The notes under the pieces were generated by a model, which made no database searches, was not told where the DNA came from, and saw only the letters and a program-made list of their open reading frames with translations. 64,000 nt of DNA from Solibacillus merdavium (GTDB lineage Bacteria > Bacillota > Bacilli > Bacillales_A > Planococcaceae), in NCBI RefSeq assembly GCF_014836935.1, contig NZ_JACSPW010000011.1, positions 1 to 64,000 on the forward strand, given 5' to 3'. Of this stretch, positions 1 through 64,000 are shown piece after piece; position 1 is the first letter of the stretch, and each line of letters opens with the position of its first letter. The position numbers and the translations under genes are program-made.

Positions 1-816
1 ATATATATATAATGATTTAGGTAATTTTTCATAATCTTTAGTTAAAATATTATGAATCTCAATTAAATTTATCTCTTTCTCATAATCTTCAGTACCTTTT
101 TGTCTATGAAAATGTCTATAATTTATGTGTTTATCAATAAATCCCAAAAGGTTAACATACACACTTTCTTTATAGTCATTTAATAATCCTTTTTGTTCTA
201 AATCTTGTTTCTTACCCGTAAATTCAAAGTATTCTTCAATTTTTTTCTTGGTCAACTCTTCTATATTTAATAAAGTACAATATAAATCACCATTAGAATA
301 TTCATAAATTGATAACTTCTTAAAAGCATCATCCAATAGGTTATTATCTTCTACATATTTATATAATTCAAAAGGGCTCATTTGAGTTTTGGATTTTGAA
401 CTTGAAGGTGCTTTTGAGGCTATTAATGCTTCTCTTAAAGTAGCAATATCTAAAAGAGTTTTTCCATTTGATTCAATACGTTCTGCTGTATGCAAATATG
501 CTCTAGTAATTGATTTATAATTATCATATACAGATTTTCCAAGTAATAACCATATTGCATCCCTGTAATTACTTAAAGAATCTACCCCATAAGATTTCAC
601 TTGATGAATTTGAACATAATCTTCATTTTTAAGTATCGAAAAATCCTCTAAATACTCAAATTCCAAACTATACTGATTAATTAATTCAATATTTCCAATT
701 GAATTAATCATATAATCGATTACAGCAATAATCGCTACCTTCCCTTGATAACAAAAACCATTCCAACTGTGTGTGGCATCAAATTCAATACTTTTATCAA
801 CAACTTTACTTTCCAC
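1..816 (-). CDS. Partial gene: candidate ABC-3C/Cap4-like nuclease-fold defence protein, N-terminal part
   Basis: An open frame of 272 codons starts at GTG (816) behind a GGGAGG box and runs off the window edge, so the C-terminus is unseen. Near the N-terminus there is WNGFCYQGKVAI, then EFEYLEDFSI and HQVKSYG. That glycine-rich opening followed by acidic residues and QVK resembles the PD-(D/E)XK-like N-terminal domain of ABC-three-component and Cap4-type defence proteins. The rest is charged and helical, with RHFHRQKG near residue 240. It is divergent from the operon at 1152 and AT-rich. The family assignment is inference from motif order only. A component of another restriction-like system is possible. 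Confidence 0.45.
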   Translation of the reverse strand, partial: MESKVVDKSIEFDATHSWNGFCYQGKVAIIAVIDYMINSIGNIELINQYSLEFEYLEDFSILKNEDYVQIHQVKSYGVDSLSNYRDAIWLLLGKSVYDNYKSITRAYLHTAERIESNGKTLLDIATLREALIASKAPSSSKSKTQMSPFELYKYVEDNNLLDDAFKKLSIYEYSNGDLYCTLLNIEELTKKKIEEYFEFTGKKQDLEQKGLLNDYKESVYVNLLGFIDKHINYRHFHRQKGTEDYEKEINLIEIHNILTKDYEKLPKSLYIY

Positions 817-999
817 TACTTTATATACCTCCCGAATTTATTTACAGTACTATCTCTCTTTTATATTGTAAGGTAATGTAAATTCAATAGTAACAAAATT
901 CTAAACATAATTGTTAAATATATATTTCAACCCCAGTACCTGGTCACTTTAATTACAAAGAGGAGTACCCGTGTTTCATGCCCCACCCCTCTATACATA

Positions 1000-1038
1000 A
1001 GTCGCTATGTATCCATTTGGATATGTAGCGGCTTTTTT
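1000..1038 (+). terminator. Intrinsic terminator-like hairpin with T-tract
   Basis: Arms at 1000-1014 and 1019-1033 pair over about 15 bp with some G-U pairs around an ATTT loop, followed by TTTTTT. There is no plus-strand gene between it and the window start. It may therefore terminate a plus-strand gene lying further left, with the partial minus-strand gene inserted in between. Confidence 0.7.
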
Positions 1039-1101
1039 GTGTTACAGCGAAAAAAGGCGTAGTGAGAAGAGCGCCAGCAAGAAGGAGGCATTCTCATCAA
1101 G

Positions 1102-1131
1102 TTGACAGTGAAAAGTTATCACCAATATAAA
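1102..1131 (+). promoter_or_regulatory. Sigma-A-like promoter of the 1152 operon
   Basis: TTGACA at 1102-1107 and TATAAA at 1126-1131 are separated by 18 bp. A start near 1138 would give a very short leader into the GGAGG box at 1140-1144 before the ATG at 1152. Confidence 0.55.
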
Positions 1132-1151
1132 AAGGTATCGGAGGAATAAAC

Positions 1152-1637
1152 ATGTTAAAACGATTTAAACAACGTTTCCAAGCATCGTCGTTAGAAGATG
1201 GTGTTGATTTATCAAGGAAGGAAATAAAGGAGCTACACATCGATTTAACGCACCAACTACAAACAGTTGAAGAGGCAGTATTAATTGCTATCGACAGAAA
1301 TAATTACACGTTATTTTCCAATTTAGTCATTGAAAGAAAAAGAATTTCCATTGCTATTGATACCGTAGAAACGACAATCGATCAAACACATCGACGTCGT
1401 TTCTTTTCATCTACAAACATTAAAACATTGTCGACAAAGCTCGATGATTCAATCTCATCCATCAACAACAAATCAAGAATCATCGCTGCTAGCGTCATCA
1501 ACCGCGCGGCAAAGAGTTTAGATTATAATTCTCAACTTAGTGAAAAAATGCAGCATTCTCTTCAACAATCATCGACACGTCTTTCTCAATTATCTAAGCA
1601 AGTCATCCAACAAACAAAGGAGCGAAAAAACAAATGA
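1152..1637 (+). CDS. Hypothetical coiled-coil-rich protein of the integrated element
   Basis: This is a 161-residue, basic, mostly helical protein rich in Lys, Arg, Ser and Gln, with no signal peptide or membrane segment. The ATG follows a strong GGAGG box. Its last codons overlap the next gene by 4 bp (ATGA arrangement), so the two are co-transcribed and probably translationally coupled. Because its partner resembles a phage-type annealing protein, a role in DNA processing or replication of the mobile element is plausible. I do not recognise a family. It is intact and of ordinary composition for the element. Confidence 0.7.
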   Translation: MLKRFKQRFQASSLEDGVDLSRKEIKELHIDLTHQLQTVEEAVLIAIDRNNYTLFSNLVIERKRISIAIDTVETTIDQTHRRRFFSSTNIKTLSTKLDDSISSINNKSRIIAASVINRAAKSLDYNSQLSEKMQHSLQQSSTRLSQLSKQVIQQTKERKNK

Positions 1638-2410
1638 AACAATCAAAACAAGAATCCGCAAACAACATCGTTCAACTACAACAGGAATCAACATCAATTC
1701 CATCGTCGACATCAACACTACCTGATTTAATCATTACGTCGACAGAAGCAAAGGAACGTATCAATAAGCTTCAGGATTTTGTAAAGACGTCGATGGTACG
1801 CGGGGTTGATTATGGCTCAATCGATGGTTTCTCAAAACCTACATTATTAAAGCCTGGTGCTGAAAAGTTATGTGACGCATTTGGTTTTTCTAAAACAGTT
1901 GATGTCATCAATCGTATTGAACAATGGGAAGTTGGGATTTTTTCATATGAGGTGAAGGTAACATTATCAAATAAGAAAACAGGTGTTGTAGAAGCTGAGG
2001 GAATCGGTTCATGCAATAGCAAGGAGGCTTCTTTCCGCTACCAAGATCCTTTTACAATCGTCAACACATTACTAAAGATGGCAAAGAAACGTGCATTGAT
2101 TGACGCTGTATTATCCGCTACTAGAACTTCCGGATTATTTACACAAGATATTGAAGACTTTCCTAAACCAGACCGTAAAGGAGGTGATGCCCCTGCAACA
2201 GAGCAGCAATTAAAAACACTATTTCGTATCGTTAAGCAAATGGACATGTCTAACGGTGTAGCAAAGGAGATGATGAAGATAAAATACGATGTCGACAAAA
2301 GCATCTTGTTGACGAAGCGACAAGCACATGAATTCACACAAGAATTATTGTTACTACAGTACGCTCAACAACACGGCAATGATGCTGTTATCGACCATAT
2401 TCAGCAATAA
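1634..2410 (+). CDS. Phage/plasmid-type protein, candidate single-strand annealing protein (Rad52/Sak-like)
   Basis: The protein has 258 residues. A Ser/Gln-rich leader is followed by a core containing VDYGSIDGFSKPTLLKPGAE, a conserved block in a family found in phages, plasmids and conjugative elements. The C-terminal third has the pattern ATEQQLKTLFRI...LTKRQAHEF, which recalls the C-terminal modules of phage annealing proteins. Such proteins coat single-stranded DNA and anneal complementary strands during recombination. It overlaps the upstream gene by 4 bp and ends at a terminator. RadC lies further downstream on the same strand. The annealing function is inferred; the phage/plasmid family resemblance is better supported. 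Confidence 0.55.
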   Translation: MKQSKQESANNIVQLQQESTSIPSSTSTLPDLIITSTEAKERINKLQDFVKTSMVRGVDYGSIDGFSKPTLLKPGAEKLCDAFGFSKTVDVINRIEQWEVGIFSYEVKVTLSNKKTGVVEAEGIGSCNSKEASFRYQDPFTIVNTLLKMAKKRALIDAVLSATRTSGLFTQDIEDFPKPDRKGGDAPATEQQLKTLFRIVKQMDMSNGVAKEMMKIKYDVDKSILLTKRQAHEFTQELLLLQYAQQHGNDAVIDHIQQ

Positions 2411-2411
2411 C

Positions 2412-2458
2412 AAAACCCATCCATTGCATAAGCAGTAGATGGGTTTTAAAATTTTTTT
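2412..2458. terminator. Bidirectional terminator hairpin, copy 1 of a duplicated pair
   Basis: AAAACCCATC (2412-2421) pairs with GATGGGTTTT (2438-2447), followed by a T-rich tail on the plus strand and T-rich sequence on the minus strand. It can terminate both the plus-strand operon (1152-2410) and the convergent gene ending at 2484. A near copy lies at 3913-3955. Confidence 0.8.
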
Positions 2459-2483
2459 ATAGAATAATTATGATTAAAACTAA

Positions 2484-3830
2484 TCATCTATATTTGTTTT
2501 CCAAAACTTTTTCTTTAAACTTTAAAAACTCAATTATTGATGTTGGTTTGAAAAACTGATTAAACATTTTTTCAAAAATACCACCACCTAATATCTCTGT
2601 AATACCCTGATGCTCTATTTGAATTGCTTGTCCTTTGTACTCGAAAGGTTTTACGATATTGGGTACTTTATTAATTTTCTCAGTTTCTTTTTGCGTCAGC
2701 AGTTTGACATTAACTCCTGCTGTTATTAACATCTTAATCCATTTATCAAAATCTATAGACATCAAAATGTATATTTCACCACTTAGTATCTTAACTATAT
2801 CATTTATACTGAAATTGCATAAAAAAAGTGGTCTTGCTGTTGGATCATATAAAAAAGTTTTTAAATCTATAGTTGGGAAATCAATACCACATGTCTTTTT
2901 CCAGCTTTCAAATGCTGTATGAATAGGAATATGCCTAGCATTATATACTCCAATAATTAAACATTCGTCAATAAGTCTTAAACTATAACTCTTTTTCTGA
3001 ACTTCTTTAAGCATATCTCCTACAATATTTTCAAAGAATACCGGTTCGAAAACTTCTTCTGGAATAAATACGTTGTAACCAGAAGCCAAATCCTTTCCTT
3101 CTCCAGTATTTATTGTATTAAGCACTTCATGCGTTTTAATTTCTTGTTTAAGATATCTATCCATTTGCTTCATAAATTTTTTATCTTTATCTTTTACTGA
3201 TTGATATAACGCAAATTCACAATTTGTTTCAAAAAAATGATTTAGTGTGTCTGAAATTTCTTCATTTATTCTTCCTTCTTTTAACTCTGCAAAACCTATT
3301 TTCTTAGAGTTAAAATCCATTACCATTAAATCTGCAATTTGTATAAAGGAAGTGATATCAGTTAATAAAGCGAAACTATGTACATCATTTTGAAATATCT
3401 CTTCCATGACTTTAATTTCATGTGCTAAGTTAGAATTATATATTTCCACTTGGGGATTATTTAAGAATAACCTTTTTACTTTTGTGCTATCAAAACTTAG
3501 TAAAGTCCAAGCAATAGAATCTGCAACTTTCCTTAGAATTACTTTTTTATATTGTACAGATTTGATTTTACCTTCTAAATCATTTATTAAATCTGTCTCT
3601 CTATTCTTTCTAGAAGTCTTAAGTCTATCCTTTAACTTCTTTTCTTCTCTACCAATAATCAATAAATTTTGTATTATCATTTTTTGAGTCTTCATAAAAC
3701 CTTCATGTACTTTCCCTATAAACTCTATTGGAGGTTTTTTATAATTTTGAATTTCAACATGTTTTATACCATATTCTAATGCAAAAAATAATATAGACTT
3801 AAGCTCTTTTTGAAACTTACTATCTATCAT
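2484..3830 (-). CDS. Hypothetical protein with PD-(D/E)XK-like nuclease motif; cargo gene
   Basis: A 448-residue protein without membrane segments. The first 100 residues include a Lys/Glu-rich helical segment. Around residues 165-190 the sequence DLMVMDFNSKKIGFAELKEG gives an Asp followed by a strand and E-L-K, the arrangement of PD-(D/E)XK nucleases. The gene is AT-rich, lies opposite to its neighbours, and sits alone between two near-identical terminators (2412-2458 and 3913-3955), which marks it as inserted cargo. A stand-alone defence role is inference. The remaining sequence matches no family I know, and the motif could be fortuitous. Confidence 0.65.
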   Translation of the reverse strand: MIDSKFQKELKSILFFALEYGIKHVEIQNYKKPPIEFIGKVHEGFMKTQKMIIQNLLIIGREEKKLKDRLKTSRKNRETDLINDLEGKIKSVQYKKVILRKVADSIAWTLLSFDSTKVKRLFLNNPQVEIYNSNLAHEIKVMEEIFQNDVHSFALLTDITSFIQIADLMVMDFNSKKIGFAELKEGRINEEISDTLNHFFETNCEFALYQSVKDKDKKFMKQMDRYLKQEIKTHEVLNTINTGEGKDLASGYNVFIPEEVFEPVFFENIVGDMLKEVQKKSYSLRLIDECLIIGVYNARHIPIHTAFESWKKTCGIDFPTIDLKTFLYDPTARPLFLCNFSINDIVKILSGEIYILMSIDFDKWIKMLITAGVNVKLLTQKETEKINKVPNIVKPFEYKGQAIQIEHQGITEILGGGIFEKMFNQFFKPTSIIEFLKFKEKVLENKYR

Positions 3831-3912
3831 TTTATCACCCCTAAATATTTTTATTAAATGGGAAATTTATTTAAAATATTATGAACAAAACTAATAAGTA
3901 AAATATTACATT

Positions 3913-3955
3913 AAAGCCCATCTATTGCAAATGCAGCAGATGGGCTTTTCTTTAT
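3913..3955. terminator. Terminator hairpin, copy 2 of the duplicated pair
   Basis: AAAGCCCATCT (3913-3923) pairs with AGATGGGCTTT (3938-3948), then CTTTAT. The loop (ATTGCAAATGCAGC) closely matches that of copy 1 (ATTGCATAAGCAGT). It lies upstream of the start of the minus-strand cargo gene, where no plus-strand gene ends, so it has no obvious transcript to terminate in the present arrangement. Confidence 0.7.
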
Positions 3956-4084
3956 CTAAATACATTTAACAGATGTATCTAGATGCGTTATCAACGTAAT
4001 TCAAGTTTATCACACACAAGGGAGTGGCGTCGACGCTGCTCCTTTTTGTATTTAAAAAACTTATACAAATTGGAGGAATTAATT

Positions 4085-4690
4085 ATGACTACAATTAACG
4101 AAAATACATTCAAATCATTAATCGCAACGACATTACGTGAAAAGGAAGATGGCTATATCCTTTCTGAAATCTTCACTCGCTATCCATCTATTCAGGAGTT
4201 ATTAGATGTAACGGAAGAAGAGTTATTAAACATTAAAGGTATCGGTAAAACAAAAGCACAACAAATCATCGCCGCGCTTCAATTAGCTCGCATGAATCCA
4301 GTAACAACAGAGCAACGCTTCAAAATTCGTAGCCCACAAGATGCATACACATATCTACAAGATTTACAGCATCTACAACAAGAGCATTTCGTTGTACTAG
4401 GGTTAAATACAAAAAATGAAGTAACATTCCGTAAAACAGTCTTTGTCGGCTCTTTAAATGCATCCATCTGTCATCCTCGCGAAATCATGAAAGAATTAGT
4501 CAAACGCTCTTGTGCATGTGCAATCCTATCACACAACCACCCTTCGGGAGATACGTCACCATCTCCTGAAGACATCCAAGTAACTGAACGATTAGTAGAA
4601 GCTGGCCGAATCATTGGTATCGAAATTGTCGACCATATCATCGTCGGTTCAAATAAATATCTGTCGATGAAAGAAAAAGGTTATTTCTAA
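4085..4690 (+). CDS. radC: RadC-family JAB-domain protein
   Basis: From the ATG at 4085, behind TGGAGGAATT, the product has 201 residues; an in-frame upstream extension to 3983 lacks a ribosome site. An N-terminal helix-hairpin-helix segment (LLNIKGIGKTKAQQIIAAL) precedes the JAB/MPN-like domain, whose metal motif is SHNHPSGDTSPSPED. RadC proteins are common on mobile elements. Despite the name, their DNA-repair role is disputed and the enzymatic activity is not settled. It is about 25 residues shorter at the N-terminus than housekeeping RadC, as is usual for element-encoded copies. It stands between the cargo gene and the replication gene. Confidence 0.9.
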   Translation: MTTINENTFKSLIATTLREKEDGYILSEIFTRYPSIQELLDVTEEELLNIKGIGKTKAQQIIAALQLARMNPVTTEQRFKIRSPQDAYTYLQDLQHLQQEHFVVLGLNTKNEVTFRKTVFVGSLNASICHPREIMKELVKRSCACAILSHNHPSGDTSPSPEDIQVTERLVEAGRIIGIEIVDHIIVGSNKYLSMKEKGYF

Positions 4691-4911
4691 GCTATTTGAA
4701 GGTGCATATATTCAAGGCGTACCTTTTCTGCCATATTTCAATTAATGGGCGAAGAAATCATTAAAAATGTGATTCTTTGCTCTTATCCTCGTTAATTCAG
4801 GGCTTTTAAGTCATGGCTTTCTATAAAGAACACAAATATTAACTTAAAAGTTAAATGCTTATATTTATATACTAGCCAACCATGCGAATTGTAACATTGG
4901 ATTTTAAAAAT

Positions 4912-5922
4912 TTAATTAAATTTTGCAAAATCAAATTTATTGACACTTAATTGCTCAAGATTTTGAGTTATTATGGTTGCATTTTTAAGACGGAAATCAT
5001 CATAGCTAGATTTAATTTTATAGAAACCTGCTTGGGAATATGATTGTTTTGTCTGACTCTCTCCTAATGTATGTATTTTTGTAACAAAAGCTATTAAACT
5101 ACTTTTACTACGAGTACTAATGGTACTATCGCTTTCAATAAGATTCAAAACTCGCTTAAGTTCTGTACTTTGAATATTAAAGTTCAAATTTAAGCGTTTA
5201 AGATTCTTATTTAATAATGGTTTTATGACAGCAGAAGAAAGTATTTGAGAAGTAGTATTCTTCGAGTGAAGAATTCTTAAATCACTGCGACTCAGTTCAC
5301 TCTCATACCTTAGACACCCTTTACTCTTTGGAATTAAAGTTATAAAGTCATCATGGTTTTTTTCATTCTCTTTAATTTCAGCTTGCTTATCATATACCTT
5401 CTCTGCTGTTGATTTCGCTTTCCAAACCACAGACTGAATTTTATCTTTCCCACTCGCTTTATAAGTAGTGTTTTTTCTTTTTTGAAGCACTTTTTTTGAA
5501 GCGTTTGATAAATACCGCTGCATATTTGAACCTACATTAAAGTTTTTACAGACATGCATTTTTTTTATAGTCCAAGAATCAACACCAGGTAACCTATTCA
5601 AAGAGACTTTTAATTTTTTGCATAGGAACACTTTTATCATATCCAGCGTCCACTTCATTTCATCATCATTTAATTCGTAAAAGTTTGTACCGTGTCTAAA
5701 TTTCGGTAACGACACTTCAACTCGTAACCAACACTTTGTCGGTTCATCCTTATCGAATGTATAAGAAATAAAAGGCTCTCCTATAAATTCGTTCTCCTTA
5801 ATGTTATAAAAACATTTAACACTGCCATTACTTTGACGTTCAGTCATTGACGTCCATTTTATTTCTCGAAGATCCTTCATAGTTAATCTAAGTGGAATAT
5901 CAAACTTTATTGTATCTACCAT
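4912..5922 (-). CDS. Replication initiation protein-like, phage/plasmid gene II/X family
   Basis: A 336-residue basic protein. WLRVEVSLPKFRHGTNFYEL near residue 66, YDKQAEIKE in the middle and LRYESELSRSDLR around residue 204 recall the order of conserved blocks in filamentous-phage gene II/X-type replication initiators, which nick one strand and start rolling-circle replication. The ATG follows AGAAAGGAA. It is transcribed away from the excisionase and integrase genes. Its presence suggests that the element, or an ancestor, replicated extrachromosomally. The catalytic Tyr could not be fixed by eye, so activity is uncertain. Confidence 0.6.
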   Translation of the reverse strand: MVDTIKFDIPLRLTMKDLREIKWTSMTERQSNGSVKCFYNIKENEFIGEPFISYTFDKDEPTKCWLRVEVSLPKFRHGTNFYELNDDEMKWTLDMIKVFLCKKLKVSLNRLPGVDSWTIKKMHVCKNFNVGSNMQRYLSNASKKVLQKRKNTTYKASGKDKIQSVVWKAKSTAEKVYDKQAEIKENEKNHDDFITLIPKSKGCLRYESELSRSDLRILHSKNTTSQILSSAVIKPLLNKNLKRLNLNFNIQSTELKRVLNLIESDSTISTRSKSSLIAFVTKIHTLGESQTKQSYSQAGFYKIKSSYDDFRLKNATIITQNLEQLSVNKFDFAKFN

Positions 5923-6253
5923 AACTTATATTCCTTTCTTCTAAAGTAGACAGTTTTCTGTGTATTACTTTAGATTTGATATTTTCGCTTATCTTAATAT
6001 ACGTTTTATCAATTGTTCAACTAGGCTATAAAGTTCAATCTGTGAATATCTAAGCAAATTTGATAACTATCTCTCATAGTTATACACCGGCATATAATTC
6101 ATAATTTCAAATCGCTTTAATAACTGTATTTAATTGGCCAAAAGCCATCGTACACACATCAAAAAAATACAAACCTCATTCAATGTTCAGGATGCTATGC
6201 TTGATACATCAAATGATATCAATTGAATTTATTTACAAAAGGAGCGAATAACA
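5923..6253. other. AT-rich divergent control region with inverted repeats
   Basis: This separates the leftward rep-like gene from the rightward xis-like gene. It holds a perfect inverted repeat, ATAACTAT-ctctc-ATAGTTAT (6063-6083). Near 6200-6225 are overlapping TTGATACATCAA and TGATATCA palindromes that could be regulator sites. A replication origin or control switch is plausible but unproven. Confidence 0.4.
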
Positions 6254-6490
6254 ATGGATATTTTAAACTTAGAAAACCACATCATTCATACCATTGAAAA
6301 ATCAATCACGAAATTATCGATTGAATATAAAGAATGGTTATCTTTAAAGGAAGGTGCATCATATGCAGGTGTTTCATACAATACGTTTATTAAATTTAGA
6401 TCAATGGGGTTGAAAGTAACTGAAATCGATGGAGTGAAACGTGTTTCTAAAAAAGAAGTAGATCGATTTATGGAAAGTTATAGTTTTTAA
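6254..6490 (+). CDS. Excisionase-like small DNA-binding protein
   Basis: A 78-residue protein. Its second half, LKEGASYAGVSYNTFIKFRS followed by VKRVSKKEVDRFME, has the layout of a MerR/Xis-type winged helix (HTH_17). The N-terminal 28 residues are helical. AGGAG precedes the ATG. It lies about 100 bp upstream of an integrase gene on the same strand, the usual xis-int order. Such proteins bend DNA at att sites and bias integrase toward excision, and they often also regulate transcription. Confidence 0.75.
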   Translation: MDILNLENHIIHTIEKSITKLSIEYKEWLSLKEGASYAGVSYNTFIKFRSMGLKVTEIDGVKRVSKKEVDRFMESYSF

Positions 6491-6594
6491 ACCCTTGCGA
6501 GAGGAACTAATCTTACACATTCATATATAATGATGTGGAGGTTAATCCTCTCCTTTTATATCTTGCCCCCGCAACGATACTAGGAGGAATAATA

Positions 6595-7314
6595 ATGGCT
6601 CAAACGAGATCATCAATTAAAAGCTACAAAAACAAAAAAGGCGAAACACTTTATATGTTCCGAGTTTATTTAGGGATAAATGAATTAACAGGTAAACCTG
6701 ATAATACCACTCGTCGAGGATTTAAAACTAAAAGAGAAGCTGAACATGCACTTACCAAAATTAAATTTGAAGTTTCTCAAGGAACATATAAATCATCAAG
6801 AGCTGAAACATTTCAAGATGTGTATGATTTATGGATTATTCAATACGAAAAAACCGTCGAAGAAAGTACTTTTGTTAAAACTATAGGCTATTTCAAAAAT
6901 CATATACTACCAAGCATGGGCAACTACCGTATCGAAAAGATTACGATAGCAATTTGTCAAAAGCACTTTGATGAATGGGCTGGTAAAGTAAAAAAAGCAC
7001 GAACTATCAAAGCCTATGCAAAAAAAGTTTTAGACTTTGCAATCGTTCATGGCTATCTTGCAACCAATCCTTTTACTCATGTCGAAACAAAAGTTAAACA
7101 AACTTATTCTGAACCAGTTAACGAGGAAGATGCAAACTTTTATACAAAGGAAGAATTAACTACCTTTTTAAACTACGCTGAACTTCATTTAGATTATAAA
7201 GCTTATACTTTGCTGCGTTTAATCTCTTATACCGGAATGCGAAAAAGTGAAGCATTAGCACTGACGTGGAATGATTTAAACCTTGTTGATAATGAGTTAA
7301 GGTTAAGCTGCTGA
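6595..7314 (+). pseudogene. int: Tyrosine integrase, truncated in the catalytic domain
   Basis: The start chosen is ATG 6595 after TAGGAGGAATAATA. The product has 239 residues. The N-terminal arm-binding domain (KNKKGETLYMFRVYLGI...RRGFKTKREAEHALTKIKFE) and the central SAM-like core-binding domain (about residues 65-160) are intact. The catalytic domain has the first active-site Arg in SYTGMRKSEALALTWNDL, but the frame stops 18 codons later. The later Lys, HxxR, His/Trp and nucleophilic Tyr are missing, and intact relatives have about 360-390 residues. The 3' half appears deleted, leaving the element non-mobile unless helped. It points toward ssrA, as expected for an ssrA-site integrase. Confidence 0.85.
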
Positions 7315-7375
7315 CTATTTCCTGACTACAAATTGACTATTTTTCGATGAAATCAGATGAAACCAGATGAAATAA
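7312..7375 (+). repeat. Phased direct repeats beside the att site, candidate integrase arm-type sites
   Basis: Three 11-bp repeats begin TGACTA (7312, 7323, 7334), then three 10-bp repeats begin GATGAAA (7346, 7356, 7366). The first repeat overlaps the integrase stop codon. A set of near one-helical-turn repeats next to an attachment site is typical of arm-type binding sites. Confidence 0.5.
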
Positions 7376-7411
7376 AAAAAGCGCCAAAACCCTTGTCTAT
7401 CAAGGATTTTG
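7374..7411 (-). terminator. Terminator downstream of ssrA, supplied by the integrated element
   Basis: On the minus strand CAAAATCCTTG (7411-7401) pairs with CAAGGGTTTTG (7395-7385) with one mismatch, and GGCGCTTTTTTT follows. It lies on the element side of the ssrA 3' end, so the element appears to have brought a replacement terminator. Confidence 0.6.
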
Positions 7412-7420
7412 ACACTCAGT

Positions 7421-7460
7421 GAAATCATTTGATTTCCATTAAATGGAGACGGTGGGAGTC
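7421..7460. other. Presumed attachment-site junction at the ssrA 3' end
   Basis: The 3' end of ssrA (7444) is adjacent to the element. A perfect inverted repeat GAAATCA-TT-TGATTTC (7421-7436) lies just outside it and may be a core-type or Xis site. The duplicated tmRNA 3'-end sequence expected at the far end of the element is outside the window, so the exact core cannot be delimited. Confidence 0.45.
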
Positions 7461-7797
7461 GAACCCACGTCCAGAAGCTCCAATACGCCGGCTTCTACGC
7501 GTGTAGTTTGTCTATTTGCAATTCGCGAATTCTTATGCCGACAGACAGGCGTCCGAATCGCTAACCTGGGAATCTCTTACCGTTGACTCAGGTGGTGCCA
7601 ACGATCGTATCCCACTTAAGTTGAACCCAGCGTAGTCTACATGGGCGATAGACAGGCTGAGTGCTACGCAGTATTAAGCTGCGAAAGCGAAGTTTTGTTG
7701 TTTGCCAGTTATTATATAACTTCCGTTGTTGACGAAGACGAGACCTCCGACGCGCGACCAGAGCTTGAACCACCCCTGTCGAATCCGTAACGTCCCC
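7444..7797 (-). ncRNA. ssrA: Transfer-messenger RNA (tmRNA)
   Basis: On the minus strand the RNA begins GGGGACGTTACGGATTCGAC and ends GGTTCGACTCCCACCGTCTCC plus an A discriminator. The 7-bp acceptor stem pairs, and CCA is not encoded. The open reading frame after ATAATAACT reads GGC AAA CAA CAA AAC TTC GCT TTC GCA GCT TAA, giving the tag (A)GKQQNFAFAA. tmRNA with SmpB (8572) releases stalled ribosomes and tags the product for proteolysis. Its 3' end is the attachment site of the element on the left. Confidence 0.97.
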
Positions 7798-7891
7798 GAG
7801 TAGTAGTAAACCCGAGTTAAGTTTCGGCATGAGCGAGATGCTCATTAAAACGTGTACCGTATGAGTAGATACACACTGGCTAGTACAGTAA

Positions 7892-7920
7892 ATTATATGA
7901 CAAAACGTGCGAGCTTGCAA
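7892..7920 (-). promoter_or_regulatory. Sigma-A promoter of ssrA
   Basis: On the minus strand TTGCAA (7920-7915) and TATAAT (7897-7892) are separated by 17 bp. A start near 7885 gives a precursor leader of roughly 90 nt, which RNase P would remove. Confidence 0.7.
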
Positions 7921-8044
7921 GTAAATCCGCTTCGATTACACCTTGCCAATATTTGCTTCGCTCTCCATCGCAAAGCTACGATTCCGTCATCGCTTCATGT
8001 CCATCAAGCACATTTATGATTGTCCTGTTCTTTCCATGAACGGA

Positions 8045-8299
8045 TCAACTGAATTGGCTTTGCCACTTTATATGGCCGACCCCATTATTTACAAGCGATT
8101 TCTCAGCTTTGTATAAACGGATGGCTGAAATATATTCACTTAAAGGCATTCCTACTTGTTCTTCAAAAACCTCCTCGTATTCCGGACATTTTATCGCAAC
8201 CAGTTCTTCTACCATTGCCATACATTTAGGATTTTCACTATGTTTTTCAACTAACAAAACAATTCTATCTATGATTTCTGCATTGCGTATTCTTATCAC
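8045..8299 (-). CDS. Small hypothetical protein between smpB and ssrA
   Basis: An 84-residue frame with a GTG start (8299) after GGGGGATATAACAG. The sequence is charged, with no signal or membrane segment. MPLSEYISAIRLYKAEKSLV recalls one helix pair of AraC-type DNA-binding domains, but too little is present for a domain. It could be a small conserved protein or a decayed fragment. The last residues (HIKWQSQFS) look unlike a domain end. I do not recognise it. Confidence 0.45.
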   Translation of the reverse strand: MIRIRNAEIIDRIVLLVEKHSENPKCMAMVEELVAIKCPEYEEVFEEQVGMPLSEYISAIRLYKAEKSLVNNGVGHIKWQSQFS

Positions 8300-8571
8300 C
8301 TGTTATATCCCCCTATTATTCTAGTACCTTTCCTAAAAATCACTTGTTCTACCTATAAAAATTCTCTATTTAATGTCCATTTTTAATTATTACCCACAAG
8401 TAAAATATTCAAAACCACTTTTTTCACACAAAAAAAGATATGTTAAAAGATTTTAAAACCTTCAACATACCTCTTAAAAAATCTTATACAAGCGACCTCA
8501 GCAAAAACCGGGCTGCTCCTATTCAATTTACTTATTAGGTAGTTACTCTTACTAAAAAAAAGAAATCCCGC
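8300..8571. other. Intergenic region downstream of smpB
   Basis: AT-rich. A weak inverted repeat, TATGTT (8430-8435) with AACATA about 20 bp on, might act as a loose terminator. No gene is seen. Confidence 0.35.
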
Positions 8572-9036
8572 TTACTGTTGGCGATCCTTGAAAGCACGCT
8601 CCATGTCGCGTTTTGCTTCCTTCTTCTTCATATCATGACGCTTATCGTAATCCTTCTTACCTTTTGCAAGACCGATTAGCAGCTTCGCATAGCCGTCCTT
8701 AATATACATTTTAAGTGGCACGATTGTATAGCCGTCACGTTTTACTGCACCGACTAACTCACTAATTTGCTTTTTATGTAAGAGCAGCTTGCGTTCACGT
8801 AATGGGTCATGGTTGAAGCGATTGCCTTGATCGAACGGAGAAATATGCATATTTTTAACCCATGCTTCGCCGCCCATCACACTAATATAAGCTTCCTTCA
8901 GCTGGACGCGGGCACCTCGTACAGATTTAATCTCTGTACCTGTCAGTACCATCCCTGCTTCAATCGTTTCTTCTATGAAGTAATCATGGCTTGCTTTTTT
9001 GTTTTGAGCCAAAACTTTACCTGTGCCTTTTGCCAT
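8572..9036 (-). CDS. smpB: SsrA-binding protein SmpB
   Basis: 154 residues from the ATG at 9036, preceded by GAGGTGTTAAAG; an upstream in-frame start at 9060 is unlikely. The OB-fold core is complete ([38 protein letters not shown]), and the basic tail [20 protein letters not shown] is the segment that inserts into the ribosomal A site. SmpB binds tmRNA and takes it to stalled ribosomes. It lies 77 bp after rnr, in the conserved rnr-smpB-ssrA order. The length is normal for the family. Confidence 0.98.
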
Positions 9037-9112
9037 CTCTTTAACACCTCTATTATCCACATAAGGGAGTGTGGCTATGATGCCGAAAATTGCATCATAG
9101 CTTCACACCTTA

Positions 9113-11521
9113 TTATTTCTTTTTACTTTTTTTCTTTTTTCCTTTAGCGATGCCCTCGAAAAACTTCGGCTTATCGCCCGCTTTGCCTTCTTTTCGGCGT
9201 CCACGTGGATCACGGTCAGACGTGCCTGAACGTTTTGCTTTTTCAGGACGTGCCTTGCTTCCCCCACGTGCTTTGCGGTCACGTTTTTCGCCTGTGCGCT
9301 CAGCATCCTTGCCACGGCCTTCTCTGCGACCTGCATGGATTACTTTTGATGTTGGGCGACGAGCTGGACGTGGACTGCTCACCATGTCGACAATTTCAAA
9401 GTCGACTGAAGATTCCTCAATCACAACATTCGCTACACGGATCTTCACTTCATCCCCAATACGGAATTGGCGACCCGTACGCTCACCGATCATTGACATT
9501 TGACGGTCATCAAAGCGGTAGTAATCGTCGGTCATATTCGAAATATGCACAAGTCCTTCTACTGTATTTTCAAGCTCCACGAAAATACCGAAGTTCGTAA
9601 TCGATGACACAATCCCTTCGAACTCTTCACCGATTTTGTCAGACATGAACTGTGCCTTCTTCAATGCATCTGTATCACGCTCTGCCTCTACTGCACGACG
9701 CTCACGGCTTGACGTATGTTCCGCAATTTCATCCATTACAGCACTCCACTGAACAACTGTTTCCTTCGACGTATCACCATTTACTAAATACGTACGAATT
9801 AAACGATGGACGATTAAATCCGGATAACGACGGATTGGTGATGTGAAATGCGTATAAAACTCTGTCGATAAACCGAAGTGACCTAAAGACTCCGCATAAT
9901 ACTTAGCCTGCTGCATCGAACGTAATAACATCGTTGAAATAACTGGCTCTTCTGGTAAGCCTTCAATCGATTTAATGACTTCCTGAAGTGCTTTTGGATG
10001 TACCGAGTTTCCTGTACCTTTTATCATAATACCAAAATTTGTCACGAACTCAAAGAAACGTTGTAATTTTTCTGGTTTCGGATCTTCGTGAATACGGTAA
10101 ATGAACGGCAGCTCCATCCAGTGGAAATGCTCGGCAATTGTTTCGTTTGCCGCAAGCATGAATTCTTCGATTAGACGCTCTGCTACTGTACGCTCGCGTA
10201 ATACGATGTCAGTCGGCCAGCCATCTTCATCAACTAATACTTTTGATTCCTTAAAGTCAAAGTCAATTGCACCGCGCCCCATACGTTTACTTCTAAGAAT
10301 TTGCGCTAAGTCAGCCATATCTCTAAACATCGGCACTAATTTTTCATAGCGCTCCATTAGCTCTGGATTTTCATCCGGATTTTCTAAAATATTATAAACG
10401 TCCGTATACGTCATACGCTCCGTCGTGTTAATGACACTTTGGAAAATTTCATGCTTTACAACATGACCTGCTCCATCAATCGTCATTTCACAAGATAATG
10501 TTAAACGGTCAACCTGTGGATTTAATGAACAAATCCCATTTGACAAACGGTGTGGAATCATCGGAATAACGCGGTCTGTTAAATAAACAGAAGTCGCACG
10601 TTCATAAGCTTCCTCATCTAGTACTGAACCCTGTGTGACATAGTAGCTAACATCGGCAATATGAACACCTAATTTATACGTACCATCATCATTTTTGACA
10701 ACTGTTACGGCATCATCCAAGTCTTTTGCGTCTGCACCGTCAATTGTTACGATGACTTCATTACGTAGGTCACGACGACCGACTAAATCCTGCTCCGTAA
10801 TTTCCTCCGGTACATCGATTGCTGCCTGAACAACCTCTTCAGGGAACTCTGGCGGAATATCATATTTATAAAGGATCGATAAAATGTCCACACCCGGATC
10901 ATTTTTATGACCTAAAATTTTCGTAACCATCCCTGTCGCTGATTTAGCTGCATCTGGCCAATGTGTCACTTCTACGACTACTTTATGTCCATCTACCGCG
11001 CCCAATGAATCTTCCTTCGCGATGAAAATATCCATATTCAGCTTTTTATCATCTGTAATAACAAAGCCAAAGCCACGATTTGCCTGGTACGTACCTACAA
11101 ATGAAGTTTTACTGCGTTCAACGATTTTAACAACCGTACCTTCACGGCGGTCACCTGATTGTTCCTTTAATACACGGACCAATACAGTATCCTCATTTAG
11201 CGCCCCGTTTACTTCATGTGCTGGGATGAAAATATCATCCATGCCCTGTTCTTCCGGTGCAACGAAGCCAAAGCCTTTTGCATTCCCGATAAAGCGGCCG
11301 CGCAGTAAGTTCATGCGCTCCGGTAAACCATAACGATTCGAACGGGAGCGGACAATTAGTCCTTGTGCTTCCATTTTTACGAGTGTTTTAACTAATTCAC
11401 GGAAATCATCCGCTTCTACCAATTCAAGCATATCTTCAATTTCCGAAACGGTCATTGGTTTGTAGCCATCGTCCTTCATCATATCGAGGACGCGCTGTTG
11501 TAATTCATTTTGTTGTGTCAT
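9113..11521 (-). CDS. rnr: Ribonuclease R
   Basis: 802 residues. In order: an N-terminal winged helix (residues 1-65), two cold-shock domains ([16 protein letters not shown] and [12 protein letters not shown]), the RNB catalytic domain with the metal-binding [11 protein letters not shown], an S1 domain ([18 protein letters not shown]), and a Lys/Arg-rich tail of about 90 residues ending in GKKKKSKKK. RNase R is a 3'-5' processive exonuclease that degrades structured RNA and works with tmRNA-SmpB in clearing defective messages. The tail is long but of the usual composition for Bacilli. The ATG follows GGAGGGAAATA. Confidence 0.98.
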
Positions 11522-11599
11522 GTATTATTTCCCTCCTTTGAACAGAAAATAAAGTTCAAGTTTACCTATAAAAAGTTTATAAAGGTCTTTCCTTAATAA

Positions 11600-11704
11600 C
11601 CGTTGATTTTCGTTACGGTTACGCTTTCCGCGGGCACGGCCTGAGCCTGTAGTCTCAGGCGCGCGCTGTTCCCGCTGGAGTCGAACCTCCACTACAATCA
11701 ACTA
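11600..11704 (+). repeat. Dispersed GTTGATT...AATCAAC intergenic repeat, complete copy
   Basis: A GC-rich 105-bp block with inverted ends GTTGATT and AATCAAC contains ACGCTTTCCGCGGGCACGG, paired GCCTGAG/CTCAGGC arms and CCGCTGGAGTCGAA. Related copies are at 29358-29445, 33207-33367 and 54371-54430. It lies between rnr and est. Similar blocks are widespread between Bacillaceae genes. Confidence 0.8.
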
Positions 11705-11765
11705 CTGTACGGTTAAACATACTTTTCTTCTTTATAAATAAATTGAACAAAATTATTTCACATCA

Positions 11766-12512
11766 TTAGACTGTCCAATCTAACGAATTTAAAAACGTGA
11801 GAACTTCTTCATGAAGCTTGTCTTTTTCTTTATCGAGTGTAATGACATGTCCTGATTCTTCATACCAGCTGATGGTTTTGTCGATGGATTCGACGGTTTC
11901 AAAGATGATATTGGCGGAATCGGGGTTGATGACTTGGTCGTTGCGCGATTGGATTACTAAAATCGGCGCATACAAATGGTCAATCGATTGTCGTACATCG
12001 TAGATAAGCTGCTGCAGTTCAGGTAATGAAGCCATGCCCTGCTCTTTAATTGCTTCAATCTCTAATTCAATTTCCTGTTCACTTTTACCTTGTTTTTTTT
12101 TGTATTGTTTTGCATAGTCAAGTACGCCTTCAAACATAATGTCTGTCGTGCGCATCGTCATCGGTGAGCACATTGTGACTACACCTTTCACCGGATGACT
12201 TGTCGCAAGCTTTAACGAAAAAACGCCACCGAGCGATAGTCCTGCAACGGCGATTTCCTCATAGCCTGCTTCCTTTAATGTAGTATACCCACTTTTTACG
12301 TCTTCCCACCATTCATCGGGATTGGAGACGATTAACTCTTCCGGTGGTACACCATGGCCTTTATAATGCGGTGCAAGCGATGTATAGCCTTGCTTTTCCA
12401 AAAAGCGGCCAAGCATCCTCACATCTGCTGAACTGCCTGTAAATCCATGTAATAATAATACCGCCCTTTTACCTGCCTGAAAGAAGAACGGTGAAGACAT
12501 AGCTGTTTTCAT
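11766..12512 (-). CDS. est: Carboxylesterase, Est30/YvaK type
   Basis: 248 residues from ATG 12512, which has AGGAG at the right distance; further ATGs upstream are poorly placed. It is an alpha/beta hydrolase with the oxyanion-hole HGFTG, nucleophile motif GLSLGG, acid in SRNDQV and His in SGHVITLD. The cap-region architecture and length match the Geobacillus stearothermophilus Est30 group, which hydrolyses short-chain esters. It keeps the secG-est-rnr order, except that the fibre module has been inserted between est and secG. Confidence 0.92.
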
Positions 12513-12630
12513 GCTCATGGCTCCTATCTTATTCAAGATATGAAAAATACGATCCGTACACACCTACGAATCGATCATTTTGATGAATAACTTTCCATTT
12601 CTTCTATTATACTGTGTTTTGCCCCGTACT

Positions 12631-12678
12631 AAAAGAAAAAGCCCAACCTTGCAATAAATGCGAGGTTAGGCGTTTAAT
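12631..12678. repeat. 48-bp terminator direct repeat, left copy
   Basis: This differs from the copy at 17633-17680 at only three of 48 positions. The hairpin arms GCCCAACCTTGC and GCGAGGTTAGGC flank AATAAAT, giving a bidirectional terminator. It serves the operon ending at 12694 and bounds the TasA-type module. Confidence 0.9.
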
Positions 12679-12693
12679 AAAATCCGTATAAGA

Positions 12694-13362
12694 TTATTGA
12701 ACAAATCTTAGCCTTCTGTAATAAATAATGATGATTAAGACAATCCCAGCTACTCCAAGAGCACCACCAATTAACATGAAATTAACTAAATTTGTTGTGC
12801 TGTCAGGTAAACGTGGACCTCCTGACATAGGACTTCCTGAACTATCTATCTTCCCTACCATCACTTCCTGAACAGTCTCTGTCTCACTGTCATTTCCTTC
12901 TGCTGTAAAAATGAAATCGAATGAGGCATGAAGTCCTTGGAATTCATTACCCAAGTGCTCTGGAAAACGAATCGTTACATCCAAATTTTCCTCGTTGCCC
13001 GTTGCCAGTTTTCTTATAGGCAACGATTTAAAGTCAGCTAATTTGTCTTGATACAATTCTTCGTCTGCAGCTTTTATTTCGAGTAGCAGTTCATTAAACA
13101 GCATTTCATCTCCACTATTTTGTATCTGCATGAGATAGTCAAAGTCTTTACTTCCAATGTTTTTGACTGTAATTGTCCTAGGCGCCCAATCACCAGGCTT
13201 CATATTCGTAATATCAAATAAGGTTTCCTCTGGTGAAAGGCTGATATTTATTTCATTATTTTCCGCAGTGCTTTCATCATCTGCAAACGCACTTGTTACG
13301 GAAAATAACGACATACAACCTAACAGCAAAAGCAGCGGTAAAATTTGAAACAGTTTTTTCAT
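12694..13362 (-). CDS. Secreted TasA/CalY-like domain protein with C-terminal membrane anchor
   Basis: 222 residues from ATG 13362 (GGAGG five bases upstream). A signal peptide (MKKLFQILPLLLLLG to SAFADD) precedes a domain with LFDITNMKPGDWAPRTITVK, the KPGDW motif shared with CalY/TasA-type proteins. LPDSTTN then leads into a 22-residue hydrophobic stretch and RRLR, resembling a sortase LPDTA-type sorting signal or a plain membrane anchor. It is last in the operon and could tether or nucleate fibres at the envelope, a role like that of TapA. That role is inference. Confidence 0.75.
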   Translation of the reverse strand: MKKLFQILPLLLLLGCMSLFSVTSAFADDESTAENNEINISLSPEETLFDITNMKPGDWAPRTITVKNIGSKDFDYLMQIQNSGDEMLFNELLLEIKAADEELYQDKLADFKSLPIRKLATGNEENLDVTIRFPEHLGNEFQGLHASFDFIFTAEGNDSETETVQEVMVGKIDSSGSPMSGGPRLPDSTTNLVNFMLIGGALGVAGIVLIIIIYYRRLRFVQ

Positions 13363-13389
13363 ATAATCCTCCATATCCGTGCAATCGAT

Positions 13390-14004
13390 TCAAGATGTGC
13401 TTTTCCCACTATCCTCTGTAATTACTTCCGCTTGTTTTCTCTGAGGGATTTCAATTAAAGCTAATGCTTTCCAAAGTGTAAATACTGAGTATAAAAGCAA
13501 TAGGATGCCTGGTATAATCAATAAAAATGCACCATTTTTCGATGAAGCAAAGTTATTAAAATACCCAACGTACGGCAATGTGAAGCCTGTGTATTGTGCC
13601 ACCACATTTTCAGCCATTACTGGATTCATATCCTCTGACTGGTTGTTATCACCCTTTGTCCGGTAAAGAACAGAATCCCCATTTGAAACCACCTCTGTAA
13701 TGCGGTGAGTAACTAAAAAACCTTCTGCTTCCTGGTACGTGATAACATCCCCTGCCTTATAGCTCGTTTTATCCTCTGCAGTTTTGACAGCGATAATAGA
13801 GCCTGTTTGAATTCCTGGTTCCATCGATCCCGAAAGAACGGTTTTTAATTGATACCCGAAAAATTGAGGTTCTCCGCCCGACACTTTTGAAATAACTACG
13901 ATGAAAGCGACGCTAATGAGAAGCGTCATTAAAATACCTGTAACAATATTATTGATCCATTTCATAATTTTGCTATTCTTTGATTTATTTCTTATACTTC
14001 TCAT
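13390..14004 (-). CDS. sipW: Type I signal peptidase, SipW (ER-type)
   Basis: 204 residues from ATG 14004; an in-frame GTG three codons upstream is possible. There is an N-terminal membrane helix, catalytic Ser in LSGSMEPGI, then VTHRITEV, in which His replaces the usual catalytic Lys, the hallmark of ER-type SipW. A second hydrophobic segment lies near the C-terminus. SipW removes the special signal peptides of TasA/CalY family proteins, and two or three such substrates are its neighbours. The spacing of 27 bp to the next gene indicates an operon. Confidence 0.92.
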   Translation of the reverse strand: MRSIRNKSKNSKIMKWINNIVTGILMTLLISVAFIVVISKVSGGEPQFFGYQLKTVLSGSMEPGIQTGSIIAVKTAEDKTSYKAGDVITYQEAEGFLVTHRITEVVSNGDSVLYRTKGDNNQSEDMNPVMAENVVAQYTGFTLPYVGYFNNFASSKNGAFLLIIPGILLLLYSVFTLWKALALIEIPQRKQAEVITEDSGKSTS

Positions 14005-14048
14005 TCGTACCACCCTTTGTTATTAGTATTTTCTTTCAAAACGAAGAT

Positions 14049-15020
14049 TTATGGCTGCAGTAGTGGCGAACCCTCGCTAGCTTCTTTAGTAGTTTCAGGG
14101 CTCCTAACCGGTTGAGTTGGACCTTCATTGTTCGATTTTTGTCCCATGTTCTCCTTGCTCTCACCTGAACCTTCTTTAGTTCCGGAATCTTTCTTCGCTT
14201 CTTTTTCCACAGGAGTTAATTCCTTTTGGTTTGGGGCTTCTGCCTTTTCTTTGTCACTAGCTGGAGCTTCCGCCTCTTCTGAAGCTTTTTCTTCGTCATT
14301 GGCTGGAGCATCTACATCTTCTGGTGCTTTGTCTTTTTCAGCTTCTTTTTCATCCTTCTCCGGATCTTTCTTGTCAGCTTCTTTGTCACTAGCTGGTGCT
14401 TCTACATCTTCTGGTGCTTTATCTTTATCTTTATTTTTATCTTTATCTTTATCTTTTTCTTCATCTTTCTTTACAGCTTCATTTTTATCTTCTTTTTTAC
14501 AATCGACTTTGTCATTCGAAACAGGGACCACTTCTGTTACAGGCTCTGAAACGGATACTTCCGATACCGGTACTTGCAATACTGGTGCATCTGTTTTCTT
14601 ACATGCTAAATCACTTGAATTACCTGCATCTATAGCTCCAAGTCCAGGAGCACCCACCACGATTACACAGTCCATTTCATTCTCTGAACTTGTTATAGCA
14701 ACCGTTGCTGTTTCTTCCTGTGGAGGATTTGCCTTTTCTTCCTGAGAAGTATTTGCTGTTTGCTCAGTGCTAGGCTCGGATTCCTCACCCGGCACCGTCT
14801 CAACCAAGTCTTCCACCCCACAGGCTGGAGCTACTGGCACTTCCCATATACCTGCCGTGATGGTATCGCTAATGACAGACTGACTGCTGAGATAGGCGGA
14901 TGTATCGGATGACAAATAATTGACTCCAAAAATAGCTAAATATCCAATAAGGGTTATTTTTAAATATAGAATCAGATTGTACTTCTTTTTCTTATATCTG
15001 CCTCGAGGTCTGGGGTTCAA
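14049..15020 (-). CDS. SipW-dependent, low-complexity Asp/Glu/Lys-rich surface protein
   Basis: 323 residues. A basic N-terminus and one hydrophobic helix lead to SDTSAYLSS...TITAGIW, the form of SipW-dependent signal regions. Residues 70-160 are Thr/Glu/Pro-rich with a few Cys. Residues 190-300 are a disordered tract built on repeated DKDKDKNKDK, KAPEDV and EAPASDKE units. The repeats may vary in number between strains. It is likely an extracellular matrix or spacer protein in the TasA operon, similar in position to TapA, although I cannot show homology. The opposite-strand open frames here are shadows of the repeats. Confidence 0.7.
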   Translation of the reverse strand: MNPRPRGRYKKKKYNLILYLKITLIGYLAIFGVNYLSSDTSAYLSSQSVISDTITAGIWEVPVAPACGVEDLVETVPGEESEPSTEQTANTSQEEKANPPQEETATVAITSSENEMDCVIVVGAPGLGAIDAGNSSDLACKKTDAPVLQVPVSEVSVSEPVTEVVPVSNDKVDCKKEDKNEAVKKDEEKDKDKDKNKDKDKAPEDVEAPASDKEADKKDPEKDEKEAEKDKAPEDVDAPANDEEKASEEAEAPASDKEKAEAPNQKELTPVEKEAKKDSGTKEGSGESKENMGQKSNNEGPTQPVRSPETTKEASEGSPLLQP

Positions 15021-15179
15021 TCCAATACCGCCTTTCTAATTTCGTTAATTGGAGTTTCCTTAAATATATTCCTCAAAACACAAAAGCAATTTATACGCTG
15101 AGAAATATATATAAGGAAGAGTTCCGACAGATTTTACATAAAATAAGGGAGGAGAAGGGCTCTCCTCCCTAAAGAAATA

Positions 15180-15788
15180 TTATTTTGCTACGCCCTTACC
15201 TTGTTTTGCCTCAAACTTCCAAGTTAATTGTAAAGAATCGCCTTGGAATTCATTTTGATCTGCGTTATTTTCTACAAATTCAAATTGAACCCCTAGAGTA
15301 TCAGAATCTCCTGCTTTCAATCCACCACGTTCTTCAAAATATGGAATAAAGATTTTATTAGCAACAGCATCTGGTGTCATTCCCTTTAATTCTGCAAGAG
15401 TAGTATTGTAAATTACATTGTCTAACCAAATGCCACTAGCATTTTTATCTGGGTTCCACATGAAATTAACACGAATATGTTGCCCAAAATCTTCCACATT
15501 ATCGCCATTTGCATCTGTTACCACATAATCTGTATCAAGCAACACTTTTGCAATGTCAAGTGAACCGTCATTTTTTAATGTAAATGATCTATTCATCCAG
15601 TCTCCAGGCTTAATATTATCTACATTGATAATTTCCGTAGGGTTAAGCGCTAAATCCAATGTACCTGCCTTGAATGTATTTGTGCTTGTTTCTGTATCAC
15701 TGAAATATGCATAAGTTCCCCCGCCGATCATACTTACAGCTAGTGCTCCCGTTGCGATTCCCATTGCTAGTTTCTTTTTGATACTCAT
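15180..15788 (-). CDS. TasA/CalY (camelysin) family fibre protein
   Basis: 202 residues from ATG 15788, with GGAGG eight bases upstream. The signal region (MSIKKKLAMGIATGALAVSM) ends in GGGTYAYFSDTETSTNTF, the conserved SipW-type cleavage region. KPGDWMNRSFTLKNDGSLDI and VQFEFVENNADQN follow. CalY/TasA proteins assemble into extracellular fibres in the biofilm matrix. It is first in a minus-strand operon with a SipW peptidase. The gap to the next gene is 159 bp, so it may also be made as its own abundant transcript. Confidence 0.92.
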   Translation of the reverse strand: MSIKKKLAMGIATGALAVSMIGGGTYAYFSDTETSTNTFKAGTLDLALNPTEIINVDNIKPGDWMNRSFTLKNDGSLDIAKVLLDTDYVVTDANGDNVEDFGQHIRVNFMWNPDKNASGIWLDNVIYNTTLAELKGMTPDAVANKIFIPYFEERGGLKAGDSDTLGVQFEFVENNADQNEFQGDSLQLTWKFEAKQGKGVAK

Positions 15789-16928
15789 TTTAAATTCCTC
15801 CAAATAGTTTTTTAGTTTTTTTTTGCTCTTCCCTGGATCGTATAGAAAGTCATCTTTCTCGACGTTGGGTACGAGTTTCCTACACTTTGATAAAACATTA
15901 TTTGATACCTTGCGCCAAATTCATAGTAAGGCAATTAAAAGCTAATGTCCTCCCCCTTTGCACTTCACTTTTCGACTATGAATGTGGAACTAGATTTAGT
16001 ATAGACCGCCCCATAAATTTCCTCTCACCTCTAATGGGTGATTTTTAGCACTTTGGCATTCTACTTTCGAACTTACCCAACGGTATACTTTAGTGTTATC
16101 CGATATACTACTAATTGGTTAAACAGCATCTATAAATACTGATGTACCACCGTTTTATCTTTGTCCCATGAATACATCGGCTTCGATTTTTTCCCACATT
16201 GTTAATCATTGGAATTAAAATTGGTAAATACGACTATAATCAATTGACTTATTTTGATTTCCACTTTACATTAATAAGAAGTATTTTGTTTTACCTCCCC
16301 TATGGTTATTAGCTTCCAGAGGCGACCCTCACAATTCCTTTTGTTCTATTCTTAAATAAGATGCCTATTACTTATTTAGTGACGTGTTGCATTTAAACTA
16401 TATAATCGTATTTAGAAAATATTGTCGTATCTATTAATGGTGCTAATCATTCGTAGCAGAATTTTTTAACTACCCTATGAACAACTAATGGTTCCAATGG
16501 CTTTTAAACTACTGCTCAGTCATCAAAAGTGGTAGATTATGCTCTTACTTCCAACATAAATAGATATAAAACGACGAGATAAGCAAAAAGATTACAAAGA
16601 AAGTGCTTAAGGTTAAATATATAATGACAAAAAATTCCAAGGATAACTAAGTATAATGAATTAGAGTTTTTAATTTTCGAATATCATATTTCCGAAGTAA
16701 ATTCCACAGTAAATAGACCGAAAATTCCATCATCTAGTTCTTCAATCTTATTCAAAAATACACATACTACTTATTAACAGAACAAAGTTTTACATTAGGA
16801 GACTATGAAATACATCCTCAAACTGGGCACCTTGGATGTATGGAGTCAGTGGTGCAACCGGCCTCACTTCATTTGAAAGTCATTTCTTAGTAGCACTCTT
16901 TTTATATGAGTGGGGGGGCAATTTATTA
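15789..16928. other. Long divergent regulatory region between calY/tasA-like and luxR-like genes
   Basis: About 1.1 kb without a credible gene. Near 15840-15860 an AGAAAG/CTTTCT hairpin lies in the calY-side leader. On the luxR side there is a stem of ATACATCC (16810-16817) with GGATGTAT (16834-16841), extended by GACT/AGTC. A CACTC/GAGTG hairpin (16894-16912) abuts the G-run that forms the ribosome site. Such length and structure suggest several regulators. I could not assign a known riboswitch. Confidence 0.5.
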
Positions 16929-17582
16929 ATGAAAATTTTATTGGTGAATGATCAAGCAATCATTCGCAGAGGATTAATTTCCATTCTATCAACTGATGAT
17001 AAACTAGAAATCATCGAAGAAGCGGGCAATACACAAGAAGCACTTGATATGCTTCAAAAAGAAATGCCGGATTTGGCAATTATTGATTTTCAGATAGGAG
17101 ATGAATGTGGATTAAAATTGATTAATGAAGCGAGGAAATTAGGGTGCAAGTGCAAATTTGCGGTTCTTACCTTTTTAAAAGATATTGAATCATTTCAACG
17201 TGCAATGGCAATGGATGTGGTTGGATATATTTCTCTTAATTCACATCCAGAAGAACTCATTTATGCCATTCAACTAATTCAAAAGGGTAGAAAATATTAT
17301 GACCCAGATTTAATCGATATGCTCGTACAAACACAAAAGGAGTCACCAATAGATGACAGCCGTCTAGCGCTCCTTACATCTAAGGAAAAAGAGGTATTAG
17401 AAAAGTTAGGAATGGGTTTTTCGAATAAACAAATAGCTCGTAGTCTTTATATATCAGAAAATACCGTGAAAAAGCATGTAAGCCAGGTGTTATCAAAATT
17501 GGAGCTTGGTGATCGTACGCAAGTTGCGCTTTTTGCGAATGAAACAGGGTTGGTTCAATTTAAGCATGATGTAGTGGTTTAA
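16929..17582 (+). CDS. NarL/LuxR-family response regulator
   Basis: 217 residues from ATG 16929; the longer frame starting at 16836 overlaps leader hairpins. The receiver domain (residues 1-120) has the phospho-acceptor Asp in LAIIDFQIG and the conserved Lys in LTFLKD, but the first acidic pair is N-D (VNDQAI) rather than D-D. The C-terminal LuxR helix-turn-helix is complete (LTSKEKEVLEKLGMGFSNKQ, ISENTVKKHVSQVLSKLEL). There is no histidine kinase nearby. It is divergent from the fibre operon inside the same terminator-bounded module, so it probably regulates that operon. Confidence 0.85.
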   Translation: MKILLVNDQAIIRRGLISILSTDDKLEIIEEAGNTQEALDMLQKEMPDLAIIDFQIGDECGLKLINEARKLGCKCKFAVLTFLKDIESFQRAMAMDVVGYISLNSHPEELIYAIQLIQKGRKYYDPDLIDMLVQTQKESPIDDSRLALLTSKEKEVLEKLGMGFSNKQIARSLYISENTVKKHVSQVLSKLELGDRTQVALFANETGLVQFKHDVVV

Positions 17583-17632
17583 TAACATAGTGCCATTGAA
17601 TAATATTCCATTTTGAAAAAAACTGGTGAACA

Positions 17633-17680
17633 AAAAGAAAAAGCCTAACCTCGCAATAAATGCAAGGTTAGGCGTTTAAT
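17633..17680. repeat. 48-bp terminator direct repeat, right copy
   Basis: Arms GCCTAACCTCGC and GCAAGGTTAGGC flank AATAAAT. Identity to the left copy (12631-12678) is 45 of 48. It sits between the convergent ends of the luxR-like gene and secG and can serve both. Confidence 0.9.
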
Positions 17681-17690
17681 TTTCGTTCAA

Positions 17691-17918
17691 TTAGAGTTTC
17701 GTAATAGCTAAAGCTAACACGAAGAATGCAACAGAAAGAACGATTGTTGTGCGGTGTAATACTAGATCCATCCCGCGAGCTTTCTGTTTACCGAATAGTT
17801 GCTCAGCTCCACCAGAGATGGCACCTGATAAACCAGCGCTTTTACCTGATTGTAATAACACGACAACGATTAAGGCTAAAGCTACGATCAGAAGTAATAC
17901 TGTAAATAACGTATGCAT
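17691..17918 (-). CDS. secG: SecG subunit of the SecYEG translocon
   Basis: 75 residues from ATG 17918, with GGAGG eight bases upstream. There are two membrane helices ([20 protein letters not shown] and the C-terminal [17 protein letters not shown]) around the conserved cytoplasmic loop with [20 protein letters not shown]. SecG assists the SecYE channel in exporting unfolded preproteins. Length matches Bacillus SecG. In related genomes it lies directly upstream of est and rnr. Confidence 0.97.
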
Positions 17919-18044
17919 TTGCTCCACCTCCTAAGTATGGACGTCACAATACCAAATAGTATATCAAACTGCGAACCTCTTTACAATATTTCTTGGAAAT
18001 GCACAGCAAATTTTATCCAAATATAGCTTCGCGCAATCATTCAC

Positions 18045-18890
18045 TTATTCAAAGCTATTAAATCGACATTCACTAATATCGCGCTTTGCAGCAAGCGCAA
18101 GTGGCACCATCGTTTCAAACAGTAAATCCTCTTCTTCAAAAATGAGCTTACGCAGTTCAATATTGAAGTACTCCTTCATGCGCGATTCCGTCATGACCTC
18201 CTGTACCGGACCGATCACCGCTTTCTTGTTCTTCGCAATCATCAGCACCTGGTCCGCTAAATAGAACGCATGGTTCGGATAATGTGTATTAATAATACAT
18301 GAAATATTATGGTCTTTAGATAGGCGTTTTAACGTCTCTAAAATAACGACCTGCTTTTGCACATCCAAATGCGATTCCGGCTCATCCAATATTAAAATTT
18401 CCGGATTCGATACAAGTGTGCGGGCAATTAAAGCGAGTTGCAGCTCCCCGCCACTAACTTCATTGCACGACTTTTTCGCCAAATGCTCAATTCCGACTTC
18501 ATTTAATGCCTGATGCGCCTTTTCATAATCTTCCTTGCGTGGCTTTGACAATGAGCCAATGTACGGCGCACGCCCCATCACCACTAAGTCTTCAATTGAA
18601 AAGCCGAACACCATTTTATGCGCTTGCGGTACATAGCCGATTTTCTTCCAAAGCTCTTTTTGCGAAACCCTTTTAAGTGGTACATCATCAATCAATGTTT
18701 CACCAACACGCCAACCGTGCAAGCCGGTAATACATTTTAATAGCGTCGTTTTCCCTGCGCCGTTCGGACCTAGTATCGCCATAATCTTTCCCGGCTCCAG
18801 AGTAAAGCTAATATTCGATTCATAAATAAACGGCTTTACTTCCTTCTTTTTTGCATAGCAGAAGTTGCCTTCACGTACTTCTATTTTCAT
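18045..18890 (-). CDS. Iron-complex/cobalamin-type ABC transporter, ATP-binding protein
   Basis: 281 residues with Walker A GPNGAGKTT, signature VSGGELQLALIARTL and Walker B ILILDEPESHLD. It belongs to the FecE/FhuC/BtuD group. The start overlaps the permease gene by 4 bp, indicating translational coupling. The C-terminal 35 residues after RMKEYFNIEL are longer than in FhuC. With the next two genes it forms a complete importer. The Fur-like box at 21149 suggests a ferric-siderophore or other iron-complex substrate. Confidence 0.9.
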   Translation of the reverse strand: MKIEVREGNFCYAKKKEVKPFIYESNISFTLEPGKIMAILGPNGAGKTTLLKCITGLHGWRVGETLIDDVPLKRVSQKELWKKIGYVPQAHKMVFGFSIEDLVVMGRAPYIGSLSKPRKEDYEKAHQALNEVGIEHLAKKSCNEVSGGELQLALIARTLVSNPEILILDEPESHLDVQKQVVILETLKRLSKDHNISCIINTHYPNHAFYLADQVLMIAKNKKAVIGPVQEVMTESRMKEYFNIELRKLIFEEEDLLFETMVPLALAAKRDISECRFNSFE

Positions 18891-19888
18891 GACCAGCTAC
18901 CTCCTGTACGACGTAAAAGATAAGCAAAGAACGGTGCTCCGACAATCGCCGTTAAGATTGATAACGGAATTTCCGCCGCCGTTACCGAACGGGCCAATGT
19001 GTCGATTAATAACAAATACGCCCCTCCAAGTGCTATCGACACCGGTAATACACGCTCATTATTACTACCAACAAACATTCGCGCAATATGCGGAATAATT
19101 AATCCAACCCAGCCAACAATCCCCGCTACCGCAACGGCTGCCGCTGTACAAAGCGTAGCTCCTGCGATGACAAGCCATTTTAGGCGTGTTACGTTAATTC
19201 CTAATGATTTTGCTTCTTCATCAGGTAATGTCAATAAGTTAATACGCCAGCGCAATGCAAGTAATATCAGCATGCCGACTAAAATAATCGGGCCGGCTGT
19301 CCATAAATCACGGTATGAAGCTGTCCCTAAGCTCCCCATTAACCAATACGTAATGGCAGGCAGCTTTTCTTCAGGGTCGGCTACAAACTTTGTTAAAGAA
19401 ATTAAGGCATTAAACAACGCACTTGTTACAACCCCTGCCAGCACGAGCATAAAGATCGGCATATTGCGTCCAGACCCACCGATTACATACGTAAAACCAA
19501 TGGCTGCTAAACCAAAAATTAATGCCAAGCCTTGTGTTACATAACCATTTCCGAATAATAAAATCCCGATAGAAGCACCGAATCCTGCACCTGCTGCGAC
19601 ACCTAAAATGTCCGCGCTCACTAATGGATTGGCAAACATCCCTTGGAAAGCTGCCCCGGAAATGGAAAGCCCCGCACCGATCAATAGTGCGAGGATAATA
19701 CGCGGCAGCCGAACTGTCATGACAACGTTATATTCCATTTGCGTCCAAGTTGCTTCTATCGGAAAAATATGTGAGCCTAAAATTTTTACGACCGTTACAA
19801 AATCTACTTCAAAGCGTCCAATACCGAGTGAAGCAATTGCAATAACGAGTGGTAAAACCCATAGTAAAATATTTTTCCACGTTTTCAT
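18887..19888 (-). CDS. FecCD-family ABC transporter permease
   Basis: 333 residues with about nine or ten membrane helices. Characteristic blocks are LPRIILALLIGAGLSISGAA, FQGMFANPLVSADILGVAAG and AGIVGWVGLIIPHIARMFVG, all typical of BtuC/FhuB-type subunits. A single permease gene implies a homodimer. It lies 17 bp after the binding-protein gene and overlaps the ATPase gene. Confidence 0.93.
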   Translation of the reverse strand: MKTWKNILLWVLPLVIAIASLGIGRFEVDFVTVVKILGSHIFPIEATWTQMEYNVVMTVRLPRIILALLIGAGLSISGAAFQGMFANPLVSADILGVAAGAGFGASIGILLFGNGYVTQGLALIFGLAAIGFTYVIGGSGRNMPIFMLVLAGVVTSALFNALISLTKFVADPEEKLPAITYWLMGSLGTASYRDLWTAGPIILVGMLILLALRWRINLLTLPDEEAKSLGINVTRLKWLVIAGATLCTAAAVAVAGIVGWVGLIIPHIARMFVGSNNERVLPVSIALGGAYLLLIDTLARSVTAAEIPLSILTAIVGAPFFAYLLRRTGGSWS

Positions 19889-19905
19889 AAGCGTCCCTCG
19901 ATTTC

Positions 19906-21027
19906 TTAATACTTCGCAGCGTCAGAAGAAGGATGCAAAATGCGCTCTACTTCTTTATCTGTTAAGTCAAACCCGTAAAAGTCTTTGTAATAGCTCTTAA
20001 TTTCTGCGTTCATATCATAGTCAAATAACTCAGGTTGGTTATTGTTCGCTAACCACTTCAGCATTAGCGGTGCATCCCCACTTGGCGGGAACCAACGATA
20101 AATACCTAATGGAATTTTATAAACCTGCTTATTCTTAACCGCTTCAACCTCGCTCCAGTCCTGACCTGGAATCGTATTGTTATATAGGTCCTCTGGTTGG
20201 ATTTCCGTAAAGTTCGTTAAGTAAATGATTTCCGGATTCCAGTTATAAATTTGCTCCATATTCACATCTTTACGACCAGTTACTTCGTCTTCTGCTACAT
20301 CATTGGCACCTGTTGCATTCAGCCATTGATTCCCAAAGAAGTTTTTACCGCTCACTGTAATTGCCTGCTCTGATAATTGATACATCATTAATGCATTTGG
20401 CTTCTGTTCTTTCGTTAAGCCAGCAATTTTTTCGTTAATTTCATTTTGTACCGCTGTACCGATTTCGATAAATTGATCTGCACGATCTGTTGTTCTTGCG
20501 ATTTCACCCGTTAACTCCAGCCAGCTATTGAATGTTGCAAGTGGCTCTGCTGCCGCTGCATCAATTGCTTTAATCGCCACTGTATTAATACCGGCTTTAC
20601 GTGCTTGCTCGATTGATTTTTCATCTGTAGCGAGCTCAAAAAATACGTCCGGGTTAATTTTCATTAATTCCTCTACGTTCATTTCACCATTTTGCACAAA
20701 CGATGTATCCGCTTTTAAAATATCCGGTGACATTTTCGCTAAAATTGAATTTTCTGCCGCATTATAAGAATTCGGATGCATCCCTACAATTTCCTTTGTA
20801 GAGTTTGTCGCCACATACCATGTGTGGAAGTACGGTAAAATCCCGCCTGATACAATCGAATTCACTTCAGCAGGAATCGTTACCTCTGTTCCCGCCTGGT
20901 CAATGACGATTTTTTCTTCTGCCGTTGCCTGAACCTCTCCTCCAGAATTTGCAACCTCTTTATCTGAGCATGCTGCAAGTGCCATCGCCGCCACTGCAAG
21001 CGAACTTAAAATTGCTTTACGTTTCAT
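19906..21027 (-). CDS. Iron-complex-type ABC transporter substrate-binding lipoprotein
   Basis: 373 residues. A lipoprotein signal ends at the lipobox LAAC, followed by an acidic linker and a two-lobed periplasmic-binding fold. The ligand-side segments GMHPNSYNAAENSILAKMSP and LGIYRWFPPSGDAPLMLKWL belong to the FepB/BtuF-like COG0614 group, but to a branch distinct from hydroxamate-binding FhuD. The substrate is not clear from sequence. It is first in its operon and is expressed from the Fur-like region shared with the divergent genes at 21239. Confidence 0.9.
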   Translation of the reverse strand: MKRKAILSSLAVAAMALAACSDKEVANSGGEVQATAEEKIVIDQAGTEVTIPAEVNSIVSGGILPYFHTWYVATNSTKEIVGMHPNSYNAAENSILAKMSPDILKADTSFVQNGEMNVEELMKINPDVFFELATDEKSIEQARKAGINTVAIKAIDAAAAEPLATFNSWLELTGEIARTTDRADQFIEIGTAVQNEINEKIAGLTKEQKPNALMMYQLSEQAITVSGKNFFGNQWLNATGANDVAEDEVTGRKDVNMEQIYNWNPEIIYLTNFTEIQPEDLYNNTIPGQDWSEVEAVKNKQVYKIPLGIYRWFPPSGDAPLMLKWLANNNQPELFDYDMNAEIKSYYKDFYGFDLTDKEVERILHPSSDAAKY

Positions 21028-21148
21028 TCCATCTGTCTCCCCTTACTGAATTTTTAATTACTATAGGGCTAATTTTTGGTTCACCTATAATAAAAAAATT
21101 ATTATATTAAAAAAATGATTTGAATTAGTTACAAGATTGAGTATAATT

Positions 21149-21167
21149 GATAATGATTTTCAATGTC
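21149..21167. promoter_or_regulatory. Fur-box-like operator in the divergent iron region
   Basis: GATAATGATTTTCAATGTC matches the 19-bp Fur consensus at 15 positions, including the complete first nine. It lies between the importer operon and the GATase-like pair, so one repressor site could control both. Confidence 0.7.
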
Positions 21168-21238
21168 AATGATATTTCGGCTCTCAAATGAGAATATGTA
21201 TCATTTAACAAAATTTAATTGTTTAAAGGAGAATTTTT

Positions 21239-21880
21239 ATGTCGGAGTATAAAATAGTAAAGCTAGACGGCGGACATGCTTTTAGCTTAGAGGGACGCGC
21301 TATGAACGTCTCAAACGAACCAATGGACCATGTAACATTCCTTGATCAGTATGAAATTTCAACTGCTGACCTTTCCACATTCAATGTGTTGGTCGTAACG
21401 GACTTTATTGATCAGGAACATCTTTATGAGCAAAAACAAGTAATTGAGAACTTCTTAAATGAGGGGAAAATTGTTATTGCCAACACACATATTTTCCGCC
21501 CTTGGCTACCAGGAGCTGGTCTATTTATGCCAAAGGAAATTAAATCTCACGCGGATTATTTAATGGAGCCTGCTTCTGAAGGGACATTTTATGAAGGCGT
21601 GGACATGATGGAGCTTGCGTATCGTAAAGGAGTTTCAGGCTTCTATGCACGTGGCTCACACCCTGTAGTAAATAAAGAGTCGGAAGTCATTTTACAATAT
21701 ACAGACGGAACGCCAATCGTTTTCATTGACCGCACCGCAACAAAAGGAACTGTTGTCGCTGCTTCTTGCCGTGACTTTTTAACATACGCAACAGGTGAAA
21801 ACTCTACACAGCTTATCGCACCGCAATTTTTGGCATGGCTGGATAAAGAATTACTACGCTTAAAAGGAGCTCAAGCATGA
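21239..21880 (+). CDS. Uncharacterised GATase/ThuA-like fold protein, first of a pair
   Basis: 213 residues, soluble, no signal peptide. The pattern is that of a class I glutamine-amidotransferase-like Rossmann fold: NVLVVTDFID, then the helix EQKQVIENFLNEGKIVIANT, and later GTVVAASCRDFLTY. No convincing catalytic Cys-His-Glu triad is seen. It ends inside the next gene (4-bp overlap). It is divergent from the iron importer across a Fur-like box, suggesting an intracellular role in handling the imported complex. That is inference. I do not know a described homologue. Confidence 0.7.
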   Translation: MSEYKIVKLDGGHAFSLEGRAMNVSNEPMDHVTFLDQYEISTADLSTFNVLVVTDFIDQEHLYEQKQVIENFLNEGKIVIANTHIFRPWLPGAGLFMPKEIKSHADYLMEPASEGTFYEGVDMMELAYRKGVSGFYARGSHPVVNKESEVILQYTDGTPIVFIDRTATKGTVVAASCRDFLTYATGENSTQLIAPQFLAWLDKELLRLKGAQA

Positions 21881-22488
21881 GAAAAATAGCAGTTTTATAT
21901 AGCGGTCACGCACCACATTTTGTAACATTCAACACACCAAAATACAAACAATATTTCGATAAAATCATCTACTTACCTCGCTTTGCTGAGCAGGATTTAG
22001 ACGGCATGGACGTATTAATCGTCCCTTCGCAATTGCACAACAAATTATTGCTAGAAGCGGCACCAGCCATTCGTCGTTTTGCCGATAACGGCGGCGTTGT
22101 CGTAGCATTCGGTCCTCAGCCATGGAACTGGATTCCAGGTCAAAACTGGGAAACACGCCCGACAAATTTCTGGTGGTGGCTTGAAAAGAATGCTGATAGC
22201 GGACTGCGCATGGTTGCACCGGATTACCCATTATTCCGTGATGGTTTCTTGGATGAAGCAGGTTGCACGTGGCATCAGCACGGCGTATTCCATTTACAGG
22301 AGGGCATGCAGTCACTCATCGATATGAAGGACGGCGGCTCATTATTATATGTCGATAAAGTCAGCTCAAAAGGCACTTGGATTGTCACAACACTTGACCC
22401 TGATTTCCATTTCGGCTCTTATTTCATGCCGGCAACGGAGAAGTTTTTAGACGGCTTCCTTCCATGGTTAGCTTGCGGGGAAATTTAA
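21877..22488 (+). CDS. Uncharacterised GATase/ThuA-like fold protein, second of a pair
   Basis: 203 residues, with the same general architecture as its partner (DGMDVLIVPSQLH, IRRFADNGGVVVAFGPQPWN, GTWIVTTLDPDFHFGSYF). It is Trp- and His-rich (FWWWLEK, CTWHQHGVFH), which could bind a ligand or metal. The start codon overlaps the stop of the previous gene, indicating obligate coupling and perhaps a heterodimer. The pair probably arose by an old duplication. The reaction is unknown. Confidence 0.7.
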   Translation: MRKIAVLYSGHAPHFVTFNTPKYKQYFDKIIYLPRFAEQDLDGMDVLIVPSQLHNKLLLEAAPAIRRFADNGGVVVAFGPQPWNWIPGQNWETRPTNFWWWLEKNADSGLRMVAPDYPLFRDGFLDEAGCTWHQHGVFHLQEGMQSLIDMKDGGSLLYVDKVSSKGTWIVTTLDPDFHFGSYFMPATEKFLDGFLPWLACGEI

Positions 22489-22498
22489 TAGCATAGAA

Positions 22499-22545
22499 AA
22501 AAGCATGGTACCCGCAAAATGAATGCGAGTGCCATGCTTTTACTT
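22499..22545. terminator. Bidirectional terminator
   Basis: The arms AAAGCATGGTACCCGCA and TGCGAGTGCCATGCTTT pair with one mismatch and have T-runs on both sides. It separates the convergent GATase-like gene and the small lipoprotein gene. Confidence 0.85.
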
Positions 22546-22549
22546 ATTA

Positions 22550-22798
22550 TTAGTCGTTAGAATTTTCGTCTGTATCTAATTCAGTGTCCGCTTCGCCGTC
22601 GGTATTTACTTCACCTTCAGTACCTGCGTCACCATCAGTATCTAAATCTAGATCTACATTCGTATCATCGTTCGTGTCATCAACTACGCCGTCGTTTTCA
22701 TCTTCAATAATAACCGGATCTTCGTCATCGTTACAAGCTGCGAGTGATAATGATAACACCGCTGCCGCCATAAGTGTAGAGTATTTTTTTAATTTCAT
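22550..22798 (-). CDS. Small acidic lipoprotein
   Basis: 82 residues from ATG 22798, preceded by GGGAGG; the longer frame to 22894 lacks a ribosome site. The signal peptide ends in the lipobox LAAC. The rest is almost entirely Asp, Glu, Thr, Asn and Gly (DTNDDTNVDLDLDTDGD), so the exposed part is disordered and strongly negative. Cation binding or a wall spacer role is possible. Its function is unknown. Confidence 0.75.
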   Translation of the reverse strand: MKLKKYSTLMAAAVLSLSLAACNDDEDPVIIEDENDGVVDDTNDDTNVDLDLDTDGDAGTEGEVNTDGEADTELDTDENSND

Positions 22799-22951
22799 AA
22801 ATAAATTGCCTCCCTTACTGTTTGATGTTCTTTTCCCAGCATTGTTAAAAGAGAAACATATTTTTTCATTTTTCCTGCAAAAAAACATTTTCACCCTTTC
22901 TATTTTCCCATAAATTAGGATATTTTATAATGAGTACAGGAGGTGAAAAAA

Positions 22952-23881
22952 TTGCAGCAATCGAGGCATTATTTATTTATCGAAACACTGATGAAGCGCA
23001 TAAGGATGGATGATTCGGAGGCCTCAGCAATCCAGCAAGAATTTTACCGATTAGAGGCCGGCTTATCTGGAGAGCAAAAATTAAAGCGACTGCTAACGGA
23101 TTTTTATTTTAAAACAGAATTTCACATCTTTTATAATTTTGAATGTAAAAATTCAAAAGGTTTTACCCATCAAATGGACGCATTGCTCCTTACACCAAAT
23201 TTTGTCTTAGTGATCGAAGTAAAACAAATATCCGGTACCCTTTTCTACAAGCCTTCCCTGCATGAATTCTTCCGCGTACAGGATCAAATAAGTGAAAATT
23301 TCCCCAACCCGTTCGACCAAGCCTACCGTCACCAGCTTTTCCTGGAGCACCAGTTAAAGGCCTGGCAAATATCTATTCCCGTTTACCACATCGTCGTACT
23401 AGCCAATTACCGCGCAAAGCTCGATGAGTCCTTGAACAATTTTCCAATTATGCATATGAGCGGCATCCCCAGATTTATCGAAAAGCTCTATAAACAGCAT
23501 CCAAAACCCCGAGCGCATATCACTTTTCTACAAAAACAATTCGAGCAATTATACGAGCCGCTCCCCCCACGCAGGACAATTGAAAAGCACCGACTCCGCA
23601 CCGGCGTTTTATGTAAGCAGTGCGATTATGTAAACGAAATGCATTACAAGCAAGGCAATTTCATCTGTCCCGTCTGCGGCGCAAAAAGTAAGGAAGCCCT
23701 ATATGAAACTTTATTACAATACAGAATTTTAGTCAGTCCCCGCATATCCAATAAAGCGTTCCGCGAATTTTTCAATATCCACTGTATCCATATCGCGTCC
23801 AAACTATTAGCAAAAGCCGGACTCGAAAAGCATGGGGCGAATAAAGGCACGTATTACATCATTCCCGAAAAGTTTGAATGA
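22952..23881 (+). CDS. NERD-domain protein with C-terminal zinc ribbon
   Basis: About 309 residues from TTG 22952, which is well placed after AGGAGG; the GTG at 22943 lies inside that box. Residues 40-150 form a nuclease-related domain with DALLLTPNFVLVIEVKQISG, providing the Asp and ExK of the PD-(D/E)XK-like fold. CKQCDY...CPVCG near residue 235 is a zinc ribbon. NERD proteins are presumed DNA-processing or nuclease-related, but their roles in Bacilli are not established. It is monocistronic, with a hairpin terminator just downstream. Confidence 0.85.
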   Translation: MQQSRHYLFIETLMKRIRMDDSEASAIQQEFYRLEAGLSGEQKLKRLLTDFYFKTEFHIFYNFECKNSKGFTHQMDALLLTPNFVLVIEVKQISGTLFYKPSLHEFFRVQDQISENFPNPFDQAYRHQLFLEHQLKAWQISIPVYHIVVLANYRAKLDESLNNFPIMHMSGIPRFIEKLYKQHPKPRAHITFLQKQFEQLYEPLPPRRTIEKHRLRTGVLCKQCDYVNEMHYKQGNFICPVCGAKSKEALYETLLQYRILVSPRISNKAFREFFNIHCIHIASKLLAKAGLEKHGANKGTYYIIPEKFE

Positions 23882-23886
23882 TCACT

Positions 23887-23925
23887 CATGAAGGGACTTT
23901 TACTATGAAGTCCCTTCTTTTTATG
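23887..23925 (+). terminator. Terminator of the NERD gene
   Basis: GAAGGGACTT pairs with AAGTCCCTTC around TTACTATG, followed by TTTTTAT. Confidence 0.85.
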
Positions 23926-23950
23926 CAATAAAAAAGCAGCACAATGGCTA

Positions 23951-24181
23951 CTAATTTACAAAATACAATATTACAAAAACTATAAATAAAACGATGCCCA
24001 GTGGGACAGAAATTTTATCCAACATATTTTTTTTGCGAATAAAGCCTCCATACGCCACTAAAGCTGAAGCAATCGCAAAAATAATATACTCGTACTCATT
24101 AGGTTTAAACATAATCAATAAAAAAATCGCGAAAAAGCCGATGAGTACAGCATATACCCATTTTCTATCTATTTTTTCCAT
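23951..24181 (-). CDS. Small membrane protein
   Basis: 76 residues with three hydrophobic segments (VYAVLIGFFAIFLLIMF, YIIFAIASALVAYGGFI, VPLGIVLFIVFVILYFV) and the basic linker RKKNM between the last two. The ATG follows a weak AAGGGATG-type box. No family is recognised. Codon use resembles the neighbours. It is convergent with the NERD gene. Confidence 0.6.
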   Translation of the reverse strand: MEKIDRKWVYAVLIGFFAIFLLIMFKPNEYEYIIFAIASALVAYGGFIRKKNMLDKISVPLGIVLFIVFVILYFVN

Positions 24182-24286
24182 AAAGTAATAAACATCCCTT
24201 TTATTTCATTTATAGTAACAATACCATAATTATATTAAGAAAACATTAATACATAGGTAATACCTGCATCCCCTTGCCCACGGATT

Positions 24287-24608
24287 TTCTAATATATCGC
24301 GAAATGTTCTAATATAAATTTTTTTCTTCTAATATATTGCCGATTTTCTAATAAAAGTGCCCATTGTGCTAATAAGTCCTCCCAATGTTCAAATAAAACT
24401 CGGAAATGTGCTAATATCCCCTCACTATTTTCTAATAACCCTCTTCAATCTTCTAATAAAACCCACGCACCCACTTCATCCAACGATCCAACCCCGTCCC
24501 CACCCCAAATCCGCGTATCTTCTAATATCCCGCACAACTTTTCCAATAAACGCACTCAATCTTCTAATAAAACCCACGCACCCAGCAACCCACCCCGATT
24601 TTCTAATA
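24287..24608 (+). repeat. Element A, copy 1: phased TTCTAATA boxes
   Basis: Boxes of the form TTCTAATA, TGCTAATA or TTCAAATA start at 24287, 24307, 24327, 24346, 24367, 24388, 24409, 24430 and 24451. The intervals are 20, 20, 19 and then five of 21. Further boxes start at 24520, 24541, 24562 and 24601. Spacers differ in sequence, but the geometry matches copies at 37537 and 47637. Confidence 0.85.
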
Positions 24609-24649
24609 AAATCCGCACCGCACGCGCCGAGCCACAACTCAGTCCCCAC

Positions 24650-24694
24650 AACAAAAAAACAGCACCGGCAAAATACCGATGCTGCGAAGCCAAC
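24650..24694 (-). terminator. Terminator of the MFS gene
   Basis: On the minus strand GCAGCATCGGT pairs with CCGGTGCTG, followed by TTTTTTTG. Confidence 0.85.
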
Positions 24695-24701
24695 CAAATA
24701 C

Positions 24702-26117
24702 TTAGTTCCCCACTGGCTTACTATTTTTCACGAAGAATGAACCTACTAACCCGATCACTGATACTACGCTTACTACAACGAAAGCTGTGTGTACACCGTG
24801 CGCGAGCATTTCTCCCGGTAATGCATTGCTGAACTTTTCAGCATAATTTTGCTGTCCAATTGTGAACAGCGTAATCGCGATCGCTGTACCTGAAGCACCT
24901 GCAATTTGTGTTAATGTATTTAATGCCGCTGAACCATCCGCAAATTTCTGTGGCGCTAATGAGTTCATCGCATTTGTTTGCGCCGGCATAATAGTCATTG
25001 ATACCCCTACGAAAAATACACATAAGTTAACGATAATAATCCAAGTCGCTGTTGTAGCCGAAATTGTTGTTAAGAATACAACCATCGACACTAAAATCAT
25101 AGTAAATCCAATACGTGTGAAGATTTTTGCTCCGACTTTATCGAAATTAGCACCAACGATCGGTGACATAATAATATTTAAAATATTCCCTGGCAGCATA
25201 CATAAACCTGCAGTTAACGCTGCGAAACCTAATACTGTTTTCAAAAACATTGGTACTAATATTGCTACAGATAAAATCATGAACATTGACGCTACCATTA
25301 AAGCGACACCTAAACTAAACATCGGTGACTTGAATACCGATAAGTCGATCATTGGCTCATCCATTTTTGTTTGGCGAATACCAAATACTACTAATAACAC
25401 TAACCCTACTACAAGCGGTACCCAAACGATCACTTCTGTAATCGATTGCTCTGCCAACGTAGCGAGGGCGAAAACAACACCGCCGAAACCTATTGTAGAG
25501 GAAACTAATGATAATAAATCAATTTTAGGTCGTGTTACGTTTGATACATTGTCTATTTTATTCCATGCAAAGAAAATAACGAGTGCATAAACAACAGCCA
25601 TGATCCAGAAAATATATCTCCAGCTAAGTGAAGAGACGATTAACCCTGCGATTGATGGCCCTAATGCTGGACCTGCAGTTAAAATAATACCTACAATGCC
25701 CATTACTGCCCCACGCTTTTGCACTGGGAATATGAGCATTACGACACTAAACATTAACGGTAAAATAATACCCGTTGCGATCGCTTGTACAAAACGACCT
25801 ACTAATAAAACCGTAAAATTCGGTGCTAATGCGCCTAATAACGAACCGATAATCGCAATCACTATTGCCGCCACAACTAATTGACGCGTTGTAAACCACC
25901 GTACTAAATAAGATGATAATGGAACTAATACTGCTAAAACTAAAAGATAACCAGTTGTTAACCACGCCGCTGATGCCGCGGATACACTGAAATCATCCAT
26001 AATATTTGTTAACGCCATGTTTAAGGCTGTTTCACCGAATAGACCTAGGAACGTCCCGATCATTAATACCGCTGCCATACCTTTAGGGCTTTTAACATTG
26101 AAAAAAGGTGCTGCCAC
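24702..26117 (-). CDS. MFS multidrug efflux pump, DHA2 (EmrB/LmrB) family
   Basis: 471 residues with 14 predicted membrane helices. Family motifs include GLFGETALNMALTNIMDDF in helix 1, WLTTGYLLVLAVLVPLSSYL, and the motif-C-like GPALGPSIAGLIV. GTG start after AGGAGGAAACAGA. Proteins of this type export lincomycin-like and hydrophobic compounds by proton antiport. A TetR gene lies upstream on the same strand, and an LmrA-type operator sequence (26274-26289) lies in its leader region, pointing to an LmrAB-like drug-inducible unit. Confidence 0.9.
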   Translation of the reverse strand: MAAPFFNVKSPKGMAAVLMIGTFLGLFGETALNMALTNIMDDFSVSAASAAWLTTGYLLVLAVLVPLSSYLVRWFTTRQLVVAAIVIAIIGSLLGALAPNFTVLLVGRFVQAIATGIILPLMFSVVMLIFPVQKRGAVMGIVGIILTAGPALGPSIAGLIVSSLSWRYIFWIMAVVYALVIFFAWNKIDNVSNVTRPKIDLLSLVSSTIGFGGVVFALATLAEQSITEVIVWVPLVVGLVLLVVFGIRQTKMDEPMIDLSVFKSPMFSLGVALMVASMFMILSVAILVPMFLKTVLGFAALTAGLCMLPGNILNIIMSPIVGANFDKVGAKIFTRIGFTMILVSMVVFLTTISATTATWIIIVNLCVFFVGVSMTIMPAQTNAMNSLAPQKFADGSAALNTLTQIAGASGTAIAITLFTIGQQNYAEKFSNALPGEMLAHGVHTAFVVVSVVSVIGLVGSFFVKNSKPVGN

Positions 26118-26578
26118 TTCTGTTTCCTCCTGTACTATAAAAACTTATTTATGAAGATGATAATTGCTACCTATCATACTTTTGCTGTTATATAACGTTT
26201 GCTTTGTTTTAACAGCACGCTTTACAATATAGCAAATTTTTTCGTAGAAATTCAATCTTTCCAGAAGAAAAACTAGACCAGTTGTTATAATTGTGAACAT
26301 CCAATAACCATTTATAACCTTTTTGGGTATAAGCATCGTATACAAATATTCCCACAATCACTTTGAAAACGATTGCAAAATTTCAATCTAAATTTGAACA
26401 AATGGTGACAAAAGTTGATCCATCAACATTGGCGACTCATTTTATAGGCTTTGCTATGAAAAAAGTTTATTTATCAACACTTTTTCATCGGTTTCCCTAA
26501 AAAAAACTCCAATTGTGAACAACTTTTCACAGGAAAATTGGATCAAAAAAACCGCTAAGACAATTTTGCCTTAACGGT
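26118..26578. other. Leader region of the MFS gene
   Basis: AT-rich, with a TAGACC operator at 26274-26289 and the TetR terminator at 26544-26579. A 70-codon frame here overlaps the operator and has no good ribosome site, so it is left out. Confidence 0.6.
26274..26291 (+). promoter_or_regulatory. LmrA/YxaF-type operator upstream of the MFS gene
   Basis: TAGACCAGTTGTTATAA resembles the Bacillus subtilis LmrA/YxaF box and shares TAGACC plus a downstream TATAA with two sites before the tetR gene. Confidence 0.65.
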
Positions 26579-26579
26579 T
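26544..26579 (-). terminator. Terminator of the TetR gene
   Basis: On the minus strand AACCGTTAAGGCAAAA pairs with TTGTCTTAGCGGTT, followed by TTTT. Confidence 0.75.
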
Positions 26580-27163
26580 CACTTATATTGCGCAAGTATT
26601 GCTGGGATTACTTTACTTATATTTAACAACGGTTCATTTGACCGCTGCGACAATGATAACGTCACCGCACCTTCAATCATCGCACTGACAACTTTACTAA
26701 TGATGACAGCTGATTCATCGCTATAGCCGTTTGAAATTAGCTTCGTATAATAAATCGATTCCCAGTACTTATACGTATCTCCGCATGCTTTACGTAAACG
26801 TTCATTCATAAAAGCCGATTCCGCCGCAAGCAAACCAAAGGGCATAATTGAAAAAGAATGTTCCTCAAGTCCGCTCTCCATATCAAATAACTCAGCCATT
26901 GCTAAAATATGCGCATTTAACGCAGCCTCAACTTCCTCAAATTCATTCATATAACGCTGAATAGACGCACCAATTCTTCGCTTCGATAGCTCAATCGCCG
27001 CCTCCGCCAATTGCTCCTTGCCTTTAGGAAAATAATGATAAAGCGAACCTTTAGGCGACCCTGATTCCTGAATAATTTGATTTAAGCCTGTTCCGTGAAA
27101 CCCCTGAAAATAAAAAAGCCTTGTTGCTGTTTCTAATATTTTATCTTTTGATTGCTTTGTCAT
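26579..27163 (-). CDS. TetR-family repressor, LmrA/YxaF type
   Basis: 194 residues. The N-terminal helix-turn-helix is FYFQGFHGTGLNQIIQESGS followed by KGSLYHYFPKGKEQL, with the G-SPKGSLYHYFP recognition helix typical of the LmrA/QacR-like subgroup. The C-terminal ligand domain is variable, as usual. The ATG follows GGGAGGGCAGC. Two direct operator repeats overlap its own promoter (27178-27218), and one lies before the MFS gene, so autoregulation plus pump control is expected. Confidence 0.9.
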   Translation of the reverse strand: MTKQSKDKILETATRLFYFQGFHGTGLNQIIQESGSPKGSLYHYFPKGKEQLAEAAIELSKRRIGASIQRYMNEFEEVEAALNAHILAMAELFDMESGLEEHSFSIMPFGLLAAESAFMNERLRKACGDTYKYWESIYYTKLISNGYSDESAVIISKVVSAMIEGAVTLSLSQRSNEPLLNISKVIPAILAQYK

Positions 27164-27177
27164 GCTGCCCTCCCAAA

Positions 27178-27218
27178 TTATAATGTCCGGTCTAATTAAT
27201 TTATACTTATCGGTCTAA
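27178..27218 (-). promoter_or_regulatory. Two direct TetR operators
   Basis: On the minus strand TTAGACCGATAAGTATAA (27218-27201) and TTAGACCGGACATTATAA (27195-27178) are direct repeats with starts 23 bp apart. They resemble the LmrA-type box and the site at 26274. Confidence 0.75.
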
Positions 27219-27424
27219 CCTTATCACATAATGTCAAATGACGAAAAGCATCAGTTAAATGTTCACAAAATCTCAACAGTTCTCTTTCCTGCTTACTCTC
27301 TGCTGGATTCATATAAACTATTAAAAATCCAAATCGTTTACATAATTATTAGAATATTATAAAATAACCTAATCTTAAGTATATCACTAGGCTTTATATA
27401 CTATTATTGTGGAGGCGATACATT

Positions 27425-28144
27425 ATGGAACAACAGCCGGTTTCCATCAAACCATATTCAATGGAATACATGACAGCAATGCTTTTCACTCAAATCGAGA
27501 CGAATGCCAAAGAAGCTTTCGGCCAAGAAGTCATACCGCTCATCCAAAACGCCATTAACTCATTTGGCTATTATAATGCAGAGCAAATTGCCATAAAAGC
27601 AACGTTGGAAGGATCTATTCACTCACTTTACGACTACATTCCCACTGACCATCAAGCGACGGACAACTATGAAAATGCAACGCCTTTTGCCTTATTCGCC
27701 AAGCTGTTTGCACAAGTAACAAAGCAAATTGTAGACCGCTACGGTAATGAAGGTGGAGAAGTGATAAAAAAAAGCGTATGGCAATTCGGCCAAAAACGTG
27801 GTCGGGGCATTGCACAGCGGGCTCGCATTAACGGGCAGGAAAACACGGTTGAGAACTATATTCCAAACTACGATATGGGACGCAGTGAGTTATTCGTAAT
27901 GGAGGATAACTACACGCCAAATGAATTGGAGCAAACTTTTACGGGCTGTCCACTTGGCCAACAATGGGCTGACGACAATATGCACGAATACGGTATTTTG
28001 TACTGCCAAGTCATTGATAACTCCATTGCCTATGGCTACAACAACAAATTTGACGTTATTCACGACCAGTATTTACTCCGTGAAGGCCAGTGCCACTTCC
28101 GCTTCCAAATGAAAGAGAAAGGAATTGATCCTCTATATGATTAA
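27425..28144 (+). CDS. L-2-amino-thiazoline-4-carboxylate (ATC) hydrolase family protein
   Basis: 239 residues from ATG 27425 after GGAGGCG. The C-terminal half has FTGCPLGQQWADDNM...YCQVIDNSIAYGYNNKFDV, characteristic of the ATC-hydrolase domain family, with an invariant Cys and acidic residues. In Pseudomonas, ATC hydrolase opens the thiazoline ring to N-carbamoyl-L-cysteine. The gene overlaps the next by 8 bp, and that gene encodes an N-carbamoyl-amino-acid hydrolase, so the pair could turn ATC into L-cysteine. Other uses of this domain are known, so the substrate remains inferred. Confidence 0.75.
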   Translation: MEQQPVSIKPYSMEYMTAMLFTQIETNAKEAFGQEVIPLIQNAINSFGYYNAEQIAIKATLEGSIHSLYDYIPTDHQATDNYENATPFALFAKLFAQVTKQIVDRYGNEGGEVIKKSVWQFGQKRGRGIAQRARINGQENTVENYIPNYDMGRSELFVMEDNYTPNELEQTFTGCPLGQQWADDNMHEYGILYCQVIDNSIAYGYNNKFDVIHDQYLLREGQCHFRFQMKEKGIDPLYD

Positions 28145-29354
28145 TGAAGAACGCTTACTGCTGCATCTAGCTGAACTTGCCAAAATCGGCTCTACTCCCG
28201 AGGGAGGGGTCAATCGCTTTTCATTTACCGCGGAAGAAATGGTAGCGAACCTCTATATAAAACAACTAATGGAAGCAGCCGGAATGACAGTATTTACTGA
28301 TGCAATCGGCAATATTATAGGTGAATTGAACAGTCATATTGACGCTCCGGCCATTGTGTTAGGTTCACATATTGATACGGTTCCAAACGGTGGGCATTAT
28401 GACGGTGCGCTAGGCGTATTAAGTGCGATTGAGGTAATCCATACACTACAAGACAACGACATCCCATTAAAACGTCCGGTAAAGGTGATCGCCTTTAAGG
28501 ATGAGGAAGGGACACGCTTCCAGTTTGGTATGATTGGCAGTCGTGCAGCTGCCGGAACATTACAACTAGCAGATTTACAACGTACCGATGAAGAAGGTAT
28601 TTCGATAGCGGAAGCGATGCAACAGGATGGGCTAGATGCCGCAAACGTGGCAGAAGCAAAATTATCGAATGTAGAATGCTATGTTGAATTGCATATTGAA
28701 CAAGGGAAAGTACTAGAAAAGGCAGATATAGGTGTCGGTGTTGTAACAGGCATTGCTGGACCACTTTGGCAGCAAATTACCCTTACCGGTACAGCTGAAC
28801 ACGCAGGCGCAACACCAATGGCACTAAGACAGGATGCTTTAGTCGGCGCCAGCTTAATCATTGCGAAAATTGAAGAGCTTGCACGCCAGTATCCTGCAGC
28901 AGTAGCAACGGTCGGAAAGCTATCCGTATCACCAAACGGAGTCAATGTCATTCCTGGAGAAGTCACTTTTACGGTCGATATTCGTGATATCGAAGAGGAA
29001 GTCCGAAATGCATTGGAACAGGAAATCCACCAAGCAGCACAAGCCATCGCCCAAGAGCGCCAACTTACTTTATCAATTGAAACATTGCAAAGAGTGGCAC
29101 CAGTTAAATGTGATACCGAAATACAGCAAATTATCGCACAAGCTATCGCAGACAATGGACAGCAGGTCGTCCATTTACCAAGCGGTGCCGGTCACGATGC
29201 GATGCAATTTAACGGACAATTCCCGGTAGCGATGATTTTTGTTCGTTCAAAAGACGGCATCAGCCATAATCCTAAAGAATTTACCTCAACAGAAGATATC
29301 ATCGCAGGGGCAAATGTTTTAAAACAAACTTTACTACAGCTCGATCAGCGATAA
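28137..29354 (+). CDS. M20-type N-carbamoyl-L-amino-acid hydrolase (possible N-carbamoyl-L-cysteine amidohydrolase)
   Basis: 405 residues from ATG 28137, which overlaps the previous gene; a TTG at 28125 is possible. Binuclear-metal motifs are VLGSHIDTVPNGGHYDGALG, KDEEGTRF and HIEQGKVLEKA, with SGAGHDAMQF and GISHNPKEFT at the C-terminus. A dimerisation insert is present in the middle. The family includes L-carbamoylases, allantoate amidohydrolase and AtcC-type enzymes. The coupled ATC-hydrolase-like gene favours N-carbamoyl-L-cysteine as substrate. A paralogue lies at 52619. Confidence 0.85.
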   Translation: MINEERLLLHLAELAKIGSTPEGGVNRFSFTAEEMVANLYIKQLMEAAGMTVFTDAIGNIIGELNSHIDAPAIVLGSHIDTVPNGGHYDGALGVLSAIEVIHTLQDNDIPLKRPVKVIAFKDEEGTRFQFGMIGSRAAAGTLQLADLQRTDEEGISIAEAMQQDGLDAANVAEAKLSNVECYVELHIEQGKVLEKADIGVGVVTGIAGPLWQQITLTGTAEHAGATPMALRQDALVGASLIIAKIEELARQYPAAVATVGKLSVSPNGVNVIPGEVTFTVDIRDIEEEVRNALEQEIHQAAQAIAQERQLTLSIETLQRVAPVKCDTEIQQIIAQAIADNGQQVVHLPSGAGHDAMQFNGQFPVAMIFVRSKDGISHNPKEFTSTEDIIAGANVLKQTLLQLDQR

Positions 29355-29357
29355 TCG

Positions 29358-29445
29358 CAGTGAAGCCAGCGACCCCTAGGGGACATAGTTAGCTGGAGCC
29401 GTGCCCGGGGAAAGCATCGGTCCCGCAATGGAAATCAACGGTTCA
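29358..29445 (-). repeat. Dispersed GTTGATT-type intergenic repeat, inverted partial copy
   Basis: On the minus strand it begins CGTTGATTTCCATTGCGGGA, with GCTTTCCCCGGGCACGGC further on. It matches the first half of the 11600 copy and is shared with 54371-54430. Confidence 0.7.
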
Positions 29446-29463
29446 AGGCTATCTAATTATTAA

Positions 29464-29495
29464 AAAGGCCGGGACATATAAATGCCCCGGCCTCA
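29464..29495 (-). terminator. Terminator of eno
   Basis: On the minus strand GAGGCCGGGGCA pairs with TGTCCCGGCCTT, then TTTT. Confidence 0.85.
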
Positions 29496-29504
29496 AATTA
29501 TTCA

Positions 29505-30815
<1,311 letters not shown>

Positions 30816-30872
30816 TCAATAAAATTTATTAGGTGCTTGCACAATGACAAGCGATATAATTAACCGCACGAA

Positions 30873-32414
30873 TTACTTTTCGCTTGGCATAACTAACGAT
30901 TTCCCTGTCATCTCGGCAGGTTGGTCAATCTCAAGCAAATCAAGCATAGTAGGTGCCAGATCCGCTAAAATTCCATCTTCATAAAGCATCACACCAGGCT
31001 TTGTCACAATGACCGGCACTGGATTTGTCGTATGTGCTGTCATCGGCTGATTATCCAATGTTACAACTTCATCCGAGTTACCATGGTCTGCAGTAATAAT
31101 TGCATGGCCACCTTTTGCTACAATTGCATCGACGATTTTTCCTAAGCACTCATCGACCGCTTCAATCGCTTTAATCGTTGGCTCCAGCATGCCTGAATGC
31201 CCTACCATATCCGGATTAGCAAAATTTAAAATAATAGCATCGAATTTATCTTCTGCAATGGCATTCAATAAAGCATCCGTCACTTCATAAGCACTCATTT
31301 CAGGCTTCAAATCGTATGTCGCTACTTTCGGAGAAGCGATTAAAATACGCTCTTCCCCTACAAAGGTAACTTCACGACCTCCACTCATAAAGAACGTCAC
31401 ATGTGGATACTTTTCCGTTTCAGCAATACGTAATTGTTTCTTGCCTGCTCTAGAAATGACCTCACCAAGTGTATTTACAAGGTTGTCATTATCATAGGCA
31501 ACATCAGAAACCACATCATCACTATAATGTGTGAAAGAGACAAATTTTAAGTTTTTCGGATGTTTTTGTGATAACGGAATGCCATCACATTTTTCACTTG
31601 TAAAAACCTGCGACAATTGAATCGCACGGTCTGGACGGAAGTTAAAGAATATAACGGCATCATTCGTATCAATTGTATCGACCGGCTTGCCCTCTTCTGT
31701 CACAACAAATGGCACAACAAATTCATCATGAATTTCGCGCTCATACGATGACTCTACACCAGCAGTAGCAGAAGAAGCTGTCTGTCCAACACCATCAACT
31801 AAAGCGTTATATGTCAAATTGACACGTTCCCAGCGACGATCGCGGTCCATTGCATAGTAGCGACCATGAATCGAGGCAAACTTCCCAACACCAATCTCCG
31901 TCATTTGCTTTTCTGTTTCCATAATGTAGTCAAGCGCTGTCGTCGGTCCAACATCACGACCATCGAGGAAGCCGTGAACATACACTTGCTCCAGTCCATT
32001 TGCCTTTGCTAGTTTCAATAGGGCAAACAGATGCTCATAGTGACTGTGTACGCCACCATCTGAAAGCAGCCCCATTAAATGTAGCTTCGAGCCATGCGCC
32101 TTTGCATGTTCAACTGCAGCTAAAAATGCTTCATTTCTGAAAAAATCGCCTTCACGAATTGATTTATGAATACGTGTTAGATTTTGATAAACAATGCGCC
32201 CTGCACCGATGTTTAAATGTCCTACTTCAGAGTTCCCCATTTGGCCCTCAGGTAGACCTACAGCTTCCCCGCTCGCAGTTAATGTAGCGTGCGGGTAAAC
32301 ATTCCAGTAGCGGTCAAAATTCGGTTTATTTGCTTGTGCAACGGCATTTCCTTTTACTTCATCACGAAAAGCAAAACCGTCCAAAATAATTAATGCAACA
32401 GGTTGTTTAGGCAT
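30873..32414 (-). CDS. gpmI: 2,3-bisphosphoglycerate-independent phosphoglycerate mutase
   Basis: 513 residues. The alkaline-phosphatase-like metal site begins [12 protein letters not shown], and the catalytic Ser is in [16 protein letters not shown]. Mn ligands recur in NPDMVGHSG and [11 protein letters not shown]. It interconverts 3- and 2-phosphoglycerate; the Mn enzyme is pH sensitive and important in spore formation and outgrowth. The start overlaps the tpiA end by 8 bp, showing coupling. Confidence 0.98.
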
Positions 32415-33168
32415 TTGCTGCCGCCTCCAATAATTTTAAAAATGATTCCGGCTGTAGGCTAGCACCGCCAACCAATGCGCCATCAATATGTTCTTGCGCT
32501 AATAGCTCTTCAATATTTTCAGGCTTTACGCTGCCGCCATACTGAATACGTACTTTTGCAGCTGTATCCTTGCCGTATAATGTTTCGATAGCTAAACGAA
32601 TTGCGCAGCATACAACATTGGCATCCTGAGCAGTAGCAGTTTTACCTGTTCCGATTGCCCAGATTGGCTCATAGGCGATGACCATATGTTCAACCTCAAT
32701 TGGTGCAAAACCTTCTAGAGCTTTTGTAATTTGACGTGCTACCTTTGCTTCTGTTTGTTCAGCTTCACGCTCTTCTAACGTTTCGCCACAGCAAACAATC
32801 GGTACAATTCCTTGATTAAGTGCTGCACGAATTTTTTTGTTAATCGCTTCATCCGTTTCGTTAAATAGTTCACGACGCTCCGAATGGCCCAAAATAACAT
32901 AATCTACATTAATATTGGAAAGCATCATAGGACTGATTTCACCTGTAAATGCCCCTTCATTTTCGTAATGCATATTTTGTGCGCCAATTGCCAGACTCGA
33001 ATCTTCTGATGCTACGACAAGCGTAGGTAAATATAGGGCGGGTGCACAAATGACTGCATCAACTTTATCAGGAGATGGAATCTCTTGCTGAATTGCCTCC
33101 ACAAAGTCCACTGCCTCATCAAATGTTTTATACATTTTCCAGTTTCCTGCTATGATCGGTTTTCTCAT
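32407..33168 (-). CDS. tpiA: Triosephosphate isomerase
   Basis: 253 residues. Residues of the active site: Lys in GNWKMYKT, His in LGHSERRE and Glu in [12 protein letters not shown]. The phosphate loop is [11 protein letters not shown]. It interconverts dihydroxyacetone phosphate and glyceraldehyde 3-phosphate. GGAGGG precedes the ATG. It overlaps gpmI. A dispersed repeat separates it from pgk. Confidence 0.99.
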
Positions 33169-33206
33169 TCAAAACCCTCCGTTTTTAATTATTTTGTTCA
33201 TTAACA

Positions 33207-33367
33207 CATGTTGTTTTCCGCTACGGCGGGCGCTTTCCCCAGGCACGAGGCCAACACGATGTTGATCACAAAAGCGTTGCCACAGGACGTGGCGTTTTTA
33301 GCTTTTGTTCCCTGCGCTCTCCCTTGTGCGGTTCCCGGTGGAGTCGCCGCCTTCGCTCCAAACAACT
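33207..33367 (+). repeat. Dispersed intergenic repeat with internal hairpin insertion
   Basis: Outer parts (GTTGTTTTCCGCTACGGCGG, GGCGCTTTCCCC, GGTGGAGTCGCCGCCTTCGC and a final CAAACAAC) match the 11600 family. The middle holds GCGTTGCCACAGGACGTGGC, a GCCAC/GTGGC hairpin also seen at 43022. It lies between pgk and tpiA and must be transcribed with them unless it ends transcripts. Confidence 0.7.
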
Positions 33368-33411
33368 AATATTGTGTTGGCACAAATAATTTTAAAAATT
33401 AACTCTATAAA

Positions 33412-34596
33412 TTATTTATCGTTCAATGCAACAATACCCGGTAATTCCTTACCTTCCATTAACTCTAATGAAGCACCGCCGCCTGTTGAAATATGGTCCA
33501 TTTTAGATGCTACTTCGAATTTTTCTACCGCTGCAGCTGAATCACCGCCACCGATAATTGTGTAGCCGTCTGTTGTTGCCATTGCATCCGCAACTGTTTT
33601 CGTACCGTTTGCGAATTTTTCCATTTCGAATACACCCATAGGTCCATTCCAAATGATTAATTTTGATTGCTTAATGACTTTTGCATAGTTTTCAGCAGTT
33701 TTTGGTCCGATATCTAGACCCATCCAGTCAGAAGGAATTGCATCGATTGCTACTACCTTTGTGTCGGCATCTTTTGAAAATTCGTTTGCTACGACTGCAT
33801 CGACTGGCATGTGCAGCTGAACGCCTTTTTCTTTTGCTTTTTCGATAAAGCCTTTTGCCAGCTCGATTTTGTCTTCTTCCAGCAATGATTTACCGATATC
33901 ATGACCCATTGCTTTTACAAATGTGAATACTAAGCCACCACCGATAATTAGGTGATCCACTTTATCTAATAAGTTTTCGATGACACCGATTTTATCTTTA
34001 ACTTTTGCGCCACCAATAATTGCTGTGAATGGACGCTCCGGATTTGATAAAGCTTTCCCTAATACATCTAATTCTTTTTCCATTAATAAGCCTGATACAG
34101 CTGGTACATGCTTCGCAATACCTTCTGTTGAAGCGTGTGCACGGTGAGCTGCACCAAATGCATCATTTACGTAAAGGTCTGCTAATTTTGCAAACTCTTT
34201 TGCCAATGTCTCGTCGTTTTTCTCTTCGCCTTTATGGAAGCGCACGTTTTCAAGAAGAATGATGTCGCCGTCTTGCATATTGTTTACCGCTGCTTCTACA
34301 TCTGCACCAATCGATTCATCAAGCTTCGTAACAAGCTTGCCCATTAATTCAGAAAGACGTTCACCTACTGCTGTCAAACGCATATCTTCATTTACTTCAC
34401 CTTTTGGACGGCCAAGGTGTGAAGCTAAAATAACTTTTGCGCCCTTCTCTACTAATTGCTCAATTGTTGGAATGGCTGCACGAATACGCGTTTCATCCGT
34501 AATTTTTCCCTCTTCCATTGGCACATTAAAATCAACACGTACAAATACGCGCTTCCCTTTTACATCTACATCATTCATTGACTTCTTTAAAAACAT
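33412..34596 (-). CDS. pgk: Phosphoglycerate kinase
   Basis: 394 residues. The N-domain substrate site is RVDFNVPM with SHLGRPKG, and the C-domain ATP site includes GGAKVKDKI and [10 protein letters not shown]. It catalyses the first ATP-yielding step of lower glycolysis. AGGAGG lies eight bases before the ATG. A terminator at 34797 separates it from gapA, so pgk-tpiA-gpmI-eno can have its own promoter in 34597-34790. Confidence 0.99.
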
Positions 34597-34966
34597 AAAG
34601 AAAATCCTCCTTTAAATTCGATCGTGAAATTATTGTGTGGATAGTATACTCGTTAGTTAAAATAGTATCAAACTTCAATAATGCTGTCTTGTGTCGCCTC
34701 TGATTTCCCTCGTATTCGTTATTATTTATGACGAAGATGAATCATTACGCTTAAATCCCCAAACAATATGTATGTACCCAATTTTCTTATATTCAAAAAA
34801 AGAGCGGTCGGGTAATTCCCTGCCGCTCTTTTACCCTTATATATTATAAGGTCTACACCTTTTAAAGGCTATACTTTTTATGTCAAATTCTAATTAATAT
34901 GTCACATATTTTCTTTGTTCTTCAAAAAGTATGTCACAATTAATTTACAATTCAAAATCGCTTGTT
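34597..34966. other. gapA-pgk intergenic region
   Basis: It contains the gapA terminator (34797-34836) and, nearer gapA, three TATGTCA motifs (34879, 34898, 34930), the last two as TATGTCACA. The pgk promoter should lie between 34610 and 34790. No gene. Confidence 0.5.
34797..34836 (-). terminator. Terminator after gapA
   Basis: AAAAGAGCGGTCGGG and TCCCTGCCGCTCTTTT pair with little loss; T-runs lie on both strands. It would reduce cggR-gapA transcription into pgk. Confidence 0.85.
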
Positions 34967-35980
34967 TTACGCTTTATCAATTCCTTGTTTAGCGATATAT
35001 AACGCTAGATCCATTAGTCGAGTAGAATACCCGATTTCATTGTCATACCAAGCTACTACTTTTGCCATGCGGTTTTCCATAACCATTGTTGATAAGCCAT
35101 CGATTGTTGATGATGCCGGATTACCGTTATAGTCAATCGATACTAGTGGCAATTCATTGTAGGCAAGAATTCCTTTTAATTGACCTTCTGAAGCCTCTTT
35201 TAATGCGGCATTGATTGAATCTGCTGTTACGTCTTTATCCAGCTCTACAACTAAATCCACACAAGATACGTTCGGTGTAGGAACACGCATTGAGAAGCCG
35301 TCCAATTTGCCCTTTAATTGTGGCAATACTTTTGATACTGCTACTGCCGCACCTGTAGTTGTCGGAATCATTGATACCGCGCCAGCACGTGCACGACGTG
35401 GATCCGAGTGCGGGAAGTCAAGGATACGTTGGTCATTTGTATACGAGTGAATTGTTGTCATCATACCGCGCTTAATACCGAATTGTTCATCCAATACTTT
35501 TGCAAGCGGTGCTAAACAGTTTGTCGTACAAGAAGCGTTTGAAATAACGTCCTCTGATGGGTCATAATCTGTATGATTTACGCCCATAACATAAGTCGGC
35601 ATATCGCCTTTTGCTGGTGCTGAAAGAATCGCTTTTTTTGCACCTGCTTCAATATGCTTCGATACTTCTTCCATTGAACGCCATCTGCCCGTACATTCTA
35701 AAACAACATCCACACCAATTTCGCCCCATGGTAATTTCGCAGGATCTTTTTCTGAATACACTTGAATGCGTTTGCCGTTTACGATAAATGCATCACCTTC
35801 TGCCTGAACATCTGCATCGTATACACCATGTACTGAGTCATACTTCAATAAGTGTGCAAGCTGCCCGGCATCTGTTAAATCATTTACTGCAACAACTTCA
35901 AATTCCTCGTGCTTCATTGCTTCACGGAATACTAAACGTCCGATTCGACCAAATCCATTAATTGCTAATTGTAATACCAT
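34967..35980 (-). CDS. gapA: Glyceraldehyde-3-phosphate dehydrogenase, glycolytic
   Basis: 337 residues from ATG 35980; an upstream TTG frame start is inside the ribosome site. The NAD fold is INGFGRIGRL, and the catalytic Cys lies in SNASCTTNCLAPL. AVNDLTD has the Asp that selects NAD over NADP. It lies 66 bp after cggR, the repressor that controls it, as in Bacillus subtilis. It has the usual GapA features, rather than those of gluconeogenic GapB. Confidence 0.98.
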   Translation of the reverse strand: MVLQLAINGFGRIGRLVFREAMKHEEFEVVAVNDLTDAGQLAHLLKYDSVHGVYDADVQAEGDAFIVNGKRIQVYSEKDPAKLPWGEIGVDVVLECTGRWRSMEEVSKHIEAGAKKAILSAPAKGDMPTYVMGVNHTDYDPSEDVISNASCTTNCLAPLAKVLDEQFGIKRGMMTTIHSYTNDQRILDFPHSDPRRARAGAVSMIPTTTGAAVAVSKVLPQLKGKLDGFSMRVPTPNVSCVDLVVELDKDVTADSINAALKEASEGQLKGILAYNELPLVSIDYNGNPASSTIDGLSTMVMENRMAKVVAWYDNEIGYSTRLMDLALYIAKQGIDKA

Positions 35981-36046
35981 GTGAAATTCCTCCAATATAT
36001 TTATTATTTAAACAGTATGTGTAATGGACATACTTTTAAAAACAAC

Positions 36047-37075
36047 TTATTTTTCTAGAATTGTATTTGCGGTTTGCTCATCCGTAATTAAAATCGTCTG
36101 CTTTACTGCATTTTTGAAATAAGCCTGTATTGCAGCCGCCTTATTTCTGCCTGCCGCAATAGCAATTACATGTTGCGCCTTATTTACATGCTCAAGCTGA
36201 ATACCGATTGTACGTAAATGATGAACAATATCGCCATCTTTATTGAAATAATAGCCAAACGCTTCCGCAACGGCTCCTTTTTGTTCAAGCAGCTGCTGCT
36301 CTTCGTGTGTGCTATTGCGACGAAGTGCCATTTCCTGAGCGGCTCCTATGCCATGAACGACAATATTTACCTGCTCATATAGTTCAATCATCTCTTTAAT
36401 AATCGGCTCATCCTTCATCGCTTCATAAGCCTGCTCACTTAAATGTTCTGGTAAAAACAAAGTACGATATTTTGCTCCACACCTTTTGGCAAATTTGGAG
36501 ACAACTGTATTTGCTTGGAATGACATCTCATCACCCATACCGCCTCGAGCTGCTATAAAATTCGCATCACCCAAAACCGTATTTGCTGTTAAATACTCTT
36601 TCATCGCAGCAACACTGCTTCCGCCAGTCACAGCAATCTGATCTTTGCCGTTAGCTACCTGCAGTAACGTCTGTGCCGCTTCTTTACCGAGCTGTTGCTT
36701 TACAGTCATATCCTGTTCCGCATCACCCGTCACAATAATAACGCGTGCAATCCCGAACATCTCTGTAAGCTGTTGTTCCATTGCCACAATACCGGACAGC
36801 TCCCGATGTAATTCGTAAAGCTGTTCTAATACTTCATACCCTTTTGGCGTACAAATCATGCCCTTTTTCTGAATCGAAATCAATTGCTGCTCACTAAGGA
36901 CGGTTGTTTCATTCCGAATATCACGCTCTGTCATCTGAAGCTGCTCTACTAAAGCACGCCTGCCAATCGGTCCGAATGTCGATATTGCCTGTAATACACG
37001 AAACCTCTTTTGAAAGAGAGAATCGATTTCAGGCATTAGTTTACGCTCTGCTGCAAAAAACGAAACATCAGTCAA
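36047..37075 (-). CDS. cggR: Central glycolytic genes regulator CggR
   Basis: 342 residues, probable TTG start at 37075. The N-terminal winged helix (RFRVLQAISTFGPIGRRALV...DIRNETTVL) precedes an SIS-like sugar-binding domain with TGGSSVAAM and ARGGMGDEM. CggR is a SorC-family repressor released by fructose-1,6-bisphosphate. Its own operator is just upstream (37099-37136). It forms the cggR-gapA operon. Confidence 0.96.
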   Translation of the reverse strand: MTDVSFFAAERKLMPEIDSLFQKRFRVLQAISTFGPIGRRALVEQLQMTERDIRNETTVLSEQQLISIQKKGMICTPKGYEVLEQLYELHRELSGIVAMEQQLTEMFGIARVIIVTGDAEQDMTVKQQLGKEAAQTLLQVANGKDQIAVTGGSSVAAMKEYLTANTVLGDANFIAARGGMGDEMSFQANTVVSKFAKRCGAKYRTLFLPEHLSEQAYEAMKDEPIIKEMIELYEQVNIVVHGIGAAQEMALRRNSTHEEQQLLEQKGAVAEAFGYYFNKDGDIVHHLRTIGIQLEHVNKAQHVIAIAAGRNKAAAIQAYFKNAVKQTILITDEQTANTILEK

Positions 37076-37098
37076 AAAACCACCTACTCGACTATATT

Positions 37099-37136
37099 GG
37101 ACAGATTTTGTCCCACGTATTATTTTTTGGTCCCAC
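37099..37136 (-). promoter_or_regulatory. CggR operator
   Basis: On the minus strand GTGGGACC (37136-37129) and GTGGGACA (37116-37109) are direct repeats 20 bp apart, followed by TCTGTCC. This is the GGGAC...GGGAC...TGTCC layout of the Bacillus subtilis cggR operator, adjacent to the gene start. Confidence 0.85.
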
Positions 37137-37244
37137 TTAAGGCAAAAAAAATAATTCCTGCCTTTATTATAAAATGTATAATAATGTTTTGCAACTTATA
37201 TAGTTGTCGGAATTATGACTTTCATCAAAAGTAGGGCACTCGCA

Positions 37245-37478
37245 TCAATCTCCGAGCGCCTCATATAATGTTGCATAATCAAGTTGTCCATATTGAATAA
37301 CTTTCCCATCCCGCTCAACGACAGGGATCATCAGCATATATTTTTCATGTACTTCATCATCTTTTTCAATATTATAGTGCTCGATTGTAAAGTCGATATC
37401 TTCCTGGACAATTTTTAATGTATGGAGCCCTTCCACGCAAAGTTCACAGTCCGGTTTAGAATAAAATTTAATAATCAT
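37245..37478 (-). CDS. Glutaredoxin-like (DUF836-type) protein
   Basis: 77 residues. A thioredoxin-fold start, IIKFYSKPDCELCVEGL, with CxxC (CELC), then cis-Pro in YMLMIPVVERDGKVI. It likely acts as a thiol-disulfide redox protein, but partners are unknown. A gene of this type is often found beside cggR in Bacilli. GGGAGG precedes the ATG. Length is typical. Confidence 0.9.
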   Translation of the reverse strand: MIIKFYSKPDCELCVEGLHTLKIVQEDIDFTIEHYNIEKDDEVHEKYMLMIPVVERDGKVIQYGQLDYATLYEALGD

Positions 37479-37536
37479 GCTGTTTCCTCCCTTTTTTAGT
37501 ATTATAGCCGGGGAAAATGGAAATGGGGGAGTCTTT

Positions 37537-37722
37537 TATTAGAAAATCTTTGCAACATATTAGCACTTCCAACTAACATATTAGCACTTTAATAACACTT
37601 ATTAGCAAATGAACCCCACTTATTTGAACATCCGACACTTTTATTAGCAAATCAACATTTTATTAGAACAATCGCAAAACATATTAGAACATCCCGGGCA
37701 CATATTAGAAAACCGCCGCCGC
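37537..37722 (-). repeat. Element A, copy 2: nine phased boxes, inverted
   Basis: On the plus strand TATTAG/TATTTG heads start at 37537, 37558, 37579, 37600, 37621, 37642, 37661, 37682 and 37703. Read on the minus strand, the intervals are 21, 21, 19 and five of 21, matching copies 1 and 3. The short third spacer (AAATGTTGATT) resembles those of the other copies. Confidence 0.88.
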
Positions 37723-37734
37723 ACTCCATCTCAA

Positions 37735-37772
37735 AAAAAGCACCTTACCCCCTAAAAGAGTAAGATGCCCAT
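37735..37772 (-). terminator. Terminator of the YgcG-like gene
   Basis: On the minus strand GCATCTTAC pairs with GTAAGGTGC, then TTTTTTT. Confidence 0.8.
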
Positions 37773-37788
37773 AGACCACACTTAAATC

Positions 37789-38565
37789 CTAAAACTTCCT
37801 GCCTGCTCCGCCTCCGAATGATCCGCCACCGCCGAAGCCACCAAAGCCGCCGCCAGAAGAGCCTCTTCCTCCACCGAAACCGCCGCCGAATGCTCCCGGG
37901 AATCCGCCGCTTCGGTATACACGACGAGCTGTACGTCTGCGTCCACCTGGGCCTCCGCCACCACCGAACTTCGTAATGAGGTAATATAGAATGATGATAA
38001 AAATAATAAAGCCAATGGAAAGACCGTCATCATCACTCGATGAAACAGGCTTCACTAAATCGGCGCCTCCTGCTTCACCACCCATTTCCTCATAAAAAAC
38101 AGAGAAAATATTTGCAAAAGCATTCGTATAATCCTCATTCTCTAAATAAGGCATCATATAATCATCAATCATACCGCCTAGCTTGCCGTCCGGGTAATCG
38201 CCCTCTAAGCCGCCGCCGACCGTAATCCATACATCATTTTCTCCTGGACCTTGCTCAGTCGTAGCAAAAATCAGCATCCCATTATCCTCGTTCGCACCAC
38301 CGATTCCCCATTGCCGAATCGTTTCTGTTCCGAATTCATACGCATCCAGACCACCGATCGTATCAATGGTCATCATGACGATTACATTTCCTGTTGAACC
38401 TTCCAATGCTTTTGCCGACTGGATCAGCTGTTGTTCCACATCATCGGATAAAACATTCGCATAATCATAAACGTAAGAATTATAAGCTGGCTTCTCCGGT
38501 ATAGCGGCCATCGCCTGAAGCGGAAAAGCCAGAAATAATATGAAAAGCGAGACAATCCATCTCAT
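37789..38565 (-). CDS. YgcG/TPM-domain membrane-anchored protein
   Basis: 258 residues from ATG 38565 after GGGGG. Signal peptide (residues 1-20), TPM domain (YDYANVLSDDVEQQL, TGNVIVMMTIDTIGG, NGMLIFATTEQG, MIDDYMMPYL), one membrane helix (GFIIFIIILYYLI), then a Gly-rich tail ending FGGGAGRKF. TPM proteins are linked with membrane or envelope maintenance; a phosphatase activity is known for a plant member. It is paired with lemA 48 bp upstream, a conserved combination. The tail encodes GGFGGG repeats. Confidence 0.9.
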   Translation of the reverse strand: MRWIVSLFILFLAFPLQAMAAIPEKPAYNSYVYDYANVLSDDVEQQLIQSAKALEGSTGNVIVMMTIDTIGGLDAYEFGTETIRQWGIGGANEDNGMLIFATTEQGPGENDVWITVGGGLEGDYPDGKLGGMIDDYMMPYLENEDYTNAFANIFSVFYEEMGGEAGGADLVKPVSSSDDDGLSIGFIIFIIILYYLITKFGGGGGPGGRRRTARRVYRSGGFPGAFGGGFGGGRGSSGGGFGGFGGGGSFGGGAGRKF

Positions 38566-38612
38566 ACGCAACCCCCTTTTTAGAAATTTCGAACCTTGCT
38601 CATAAAATTCTA

Positions 38613-39200
38613 TTAATCAAAATCTACAGCCGGTGCTTCTTCCACACCTTCTTTAACTTCAAAGTAATCTTTTTGCTCAAAGCTGAACATCCCAGCGATT
38701 AAGTTTCCTGGGAATCGGCGCACAGTATTATTAAATTGCTGCACCGTGTCATTATAATCCTTTCGCGCTACCGCTAAACGATTTTCCGTTCCAGCCAGCT
38801 CATCCATTAAACGTGTAAACTGCACATCCGATTTTAAAGTCGGATAATTTTCAATCACTACTAATAATCGGGATAAAGCAGAAGATAAATCATTGTTTGC
38901 TTCCGCTGCCTCTCCAACTGTATTTGCATTGCCATATTGTGTACGGGCATTTGCAATTTGTGTAAATATCTCTTCTTCCTGCTTCGCATAACCTTTTACG
39001 GTATTCACTAAATTCGGTACTAAATCAAATCGGCGCTGCAACTGGTTTTCCACTTGCGCCCATGCAGCATCCACCGTTTCTTCCCCGGTCACTAAATTGT
39101 TGTATTTCGGTACGACAATCATTGCCGCAATGACAATGACAGCGATAATGGCAATGACCGTAATTAAACCGGCACTACCTCTTTCATTTTTTGAATACAC
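38613..39200 (-). CDS. lemA: LemA family protein
   Basis: 195 residues. One N-terminal membrane helix (LITVIAIIAVIVIAAMIVV) precedes the LemA helical domain with YNNLVTGEETVDAAWAQVEN, RFDLVPNLVNTVKGYAKQE and the C-terminal FNNTVRRFPGNLIAGMFSF. GTG start behind GAGGGG. LemA proteins are membrane-anchored with long helices facing outside; function unknown. It is first of a two-gene operon with the TPM gene. Confidence 0.95.
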   Translation of the reverse strand: MYSKNERGSAGLITVIAIIAVIVIAAMIVVPKYNNLVTGEETVDAAWAQVENQLQRRFDLVPNLVNTVKGYAKQEEEIFTQIANARTQYGNANTVGEAAEANNDLSSALSRLLVVIENYPTLKSDVQFTRLMDELAGTENRLAVARKDYNDTVQQFNNTVRRFPGNLIAGMFSFEQKDYFEVKEGVEEAPAVDFD

Positions 39201-39294
39201 TTACTTCATCCCCTCTTTTTAAAAAAATGCGTATAAAAATTTTGTTCAATTCCACAATAAGAGCGTACGAAATTCTTAATATGGAGGTTACTGA

Positions 39295-39906
39295 ATGTTT
39301 ACCCAATCATCCCAATCACAAGATAACCAAATGCCCTTCTCTATGAATCATGGTGCCCATGAATTACTGGATGTTCATGAAGTACTAAGCGCTATGATCG
39401 GCGGATTGAATCAATACGTTTTATTGCGTGACCAAATTCAAGATCCAGAGCTACTTTCTATTATGGATCGACAATACCCATTTATGCTAGACGAGTACAA
39501 CATTACAATGGAAGCCTACAAAACAGGCCACGATCCAAAGCACCCAACACGCAGCTACAACATGCAGACAAATAATGATACAAATTACGGTATCAAACCA
39601 GGCGAGCCAAAAAAACCAATTACTTCTGCTAACGAAATTAATGACGCGATCATCTCAGGCTTTATGCTGAGCTGTCATAAAGCAGGCGCAGCAGGGAAAA
39701 CGGCTGCAGCTTTAGAGTGTACAAACCCAGTAGTACGTCGTGTGCTACAGGACTCAGTACCAAACTGTATCGAAATGGCCTACGAATTATCTTTGTATCA
39801 AAACAAAAAAGGGTATTATCAAGTACCACAACTTTCGCAGCAGGATATGAATACGATGCTCAATATGTATGGCCAAGCAGAGCAAGCTAAAAATATGCCT
39901 AACTAA
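39295..39906 (+). CDS. Spore coat protein, CotF family
   Basis: 203 residues. HELLDVHEVLSAMIGGLNQY opens a ferritin-like four-helix domain (with DRQYPFMLDEYNITMEAYKT); a second half (EINDAIISGFMLSCHKAGAA, LQDSVPNCIEMAYELSLYQN) completes the CotF fold. These proteins belong to the spore coat, so the gene supports a sporulating host. AUGGAGG lies before the ATG. Expression in the mother cell is expected. Confidence 0.9.
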   Translation: MFTQSSQSQDNQMPFSMNHGAHELLDVHEVLSAMIGGLNQYVLLRDQIQDPELLSIMDRQYPFMLDEYNITMEAYKTGHDPKHPTRSYNMQTNNDTNYGIKPGEPKKPITSANEINDAIISGFMLSCHKAGAAGKTAAALECTNPVVRRVLQDSVPNCIEMAYELSLYQNKKGYYQVPQLSQQDMNTMLNMYGQAEQAKNMPN

Positions 39907-40090
39907 TCCCTAATAAAGTATACGAATTAATTCTTCCAATAATTATTGGCTTTGAATTAATAATAATACATTTAAATTGTGGATTTCCAATATTTACTTG
40001 CACATATTAAAGAATATACTTCCGCGAACGAGCAAACACTAATATTGGTGTTGTGATCACCTAACCTACTACGATGAAGGAGGCGCTTTT

Positions 40091-40267
40091 ATGAAAAATA
40101 TTCGTGAAGGTTTAATTCCGACTGTACTTGGATCAGCTGTAACTGCAACAGGGTATGCGATGAAACAAAAAATCGGTACGAACAAGATGCTTGCCAATAC
40201 CATTTTCGGTTTCGGTCTAGCCCATATTGTATTGGGTGCAATTGACCTTGTAGAACATCGTAAGTAG
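40091..40267 (+). CDS. Small membrane-associated protein of 58 residues
   Basis: ATG 40091 follows AAGGAGGCG. The product starts MKNIREGLIPTVLGSAVTAT and ends IVLGAIDLVEHRK. Two moderately hydrophobic segments surround KQKIGTNK. Similar short proteins are common in Bacilli and are sometimes misnamed asparagine synthase. The function is unknown. It may be sporulation-linked, since it follows the coat gene. A terminator lies at 40291. Confidence 0.75.
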   Translation: MKNIREGLIPTVLGSAVTATGYAMKQKIGTNKMLANTIFGFGLAHIVLGAIDLVEHRK

Positions 40268-40290
40268 AAAGAGCAGGAATAACTGCTTTT

Positions 40291-40338
40291 AACGAAGAAG
40301 CTGGCTCAAAGGATAACCTTATTCTTTGCAGTCAGCTT
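40291..40338 (+). terminator. Terminator of the 58-residue gene
   Basis: AAGCTGGCTCAAAG pairs with CTTTGCAGTCAGCTT with small bulges, then TTTTTC. Confidence 0.7.
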
Positions 40339-40348
40339 TTTCTTTATA

Positions 40349-40396
40349 TAAATAAAATACCCGACTTTCTATGCACTTAGAAAGTCGGGCAAGTTT
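40349..40396 (-). terminator. Terminator of the coiled-coil zinc-ribbon gene
   Basis: On the minus strand CCCGACTTTCT pairs perfectly with AGAAAGTCGGG, then TATTTTATTT. Confidence 0.85.
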
Positions 40397-40398
40397 TA

Positions 40399-40836
40399 TT
40401 AGATCATTTTGTAGCCGCACTCCTCACAGAAATTTTTAGACTCATCGTAAAACTCGTTACAATTAGCACAGATAAACGTTTGCGTGACCTCAATAATATC
40501 TATAGATTCCCCAATCAACTCCTCTTCAACACCCGCTGCCTTACTACGATCATTTAATTCTTCAATTTCCTGTTCCAACAGTGCAACAGCCTTTTCCTTC
40601 GCTTCAATTTGCATAAGCTGATAATTCACCATACTCACTGAAAATAAACTATTTCGATTCAAATTAACGATTTCTCCGATTTCCTGTTTAAGCACCTTTA
40701 TTTCTTCTTCAATAACTCCAATTTGCTTTCGCAGTTTAGAACGGTCGACAGCAAAAGACGTTTTATTGCTAAGTGTCGTGACTTTCTCATTCACTTTTTC
40801 CTTCCACTTTTTAAAAGTCCCTTTCTTTTCTCCCAT
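40399..40836 (-). CDS. Coiled-coil protein with C-terminal zinc ribbon
   Basis: 145 residues from ATG 40836 after GGAGGG. A basic N-terminus is followed by a long heptad-rich helix (IEEEIKVLKQEIGEIVNLN, IEAKEKAVALLEQEIEEL) and the ribbon CANCNEFY...FCEECGYK. The four Cys probably bind zinc. It has no signal peptide. Function unknown; the arrangement recalls small scaffold or nucleic-acid-associated proteins. The start region KKWKEKVNEKV is strongly basic. Confidence 0.8.
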   Translation of the reverse strand: MGEKKGTFKKWKEKVNEKVTTLSNKTSFAVDRSKLRKQIGVIEEEIKVLKQEIGEIVNLNRNSLFSVSMVNYQLMQIEAKEKAVALLEQEIEELNDRSKAAGVEEELIGESIDIIEVTQTFICANCNEFYDESKNFCEECGYKMI

Positions 40837-40934
40837 AAAAGCCCTCCACTTCATTGAAAAATTTTCTTGAAATCAACTAGTGCATCCACTGTTTTTTTAA
40901 AATATGTATAAACATGTCGAAATATGCTTTTAGC

Positions 40935-41197
40935 AAATAAGGGGAAATTTTTCCGTTATTTAAAGGAAACGCAAATATCTAGCGAAAATAAGAGGAAAAA
41001 TTTCCGTTATTATGAAAAAATCCTTCTATTTCAGCCTTAAACGAGTAAATAAAGGGAATTCCTTCCGCTATTTTGACCGTTTTTCAATGAAATCCCTAAA
41101 TAAGGGAAATTTCTCCCGCTATTTCTATCCAAACCGCCGCCCTGCTCTTCCAGAGGCGCATCTCATTTGCAAATAAGGGGAAGTTTTTCCGATATTT
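40935..41197. repeat. Element B, copy 1: spaced 27-bp imperfect palindromes
   Basis: AAATAAGGGGAAATTTTTCC-type units followed by GTTATTT start at 40935, 40986, 41047, 41098 and 41171. The intervals are 51, 61, 51 and 73. Unit ends AAATAA and TTATTT/CTATTT are conserved; the centres vary. The first three intervals equal those of copy 2 at 58070. Confidence 0.88.
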
Positions 41198-41235
41198 TTA
41201 TCCAAACTCCTCTCCCCGCACCTCCAGAATATAAA

Positions 41236-41271
41236 AAAAGCGCATCTCATTTAAGAAATGCGCCAAGCAAT
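41236..41271 (-). terminator. Terminator of the pyrimidine operon
   Basis: On the minus strand GGCGCAT pairs with ATGCGCT around TTCTTAAATGAG, then TTTTTT. Confidence 0.8.
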
Positions 41272-41278
41272 CACCTAT

Positions 41279-41491
41279 TCAACTATTGATTTGTTCGTAT
41301 AATTTACTTGAAAAATATTTCCGCGCATCCGCCATTTTAATATGCAGCATACGTTCTTCGTTGCTATCTTCATTAATAAAAGTAACGAAGGCACCTTCTA
41401 AATTTTCGTGTATGCTTTTAAAAATAAAATTATCGGCAAGTAATTCATCAATCTGCAAAATTTCTTTTGCCACAAATTCGAATTCTGACAT
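41279..41491 (-). CDS. Small hypothetical protein at the end of the pyrimidine operon
   Basis: 70 residues from ATG 41491, 19 bp after the permease stop; a longer frame starting inside the permease gene is less likely. It reads MSEFEFVAKEILQIDELLAD at the start and has no membrane or metal motif. It is soluble, acidic, and apparently co-transcribed with pyrimidine catabolism genes. Function unknown. Confidence 0.6.
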   Translation of the reverse strand: MSEFEFVAKEILQIDELLADNFIFKSIHENLEGAFVTFINEDSNEERMLHIKMADARKYFSSKLYEQINS

Positions 41492-41510
41492 CGTCGCACC
41501 CCATTTACGT

Positions 41511-42992
41511 TTAATCTGTAGAAGCTGTTTGTTGAACACCAATCGGTTCTGGCGTCACATCAATTTCCCAGCTGCGTCCTGCTGTAATGCCTAAATACTC
41601 CTCATCACTTGGATTCGTAATTTCAGCTTGCGGATACTTTTTGAACCACCAGAATTTCGCCAGCACATAATAGATTGCCGCCCCTACAAAGAAGCCGATT
41701 AGTGAAGAAAACGATGGCCAAATATTTGCGATTAATCCACCAAGTACCCAAGCGATAATTCCCGCTACATTGACACCTTTTAAATAACGATATTGTCCGT
41801 CTATCTCGTATAGATCCTTTACATTTACTCTTCGCTTACGAAGCAAATAGTAATCAGCAAACAAAATACCGACAATAGAGGATAGAATTCCACCAACAAC
41901 TAGTAAAACGCTATTTAAAATATCAAACAAACTCCACGGTTGAACAACAGTCCCTACAATACCAGCAATGACTACACCTACCCAGAACGGTACTTTCGGG
42001 CCGCCGATATTCGAGAAGATCGTCGCCGCCGGAATAACGTTTGCGGAAGTATTTGTCGACCATTGAGCCAATACGATCATGGATAATAGCATGACAAGGA
42101 CAATACCTCCTGCTGCTTGCTGAAGTGCGTTAACCGGGTCACCTGAACCAGTAGCCATATAACATACCGCGCCAATAACAATCATCAGCGTATTAAAAAT
42201 AGGCTGAACAACGAGTGAACCTAATAACTGTGTTTTATTTCGTTTGAACCAGTTACGTTCATTTTTCGGTGCTTTAAAGTGACGTGAAAGTGTAGGCATA
42301 TCTGCAGCAAGTGTAGCCCAGAAGCCCATAATTGCCATAGCGACAATCATAAATGCCGTAAACTGTTCAAAGCCTGTTTGTGGCGCTTCCACCCACGACC
42401 ATACCGCTTTTCCTTGTTCCTTTGCTTCAGCCGATAGCTGCAAGTACATCCAAATCGAAATAAAGATGATGATTGGTGCAGCAAAATCAGCGAAACGCTC
42501 AATTGATTTAATCCCTAACGATACGTTGAATAACTGCAATGTCGCAAAGACAATAAAACACACAAACCAATTATCGAAGCCTATCATAATATTTAAAATT
42601 CCATTGATTGCAAGGGCTCCGAAGTACGTATTAATACCAAACCAACAAGATGCCGTAAATGCACGTGCAAATGAAGGAAGATGTGTTCCAATCGTTCCGA
42701 ACGGTGCACGCATATACACAGGAAATGATAATCCGTGTTCTACACCGATATCACCAATAACGACCATAAAAATACCAATTAAAATCGATCCTACCAATGT
42801 CGCAAGGATAAGCATCGGCATACTTAAATTAATAATTCCGCCAGCACCTATCGCAAATGCGGCCAGTACAATAGCCATCCCTACCCAGATAACGCCAAAG
42901 CCGAGCACTCCAATACTGCGATTCTCATGTGAGACAGGAAGTAAATCAGGTGATTTTAAATAATTATTATTCGAGCTTTTTGGATTGGACAT
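41511..42992 (-). CDS. NCS1-family nucleobase permease (uracil/allantoin type)
   Basis: 493 residues from ATG 42992 after AGAGGTG. About 12 membrane helices. NCS1 features include FPVYMRAPFGTIGTHLPSFA, WFGINTYFGALAINGILNIM and WATLAADMPTLSRHF. Family members import uracil, allantoin, cytosine or hydantoins with a cation. The operon with PreA and PreT suggests uracil/thymine or dihydropyrimidines. It ends just before the small gene at 41491. Confidence 0.9.
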   Translation of the reverse strand: MSNPKSSNNNYLKSPDLLPVSHENRSIGVLGFGVIWVGMAIVLAAFAIGAGGIINLSMPMLILATLVGSILIGIFMVVIGDIGVEHGLSFPVYMRAPFGTIGTHLPSFARAFTASCWFGINTYFGALAINGILNIMIGFDNWFVCFIVFATLQLFNVSLGIKSIERFADFAAPIIIFISIWMYLQLSAEAKEQGKAVWSWVEAPQTGFEQFTAFMIVAMAIMGFWATLAADMPTLSRHFKAPKNERNWFKRNKTQLLGSLVVQPIFNTLMIVIGAVCYMATGSGDPVNALQQAAGGIVLVMLLSMIVLAQWSTNTSANVIPAATIFSNIGGPKVPFWVGVVIAGIVGTVVQPWSLFDILNSVLLVVGGILSSIVGILFADYYLLRKRRVNVKDLYEIDGQYRYLKGVNVAGIIAWVLGGLIANIWPSFSSLIGFFVGAAIYYVLAKFWWFKKYPQAEITNPSDEEYLGITAGRSWEIDVTPEPIGVQQTASTD

Positions 42993-43019
42993 CGCTACAC
43001 CTCTCATTATTCAATTTTT

Positions 43020-43078
43020 GGGCCCACAGGACGTGGTCAGGCAGCCGTTGTCGCACGATGCGACGCTGTTAGGCTGAC
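43020..43078 (+). repeat. Degenerate hairpin repeat between preA and the permease gene
   Basis: CCACAGGACGTGG (43022-43034) matches the hairpin inside the 33207 repeat. GTCGCACGATGCGAC forms a second stem. It lies inside the operon and could affect message processing. Confidence 0.55.
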
Positions 43079-43109
43079 ATACATTCCTTTAAAAATATTT
43101 ACCAGGGGA

Positions 43110-44393
43110 CTACCTTGCAATACTTGAACTATTTGCTGCAAACCCCGAAATTAATGACTGTCTTTCGTTCCATGTCATTGGCGGCTGTGTATGCACTAAT
43201 TCCTTCATCGTAATGGCACCTTCTGCCGGACATACGATTGAACATAAGTTACAGCCTACACAGTCTTCCTCACGAACTTTCAGCATCGGACGACCGTCTT
43301 CCGTATACAGATCGATACATTGATGAGACGTATCTTCGCAGGCAATATGGCACTTATTACAGTTAATACAAACATCATTGTTGATTTCTGCAACAACTTT
43401 ATAATTTAAGTCCAGATCTCCCCAATCCGAGTATTTAGGAACTGTTTTTCCAACTAGATCCATAACAGACGCCAAGCCTTTGTCATCTAAATAGTTACTT
43501 AAGCCATCAATCATATCCTCTACAATGCTGAAGCCGTGGTGCATAGCTGCCGTACACACTTGCACACTTGTAGAACCCATCAGTATAAACTCAGCAGCAT
43601 CCTGCCAGTTTGAAATACCGCCAATGCCTGAAATCGGTACATTGATATACGGATTTCTTGCACATTCACCTACCATGTTCAGCGCAATCGGCTTAACCGC
43701 TGGACCACAATAGCCTCCGTGAGCACCTTTGTTACCAACGTGCGGTATTGTATTCCAAGAGTTTAAATCTACTCCTGCCAAACTATTGATTGTATTAATC
43801 ATACTAATCGCATCAGCACCGCCGCGTATCGCTGCTTCAGCCGTTACCGTAATATCAGTAATATTCGGCGTCAGCTTAACAATGACCGGTACTTGAGCAT
43901 ATTCCTTCGCCCAATACGTCTGCTTTTCCACCAGATCCGGCACCTGACCAGAAGCGGCACCCATGCCACGCTCGGCCATTCCATGGGGGCACCCAAAGTT
44001 TAATTCAAAGCCATCGACCCCGACATCTTGTACTTTTTTTACAATTTCATGCCACTTTTCAGCTTTCGGCTCGACCATTAATGAAGCAATGATCGCGTGA
44101 TTAGGAAATCGTTTTTTCGTTTCATAAATTTCTTTCAGGTTCACTTCCAGCGGCCTGTCTGTGATTAACTCAATATTGTTGAACCCTGCCACTTTTTGAC
44201 CATTAAAACTTACAGCTGCAAAACGGGAAGAAACGTTTAAAATAGGGTCCCCCAACGTTTTCCAAACAGCTCCACCCCAGCCTGCTTCAAAAGCACGTTG
44301 GACTTGATAACCCGAGTTTGTCGGTGGTGCAGATGCCAACCAAAATGGATTCGGTGACTTTATACCAGCAAAATTTATACTTAAATCAGCCAT
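43110..44393 (-). CDS. preA: NAD-dependent dihydropyrimidine dehydrogenase, subunit PreA
   Basis: 427 residues. A dihydroorotate-dehydrogenase-like FMN barrel (residues 1-310; NPFWLASAPPTNSG, ELNFGCPHGMAERGMG, VKLTPNITDI) is followed by two 4Fe-4S motifs (CINCNKCHIACED, CVGCNLCSIVCP). With PreT it reduces uracil and thymine to the 5,6-dihydro forms. The residue corresponding to the catalytic Cys of mammalian DPD appears to be Ser (GMGAASGQ); this rests on a by-eye alignment. It follows preT by 11 bp. Confidence 0.95.
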   Translation of the reverse strand: MADLSINFAGIKSPNPFWLASAPPTNSGYQVQRAFEAGWGGAVWKTLGDPILNVSSRFAAVSFNGQKVAGFNNIELITDRPLEVNLKEIYETKKRFPNHAIIASLMVEPKAEKWHEIVKKVQDVGVDGFELNFGCPHGMAERGMGAASGQVPDLVEKQTYWAKEYAQVPVIVKLTPNITDITVTAEAAIRGGADAISMINTINSLAGVDLNSWNTIPHVGNKGAHGGYCGPAVKPIALNMVGECARNPYINVPISGIGGISNWQDAAEFILMGSTSVQVCTAAMHHGFSIVEDMIDGLSNYLDDKGLASVMDLVGKTVPKYSDWGDLDLNYKVVAEINNDVCINCNKCHIACEDTSHQCIDLYTEDGRPMLKVREEDCVGCNLCSIVCPAEGAITMKELVHTQPPMTWNERQSLISGFAANSSSIAR

Positions 44394-44404
44394 GTGAATA
44401 CCCC

Positions 44405-45742
44405 CTATGCGATTTCTGAATTTGCATTTAGTTCATAATGAATTGCGTATGCCGAATCTTTCCCTTGCTGCGCTGCGGATACAACTGTCGCTTCACCGTA
44501 CCCATTGCCGTAAATTACATCGCCGCAAGCGTAGATTTTCGGATTCGATGTCTTTAAGCTGTTCATCTCGACATCAATGACTCCACGAGTATTCGCCAAC
44601 CCAAGATGCTCAATTAGCTCATACTGCTTCGCTTGACCAATTGCCCGAATGACAGCATCCGTTTCAATTACAAATTCAGACCCTGGAATCTCCGTTAACG
44701 TACCTTTTCCATTCTCGATATCCGTTAGCTTCATCTTAATGCATTCCAACCCGATTACTTTGCCGGCTTCGTCACCAATTACACGCTTCGGTAATGATAA
44801 CCATCTAAATTCAACACCGTCTTGTTTAGCAAAATCATATTCAAAATCATAAGCCGTCATTTCTTTTGATGTACGACGGTAAACGATTTGAACTTGCTCT
44901 GCACCCAATCTAACTGAACACGTCGCCGCATCAATCGCTGTATTACCAGCACCAATCACGACTGCTTTTTTGCCTAGCATTTTATCTGTAAACGAAGCTT
45001 TCGACTCTTTCACAAAATCGATTGCATCATATACGCCTTCCAAGTGTTCACCCTCAATATTCAGCATCGGTACTTTCCCCATGCCAACAGCTACAATAAT
45101 GCGGTCAAAATTTGCAAGGAGATCATCAACTAATACATCCTCACCGATTTTTGTGCTCGTTTTAATTTCAACACCAAGGTTTTGTACTTGCTGCACTTCC
45201 CACTCCACAACGTCCTGTGGCAGTCGGAATGAAACGATGCCGTAATAATTTAAGCCCCCTGCTTTTTCATCCGCTTCGTAAATTGTCACGCCATATCCTA
45301 ATAACGCCAATTCACGTGCAGCAGATAATCCAGCTGGTCCACTTCCAATAATTGCTATTTTCTTACCGTTTGCAGGTTTTGGCGTAAACAGATTCACATC
45401 GGATTCACGAAGCCAATCTGTTGCATAGCGCTGCAGGTGACCAATTTGTATCGGCTTTTCCTCACTGTTCAACACACAAGCTCCCTCACAAAGCTCGATT
45501 GTCGGACATACACGTGCACAGCTCGCTCCTACTGGGTTCGCCTCCATAATGACACGAGCAGAGCCCTTCATATTATTCGAAGCAATTTTCTTTATAAAGC
45601 TTGGAATATTAATGCTTGTCGGGCACGCTTTAACACAGGGTGGATCGTAGCAATACAAACATCGATTTGCTTCCACGGTTGCTGCGTATGTTGTTAAACC
45701 ATCAAATATTTCTTCAAAGTTTTTCGCTAAACTATTGCTCAT
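44405..45742 (-). CDS. preT: NAD-dependent dihydropyrimidine dehydrogenase, subunit PreT
   Basis: 445 residues. N-terminal Fe-S region (CLYCYDPPCVKACPTSINIP, CARVCPTIELCEGAC), FAD motif IIGSGPAGLSAARELALLGY and NAD(P)-binding VIGAGNTAIDAATCSVRLG, as in GltB-small/GltD-type oxidoreductases. It passes electrons from NADH to PreA. It lies 108 bp after hydA, in the same operon. Confidence 0.95.
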   Translation of the reverse strand: MSNSLAKNFEEIFDGLTTYAATVEANRCLYCYDPPCVKACPTSINIPSFIKKIASNNMKGSARVIMEANPVGASCARVCPTIELCEGACVLNSEEKPIQIGHLQRYATDWLRESDVNLFTPKPANGKKIAIIGSGPAGLSAARELALLGYGVTIYEADEKAGGLNYYGIVSFRLPQDVVEWEVQQVQNLGVEIKTSTKIGEDVLVDDLLANFDRIIVAVGMGKVPMLNIEGEHLEGVYDAIDFVKESKASFTDKMLGKKAVVIGAGNTAIDAATCSVRLGAEQVQIVYRRTSKEMTAYDFEYDFAKQDGVEFRWLSLPKRVIGDEAGKVIGLECIKMKLTDIENGKGTLTEIPGSEFVIETDAVIRAIGQAKQYELIEHLGLANTRGVIDVEMNSLKTSNPKIYACGDVIYGNGYGEATVVSAAQQGKDSAYAIHYELNANSEIA

Positions 45743-45850
45743 TTCATAACAACCCTCTCCAGTTTGATTTGTTATTACTTTTTAAAGGCAGTTTTTTGAG
45801 TGAACTCAAAAAAATCTGGACGCAATTACACTGAGGCGTAATTGATTATG

Positions 45851-47248
45851 CTATGAAGTTACTTTAGTGGAGCTCTTCACTTCGCGGCGAATATACTGAC
45901 CACTTCCAAGCTTGCCGACGAACTTTTTATCTTGAATAACATAGTCGCCGCGCACCAACACACTTGTTGGCTCACCCGTAATTTCCAGCCCTTCAAATGC
46001 GTTGTAGTCAACATTCATATGGTGCGTTTCTGCCGAGATTGTCCGTTTTGCTGTTGGATCGAATAATACGATATCGGCATCCGAACCGACCGCAATTGTT
46101 CCTTTTTTAGGGAACAGTCCGAAAATCTTCGCAGATTGCGTAGAAATCATGTCAACAAACTCATTTTCCGTAATACGACCTTTTGCTACGCCTTCCGAAT
46201 AAAGTACAGAGAAGCGATCTTCAATAAATGGTCCACCGTTCGGAATTTTCGAGAAGTCATCCTTCCCTAATGTTTTCTTGCCATTAAAGCTAAACGAGCA
46301 TTGATCAGAACCAATCGTTTGAAGCTGCTTGGCCTTCAGTGCATTCCACAATACTTCCTGATGCTCTACAGGACGCAGTGGCGGTGACCATACATATTTC
46401 GCCCCTTCAAAATTCGGCTTTTCCAATGCTGTTTGGTCCAACACTAAATATGGCGGACAAGTTTCACCTAAAACGTTGTAGCCTTTATTACGGGCAGAAA
46501 TGATTTCATCGACCGCTTCTTTACACGTTACATGCACGACATAAAGCTGTGCACCTGCCAAATTCGCCAGCTCAATCGCACGCTTAGTCGCTTCACCTTC
46601 AACTTCCGGCGGACGAGTCAATGCATGATAAATCGGCTCCGTCTGTCCATTTGCCTTCGCCTCTTCTACCAGCTCATCAATTACAGAACCATTTTCACAA
46701 TGCACCATAACAGTTGCACCTAATTGCTGCCCGACTTTAAATGCCTGGAACAATGTACGATCTGTCGCTTGGAATTCCTTTGCATATGCCAAAAACACTT
46801 TGATCGAGCTTATCCCACCCCGCTCTAGTGCTTCCGGTAATTCTTTTAAGCGCTGTTCATTTAAATCACCAATCATTAAGTGGAATCCATAGTCGATCAC
46901 GGCCTTGTCCTTTGCCTTGCCATGCCAAGTATCAATCGCATCCATTAATGTCGGAGAGCCTGCACTAATACAAAAATCAATAATTGTCGTCGTTCCACCA
47001 AAAGCTGCTGCAATGGTTCCTGATTGCCAATCATCATCTGTTACCGTATTGTTGAACGGCATATCCAAATGGGTATGAGGGTCAATACCGCCCGGAAATA
47101 ATAGCTTTCCTGTAGCGTCAATAATTTCTGCATCCACGTCTTGGATACTCGCTGCAATCTGCTTGATAACGCCATCCTCAATCAGCACATCACCTTTATA
47201 CGTATCTGCAGCCGTAACAATTGTTCCCCCAGTAATGATCTTTTTCAT
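45851..47248 (-). CDS. hydA: Dihydropyrimidinase (D-hydantoinase)
   Basis: 465 residues of the amidohydrolase fold. Metal-binding GGIDPHTHLDMPF, carboxylated Lys in SIKVFLAYAKEF, His in MVHCENGSV and YVVHVTCKEA, and Asp in IGSDQCSF. It opens dihydrouracil to N-carbamoyl-beta-alanine. It is the first gene after a 625-bp gap, so its promoter should lie in 47249-47600. Confidence 0.96.
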   Translation of the reverse strand: MKKIITGGTIVTAADTYKGDVLIEDGVIKQIAASIQDVDAEIIDATGKLLFPGGIDPHTHLDMPFNNTVTDDDWQSGTIAAAFGGTTTIIDFCISAGSPTLMDAIDTWHGKAKDKAVIDYGFHLMIGDLNEQRLKELPEALERGGISSIKVFLAYAKEFQATDRTLFQAFKVGQQLGATVMVHCENGSVIDELVEEAKANGQTEPIYHALTRPPEVEGEATKRAIELANLAGAQLYVVHVTCKEAVDEIISARNKGYNVLGETCPPYLVLDQTALEKPNFEGAKYVWSPPLRPVEHQEVLWNALKAKQLQTIGSDQCSFSFNGKKTLGKDDFSKIPNGGPFIEDRFSVLYSEGVAKGRITENEFVDMISTQSAKIFGLFPKKGTIAVGSDADIVLFDPTAKRTISAETHHMNVDYNAFEGLEITGEPTSVLVRGDYVIQDKKFVGKLGSGQYIRREVKSSTKVTS

Positions 47249-47636
47249 AGTAAACCCTCCTATTTTTCTAGTAATTTAGCTAAGTTCCAGAAAGAACCGT
47301 TGAAACTCCTCTTTGCATTTTAGTCTGAATTTTCAATAAATTTAAGACGCAATGAGAGCAATTTAAGAATATTTAACTTCTAGGAAGCATATAATTAAAT
47401 ATATATTATTATATGTCAATATTTATAACATAATATTTAATTATTCTAAATAAAACTTTAAAAAGTTACTTCTCCCCTTCATATCATTAACTTTACTCGA
47501 CAGTTGATTAAAAATTAATATACAAAAGGTAATTTTTCCACTAATCTTTTTAGACACAACGTAAAAAGCGAAAAGAAAAAGCTATTTTCATGTGACATTT
47601 TATGACATGATTCGCTATTTCCGCAAAAGAAAGATT

Positions 47637-47810
47637 TTCTAATAAACTTAAAAATATTCTAATATATTCTTATTTGTTCTAATATAAGTTTGATCTGCTA
47701 ATAAAACCTCAAAATGTTCTAAAAAAGGTGCACATTGTTCTAAAATCCCCTCTCAACCTTCTAATATCCCACCCGCAATTTCTAATATCCCCCACAATTG
47801 TTCTAATAAA
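47637..47810 (+). repeat. Element A, copy 3: nine phased TTCTAATA boxes
   Basis: Boxes start at 47637, 47657, 47677, 47696, 47717, 47738, 47759, 47780 and 47801. The intervals 20, 20, 19, 21, 21, 21, 21, 21 equal those of the first nine boxes at 24287. Box 4 is TGCTAATA; boxes 5 and 6 are TTCTAAAA. Confidence 0.88.
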
Positions 47811-47827
47811 TTCATTTACATATAAAA

Positions 47828-47861
47828 AACAGCCTGATCCATTTCCCGGAATCAGGCTGTT
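47828..47861 (-). terminator. Terminator of the mmsA-type gene
   Basis: AACAGCCTGAT pairs with AATCAGGCTGTT around CCATTTCCCGG; T-runs on both sides. Confidence 0.85.
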
Positions 47862-47873
47862 TCCCATATTATT

Positions 47874-49391
47874 TTAGTCGTTGCTCGGAAACGCGAATGT
47901 CGATGCAGTCGTTTCTGTCGTTTCCGGCCAGCGCTCGGATATCGTTTTCGTCTTTGTAAAGAATCGCGCCTGATCAGGACCAAACATGTGCCCTTCACCA
48001 AAACGTGACCCTTTAAAGCCGGCAAAGTTATGATAGCCTACCGGAATTGGAATCGGCACATTAACACCGACCATACCAACATCTATTTCCGTAGTAAATT
48101 TACGCGCTGCAGCACCATCATTCGTAAAGATCGTAACACCGTTTGCCAACTCCTGGTCGTTAATGAAATCAATCGCCTCCGAAAGCGAACCTACGCGCAC
48201 AACATTTCGAGCCGGTCCGAAAACTTCCTGATCGCAAATATCCATCTCCTTAGTTACATTGTCCAATAGTGTTGGACCTACAAAGAAGCCTTCCGAGTCT
48301 TTCACAATATCCAATTCACGACCATCATTCACAACTGTTGCACCTTGCTGCTCAGCTAAATCAATCGCTTTTAAAATACTTTCTTTGGACTCTTTCGAAA
48401 TTACCGGTCCAAAATCCGTCCCTTCCTCTGTGTAGCTGCCAACTTTCAACTTACTTATTTTGTCTTTTAAAATCGCTACTAATCTATCAGCTGTTTCTTC
48501 ACCAACCGGCACAATAGTAGAAATTGCCATACAACGCTGAGAAGCCGCGCCGTATGCAGCACCAATAAACGCGTTCGCCACCTGCTCTAAATCTGCGTCT
48601 GGCATGACAACCATATTATTTTTTCCGCCACCTAGAGCCGTGACACGCTTACCATATTTAGCACCTGTTTCGTAAATATATTTAGCTACCGGAGTTGACC
48701 CAACAAATGAAATTGCCTGCACAGTCGGGTTTTCTAAAAGCTCATTTACCGCTTCTTTACTCCCGTTCACTACTGTCCAAATGCCATCCGGTAAGCCTGC
48801 CTTTTTCCATAGTTCACTTACAAATAGCGAAGTCATCGGCACCTTTTCGGAAGCCTTTAAAATGACTGCATTCCCAACAGCAATCGCCATCGACGTTTGC
48901 GCCAGCGGTACCATGATCGGGAAGTTAAACGGTGAGATAGCAGCTACGACACCTAGCGGATACTTCGCCGAGTAGGCATTAATTTGACCGCCAACATTGA
49001 CCGAATACTCCCCCTTCACAAGGTGAGGTGCCCCGATCGCCAAATCGACAGACTCCAATGCCCGCGTCACTTCCCCGCGCGCGTCTTCCAACGTTTTACC
49101 GCTTTCCGTACATATAATATCCAACAGCTGCTCCATATTTTCCGTAATTAAATAGCGGAAGCGCATTAAAACTTCAGCTCGCTTAGCAACAGATAAATCT
49201 CTCCACGCAGGAAAAGCCGCTTTTGCCGCTGCAATAGCTTCACGTGTTTCTTCGGCTGTTGCAATCGGTACTTCAGCAATCACCTCGCCGGTAGTTGGAT
49301 TGTAGACTTTTGAATAGCTTCTGCTTTTTCCCTCGACTAATTCCCCATTTATAAAATGCGTTAATCTTTTTACCGAAACTGCTTCTGTCAT
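47874..49391 (-). CDS. mmsA: CoA-acylating (methyl)malonate-semialdehyde dehydrogenase
   Basis: 505 residues. Aldehyde dehydrogenase fold with ISPFNFPIMVPLAQTSMAIA, SFVGSTPVAKYIY and the catalytic Cys in ASQRCMAISTIV, the signature of MmsA/IolA enzymes. It converts malonate semialdehyde (from beta-alanine) or methylmalonate semialdehyde (from beta-aminoisobutyrate) to acetyl- or propionyl-CoA. It lies 15 bp after the aminotransferase gene. Confidence 0.94.
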   Translation of the reverse strand: MTEAVSVKRLTHFINGELVEGKSRSYSKVYNPTTGEVIAEVPIATAEETREAIAAAKAAFPAWRDLSVAKRAEVLMRFRYLITENMEQLLDIICTESGKTLEDARGEVTRALESVDLAIGAPHLVKGEYSVNVGGQINAYSAKYPLGVVAAISPFNFPIMVPLAQTSMAIAVGNAVILKASEKVPMTSLFVSELWKKAGLPDGIWTVVNGSKEAVNELLENPTVQAISFVGSTPVAKYIYETGAKYGKRVTALGGGKNNMVVMPDADLEQVANAFIGAAYGAASQRCMAISTIVPVGEETADRLVAILKDKISKLKVGSYTEEGTDFGPVISKESKESILKAIDLAEQQGATVVNDGRELDIVKDSEGFFVGPTLLDNVTKEMDICDQEVFGPARNVVRVGSLSEAIDFINDQELANGVTIFTNDGAAARKFTTEIDVGMVGVNVPIPIPVGYHNFAGFKGSRFGEGHMFGPDQARFFTKTKTISERWPETTETTASTFAFPSND

Positions 49392-49406
49392 TATGAATGT
49401 CCTCCT

Positions 49407-50762
49407 CTATTTAATGCTGTTTAATGCCTCTATCAATGTCGTTGCAATAAAGTCCTTTTCCTCTAACGTAATGGAAAGCGGTGGTGAAAGTGTTAATACA
49501 TTATTGAAGTCCGCCACTGTCACACCATTTTTACCGATAATAACGCCCTTTTGCTTACAATAGCCAATAACCGCATTGACCTTATTGATATCTAGAGGCG
49601 CCTTCGTTTCTTTATTTTCAACAAGCTCGATTCCTATCAATAAACCTTTACCTCGAATATCCCCAACGTAAGGATGATCACTTAAATTTTCCGTTAAAGT
49701 TGCTTTAAGTGATTCCCCAAGCATAGTAGATTGATCAAATAGATTTTCGCGCTCCATTATTTCAATATTTTTTAAAGCGACCGCACAAGCTACCGGTGAA
49801 CCGCCGAATGTATTAACGTGACGTAAAAACTCGTAGTCCCCTTCAGCTACAAACTGCTCGTAAATTTCGCGACGGATGGCAGTAGCGGATAATGGCATAT
49901 ACGCACTTGTCAGCCCCTTTGCCATCGTGACGATATCCGGCTTAATTCCGTAGTTTTGGAAGCCAAATGCTTTCCCAGTTCGCCCAAATCCGCAAATAAC
50001 CTCGTCAATAATGAGTAACGCACCGTGCTTTTTACACACCTCCTGAACACCCTGCAAATAGGCCTCATTCGGGACGATCACCCCGCCACCAGTTATGATT
50101 GGCTCCATAATAACAGCGGCAATCGTTTCAGACATTTCCCATGTCATCACCTGGTCCAGGTTTTTCACACTTGGCAATGTCGTTGGATCTTCACCGTTCA
50201 TTTCTTCCGGATTGCGGTATTGGTCAGGTGGTGCTACATGCAAAAATCCTGGAGCAAGTGGCTCATATTTATATTTACGCTGTGCCTGCCCTGTAGCCGC
50301 TAAAGCACCCATTGTATTCCCGTGGTACGCACGATAGCGGGAAACAATTTTATAGCGATTCGTTTCACCTTTTTGCTGATGATATTGTCGTACTACTTTA
50401 AATGCAACCTCATTTGCTTCTGAACCACTGTTGGAGTAGAAAACGACATATTCATCGCCAAGCAGCTCGCTAATTTTCTGGCTTAGTAAAATTGCCGGAG
50501 TATGCCCATATGTGAGCGGTGTATAGGAGTTTTTAAGCATTTGCTCATAGGCTACTTCTGCAATTTCCTTGCGCCCATAACCAATATTCGTACACCATAG
50601 CCCCGCCATCGCATCCAAATATTTATTGCCATCGATATCCGTCAGCCAAGCCCCTTCCGCTCTATCCACAATAAACGTTGCATCCGGGTTATAAGGTTTC
50701 ATCGAATGCCATACACGCTTCTCGTCATTTGCCTTCCAGTTATACTCTACATATTGGCTCAT
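49407..50762 (-). CDS. Class III omega-aminotransferase, beta-alanine:pyruvate type
   Basis: 451 residues. The PLP Lys lies in DIVTMAKGLTSAYMPL; the cofactor loop is SNSGSEANEVAFKVVRQYH and the aspartate is in LLIIDEVICGFGRTG. It probably transfers the amino group of beta-alanine or beta-aminoisobutyrate to pyruvate, giving semialdehydes for the next enzyme. It is the first gene of a two-gene unit with mmsA, upstream of hydA in the locus. Substrate is inferred from context. Confidence 0.9.
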   Translation of the reverse strand: MSQYVEYNWKANDEKRVWHSMKPYNPDATFIVDRAEGAWLTDIDGNKYLDAMAGLWCTNIGYGRKEIAEVAYEQMLKNSYTPLTYGHTPAILLSQKISELLGDEYVVFYSNSGSEANEVAFKVVRQYHQQKGETNRYKIVSRYRAYHGNTMGALAATGQAQRKYKYEPLAPGFLHVAPPDQYRNPEEMNGEDPTTLPSVKNLDQVMTWEMSETIAAVIMEPIITGGGVIVPNEAYLQGVQEVCKKHGALLIIDEVICGFGRTGKAFGFQNYGIKPDIVTMAKGLTSAYMPLSATAIRREIYEQFVAEGDYEFLRHVNTFGGSPVACAVALKNIEIMERENLFDQSTMLGESLKATLTENLSDHPYVGDIRGKGLLIGIELVENKETKAPLDINKVNAVIGYCKQKGVIIGKNGVTVADFNNVLTLSPPLSITLEEKDFIATTLIEALNSIK

Positions 50763-50951
50763 GCATTTCCCTCCTAAATTTCAGAACTTACCTCTATTTT
50801 CGCTTATCGAACTTATTAGGGCACTATACATTGTGTAAAATGGTTTTTTGCATCCACTTCACATTAAGGTAATTAGTTGGTTCATCATTAGTAGGTTAGA
50901 ATGGTGTCTATGTAGTACGATCCCCCGGGAAAAAACGTCACATCCGCAAGA

Positions 50952-52493
50952 TTAGGTGACTTTCATCCCCTCATAATAATTATGCTTTGTCATCAATAAC
51001 ATGAGTTCCAAACATAAACGATTTTCATAATTCATAAAATCACTACCAATAATCTGCTCCACCTTTTCAAGACGGTGATACAGCGTTTGACGCACAATAA
51101 ATAATTTTTCGGCTGTTTCCTTTTTCAATCCATTGCACTGAAAAAAGATATCTAATGTTTGAATTAAGTTCGTATTGTGCTTGCTGTCGTAATGACTCAA
51201 CATTTCAATCTTTTCCTTGGCGGCCTGCATTAAACTATTGTTATTTTGTAAAACCTTTACCATATGATAAAGAAGCAGTTCATCATAGAAATAGGAAAGC
51301 TCCATATTCTTCATCCGTATTTGAAGCGTCTCCTGTGCAGTTTGATAGCTTTCCTTTAATTCATTGTAATGGGAAACATATTTGCCTACCGCAATGAGCG
51401 TATCTAGCCTGTACTGATTGATAAGTTCATTCATAGCTCGCTTCATTCGCTCTTTATACGTATCTGCCTGTCCTAAATCATTCAGTATAAATATTAAATA
51501 CTGGGACTGCTCCACGATAAAAGTGTAAAAGCCCTCCTTTTGCAGAGCCTGACGGAGATTCATTTTATAATTAGTCAAATCCTGTATAATATTCTTTCTT
51601 CGCATCTGATGAATCATAACCATCCAACCGCTTTTCTTTAACTTTTGGTCTGATTCTTCAATAAAATAAAGCATTTCATCATCGCTGTTTTTGCCTTCCA
51701 GCCATTTCTCGAAAAATTTCCGATTTTCACTTTCAAGCTTTTCTTCAATATATAAATCTCTTAAGACAAACTGAGACAATGTAACGACTGTACGATCCAA
51801 AATTAATAAATCCAATTCTGTTATTTCCCTTTTCTCAGAATAGATATGAACCGTTCCATACACTTGGTCAAATAAAGTCATTTCAAGACTTGCTTTATTC
51901 TTACTGCTTAGACTATTAATGTAATATTTATAATTTTCAATCTTTTTATCCGGGATTGCGAGGCTTGTTCCTTTATTTACCTCAAAGTAAGTATTCACAT
52001 TTAAATACTTTTGCATGTACTGCAGAATTTTCGCTTTGTCATTTACCTTCAAAACATAGTTGTTTATTTTTTGGGAATATTCCTCCAGCTGCCTCAATAT
52101 ATCGTATTGCTGATGGATAATTGCTGTATGCAAATCCTGCGTAATTCCTATAAACGGCACGATTTCCTGAAAAACGATAAGAGGAAAATCCAGACTATTC
52201 GCTAAATTTATGACACTTTCCGGTACGACCTGAATATACATCCCGAGTTCAATGCACAGTCCTGCTACTTCCAGATCGCTAAGCTGTTGAACAAAATTTA
52301 AAAACCCTTGCTCGTTGTCCTTTAAAATAACGCCCGTTGTTAAAATAAGCTCATTCCCTTTAATTAGCTGCTTCACATCGATAACTTCCAATATATGAAT
52401 CCATTTTATAGCATGATTTAAACCTGTTTGACCTGCAACAACTTTGGCAGATTCAAAGTATTTTCGATTTAGAACTTCTCTTACAGTTATCAT
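50952..52493 (-). CDS. PucR-family transcriptional regulator
   Basis: 513 residues. An N-terminal PucR sensory domain (residues 5-125; WIHILEVIDVKQLIKGNELI) and a C-terminal PucR-type helix-turn-helix (NGLKKETAEKLFIVRQTLYH followed by RLEKVEQIIG). PucR proteins activate purine or pyrimidine catabolic genes, including pyd/rut-like clusters in Gram-positive bacteria. It is divergent from the hydrolase at 52619 and next to the aminotransferase, consistent with control of the entire locus. Confidence 0.92.
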   Translation of the reverse strand: MITVREVLNRKYFESAKVVAGQTGLNHAIKWIHILEVIDVKQLIKGNELILTTGVILKDNEQGFLNFVQQLSDLEVAGLCIELGMYIQVVPESVINLANSLDFPLIVFQEIVPFIGITQDLHTAIIHQQYDILRQLEEYSQKINNYVLKVNDKAKILQYMQKYLNVNTYFEVNKGTSLAIPDKKIENYKYYINSLSSKNKASLEMTLFDQVYGTVHIYSEKREITELDLLILDRTVVTLSQFVLRDLYIEEKLESENRKFFEKWLEGKNSDDEMLYFIEESDQKLKKSGWMVMIHQMRRKNIIQDLTNYKMNLRQALQKEGFYTFIVEQSQYLIFILNDLGQADTYKERMKRAMNELINQYRLDTLIAVGKYVSHYNELKESYQTAQETLQIRMKNMELSYFYDELLLYHMVKVLQNNNSLMQAAKEKIEMLSHYDSKHNTNLIQTLDIFFQCNGLKKETAEKLFIVRQTLYHRLEKVEQIIGSDFMNYENRLCLELMLLMTKHNYYEGMKVT

Positions 52494-52618
52494 AGGCAGC
52501 CTCCTCTAATTAACAATTCGTCCATACAATTATTGTATCATTTTACATTAGGTATATATTAATTTGTTATATAAAAATGCTAATGTATATATATTAATGG
52601 AATAAAGGGGGACTCCTA

Positions 52619-53866
52619 ATGTTAAAAACCAATCGCGAACGACTAAAAAACAGTATTGAGTTATTCAGTCAATTTGGAGCTACGGAAAATAACGGTGTCA
52701 CACGTTTAAGTCTTTCCCATGAGGATATTCTGGCGCGCAACAAATTGAAGGAAACTTGCGAACAGCTTGGAATGATTGTCACGACCGATGATATGGGTAC
52801 AATGTACGCAACACTTCCAGGCAAATCCAACAATTTACCGATTGTGATGGGCTCACATTTGGATTCCGTTATTAAAGGTGGACGCTTTGATGGCGTTCTA
52901 GGTGTTTTAACTGCTTTAGAGGCAGTCCAAACAATAATTGATGCCGGACTAGAACTGAACCACCCTCTAACAATCGTGAACTTCACAAACGAGGAAGGCG
53001 CACGCTTTGAGCCTTCGTTAATGGCTTCTGGCGTTCTTTCAGGAAAATTCGAAAAGGAAAAGATGCTCGCTTCCACAGACGTAGAAGGCGTAACCTTTGA
53101 ACAAGCCCTAAAAGAAAGCGGCTATGAAGGTGATATAGCAAACCGTCTAACAGATGCTCATGCCTATTTAGAGCTTCATATTGAGCAAGGCCCCGTACTG
53201 GAACACTATGAAACTGAAATTGGCATAGTTGAAGGTGTGCTTGGCATGGTCTGCTATGACATTACTTTGACTGGTGAATCGAATCATGCTGGGACGACCC
53301 CTATCTCAATGCGTAAAGATAGTATGTTTGCCGCAATGCAAATTATTTCAATCCTGCAGAACAAACTAAAACAGCTCCCTGATGATCTTGTTTACACAAT
53401 CGGACGCATTAATGCCTATCCGAATATTCATACAGTCATTCCAAACAAAGTAACATTCTCGTTAGAATCCCGCCATCAAGACCCTTCTGTTATCGCGCAA
53501 GTAGAACAAATCATTTTTGACCTACCAAAGGAAATAGAAAATTGTCAGCTTAGCTATTCAAAATTATGGAGCCGCGATACTGTTCATTTTGCACCGGAAG
53601 TTGTGGGTGCTGTAGCAGCAAGCGCTGATGACTTAGGCTATTCAAGCCGACATATGTATAGCGGTGCCGGCCATGACGCCCAATTTATTGCCGGCTATAT
53701 TCCTTCCACAATGATTTTCGTTCCAAGCGCAAACGGCTATAGCCACCGTGAAGATGAGTACACTTCATTCGAGGAATGCTCAAAGGGTGCCGATGTCCTT
53801 GTAAATGCCGTTTTGAAGGTTGCAGAAAGTTCCGTTTTGCCCGTAAATTCCGTGAGTATGAAATGA
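52619..53866 (+). CDS. M20-type amidohydrolase, probable N-carbamoyl-beta-alanine amidohydrolase
   Basis: 415 residues; AAGGGGG precedes the ATG. Metal motifs: VMGSHLDSVIKGGRFDGVLG, TNEEGARFEPS, HIEQGPVLEHY and SGAGHDAQFIAGY. Members act on N-carbamoyl-beta-alanine, N-carbamoyl-L-amino acids or allantoate. The locus supplies N-carbamoyl-beta-alanine through PreAT and HydA and consumes beta-alanine through the aminotransferase, so beta-ureidopropionase activity is the best inference. It is about 40% like the paralogue at 28137 by eye over the metal-site blocks only. Confidence 0.88.
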   Translation: MLKTNRERLKNSIELFSQFGATENNGVTRLSLSHEDILARNKLKETCEQLGMIVTTDDMGTMYATLPGKSNNLPIVMGSHLDSVIKGGRFDGVLGVLTALEAVQTIIDAGLELNHPLTIVNFTNEEGARFEPSLMASGVLSGKFEKEKMLASTDVEGVTFEQALKESGYEGDIANRLTDAHAYLELHIEQGPVLEHYETEIGIVEGVLGMVCYDITLTGESNHAGTTPISMRKDSMFAAMQIISILQNKLKQLPDDLVYTIGRINAYPNIHTVIPNKVTFSLESRHQDPSVIAQVEQIIFDLPKEIENCQLSYSKLWSRDTVHFAPEVVGAVAASADDLGYSSRHMYSGAGHDAQFIAGYIPSTMIFVPSANGYSHREDEYTSFEECSKGADVLVNAVLKVAESSVLPVNSVSMK

Positions 53867-53882
53867 TTGATTTTACTTTTAT

Positions 53883-53908
53883 AAAGAGAGGCTGCACGAA
53901 CGCCTCTC
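53883..53908 (+). terminator. Possible terminator after the amidohydrolase gene
   Basis: GAGAGGC and GCCTCTC pair around TGCACGAAC; the tail is only weakly T-rich. Confidence 0.5.
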
Positions 53909-54043
53909 ACCTATCCATCTTTTACTATTTTCCGGCAAAGTCTTATGCATTGTTTTCACCTAGTTATAAATAGATTAGCCCTTCCCTTCTTATATAGGAG
54001 AACATACTATATGTTAACTATTAAAAGAAGGGAGATTAAAATA

Positions 54044-54301
54044 ATGAGACGTCAAATCGGTTTCTGTTACCCTGGTTACCGATACTGCGGACCAGGGTGT
54101 TCCGGTCCCGGTGCACCAACAAATGCAGTAGATAACTGTTGCCTGCACCATGATGCGTGCTATTACTATGGATACGATAAACGATATTGCGATGCGCTAT
54201 TCCAGCATTGCTTAAGTCAATACAAATATGCTCCCACTAAAATGGGGAAAGACGCAAGATTATTCTCCAAAGCCATCCACATTAAAAATAATCTTCTATA
54301 G
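54044..54301 (+). CDS. Phospholipase A2-like small Cys-rich protein
   Basis: 85 residues from ATG 54044, after GGGAG; the longer frame starting at 53945 lacks a start signal. YCGPGCSGPGAP forms the calcium loop, and NCCLHHDACYYYG supplies the catalytic His-Asp pair of PLA2-like enzymes. Eight Cys could form disulfides, yet there is no signal peptide. Short proteins of this kind occur in spore-forming Bacilli. Lipase activity is inferred from motif identity. A terminator follows at 54312. Confidence 0.85.
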   Translation: MRRQIGFCYPGYRYCGPGCSGPGAPTNAVDNCCLHHDACYYYGYDKRYCDALFQHCLSQYKYAPTKMGKDARLFSKAIHIKNNLL

Positions 54302-54311
54302 CGATAAAAAA

Positions 54312-54348
54312 TAGGCATGAAACCACTTGTTACAAGGTTTCATGCCTA
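54312..54348 (+). terminator. Terminator of the PLA2-like gene
   Basis: TAGGCATGAAACC pairs perfectly with GGTTTCATGCCTA. Confidence 0.75.
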
Positions 54349-54370
54349 ATCTTCTATAAAAAAACTAAAT

Positions 54371-54430
54371 TTGGGACATAGGCTCAGGCCGTGCCCCCGG
54401 AAAGCGTTCCCGTAACCGAAATCAATTCTG
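54371..54430 (-). repeat. Dispersed intergenic repeat, inverted partial copy
   Basis: On the minus strand ATTGATTTCGGTTACGGGAA, CGCTTTCCGGGGGCACGG and GCCTGAGCCT match the left half of the 11600 copy. Confidence 0.7.
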
Positions 54431-54455
54431 ACGGAAGTGGAAAATGTTTTCCCTC

Positions 54456-55241
54456 TTAGTCAATCTTCTGTCCTGTAATTTCTTCAAGCTTACCGTTTTC
54501 TTTAATTTTCTTTAAGCCTTCATTTAAGTGATTCAATAGCTCAGTGTTCCCCTTTTTCACCATGAAGCCGTAATATTCTTTTTCAAACTGATCCGATTCA
54601 ATCGCTTTTAAGCCGGAATTCGGATTGTTCTTTAAATACTCTAATACTACTGCATTATCACCGATTGCTGCCGCTGCTGCACCATTAATTACTTCTTGGA
54701 AGGCAACTGGCTGGTTTTCGTACGCTAAAGTTTTTGAGCTCGTTTTACCTTGCAGTTTTTTTGCCGCTTCATGACCTGTTGTATTAATTTGTACAGAGAT
54801 TTTTTCATCTTTTAACTCATCCAGTGTTGTAATTGGTGAATCTTCTTTTACGACAATCATTAATGTCGCTTCGTAATATGGATCTGTGAAATCAAATGTT
54901 TGTTTACGATCATCTGTAATTGTAATTCCTGATGCCCCTAAATCCAACTCACCATTCTTTAGCTGTTGGAATACCGGCTCCCAACCGACATTTCTAAATT
55001 CGATTTCCGAGCCCATCTCTTCACCGATTGCATTCATAATATCTACGTCGATCCCTACAATTTCCCCTTTATCATTCATCGATTCAAACGGTGCAAAAGT
55101 AGCTTCCGTGCCGACTAATAGTTTGGAAAAATTCCCTTCCGCATCTGCACCAGAAGTTTCTTTATCCCCAGTACCACACGCAGTTAAAACTATTGATAAT
55201 GCCACTAGCAGCATCATTGTTAACCATTTTTTATTCGACAT
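54456..55241 (-). CDS. Polar amino-acid ABC transporter substrate-binding lipoprotein (paralogue 1)
   Basis: 261 residues from ATG 55241 after GGGGG. Lipobox LTAC; bilobed family-3 binding fold with LLVGTEATFAPFESMNDKGE, GASGITITDDRKQTFDFTDP and VQINTTGHEAAKKLQGKTS. It is closely similar to the binding protein at 56847, but has its own upstream terminator (55340-55385), so it is probably expressed separately or by readthrough. It may give the shared importer a second ligand. Confidence 0.92.
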   Translation of the reverse strand: MSNKKWLTMMLLVALSIVLTACGTGDKETSGADAEGNFSKLLVGTEATFAPFESMNDKGEIVGIDVDIMNAIGEEMGSEIEFRNVGWEPVFQQLKNGELDLGASGITITDDRKQTFDFTDPYYEATLMIVVKEDSPITTLDELKDEKISVQINTTGHEAAKKLQGKTSSKTLAYENQPVAFQEVINGAAAAAIGDNAVVLEYLKNNPNSGLKAIESDQFEKEYYGFMVKKGNTELLNHLNEGLKKIKENGKLEEITGQKID

Positions 55242-55339
55242 TGTAAATCCCCCTATGTATTTTATGTTATAATTATACATTTTTCGAATATAGTAAAACA
55301 ATATTTATTTTTGAATTTTCAAATATTTCATACTGTAAA

Positions 55340-55385
55340 AAAACTATCTTCACTATATTTTAATATAGTAAAAGATAGCTTTTTT
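55340..55385 (-). terminator. Terminator after the amino-acid ABC ATPase gene
   Basis: CTATCTTCACTATATT and AATATAGTAAAAGATAG form a long, nearly perfect stem with T-runs on both sides. Confidence 0.85.
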
Positions 55386-55391
55386 CTATCT

Positions 55392-56114
55392 CTATAATAC
55401 TTTCCCTAAAAATGCTTTCGTACGTTCATTTTGTGGATTGCCGAATACGTCTTCCGGATGACCCTGTTCTACAATATATCCGCCATCCATGAACAGTACT
55501 CGGTCACCTACTTCGCGTGCAAAGCCCATTTCATGTGTGACAACAACCATCGTCATACCTTCTTTGGCAAGGTTTTTCATTACTTCTAAAACCTCTTTAA
55601 CCATTTCAGGGTCCAGCGCTGAGGTTGGCTCATCAAATAGCATTACTTTTGGCTTCATTGCTAAAGCACGTGCAATTGCAACACGCTGTTGTTGACCGCC
55701 TGATAATTGCTGTGGGTAATTATCCGCTTTTTCACGCAATCCAACTTTATCTAAAAGCTCCATTGCCAATTGCTCAGCATCTTGTTTGTTCAAGTTTCGA
55801 ATTTGCATTGGCGCCATCGTAATATTATCAATGACCGACATATGCGGGAACAAGTTAAACTGCTGGAATACCATCCCTACTTCTGTTCGGATTTCGTTAA
55901 TATTTGTTTTTGGATCATTAATTTGGACACCATTAATATAAATCGCGCCATCTGTAACTTCTTCCAGTAAATTCATGCATCGGAGAAATGTCGACTTACC
56001 CGATCCAGAAGGTCCAATAACACAGACTACTTCTTTTTCCTGCACTTCATAATCAATTCCCTTTAACACTTCGAGCTTGCCAAAATGCTTGTGTAAGTTT
56101 TCTACTTTAATCAT
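55392..56114 (-). CDS. Polar amino-acid ABC transporter ATP-binding protein (GlnQ type)
   Basis: 240 residues. Walker [10 protein letters not shown], signature [19 protein letters not shown], Walker [14 protein letters not shown] and H-loop [10 protein letters not shown]. Stop of the permease gene and this start are adjacent. It powers uptake with the permease at 56115 and the binding proteins. Length is typical. Confidence 0.96.
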
Positions 56115-56816
56115 TTACGCCCGCTCCTTTTTCTTACGTGGGTTGTAATTGATATCGACCCGTTTTTCGATAAATGCAACGAGCTTCGTTACGGCGTATG
56201 TTAATACAAGATATAAGAACGCTGCAAATAAATATGGCTCCCAGAAACGCTGATACGTTCCGGCAACGACTTTACTCACATATAATATTTCTGCACCGGC
56301 AATAACCGTTACAAGAGATGAATCTTTCAATAATGCAATAAATTCATTCCCCAATGGTGGAATCATACGACGGAATGCTTGAGGTAAAATGACTTTACGC
56401 ATCGCCTGAGAGTGTGTTAAACCTAAAGACCTTGCTGCTTCCATTTGCCCTTTGTCTATTGATTGAATCCCTGCACGGAAAATTTCCGCATTGTATGCCG
56501 CGCTATTTAAAATTAATCCAACGATACCCGATACCCACCAACCTTGTGATGAACCAAAAATAGTTGGAATAACAGCTAAGTGAATTAATAATAATTGCAC
56601 TAGCAATGGTGTACCACGGAATACGTCTACATAAATTTTAGCCGGCCAATAAATCAATTTTTTTTTCGAAACTTGGCCTAACCCTAAAAGCAGACCGAAA
56701 ATGATACCACCAATATAACCACATGCTGTTAAAACAATAGTCGCCCAAAGTCCTTTTGCATATAGCTCACGGTAGTTCCAGATAATTTCCCAACGGAAAA
56801 AATCAAAAAACTCCAT
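56115..56816 (-). CDS. Polar amino-acid ABC transporter permease (HisM/GlnP type)
   Basis: 233 residues with about five membrane helices. IVLTACGYIGGIIFGLLLGL opens the His/Glu/Gln/Arg permease family domain; RGTPLLVQLLLIHL and the EAA-loop EAARSLGLTHSQAMRKVILP follow. A single permease gene suggests a homodimer. It lies 30 bp after the binding-protein gene. Confidence 0.95.
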   Translation of the reverse strand: MEFFDFFRWEIIWNYRELYAKGLWATIVLTACGYIGGIIFGLLLGLGQVSKKKLIYWPAKIYVDVFRGTPLLVQLLLIHLAVIPTIFGSSQGWWVSGIVGLILNSAAYNAEIFRAGIQSIDKGQMEAARSLGLTHSQAMRKVILPQAFRRMIPPLGNEFIALLKDSSLVTVIAGAEILYVSKVVAGTYQRFWEPYLFAAFLYLVLTYAVTKLVAFIEKRVDINYNPRKKKERA

Positions 56817-56846
56817 CTGAAACCCTCCAATAAATTAAAATATTGC

Positions 56847-57626
56847 TTATTCGATTTCTGTACCTGTAATTTCAGCTAACTTGCCATTAGCTTTAATCTT
56901 TTGCAGACCTTCATTTAAAATATTTAACAACTCTGTATTACCTTTTTTCACCATGAAACCAAAGTAATCCTTTTCAAATGAATCGTCTTCGATTGCTTTT
57001 AAACCTGAATCAGGATTGTTTTCTAAGTATTCCAAAATAACAATATTATCTCCAATTGCTGCATCTGCAGCGCCTGTTAATACTTCAGTAAGGGCAATCG
57101 AGAAGTTTTCATATCCTAAAATATTTGAACTTGCTACCCCCTGTAAGTTCTTAGCTGCTTCATGACCTGTCGTATTAAGCTGTACGGCTACTTTTTTGTC
57201 TTTAATATCTTCCAAAGAGGCAATTGTCGAACCTTCTTTTGTCACGATCAATAATGTTGCTTCATAATATGGGTCTGTGAAATCAAATGATTGTTTACGC
57301 TCATCTGTAATCGTAATTGCCGCTGCACCCATATCAATTTCCTCAGTTGTTACTTGGCTTAACATTGAATCCCAGCCTACATTTTTAATTTCTGTTTCAA
57401 TGCCCATCTCTTCGCCAATTGCTGCTAAAATCTCAGCATCAAAGCCTACTACATTCCCTTTATCATCTAAATACTCAAAAGGAGCGTATGTCGCTTCCGT
57501 ACCGGCTACGATTTTTGTATATTCTTTATCCCCTATAGATGTTTTTTCATCTGCACCACATGCTGTTAATATCATTGAAGCTGCTGCTAAAGGAGCTGCC
57601 CATTTAAATAATTTTCTAGCGTTCAT
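56847..57626 (-). CDS. Polar amino-acid ABC transporter substrate-binding lipoprotein (paralogue 2)
   Basis: 259 residues. Signal peptide with lipobox LTAC, then IVAGTEATYAPFEYLDDKGN, GAAAITITDERKQSFDFTDP and LNTTGHEAAKNLQ. It is first in the operon with permease and ATPase. It parallels the protein at 54456 throughout, a tandem duplication that flanks the transporter genes. Confidence 0.94.
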   Translation of the reverse strand: MNARKLFKWAAPLAAASMILTACGADEKTSIGDKEYTKIVAGTEATYAPFEYLDDKGNVVGFDAEILAAIGEEMGIETEIKNVGWDSMLSQVTTEEIDMGAAAITITDERKQSFDFTDPYYEATLLIVTKEGSTIASLEDIKDKKVAVQLNTTGHEAAKNLQGVASSNILGYENFSIALTEVLTGAADAAIGDNIVILEYLENNPDSGLKAIEDDSFEKDYFGFMVKKGNTELLNILNEGLQKIKANGKLAEITGTEIE

Positions 57627-58347
57627 TATGAATATCCTCCTGGATTTTTAAGTTTTTTAATTAATATCTTGTTCAATTATATTAATTCCCCAATTAATAT
57701 ACAACATTTAATTTTTAAAAAATTGATTATTATTGCAGTATGATGAATTTTTATAACAAAAATGATAAGAAATCTGCATATCTTTTAATATTTATTCATT
57801 AAATTAATATATCATTATTATTTTCAAACCTCCTGTGTACTATGGGCACTGTATTTTATTTCCTCTTTTTTAGAAATTTAGGTTCATCACCATAACATGT
57901 GGTTGCCTAACTAATAAAATTTCACTTAATTGATTAGTGGGTACGGCAAGACAGTGCTAAAGCGTCCGACCAACTTCGAGTGGGAAAACGCCTTGATAGA
58001 TAGAAAGTGCCTTATTTTTGTTTAAAAAATAATTCGCCATAAAAAAATAAGTTTTTCATTGCCCTTCTAAAATAACGGGAGATTTTACCGTTATTTGAAT
58101 GATGTAGCTTGTTTTTGAATAAATAAGGGAACGTTTTACCGTTATTTTAAATAAAATCCTGGAATTTCATGTTTTTTAGGTCAATAACGGAAATCCCTTC
58201 CCTTATTTTGACTATTTTTTATGTTATTTTAGAAATAACGGAAATTCATTCCTCTATTTTTCTCATTACGCAATTCAATCAGATTGTGCGACTTTTAAAG
58301 GTTTATTAAATTTGTCCTGGTTTTGTAAACATTTTTTGGAGGATATG
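57627..58347. other. Intergenic region with element B copy 2
   Basis: 57640-57830 is AT-rich promoter DNA for the amino-acid importer. 57940-58015 is more GC-rich, with fragments recalling the dispersed repeats. 58070-58259 is element B copy 2. No gene. Confidence 0.6.
58070..58259. repeat. Element B, copy 2: four spaced 27-bp imperfect palindromes
   Basis: Units at 58070-58096, 58121-58147, 58182-58208 and 58233-58259, intervals 51, 61, 51. The first reads AAATAACGGGAGATTTTACC plus GTTATTT. The spacing is exactly that of the first four units at 40935. Confidence 0.88.
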
Positions 58348-58950
58348 ATGAAGATAAAAAATAAAATACCAGACTATATCGTGTGTATTTTCTTAGGAGT
58401 ATCCTTAGGTGCAATATCCAAATATTTAGATACAATCGCCATTGTAGATGGGAGTTGGTGGTTAGGTGTTCTAAGTTATTTTGGGGATTTATTCACAAGA
58501 TTAGGCATCTGGGTATTGATTGCAACATTTATAGCTGCATATAGTAGAACATTTATCAGGTCTGCTATTAATACATTTCTATTTTTTATGGGAATGCTAG
58601 TGAGTTATTATATTTATTCAGCTTATTTATTCGGATTTTTCCCGACAAGTTATTTTATACTTTGGGGTACCGTAGCACTTGCCTCTCCTGTGCTTGGAAT
58701 CATTGTATGGGGGGCTAAAAACAAGAAGCCACTATACTTTGGCTTACCCGCCTTGCCTATGGGGTTAATGTTGAGTCTATCTTTAGGGATGGGTTTGTTT
58801 TATATTTCCTTGAATTATATTGAAGAATTAATTATGTATATTATCTTGTGCATAATCTTTTACAAAGATCCTAAACAAATGGTGATAACTATTGTCCTTT
58901 CATTTGTAATTGGATTTATTACTGAACAAATAATTCCATTTCATTTTTGA
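58348..58950 (+). CDS. DUF6518-like integral membrane protein
   Basis: 200 residues from ATG 58348 (GGAGG five bases upstream); ATG 58345 is closer than ideal. Six or more hydrophobic segments, with SRTFIRSAINTFLFFMGMLV and LASPVLGIIVWGAKNKKPLY typical of a small family of unknown membrane proteins in Bacilli. The family name is from memory and tentative. It is monocistronic. The function is unknown. Confidence 0.65.
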   Translation: MKIKNKIPDYIVCIFLGVSLGAISKYLDTIAIVDGSWWLGVLSYFGDLFTRLGIWVLIATFIAAYSRTFIRSAINTFLFFMGMLVSYYIYSAYLFGFFPTSYFILWGTVALASPVLGIIVWGAKNKKPLYFGLPALPMGLMLSLSLGMGLFYISLNYIEELIMYIILCIIFYKDPKQMVITIVLSFVIGFITEQIIPFHF

Positions 58951-59562
58951 ATCTAATTACGTTCTAGCATATTAGGTACACGAATTCGACTACAATCAGG
59001 AGCGAATGTGCAGTAAAAATTACTTCTCTTAGAACGGACTCTTAAATCACCAACTTATGGTGATGGACCATAATCCAGGGCAATTCTTTATGCAGTACAA
59101 AAAAAGACTACTTAGCGGAAATTTCCCGAAAGTAGTCTTAGAATGTATAATTTTTTTAAGAGAATGAAGGATAAAAGGAACCGGTACAGTGATTCCTTTT
59201 ATCCTAACAAAAAATCCATCCTCCATTGTAGAGAATTAACTACTATGCTATTTTTCTACAATTGGTATAGAAAAGTATATGAAAACAGTAAAATGGCGTC
59301 CTATAGGGACATTATAATATAGTATCGCTTGAACATAACCTTTAATAATTTACTAATTATCCACACTTTTTTCAAGTCTAAATTATAAATTTCACTTAAA
59401 AATTTCAAATATATTTTAAAAGTACGTTTAATTTATACAGAAATCGGAAATTTATAGTATAGTGTCCAAAAGTAAATGTTAAATAATGGCAGTAATAGTA
59501 CATATCATCCTATTAAATATAGAATGCCAATACTTAATTATTCATTGATAAAAAAAAAAAAA
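58951..59562. other. Intergenic region with two hairpins
   Basis: AAGACTACTT (59106-59115) pairs with AAGTAGTCTT (59132-59141), with a minus-strand T-run, as in a minus-strand terminator. AGGATAAAAGGA (59168-59179) pairs with TCCTTTTATCCT (59194-59205). No open frame explains them. A small RNA from the minus strand is possible. Confidence 0.45.
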
Positions 59563-59634
59563 CGCCCTCGGAGGGAATCGAACCCCCAGCCTCAGAACCG
59601 GAATCTGAAGTGTTATCCATTACACCACGAGGAC
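59563..59634 (-). tRNA. tRNA-Arg (anticodon CCG)
   Basis: On the minus strand the sequence starts GTCCTCGTGGTGTAATGGAT. It has acceptor pairing GTCCTCG/CGAGGGC, D-arm, anticodon stem TCAGA/TCTGA with loop TTCCGGT (anticodon CCG), and T-arm GGGGGTTCGATTCCC. CCA is not encoded. A T-run after the 3' end may terminate the transcript. It reads CGG codons. Confidence 0.95.
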
Positions 59635-59712
59635 AAAATAAGTATATGTTCAACTTTTCCCATTATACAGATGGTACGCCATATTTTCAATAGCAAAAGT
59701 CAGAGTTTATAT

Positions 59713-59742
59713 TTGACCATAACTGACTAATACGTGTATGAT
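59713..59742 (+). promoter_or_regulatory. Sigma-A-like promoter of clpP
   Basis: TTGACC (59713) and TATGAT (59737) are separated by 18 bp. The -35 overlaps GGTCAAATAT on the minus strand, one half of a CtsR-like site; a full tandem heptad is not present. Confidence 0.6.
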
Positions 59743-59820
59743 AGGTTTACAGCTGAAATGATTTCCATTTTTCAGCATAAGAATTCGAATAAAAAGCTTT
59801 AACAAAGGGAGGATTATTCA

Positions 59821-60414
59821 ATGAACTTAATTCCTACAGTTATTGAACAAACAAATCGCGGGGAACGTGCATATGACATTTATTCACGTTTATTAAAAGA
59901 CCGCATCATTTTATTAGGTAGCGGAATCGATGACAACGTATCAAACTCAATCGTTGCACAGCTACTATTTTTAGAAGCAGAAGATCCAGATAAAGACATC
60001 TACCTATACATTAACTCACCAGGTGGTTCAATCACATCAGGTATGGCCATTTATGATACGATGAACTTCATCAAGCCGGATGTTTCAACAATTTGTATCG
60101 GTATGGCTGCATCAATGGGTGCTTTCTTACTTTCTGCTGGTGCAAAAGGTAAACGTATTGCATTACCAAATGCAGAAGTGATGATTCACCAACCACTTGG
60201 TGGCGCACAAGGTCAAGCAACAGAAATCGAAATCGCAGCAAAACGTATTTTACACTTACGTGAAAAGCTGAATAGAATCATGGCTGAAAACACTGGTCAA
60301 TCTTTCGAAACATTGTCACGTGATACAGATCGTGATAACTTCATGACTGCCGAGCAAGCGAAAGACTATGGCTTAATCGACAAAATCTATGAGCGTAACC
60401 AATTAAAGAAATAA
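59821..60414 (+). CDS. clpP: ATP-dependent Clp protease proteolytic subunit
   Basis: 197 residues. The catalytic triad lies in [11 protein letters not shown] (Ser), [11 protein letters not shown] (His) and DTDRDNFM (Asp). Substrates arrive through ClpX, ClpC or ClpE; tmRNA-tagged proteins are among them. GGGAGG precedes the ATG. It is monocistronic with a strong terminator. Confidence 0.99.
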
Positions 60415-60427
60415 TACAGCACGAAGC

Positions 60428-60466
60428 ATGCAGGAGTTTATCCTGTGTGCTTTTTTTAGTTTTTAG
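60428..60466 (+). terminator. Terminator of clpP
   Basis: AAGCATGCAGGA pairs with TCCTGTGTGCTT around GTTTA, then TTTTT. Confidence 0.85.
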
Positions 60467-60594
60467 TGTATTTCATTTCAATTATCCGCTAGGAACTATG
60501 CAATAGAATATTTTTATTCCCCACTCGCTCTGGTGACTTTGAAAAGTATTATAATTGGTGACTCCAAAAATTATATTATCCAATTTAATAAGAA

Positions 60595-60735
60595 TAATCG
60601 CCACAAAGGTAAGCATATTCGCCACTTTCAATTGAATATTCGCCACTGTGCTTCATTTATTCGTCACTTTCAATCGAATATTCGCCACTGTGCTTCATTT
60701 ATTCGCCACTCCTCAATAAATATTCGCCACTTTGC
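60595..60735 (+). repeat. 21-bp-period TATTCGCCACT array
   Basis: TATTCGCCACT/TATTCGTCACT heads start at 60616, 60637, 60658, 60679, 60700 and 60721, exactly 21 bp apart; a weaker TAATCGCCAC unit is at 60595. Degenerate units may extend to 60553. The tails CAATTGAA/CAATCGAA and GTGCTTCATT alternate. Confidence 0.88.
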
Positions 60736-60765
60736 ACAATGCTTTATGCTCCTCTACTCTGTATA

Positions 60766-60812
60766 TAAAAATAAAGCACAACCTTTTCATCCTGTGAAAT
60801 GGCTGTGCTTTT
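60766..60812 (-). terminator. Terminator of crh
   Basis: On the minus strand AAGCACAGCC pairs with GGTTGTGCTT with a long loop, then TATTTT. Confidence 0.7.
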
Positions 60813-60816
60813 CAAG

Positions 60817-61074
60817 TTAGTTTGCTTTTTCGATTAAAAGCTGTAGAGCGTTAATGGCTTTTTCTTCATCGTGACCATCAGCACATAATGTGACAACCGT
60901 TCCTTTTGCCACAGCTAAGCTCATAATTCCCATGATCGATTTTGCATTTACTTTTTTCGTATCCTTTTGTAAAAAGACATCTGCTTTAAAACGATTTGCT
61001 TCTTGTACGAATAATGCAGCTTGTCTTGCCTGTAAGCCGGATTTCAGCTTTACTTCTACTTGTTTTTCGATCAT
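60817..61074 (-). CDS. crh: HPr-like catabolite repression protein Crh
   Basis: 85 residues from ATG 61074 after GGGAG. The HPr fold is complete. The site that is His15 in HPr is Gln here (SGLQARQAAL), so it cannot take part in PTS transfer. The regulatory Ser46 is present in NAKSIMGIMSL. Ser46-phosphorylated Crh is a corepressor with CcpA. Its position after whiA matches Bacillus. Confidence 0.96.
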   Translation of the reverse strand: MIEKQVEVKLKSGLQARQAALFVQEANRFKADVFLQKDTKKVNAKSIMGIMSLAVAKGTVVTLCADGHDEEKAINALQLLIEKAN

Positions 61075-61252
61075 CTTGATATACTCCCTTTCACAACCGT
61101 TCATCGCTTCTTTTATTTATCTTATCGAAATTATTCGAAAAGAACAATAATAGATTACGGTATTTATGAAATCGCCACCATTATTAACTATACCTTAGCA
61201 TAAATGGACTTAAATCGTTAGTTTATAAAAAAAACCCGCGCAATCAATGTGG

Positions 61253-62194
61253 CTAAATCTTTTCCCCACGTCGAATGGCCTCCGCTATATCATCGATTTT
61301 ACGTAACCGATGATTAACACCCGATTTACTTACAACGCCAGTTGATACCATCTCGCCAAGCTCTTTTAATGTGACATCCTGATATTCCACTCGAAGACGG
61401 GCAATTTCCCGTAGTTTTTCGGGTAATTGATCAAGTCCCATTGCATTATCAATATAGCGGATATTTTCAACTTGTCGCAGTGCTGCACCAATTGTCTTAT
61501 TCAGGTTAGCAGTTTCACAGTTTACGATTCGATTCACACTGTTTCGCATATCTCTTATGATTCGTACATCTTCAAACTTCAGCATTGCCTGAACGGCACC
61601 AACTAAATTCATAAAATCCGAAATTTTTTCTGCCTCTTTTAAATAAGTGACATAGCCTTTTTTTCGTTCGATCGTTTTTGCATTGAGATCATAGCGATTC
61701 ATTAGCTGTGCCAACGCTTCCCCGTGCTCCTTATATAAAGAATAGATTTCCAAATGATAAGAGGAAGTCTCCGGGTTATTGACCGAACCACCTGCTAAAA
61801 ATGCACCACGTAAATAGGCACGGCGCTCACTGTTTTTCGGAATAATAGTTTTTGAAATCGTATGATTAAATTCAAATGAATTCGATACAATTTCTAAATC
61901 ATCCAATATTTCACGGGCACCTTCCCGAACACGGCATATATACACATTATTCTTCTTCAGGCGCATCTTTTTCCGCACAAGAAGCTCTACATTATATGGA
62001 TAGAGCCTTTTTACGATGATATATAGTCGTCGTGCTATTGCAGCATTCTCTGTTTGAACATCCAAGCTTATTTGGCGATTCGCAAAGCTTAAAGAACCAT
62101 TCATTCGTATAAGGGCGGACACTTCAGCCTTTAAACAACTGTCATTTGCTTCAACCTGTGTAAGCTCTTTTTTTGTTTCCGATGCAAAGGACAT
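61253..62194 (-). CDS. whiA: WhiA, sporulation/cell-division DNA-binding protein
   Basis: 313 residues. An N-terminal degenerate LAGLIDADG homing-endonuclease fold ([20 protein letters not shown] region) and a C-terminal helix-turn-helix with [20 protein letters not shown] and [12 protein letters not shown]. In Bacilli it influences division and chromosome segregation. It follows yvcK by 49 bp in the rapZ-yvcK-whiA-crh operon. Confidence 0.97.
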
Positions 62195-62243
62195 GTATGT
62201 GCTCCCCCTTTCCTAGCAAACTATGTAGTGATTACATGTAATA

Positions 62244-63218
62244 TTACTGCATCGTTTGTTGTTTTAGTTTTGTATATTCACAAAGCCAATCCGCTAAATT
62301 AGTCGCATCATGACGTACTGTTCCATTTTGGATAAGTGCAATTTCTTTTTTAATAATATTGATGCCCATATCTTTTATTCTATCTATATCAAATTTTACG
62401 GGCTCAGCATTTTCTTCTCGATAGTTTTCGTAAATTAACGATGGAAGCTCTTTTTCATTAATCAATACCGATTCAATAAACGGCTCGCCTACATGAGTAT
62501 GAATGGCCTCAATATGCTGCGAGGTTGTATATTTACTCGTCTCACCTTGTTGAGTCATTAAATTGGCTATATAAATTTTTTCACCTTTTGCACGAACGAC
62601 CGCCTGGCCAATTCCTTTCACTAATAAGTTCGGAATGATGCTCGTATAAAGACTACCTGGTCCAATCAAAATAAAATCCGCGCGTTCAATTGCATGAACC
62701 GCAGCTGGTAACGGTTTTAAATTGCTCGGCTCTAAATAAACACGCTTAATTGGAGCATGGCCAGACGGAATTTTTGACTCCCCAATAACGTCTGAACCAT
62801 CCATTAATTCAGCATGTAAAGTTACTTTTTTATTTGCGGCAGGTATGACTTTTCCGTGCACGTTCAAAACTTTACTCATTTCTGCAATGGCATGGTTAAA
62901 ATCACCTGTAATTTCCGTTAAAGCTGTTAGCATTAGATTGCCTAGAGAATGTCCGCCCAAGTCATTGGATTGTGAAAAGCGATATTGAAACATTTGCTCA
63001 ACTAAGGGCTCCACATCCGACAATGCTGCTATTACATTCCGTACATCCCCTGGAGGTGGAATATCATAGTCATCCCGTAAACGCCCAGAAGAGCCACCGT
63101 CATCTGCTACCGTAACGATGGCTGTAATATCAAATGCGTGTTGCTTTAAACCTCGTAATATCGTAGAAAGCCCTGTCCCCCCACCGATAACGACAATACG
63201 CGTTCTCTTTTTCTTCAT
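62244..63218 (-). CDS. yvcK: YvcK/GlmR (gluconeogenesis and cell-wall precursor factor)
   Basis: 324 residues of the CofD-like family. VVIGGGTGLSTILRGLKQHA begins the nucleotide-sugar-binding domain; TVADDGGSSGRLRDDYDIPP follows. GlmR binds UDP-GlcNAc and stimulates GlmS. The start lies 4 bp after the rapZ stop. Confidence 0.97.
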   Translation of the reverse strand: MKKKRTRIVVIGGGTGLSTILRGLKQHAFDITAIVTVADDGGSSGRLRDDYDIPPPGDVRNVIAALSDVEPLVEQMFQYRFSQSNDLGGHSLGNLMLTALTEITGDFNHAIAEMSKVLNVHGKVIPAANKKVTLHAELMDGSDVIGESKIPSGHAPIKRVYLEPSNLKPLPAAVHAIERADFILIGPGSLYTSIIPNLLVKGIGQAVVRAKGEKIYIANLMTQQGETSKYTTSQHIEAIHTHVGEPFIESVLINEKELPSLIYENYREENAEPVKFDIDRIKDMGINIIKKEIALIQNGTVRHDATNLADWLCEYTKLKQQTMQ

Positions 63219-63222
63219 TTAA

Positions 63223-64000
63223 TCAATCCTTTCTATGATTGATATCTCTATGTGAAATGATGACTTGGTCATTTTTTGCTAACAGTTTGCCAAAGTATTC
63301 AGCGAGCGTTACCGAGCGATGTTGACCACCTGTACAGCCAAATGCGATCACTAGCTGTGATTTTCCTTCACTGCGGTAATGCGGAATCATAAATGTAAAC
63401 AAGTCCGTTAGTTTGGCAATGAGCTGTTGTGTTTCTTCCGTTGCAAGCACATATGAAGAAACCTCTGTCTGAAGTCCTGTTTTATGTCGCAATTCTTCAA
63501 CATAATAGGGGTTTTTCAAAAAACGTACATCAAACACTAAATCGGCATCGATCGGTAAGCCATGTTTAAAGCCAAATGACATAATATTTAGTGAAAAAGT
63601 TGGGCTGCTCATATTCGAAAATTCCTGTGCAATGCGTTCGCGTAACTCCCGTGGTTTCAACTTGGATGTATTTACAATTGTTTTTGCACGGCCTTTTACC
63701 TCTGAAAGCAATTCCCGTTCCTGTTGAATTCCTTCCAATGGTAAACCTTGTGTTGCAAGTGGGTGTGAACGACGAGATTCTTTATAACGTCGAACTAAAG
63801 TGGCATCGTCGGACTCTAAAAATAAAATCCGGAGTAAAATATCCTCTTCATTCATTAACGCGTCGAGCGATTCGATTAATGACCCAAAAAATTCTCTCCC
63901 ACGTAAATCCATTACGACGGCGATACGTGAAATTTTCTTTTCCGAATCTTTCATTAGTGCTAAAAAAGTAGTCAAAAGTTCCGGTGGTAAATTATCGACG
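63223..64000 (-). CDS. rapZ: RapZ (RNase adapter/nucleotide-binding protein), 5' end cut by window
   Basis: 259 codons are seen. The N-terminal P-loop is outside the window; the visible part starts [20 protein letters not shown]. The C-terminal domain, with [20 protein letters not shown] and [20 protein letters not shown], is complete. RapZ-type proteins bind nucleotides and in Gram-negatives route GlmZ RNA; in Bacilli the function is less clear. It heads the visible operon. Confidence 0.97.

Follow-up and report, generated by a model that had tools for sequence, protein, structure and literature searches.

Box arrays in the window

The window, by which we mean the whole 64-kb stretch of DNA analysed, is part of a 3.78-Mb assembly in 56 contigs (genome G000), and it carries three arrays of nine TTCTAATA boxes, here called dialect A, together with a seven-box array of a second word, here called dialect B (Table 1). 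When the window was re-scanned, the three nine-box copies described in an earlier note were confirmed, as was the series of intervals between box starts: 20, 20, 19, 21, 21, 21, 21, 21 bp in copies 1 and 3 and 21, 21, 19, 21, 21, 21, 21, 21 bp in copy 2. The third spacer was 11 nt long in each copy, ending in GATT in copies 1 and 2 and in GATC in copy 3. The four additional boxes of copy 1 were likewise present; from box 9 onward they follow at intervals of 69, 21, 21 and 39 bp, and the one at 24541 reads TTCCAATA. This tail was matched separately (24516-24610, E 3.0e-6) by R1, a sequence-only model built from 29 arrays and used with a cut-off of E <= 1e-5. Between the array with its tail and the end of the minus-strand MFS gene (MFS_1) lies a terminator-like hairpin. 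The window contains 23 exact copies of TTCTAATA, whereas 100 dinucleotide shuffles had 4.76 on average and never more than 11. Its boxes form a chain of up to 9 at 19-22 bp; in 50 dinucleotide shuffles the longest such chain had 1-2 boxes.

Table 1. Arrays and other features located in the window
Feature	Position	Strand	Remarks
Dialect A nine-box array, copy 1	24287..24458	+	TTCTAATA boxes; R1 model E 1.3e-30
Box starts of copy 1	24287, 24307, 24327, 24346, 24367, 24388, 24409, 24430, 24451	+	
Four-box tail of copy 1	24520, 24541, 24562, 24601 (24520..24608)	+	
Intrinsic-terminator-like hairpin and T-run for the MFS gene	24653..24684	-	read by eye
Dialect A nine-box array, copy 2	37537..37710	-	R1 model E 4.5e-28
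Dialect A nine-box array, copy 3	47637..47808	+	R1 model E 1.3e-29
Dialect B array, seven G[GA]CGA[AT]TA boxes	60595..60728	-	21-bp steps, no 19-bp step
Cyclic di-GMP-II riboswitch aptamer (RF01786)	16789-16872	+	
Bacillaceae-1 sRNA match (RF01690)	33251-33317	-	
Bacillaceae-1 sRNA match (RF01690)	43023-43088	-	9.8 kb from the other RF01690 match

Geometry of the dialect A arrays

For an unconstrained view of the spacing, chains were collected with any interval of 12-32 bp and 12 box variants allowed; the loci had been found through their boxes, and orthologs were included. Among the 175 chains of at least four boxes (shorter chains fall outside this count), 89 had nine boxes and 65 had four. 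The 1030 intervals measured 21 bp in 732 cases, 20 bp in 187 and 19 bp in 103, with 8 of any other length, so that this larger sample did not show the freely varying spacing by which, according to the earlier note, its reading would have been refuted. The 19-bp step was the third interval in 88 of the 89 nine-box chains and the fourth in the remaining one, which starts with an interval of 17. The nine-box arrays span 171-174 bp. As for the four-box chains, 54 of the 65 follow another chain at a distance of 60-95 bp, and such tail units therefore explain most of the second peak; 5 more are fragments of longer arrays, and the other 6 are of different kinds. Tail units are sometimes repeated at ~144 bp, with their linkers duplicated too.

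The earlier note had reasoned that all boxes face one side of the DNA. At 10.5 bp per turn this holds for boxes 4-9, which are in phase, and fails for boxes 3, 2 and 1, which in the three commonest interval series are rotated by ~69, 103 and 103-137 degrees, respectively.

Conservation of boxes and spacers

Sequence change at shared sites was compared between orthologs. From 28 groups 3 were dropped, and the 25 one-to-one groups kept gave 95 species pairs, which are not independent of one another. Of 6840 box sites 203 differed (3.0%), as did 2328 of 9197 sites in equal-length spacers (25.3%). In the two 80-bp flanks 29.6% and 33.9% of the aligned sites differed, and gap columns made up 22% and 13%, respectively. 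These values support the earlier proposal that conserved geometry with drifting spacers reflects selection on box placement. The scan by which the orthologs were collected admits only near-standard intervals and so favours intact geometry; the absence of indels in this set is accordingly not independent proof, and the free-spacing scan is the better evidence on that point. The companion claim, that spacers are free, is not wholly right: conservation is highest at the boxes and the positions adjoining them, and also in spacers 2 and 3.

The centre of the array is more relaxed. In a set of 106 arrays drawn from five genomes, 100 had at least one off-consensus box among boxes 5-7. Across 30 loci, with the six species that have at least 55 model matches as their representatives, the number of off-consensus boxes in this region was one at 20 loci, two at 8 and none at 2, a tighter distribution than expected (p 0.0018), and when G000 and G003 were added (54 loci) the same statistic was not significant (p 0.30). 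TTCAAATA at box 6 is the commonest central variant in G009, G010 and G014. Concerted change of a box variant inside dialect A arrays was also considered and rejected: a T-to-G change at the second position of the box was clustered within arrays of G003 (p 0.0045), and no such clustering was found in the four other genomes examined.

Genomic position and transcription

Genes were called as open reading frames, not by a gene finder. Flanking gene pairs were tabulated in the orientation of the array at 55 loci, a set in which L153 and L157 are listed twice and some ortholog pairs (L002/L098 and L003/L093, for example) were missed. The pairs were (-,-) at 27 loci, (+,-) at 17, (+,+) at 7 and (-,+) at 4, so at least one gene 3' end faces the array at 51 of the 55. 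The orientation of codirectional loci differs by genus: Solibacillus has 27 (-,-) and 7 (+,+), and the second genus, g18, has 11 (+,+) and 5 (-,-). An intrinsic terminator was predicted between the array and the right-hand gene in 38 of 44 cases and between the array and the left-hand gene in 18 of 24, which places the arrays mostly outside predicted transcription units. The 20 flanking proteins examined showed no functional theme, being mostly a mixture of metabolic and transport proteins; 3 of them lacked a Pfam hit at 1e-10.

Arrays of this spacing might be operators of an ordinary transcription regulator that controls the neighbouring genes, comparable to the direct repeats at two helical turns bound by LytTR proteins. 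LytTR sites typically have direct repeats spaced at 21 bp, and those of the AgrA/ComE type are ~9-bp repeats ~21 bp apart on one strand, occurring as pairs at promoters. The predominance of 21-bp intervals agrees with this explanation, as does the arrangement at (-,-) loci, where the next gene begins on the side of box 1. We nevertheless consider it distinctly unlikely. The 17 loci between convergent genes offer no promoter to control, the neighbouring proteins are functionally mixed, and nine boxes, often with no promoter nearby and at dozens of loci, in our judgement exceed what ordinary operators require. Nor, at the level of family totals, does the number of LytTR proteins go with that of the arrays: each of 16 genomes contains 4-6 LytTR matches, however many arrays it has.

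RNA structure and coding capacity

The earlier note had offered a structured 3' RNA as an alternative to a binding array, and the orientation bias towards the right-hand gene in Solibacillus would fit a structured or protein-binding RNA of 3' regions. The folding results speak against it. Copy 1 folded no better than shuffled sequence on either strand (z +0.68 and +1.56), the 29-copy alignment contained 0 consensus base pairs, and no Rfam covariance model reached its gathering score on an array, either in the window or at 20 loci; this last result also agrees with the earlier note, which did not recognise the array as a family. With predicted terminators mostly lying between gene and array as well, an RNA function appears highly improbable.

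A coding or relic-coding origin was suggested by the minus strand, on which the boxes would encode [IL]-L-E every 21 nt as in a heptad repeat, and on which the box variants, read by eye, give I/L, L/F and E/A. Minus-strand spacer codons showed no deficit of stops (24 in 544, against 19.7 in column shuffles), and intervals of 19 and 20 bp break the frame. On these grounds the coding explanation was refuted, and the probability that we would still attach to it is practically nil. Being non-coding, without an RNA fold and mostly beyond a predicted terminator, the array probably acts at the level of DNA.

Distribution among genomes

The array is common in eight Solibacillus species, that of the window among them. 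A triple-box pattern gave 62 matches in the window genome and 0 when reversed; in the family it matched 15 of 261 genomes, among them 11 of 16 Solibacillus genomes and 2 of 25 in g18. The R1 model, whose counts include tail units and partial arrays, matched 32 times in the window genome and 31-106 times in seven other Solibacillus species (G003 31, G004 89, G005 55, G006 75, G009 87, G010 95, G014 106). The remaining genomes are array-poor, with 3 matches in G013, 2 each in G001 and G002, 1 weak match each in G007 and G011, and 0 in G008, G012 and G015. Since 8 of the 16 Solibacillus genomes thus have 0-3 matches, whatever the arrays do is not needed by the genus. At the site of copy 3 (47.6 kb) an array occupies the same intergenic gap in all eight array-rich genomes, and the six array-poor species compared (G007 and G011 were outside the comparison) have other sequence there.

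Outside Solibacillus, an array is also present in Ureibacillus acetophenoni, where at one locus (L101, 4962-5329) a GGCGAATA array directly adjoins a TTCTAATA array in the same intergenic region. Genera g12 and g13 gave one TCCTAATA match apiece to the triple-box pattern in the 261-genome scan; in light of the de novo scan described below, the TCCTAATA triples of G086 and G103 may represent another word. In g18 the TTCTAATA boxes come in four-box modules with 21-bp steps; a 40-bp step then follows, as though the fifth box had been left out. Five two-module arrays (L170, L178, L180, L181, L192) span 173-174 bp and so match the 171-174 bp of the nine-box arrays; other arrays of this genus have more modules, with 103-bp modules repeated many times.

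A viral, phage or plasmid origin was examined and discarded. Thirteen viral stretches contained a box triple, in chains of 3-6 boxes, several of them plain short tandem repeats, and none of the 13 had a nine-box array; blastn with copy 1 found no plasmid or phage match. Plasmid iterons are short direct repeats at about two helical turns that are bound by one protein. The arrays differ from them in occupying dozens of chromosomal intergenic sites, in having nine boxes with a 19-bp third step, in the absence of the Rep family among the 20 flanking proteins and in lacking a plasmid match.

Comparison with interspersed repeats

Bacterial intergenic repeats to which no function has been assigned (STAR, BOX, REP) are a long-standing puzzle. 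Full-text searching, with slight coverage of subscription papers, found no description of the present arrays, which belong among the bacterial interspersed intergenic direct repeats, the STAR element being the closest kind. The staphylococcal STAR motif is described (PMC3532100) as TNTGTTGNGGCCC, a GC-rich 14-mer with at least 40 bp between motifs and a single motif at most loci, having no assigned function and a copy number that differs sharply between related species. The arrays resemble STAR in being intergenic, interspersed direct repeats with locus-specific spacers and uneven copy number between related species, and they depart from it in their 8-bp, mostly AT boxes (TTCTAATA or G[GA]CGAATA), their intervals of 19-21 bp and their nine-box chains or four-box tails in place of a mostly single motif.

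The main rival to a DNA-binding assembly site is a selfish repeat of the STAR or REP kind, spread by some dispersal mechanism without host function, in which the boxes would be conserved for the needs of dispersal. Such an element would account for the range of 0 to 106 model matches within one genus, for intergenic copies that rarely lie between divergent genes, for tail units duplicated with their linkers and for the multiplied 103-bp modules of g18. It accounts less well for a site occupied in every array-rich species, and at shared sites the boxes change ~eight times less than the spacers, unlike those of a dead insertion. The eightfold difference speaks against a dead element, not against one maintained by its own machinery. 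No inverted repeat of at least 10 nt was found inside the copy 1 array, its surroundings showed none but two unrelated pairs to its left, and the flanks of the arrays share no sequence beyond a few bases. On balance we regard the selfish repeat as rather unlikely.

In G014 and G000 the TTCTAATA strand has more G than C immediately to the left of box 1, most strongly so in G014, and more C than G over 100-200 bp to the right of box 9. Whether the G-rich left flank pairs with the C-rich right one was considered, and such pairing was set aside as not convincing: in 61 arrays, own flanks paired at -16.3 kcal/mol and crossed flanks at -15.5 kcal/mol (permutation p 0.05), which is not beyond chance.

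A second word on the same spacing

The dialect B array of the window lies between convergent genes that we take to be crh and clpP, and it has a counterpart at the same site in G003 with the word GRCGATTATC. Dialect B triples were found in 12 of 261 family genomes and 5 of 19 genera, against one control hit overall. Two of the hits, in g8, resemble simple 21-bp tandem repeats and may have nothing to do with dialect B arrays; in g8 genomes, L284 and L285 are plain 21-bp tandem repeats of CCCGCGGAAGCAAGGCGAATA type, each probably a minisatellite and not a ruler array. Of the 11 Solibacillus dialect B arrays, 4 (L312, L287, L292, L366) include a 19-bp step, which, on a reading that draws on weak flanking boxes, would be the third; the other 7, the one in Table 1 included, are without it. 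G233 shows the same arrangement of four boxes, a 40-bp step and four boxes in both dialect A (L167, L170, L174) and dialect B (L293, L311).

One orthologous gap contains different words in different species. From the ends of the flanking proteins we take it to be the rny-recA gap. Seven Solibacillus species have a TTCTAATA array here, interrupted by an insertion in G003; the window genome has G[GA]CGA[AT]TA boxes at intervals of 21, 19, 21, 21, 21, 21 and 21 bp, and G013 has TATTTGCG/TATTTACG boxes. The interrupting sequence in G003 (L267) is a ~60-bp tttttagatatctt...catactaacctca element, a close relative of which lies just before another array of G000 (L021), and it is perhaps a separate small dispersed repeat.

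The exchange of words also bears on a role in DNA topology. E. coli REP/BIME elements are gyrase sites, and a comparable site, wrapped by a topoisomerase near gene ends, could explain the gene 3' ends that face nearly all arrays, the ~172-bp span and the in-phase boxes 4-9. Enterobacterial REP/BIME elements are dispersed and often lie at gene 3' ends, and are palindromic and structured. The arrays are dispersed too, but consist of direct repeats with no palindromic unit or fold. Gyrase is universal, whereas the arrays are confined to some genera and species, and exchangeable 8-bp words should be needless for gyrase; a topology site is thus very unlikely.

Proposed binding of the arrays and other words

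The earlier note had read these boxes as a binding array for a multimeric DNA-binding protein, and this is still the best reading, the binding itself being what we infer. With moderate confidence, we propose that each array acts as DNA, being the place where a putative protein, with paralogues for the different words, assembles cooperatively into a complex of ~172 bp with a chromosomal role. What is observed is the fixed geometry, the slow change of the boxes, the non-coding sequence without an RNA fold, the position mostly beyond predicted terminators, the relaxed centre and the other words on the same ruler; the last two, and the span of ~173 bp shared with a second genus, go beyond the earlier note. 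A putative sequence-specific protein, or a small family of paralogues with one member per box word, would bind each box together with its flanking bases and pack cooperatively along the helix at two-turn steps, and two strong groups of boxes around the relaxed centre would give rise to one nucleoprotein complex. Complexes of this kind would lie in the stretch from a terminator to the transcription unit that follows. Their likeliest use would be chromosomal, either in marking boundaries or insulating between transcription units or in organising the nucleoid, because the sites mostly avoid transcribed DNA.

Words other than the two dialects were sought de novo as any 7-mer occurring at least 5 times with dissimilar spacers, at maximum steps of 14-30 bp (15-29 in a second run), in samples of unequal size (19-200 kb). 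Chains appeared almost only where steps of 20-22 bp were allowed: 4 in the window, 6 in G014 (at four places), 5 in G086, 3 each in G013 and G103, 2 in G032, 1 in G255 and 1 in a 19-kb stretch of G003. With steps restricted to 20-22 bp, G086 gave 6, G032 gave 4, and G074 and G255 gave 1 each; steps outside that range yielded a single chain each in G008 (<= 14) and G032 (15-17). No de novo array was found in G008 (200 kb), in G094 (120 kb), in G140, G165, G045 and G258 (~20 kb each) or in 100 kb of E. coli. The words vary from array to array. Among 17 de novo arrays examined, 3 overlap with an open frame (96-137 aa), whereas the rest lie between open frames.

Fixed spacing with exchangeable words is expected if the ruler comes from the geometry of a protein oligomer and the word from its DNA-reading surface. 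We therefore suggest, more tentatively, that these are bacterial chromosomal ruler arrays, in which spacing and span are conserved through a shared protein architecture and a word of 7-10 bp, recognised by paralogous readers, is exchangeable; geometry and word would form a two-part addressing code laid over the untranscribed gaps of genomes in this family. The suggestion is a joint one and takes in steps of 20-21 bp, in two genera a span of ~173 bp in which strong boxes form two groups on either side of a relaxed centre, and the possibility that the whole array at one site switches its word between sister species. If it is true, there would be a family of DNA-binding proteins with conserved oligomer geometry and diversifying specificity. 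In these arrays selection can be read site by site, with words and spacing kept while spacers drift. Eight species offer shared sites for comparison, and species with about a hundred copies stand beside congeners that lack the array, which makes function directly testable.

G014 has, alongside dialect A, a word of the TTCTAC type: at L352:3971-4240, boxes of this type at 21 bp form neighbouring chains of 8 and 5 that overlap a 104-aa open frame.
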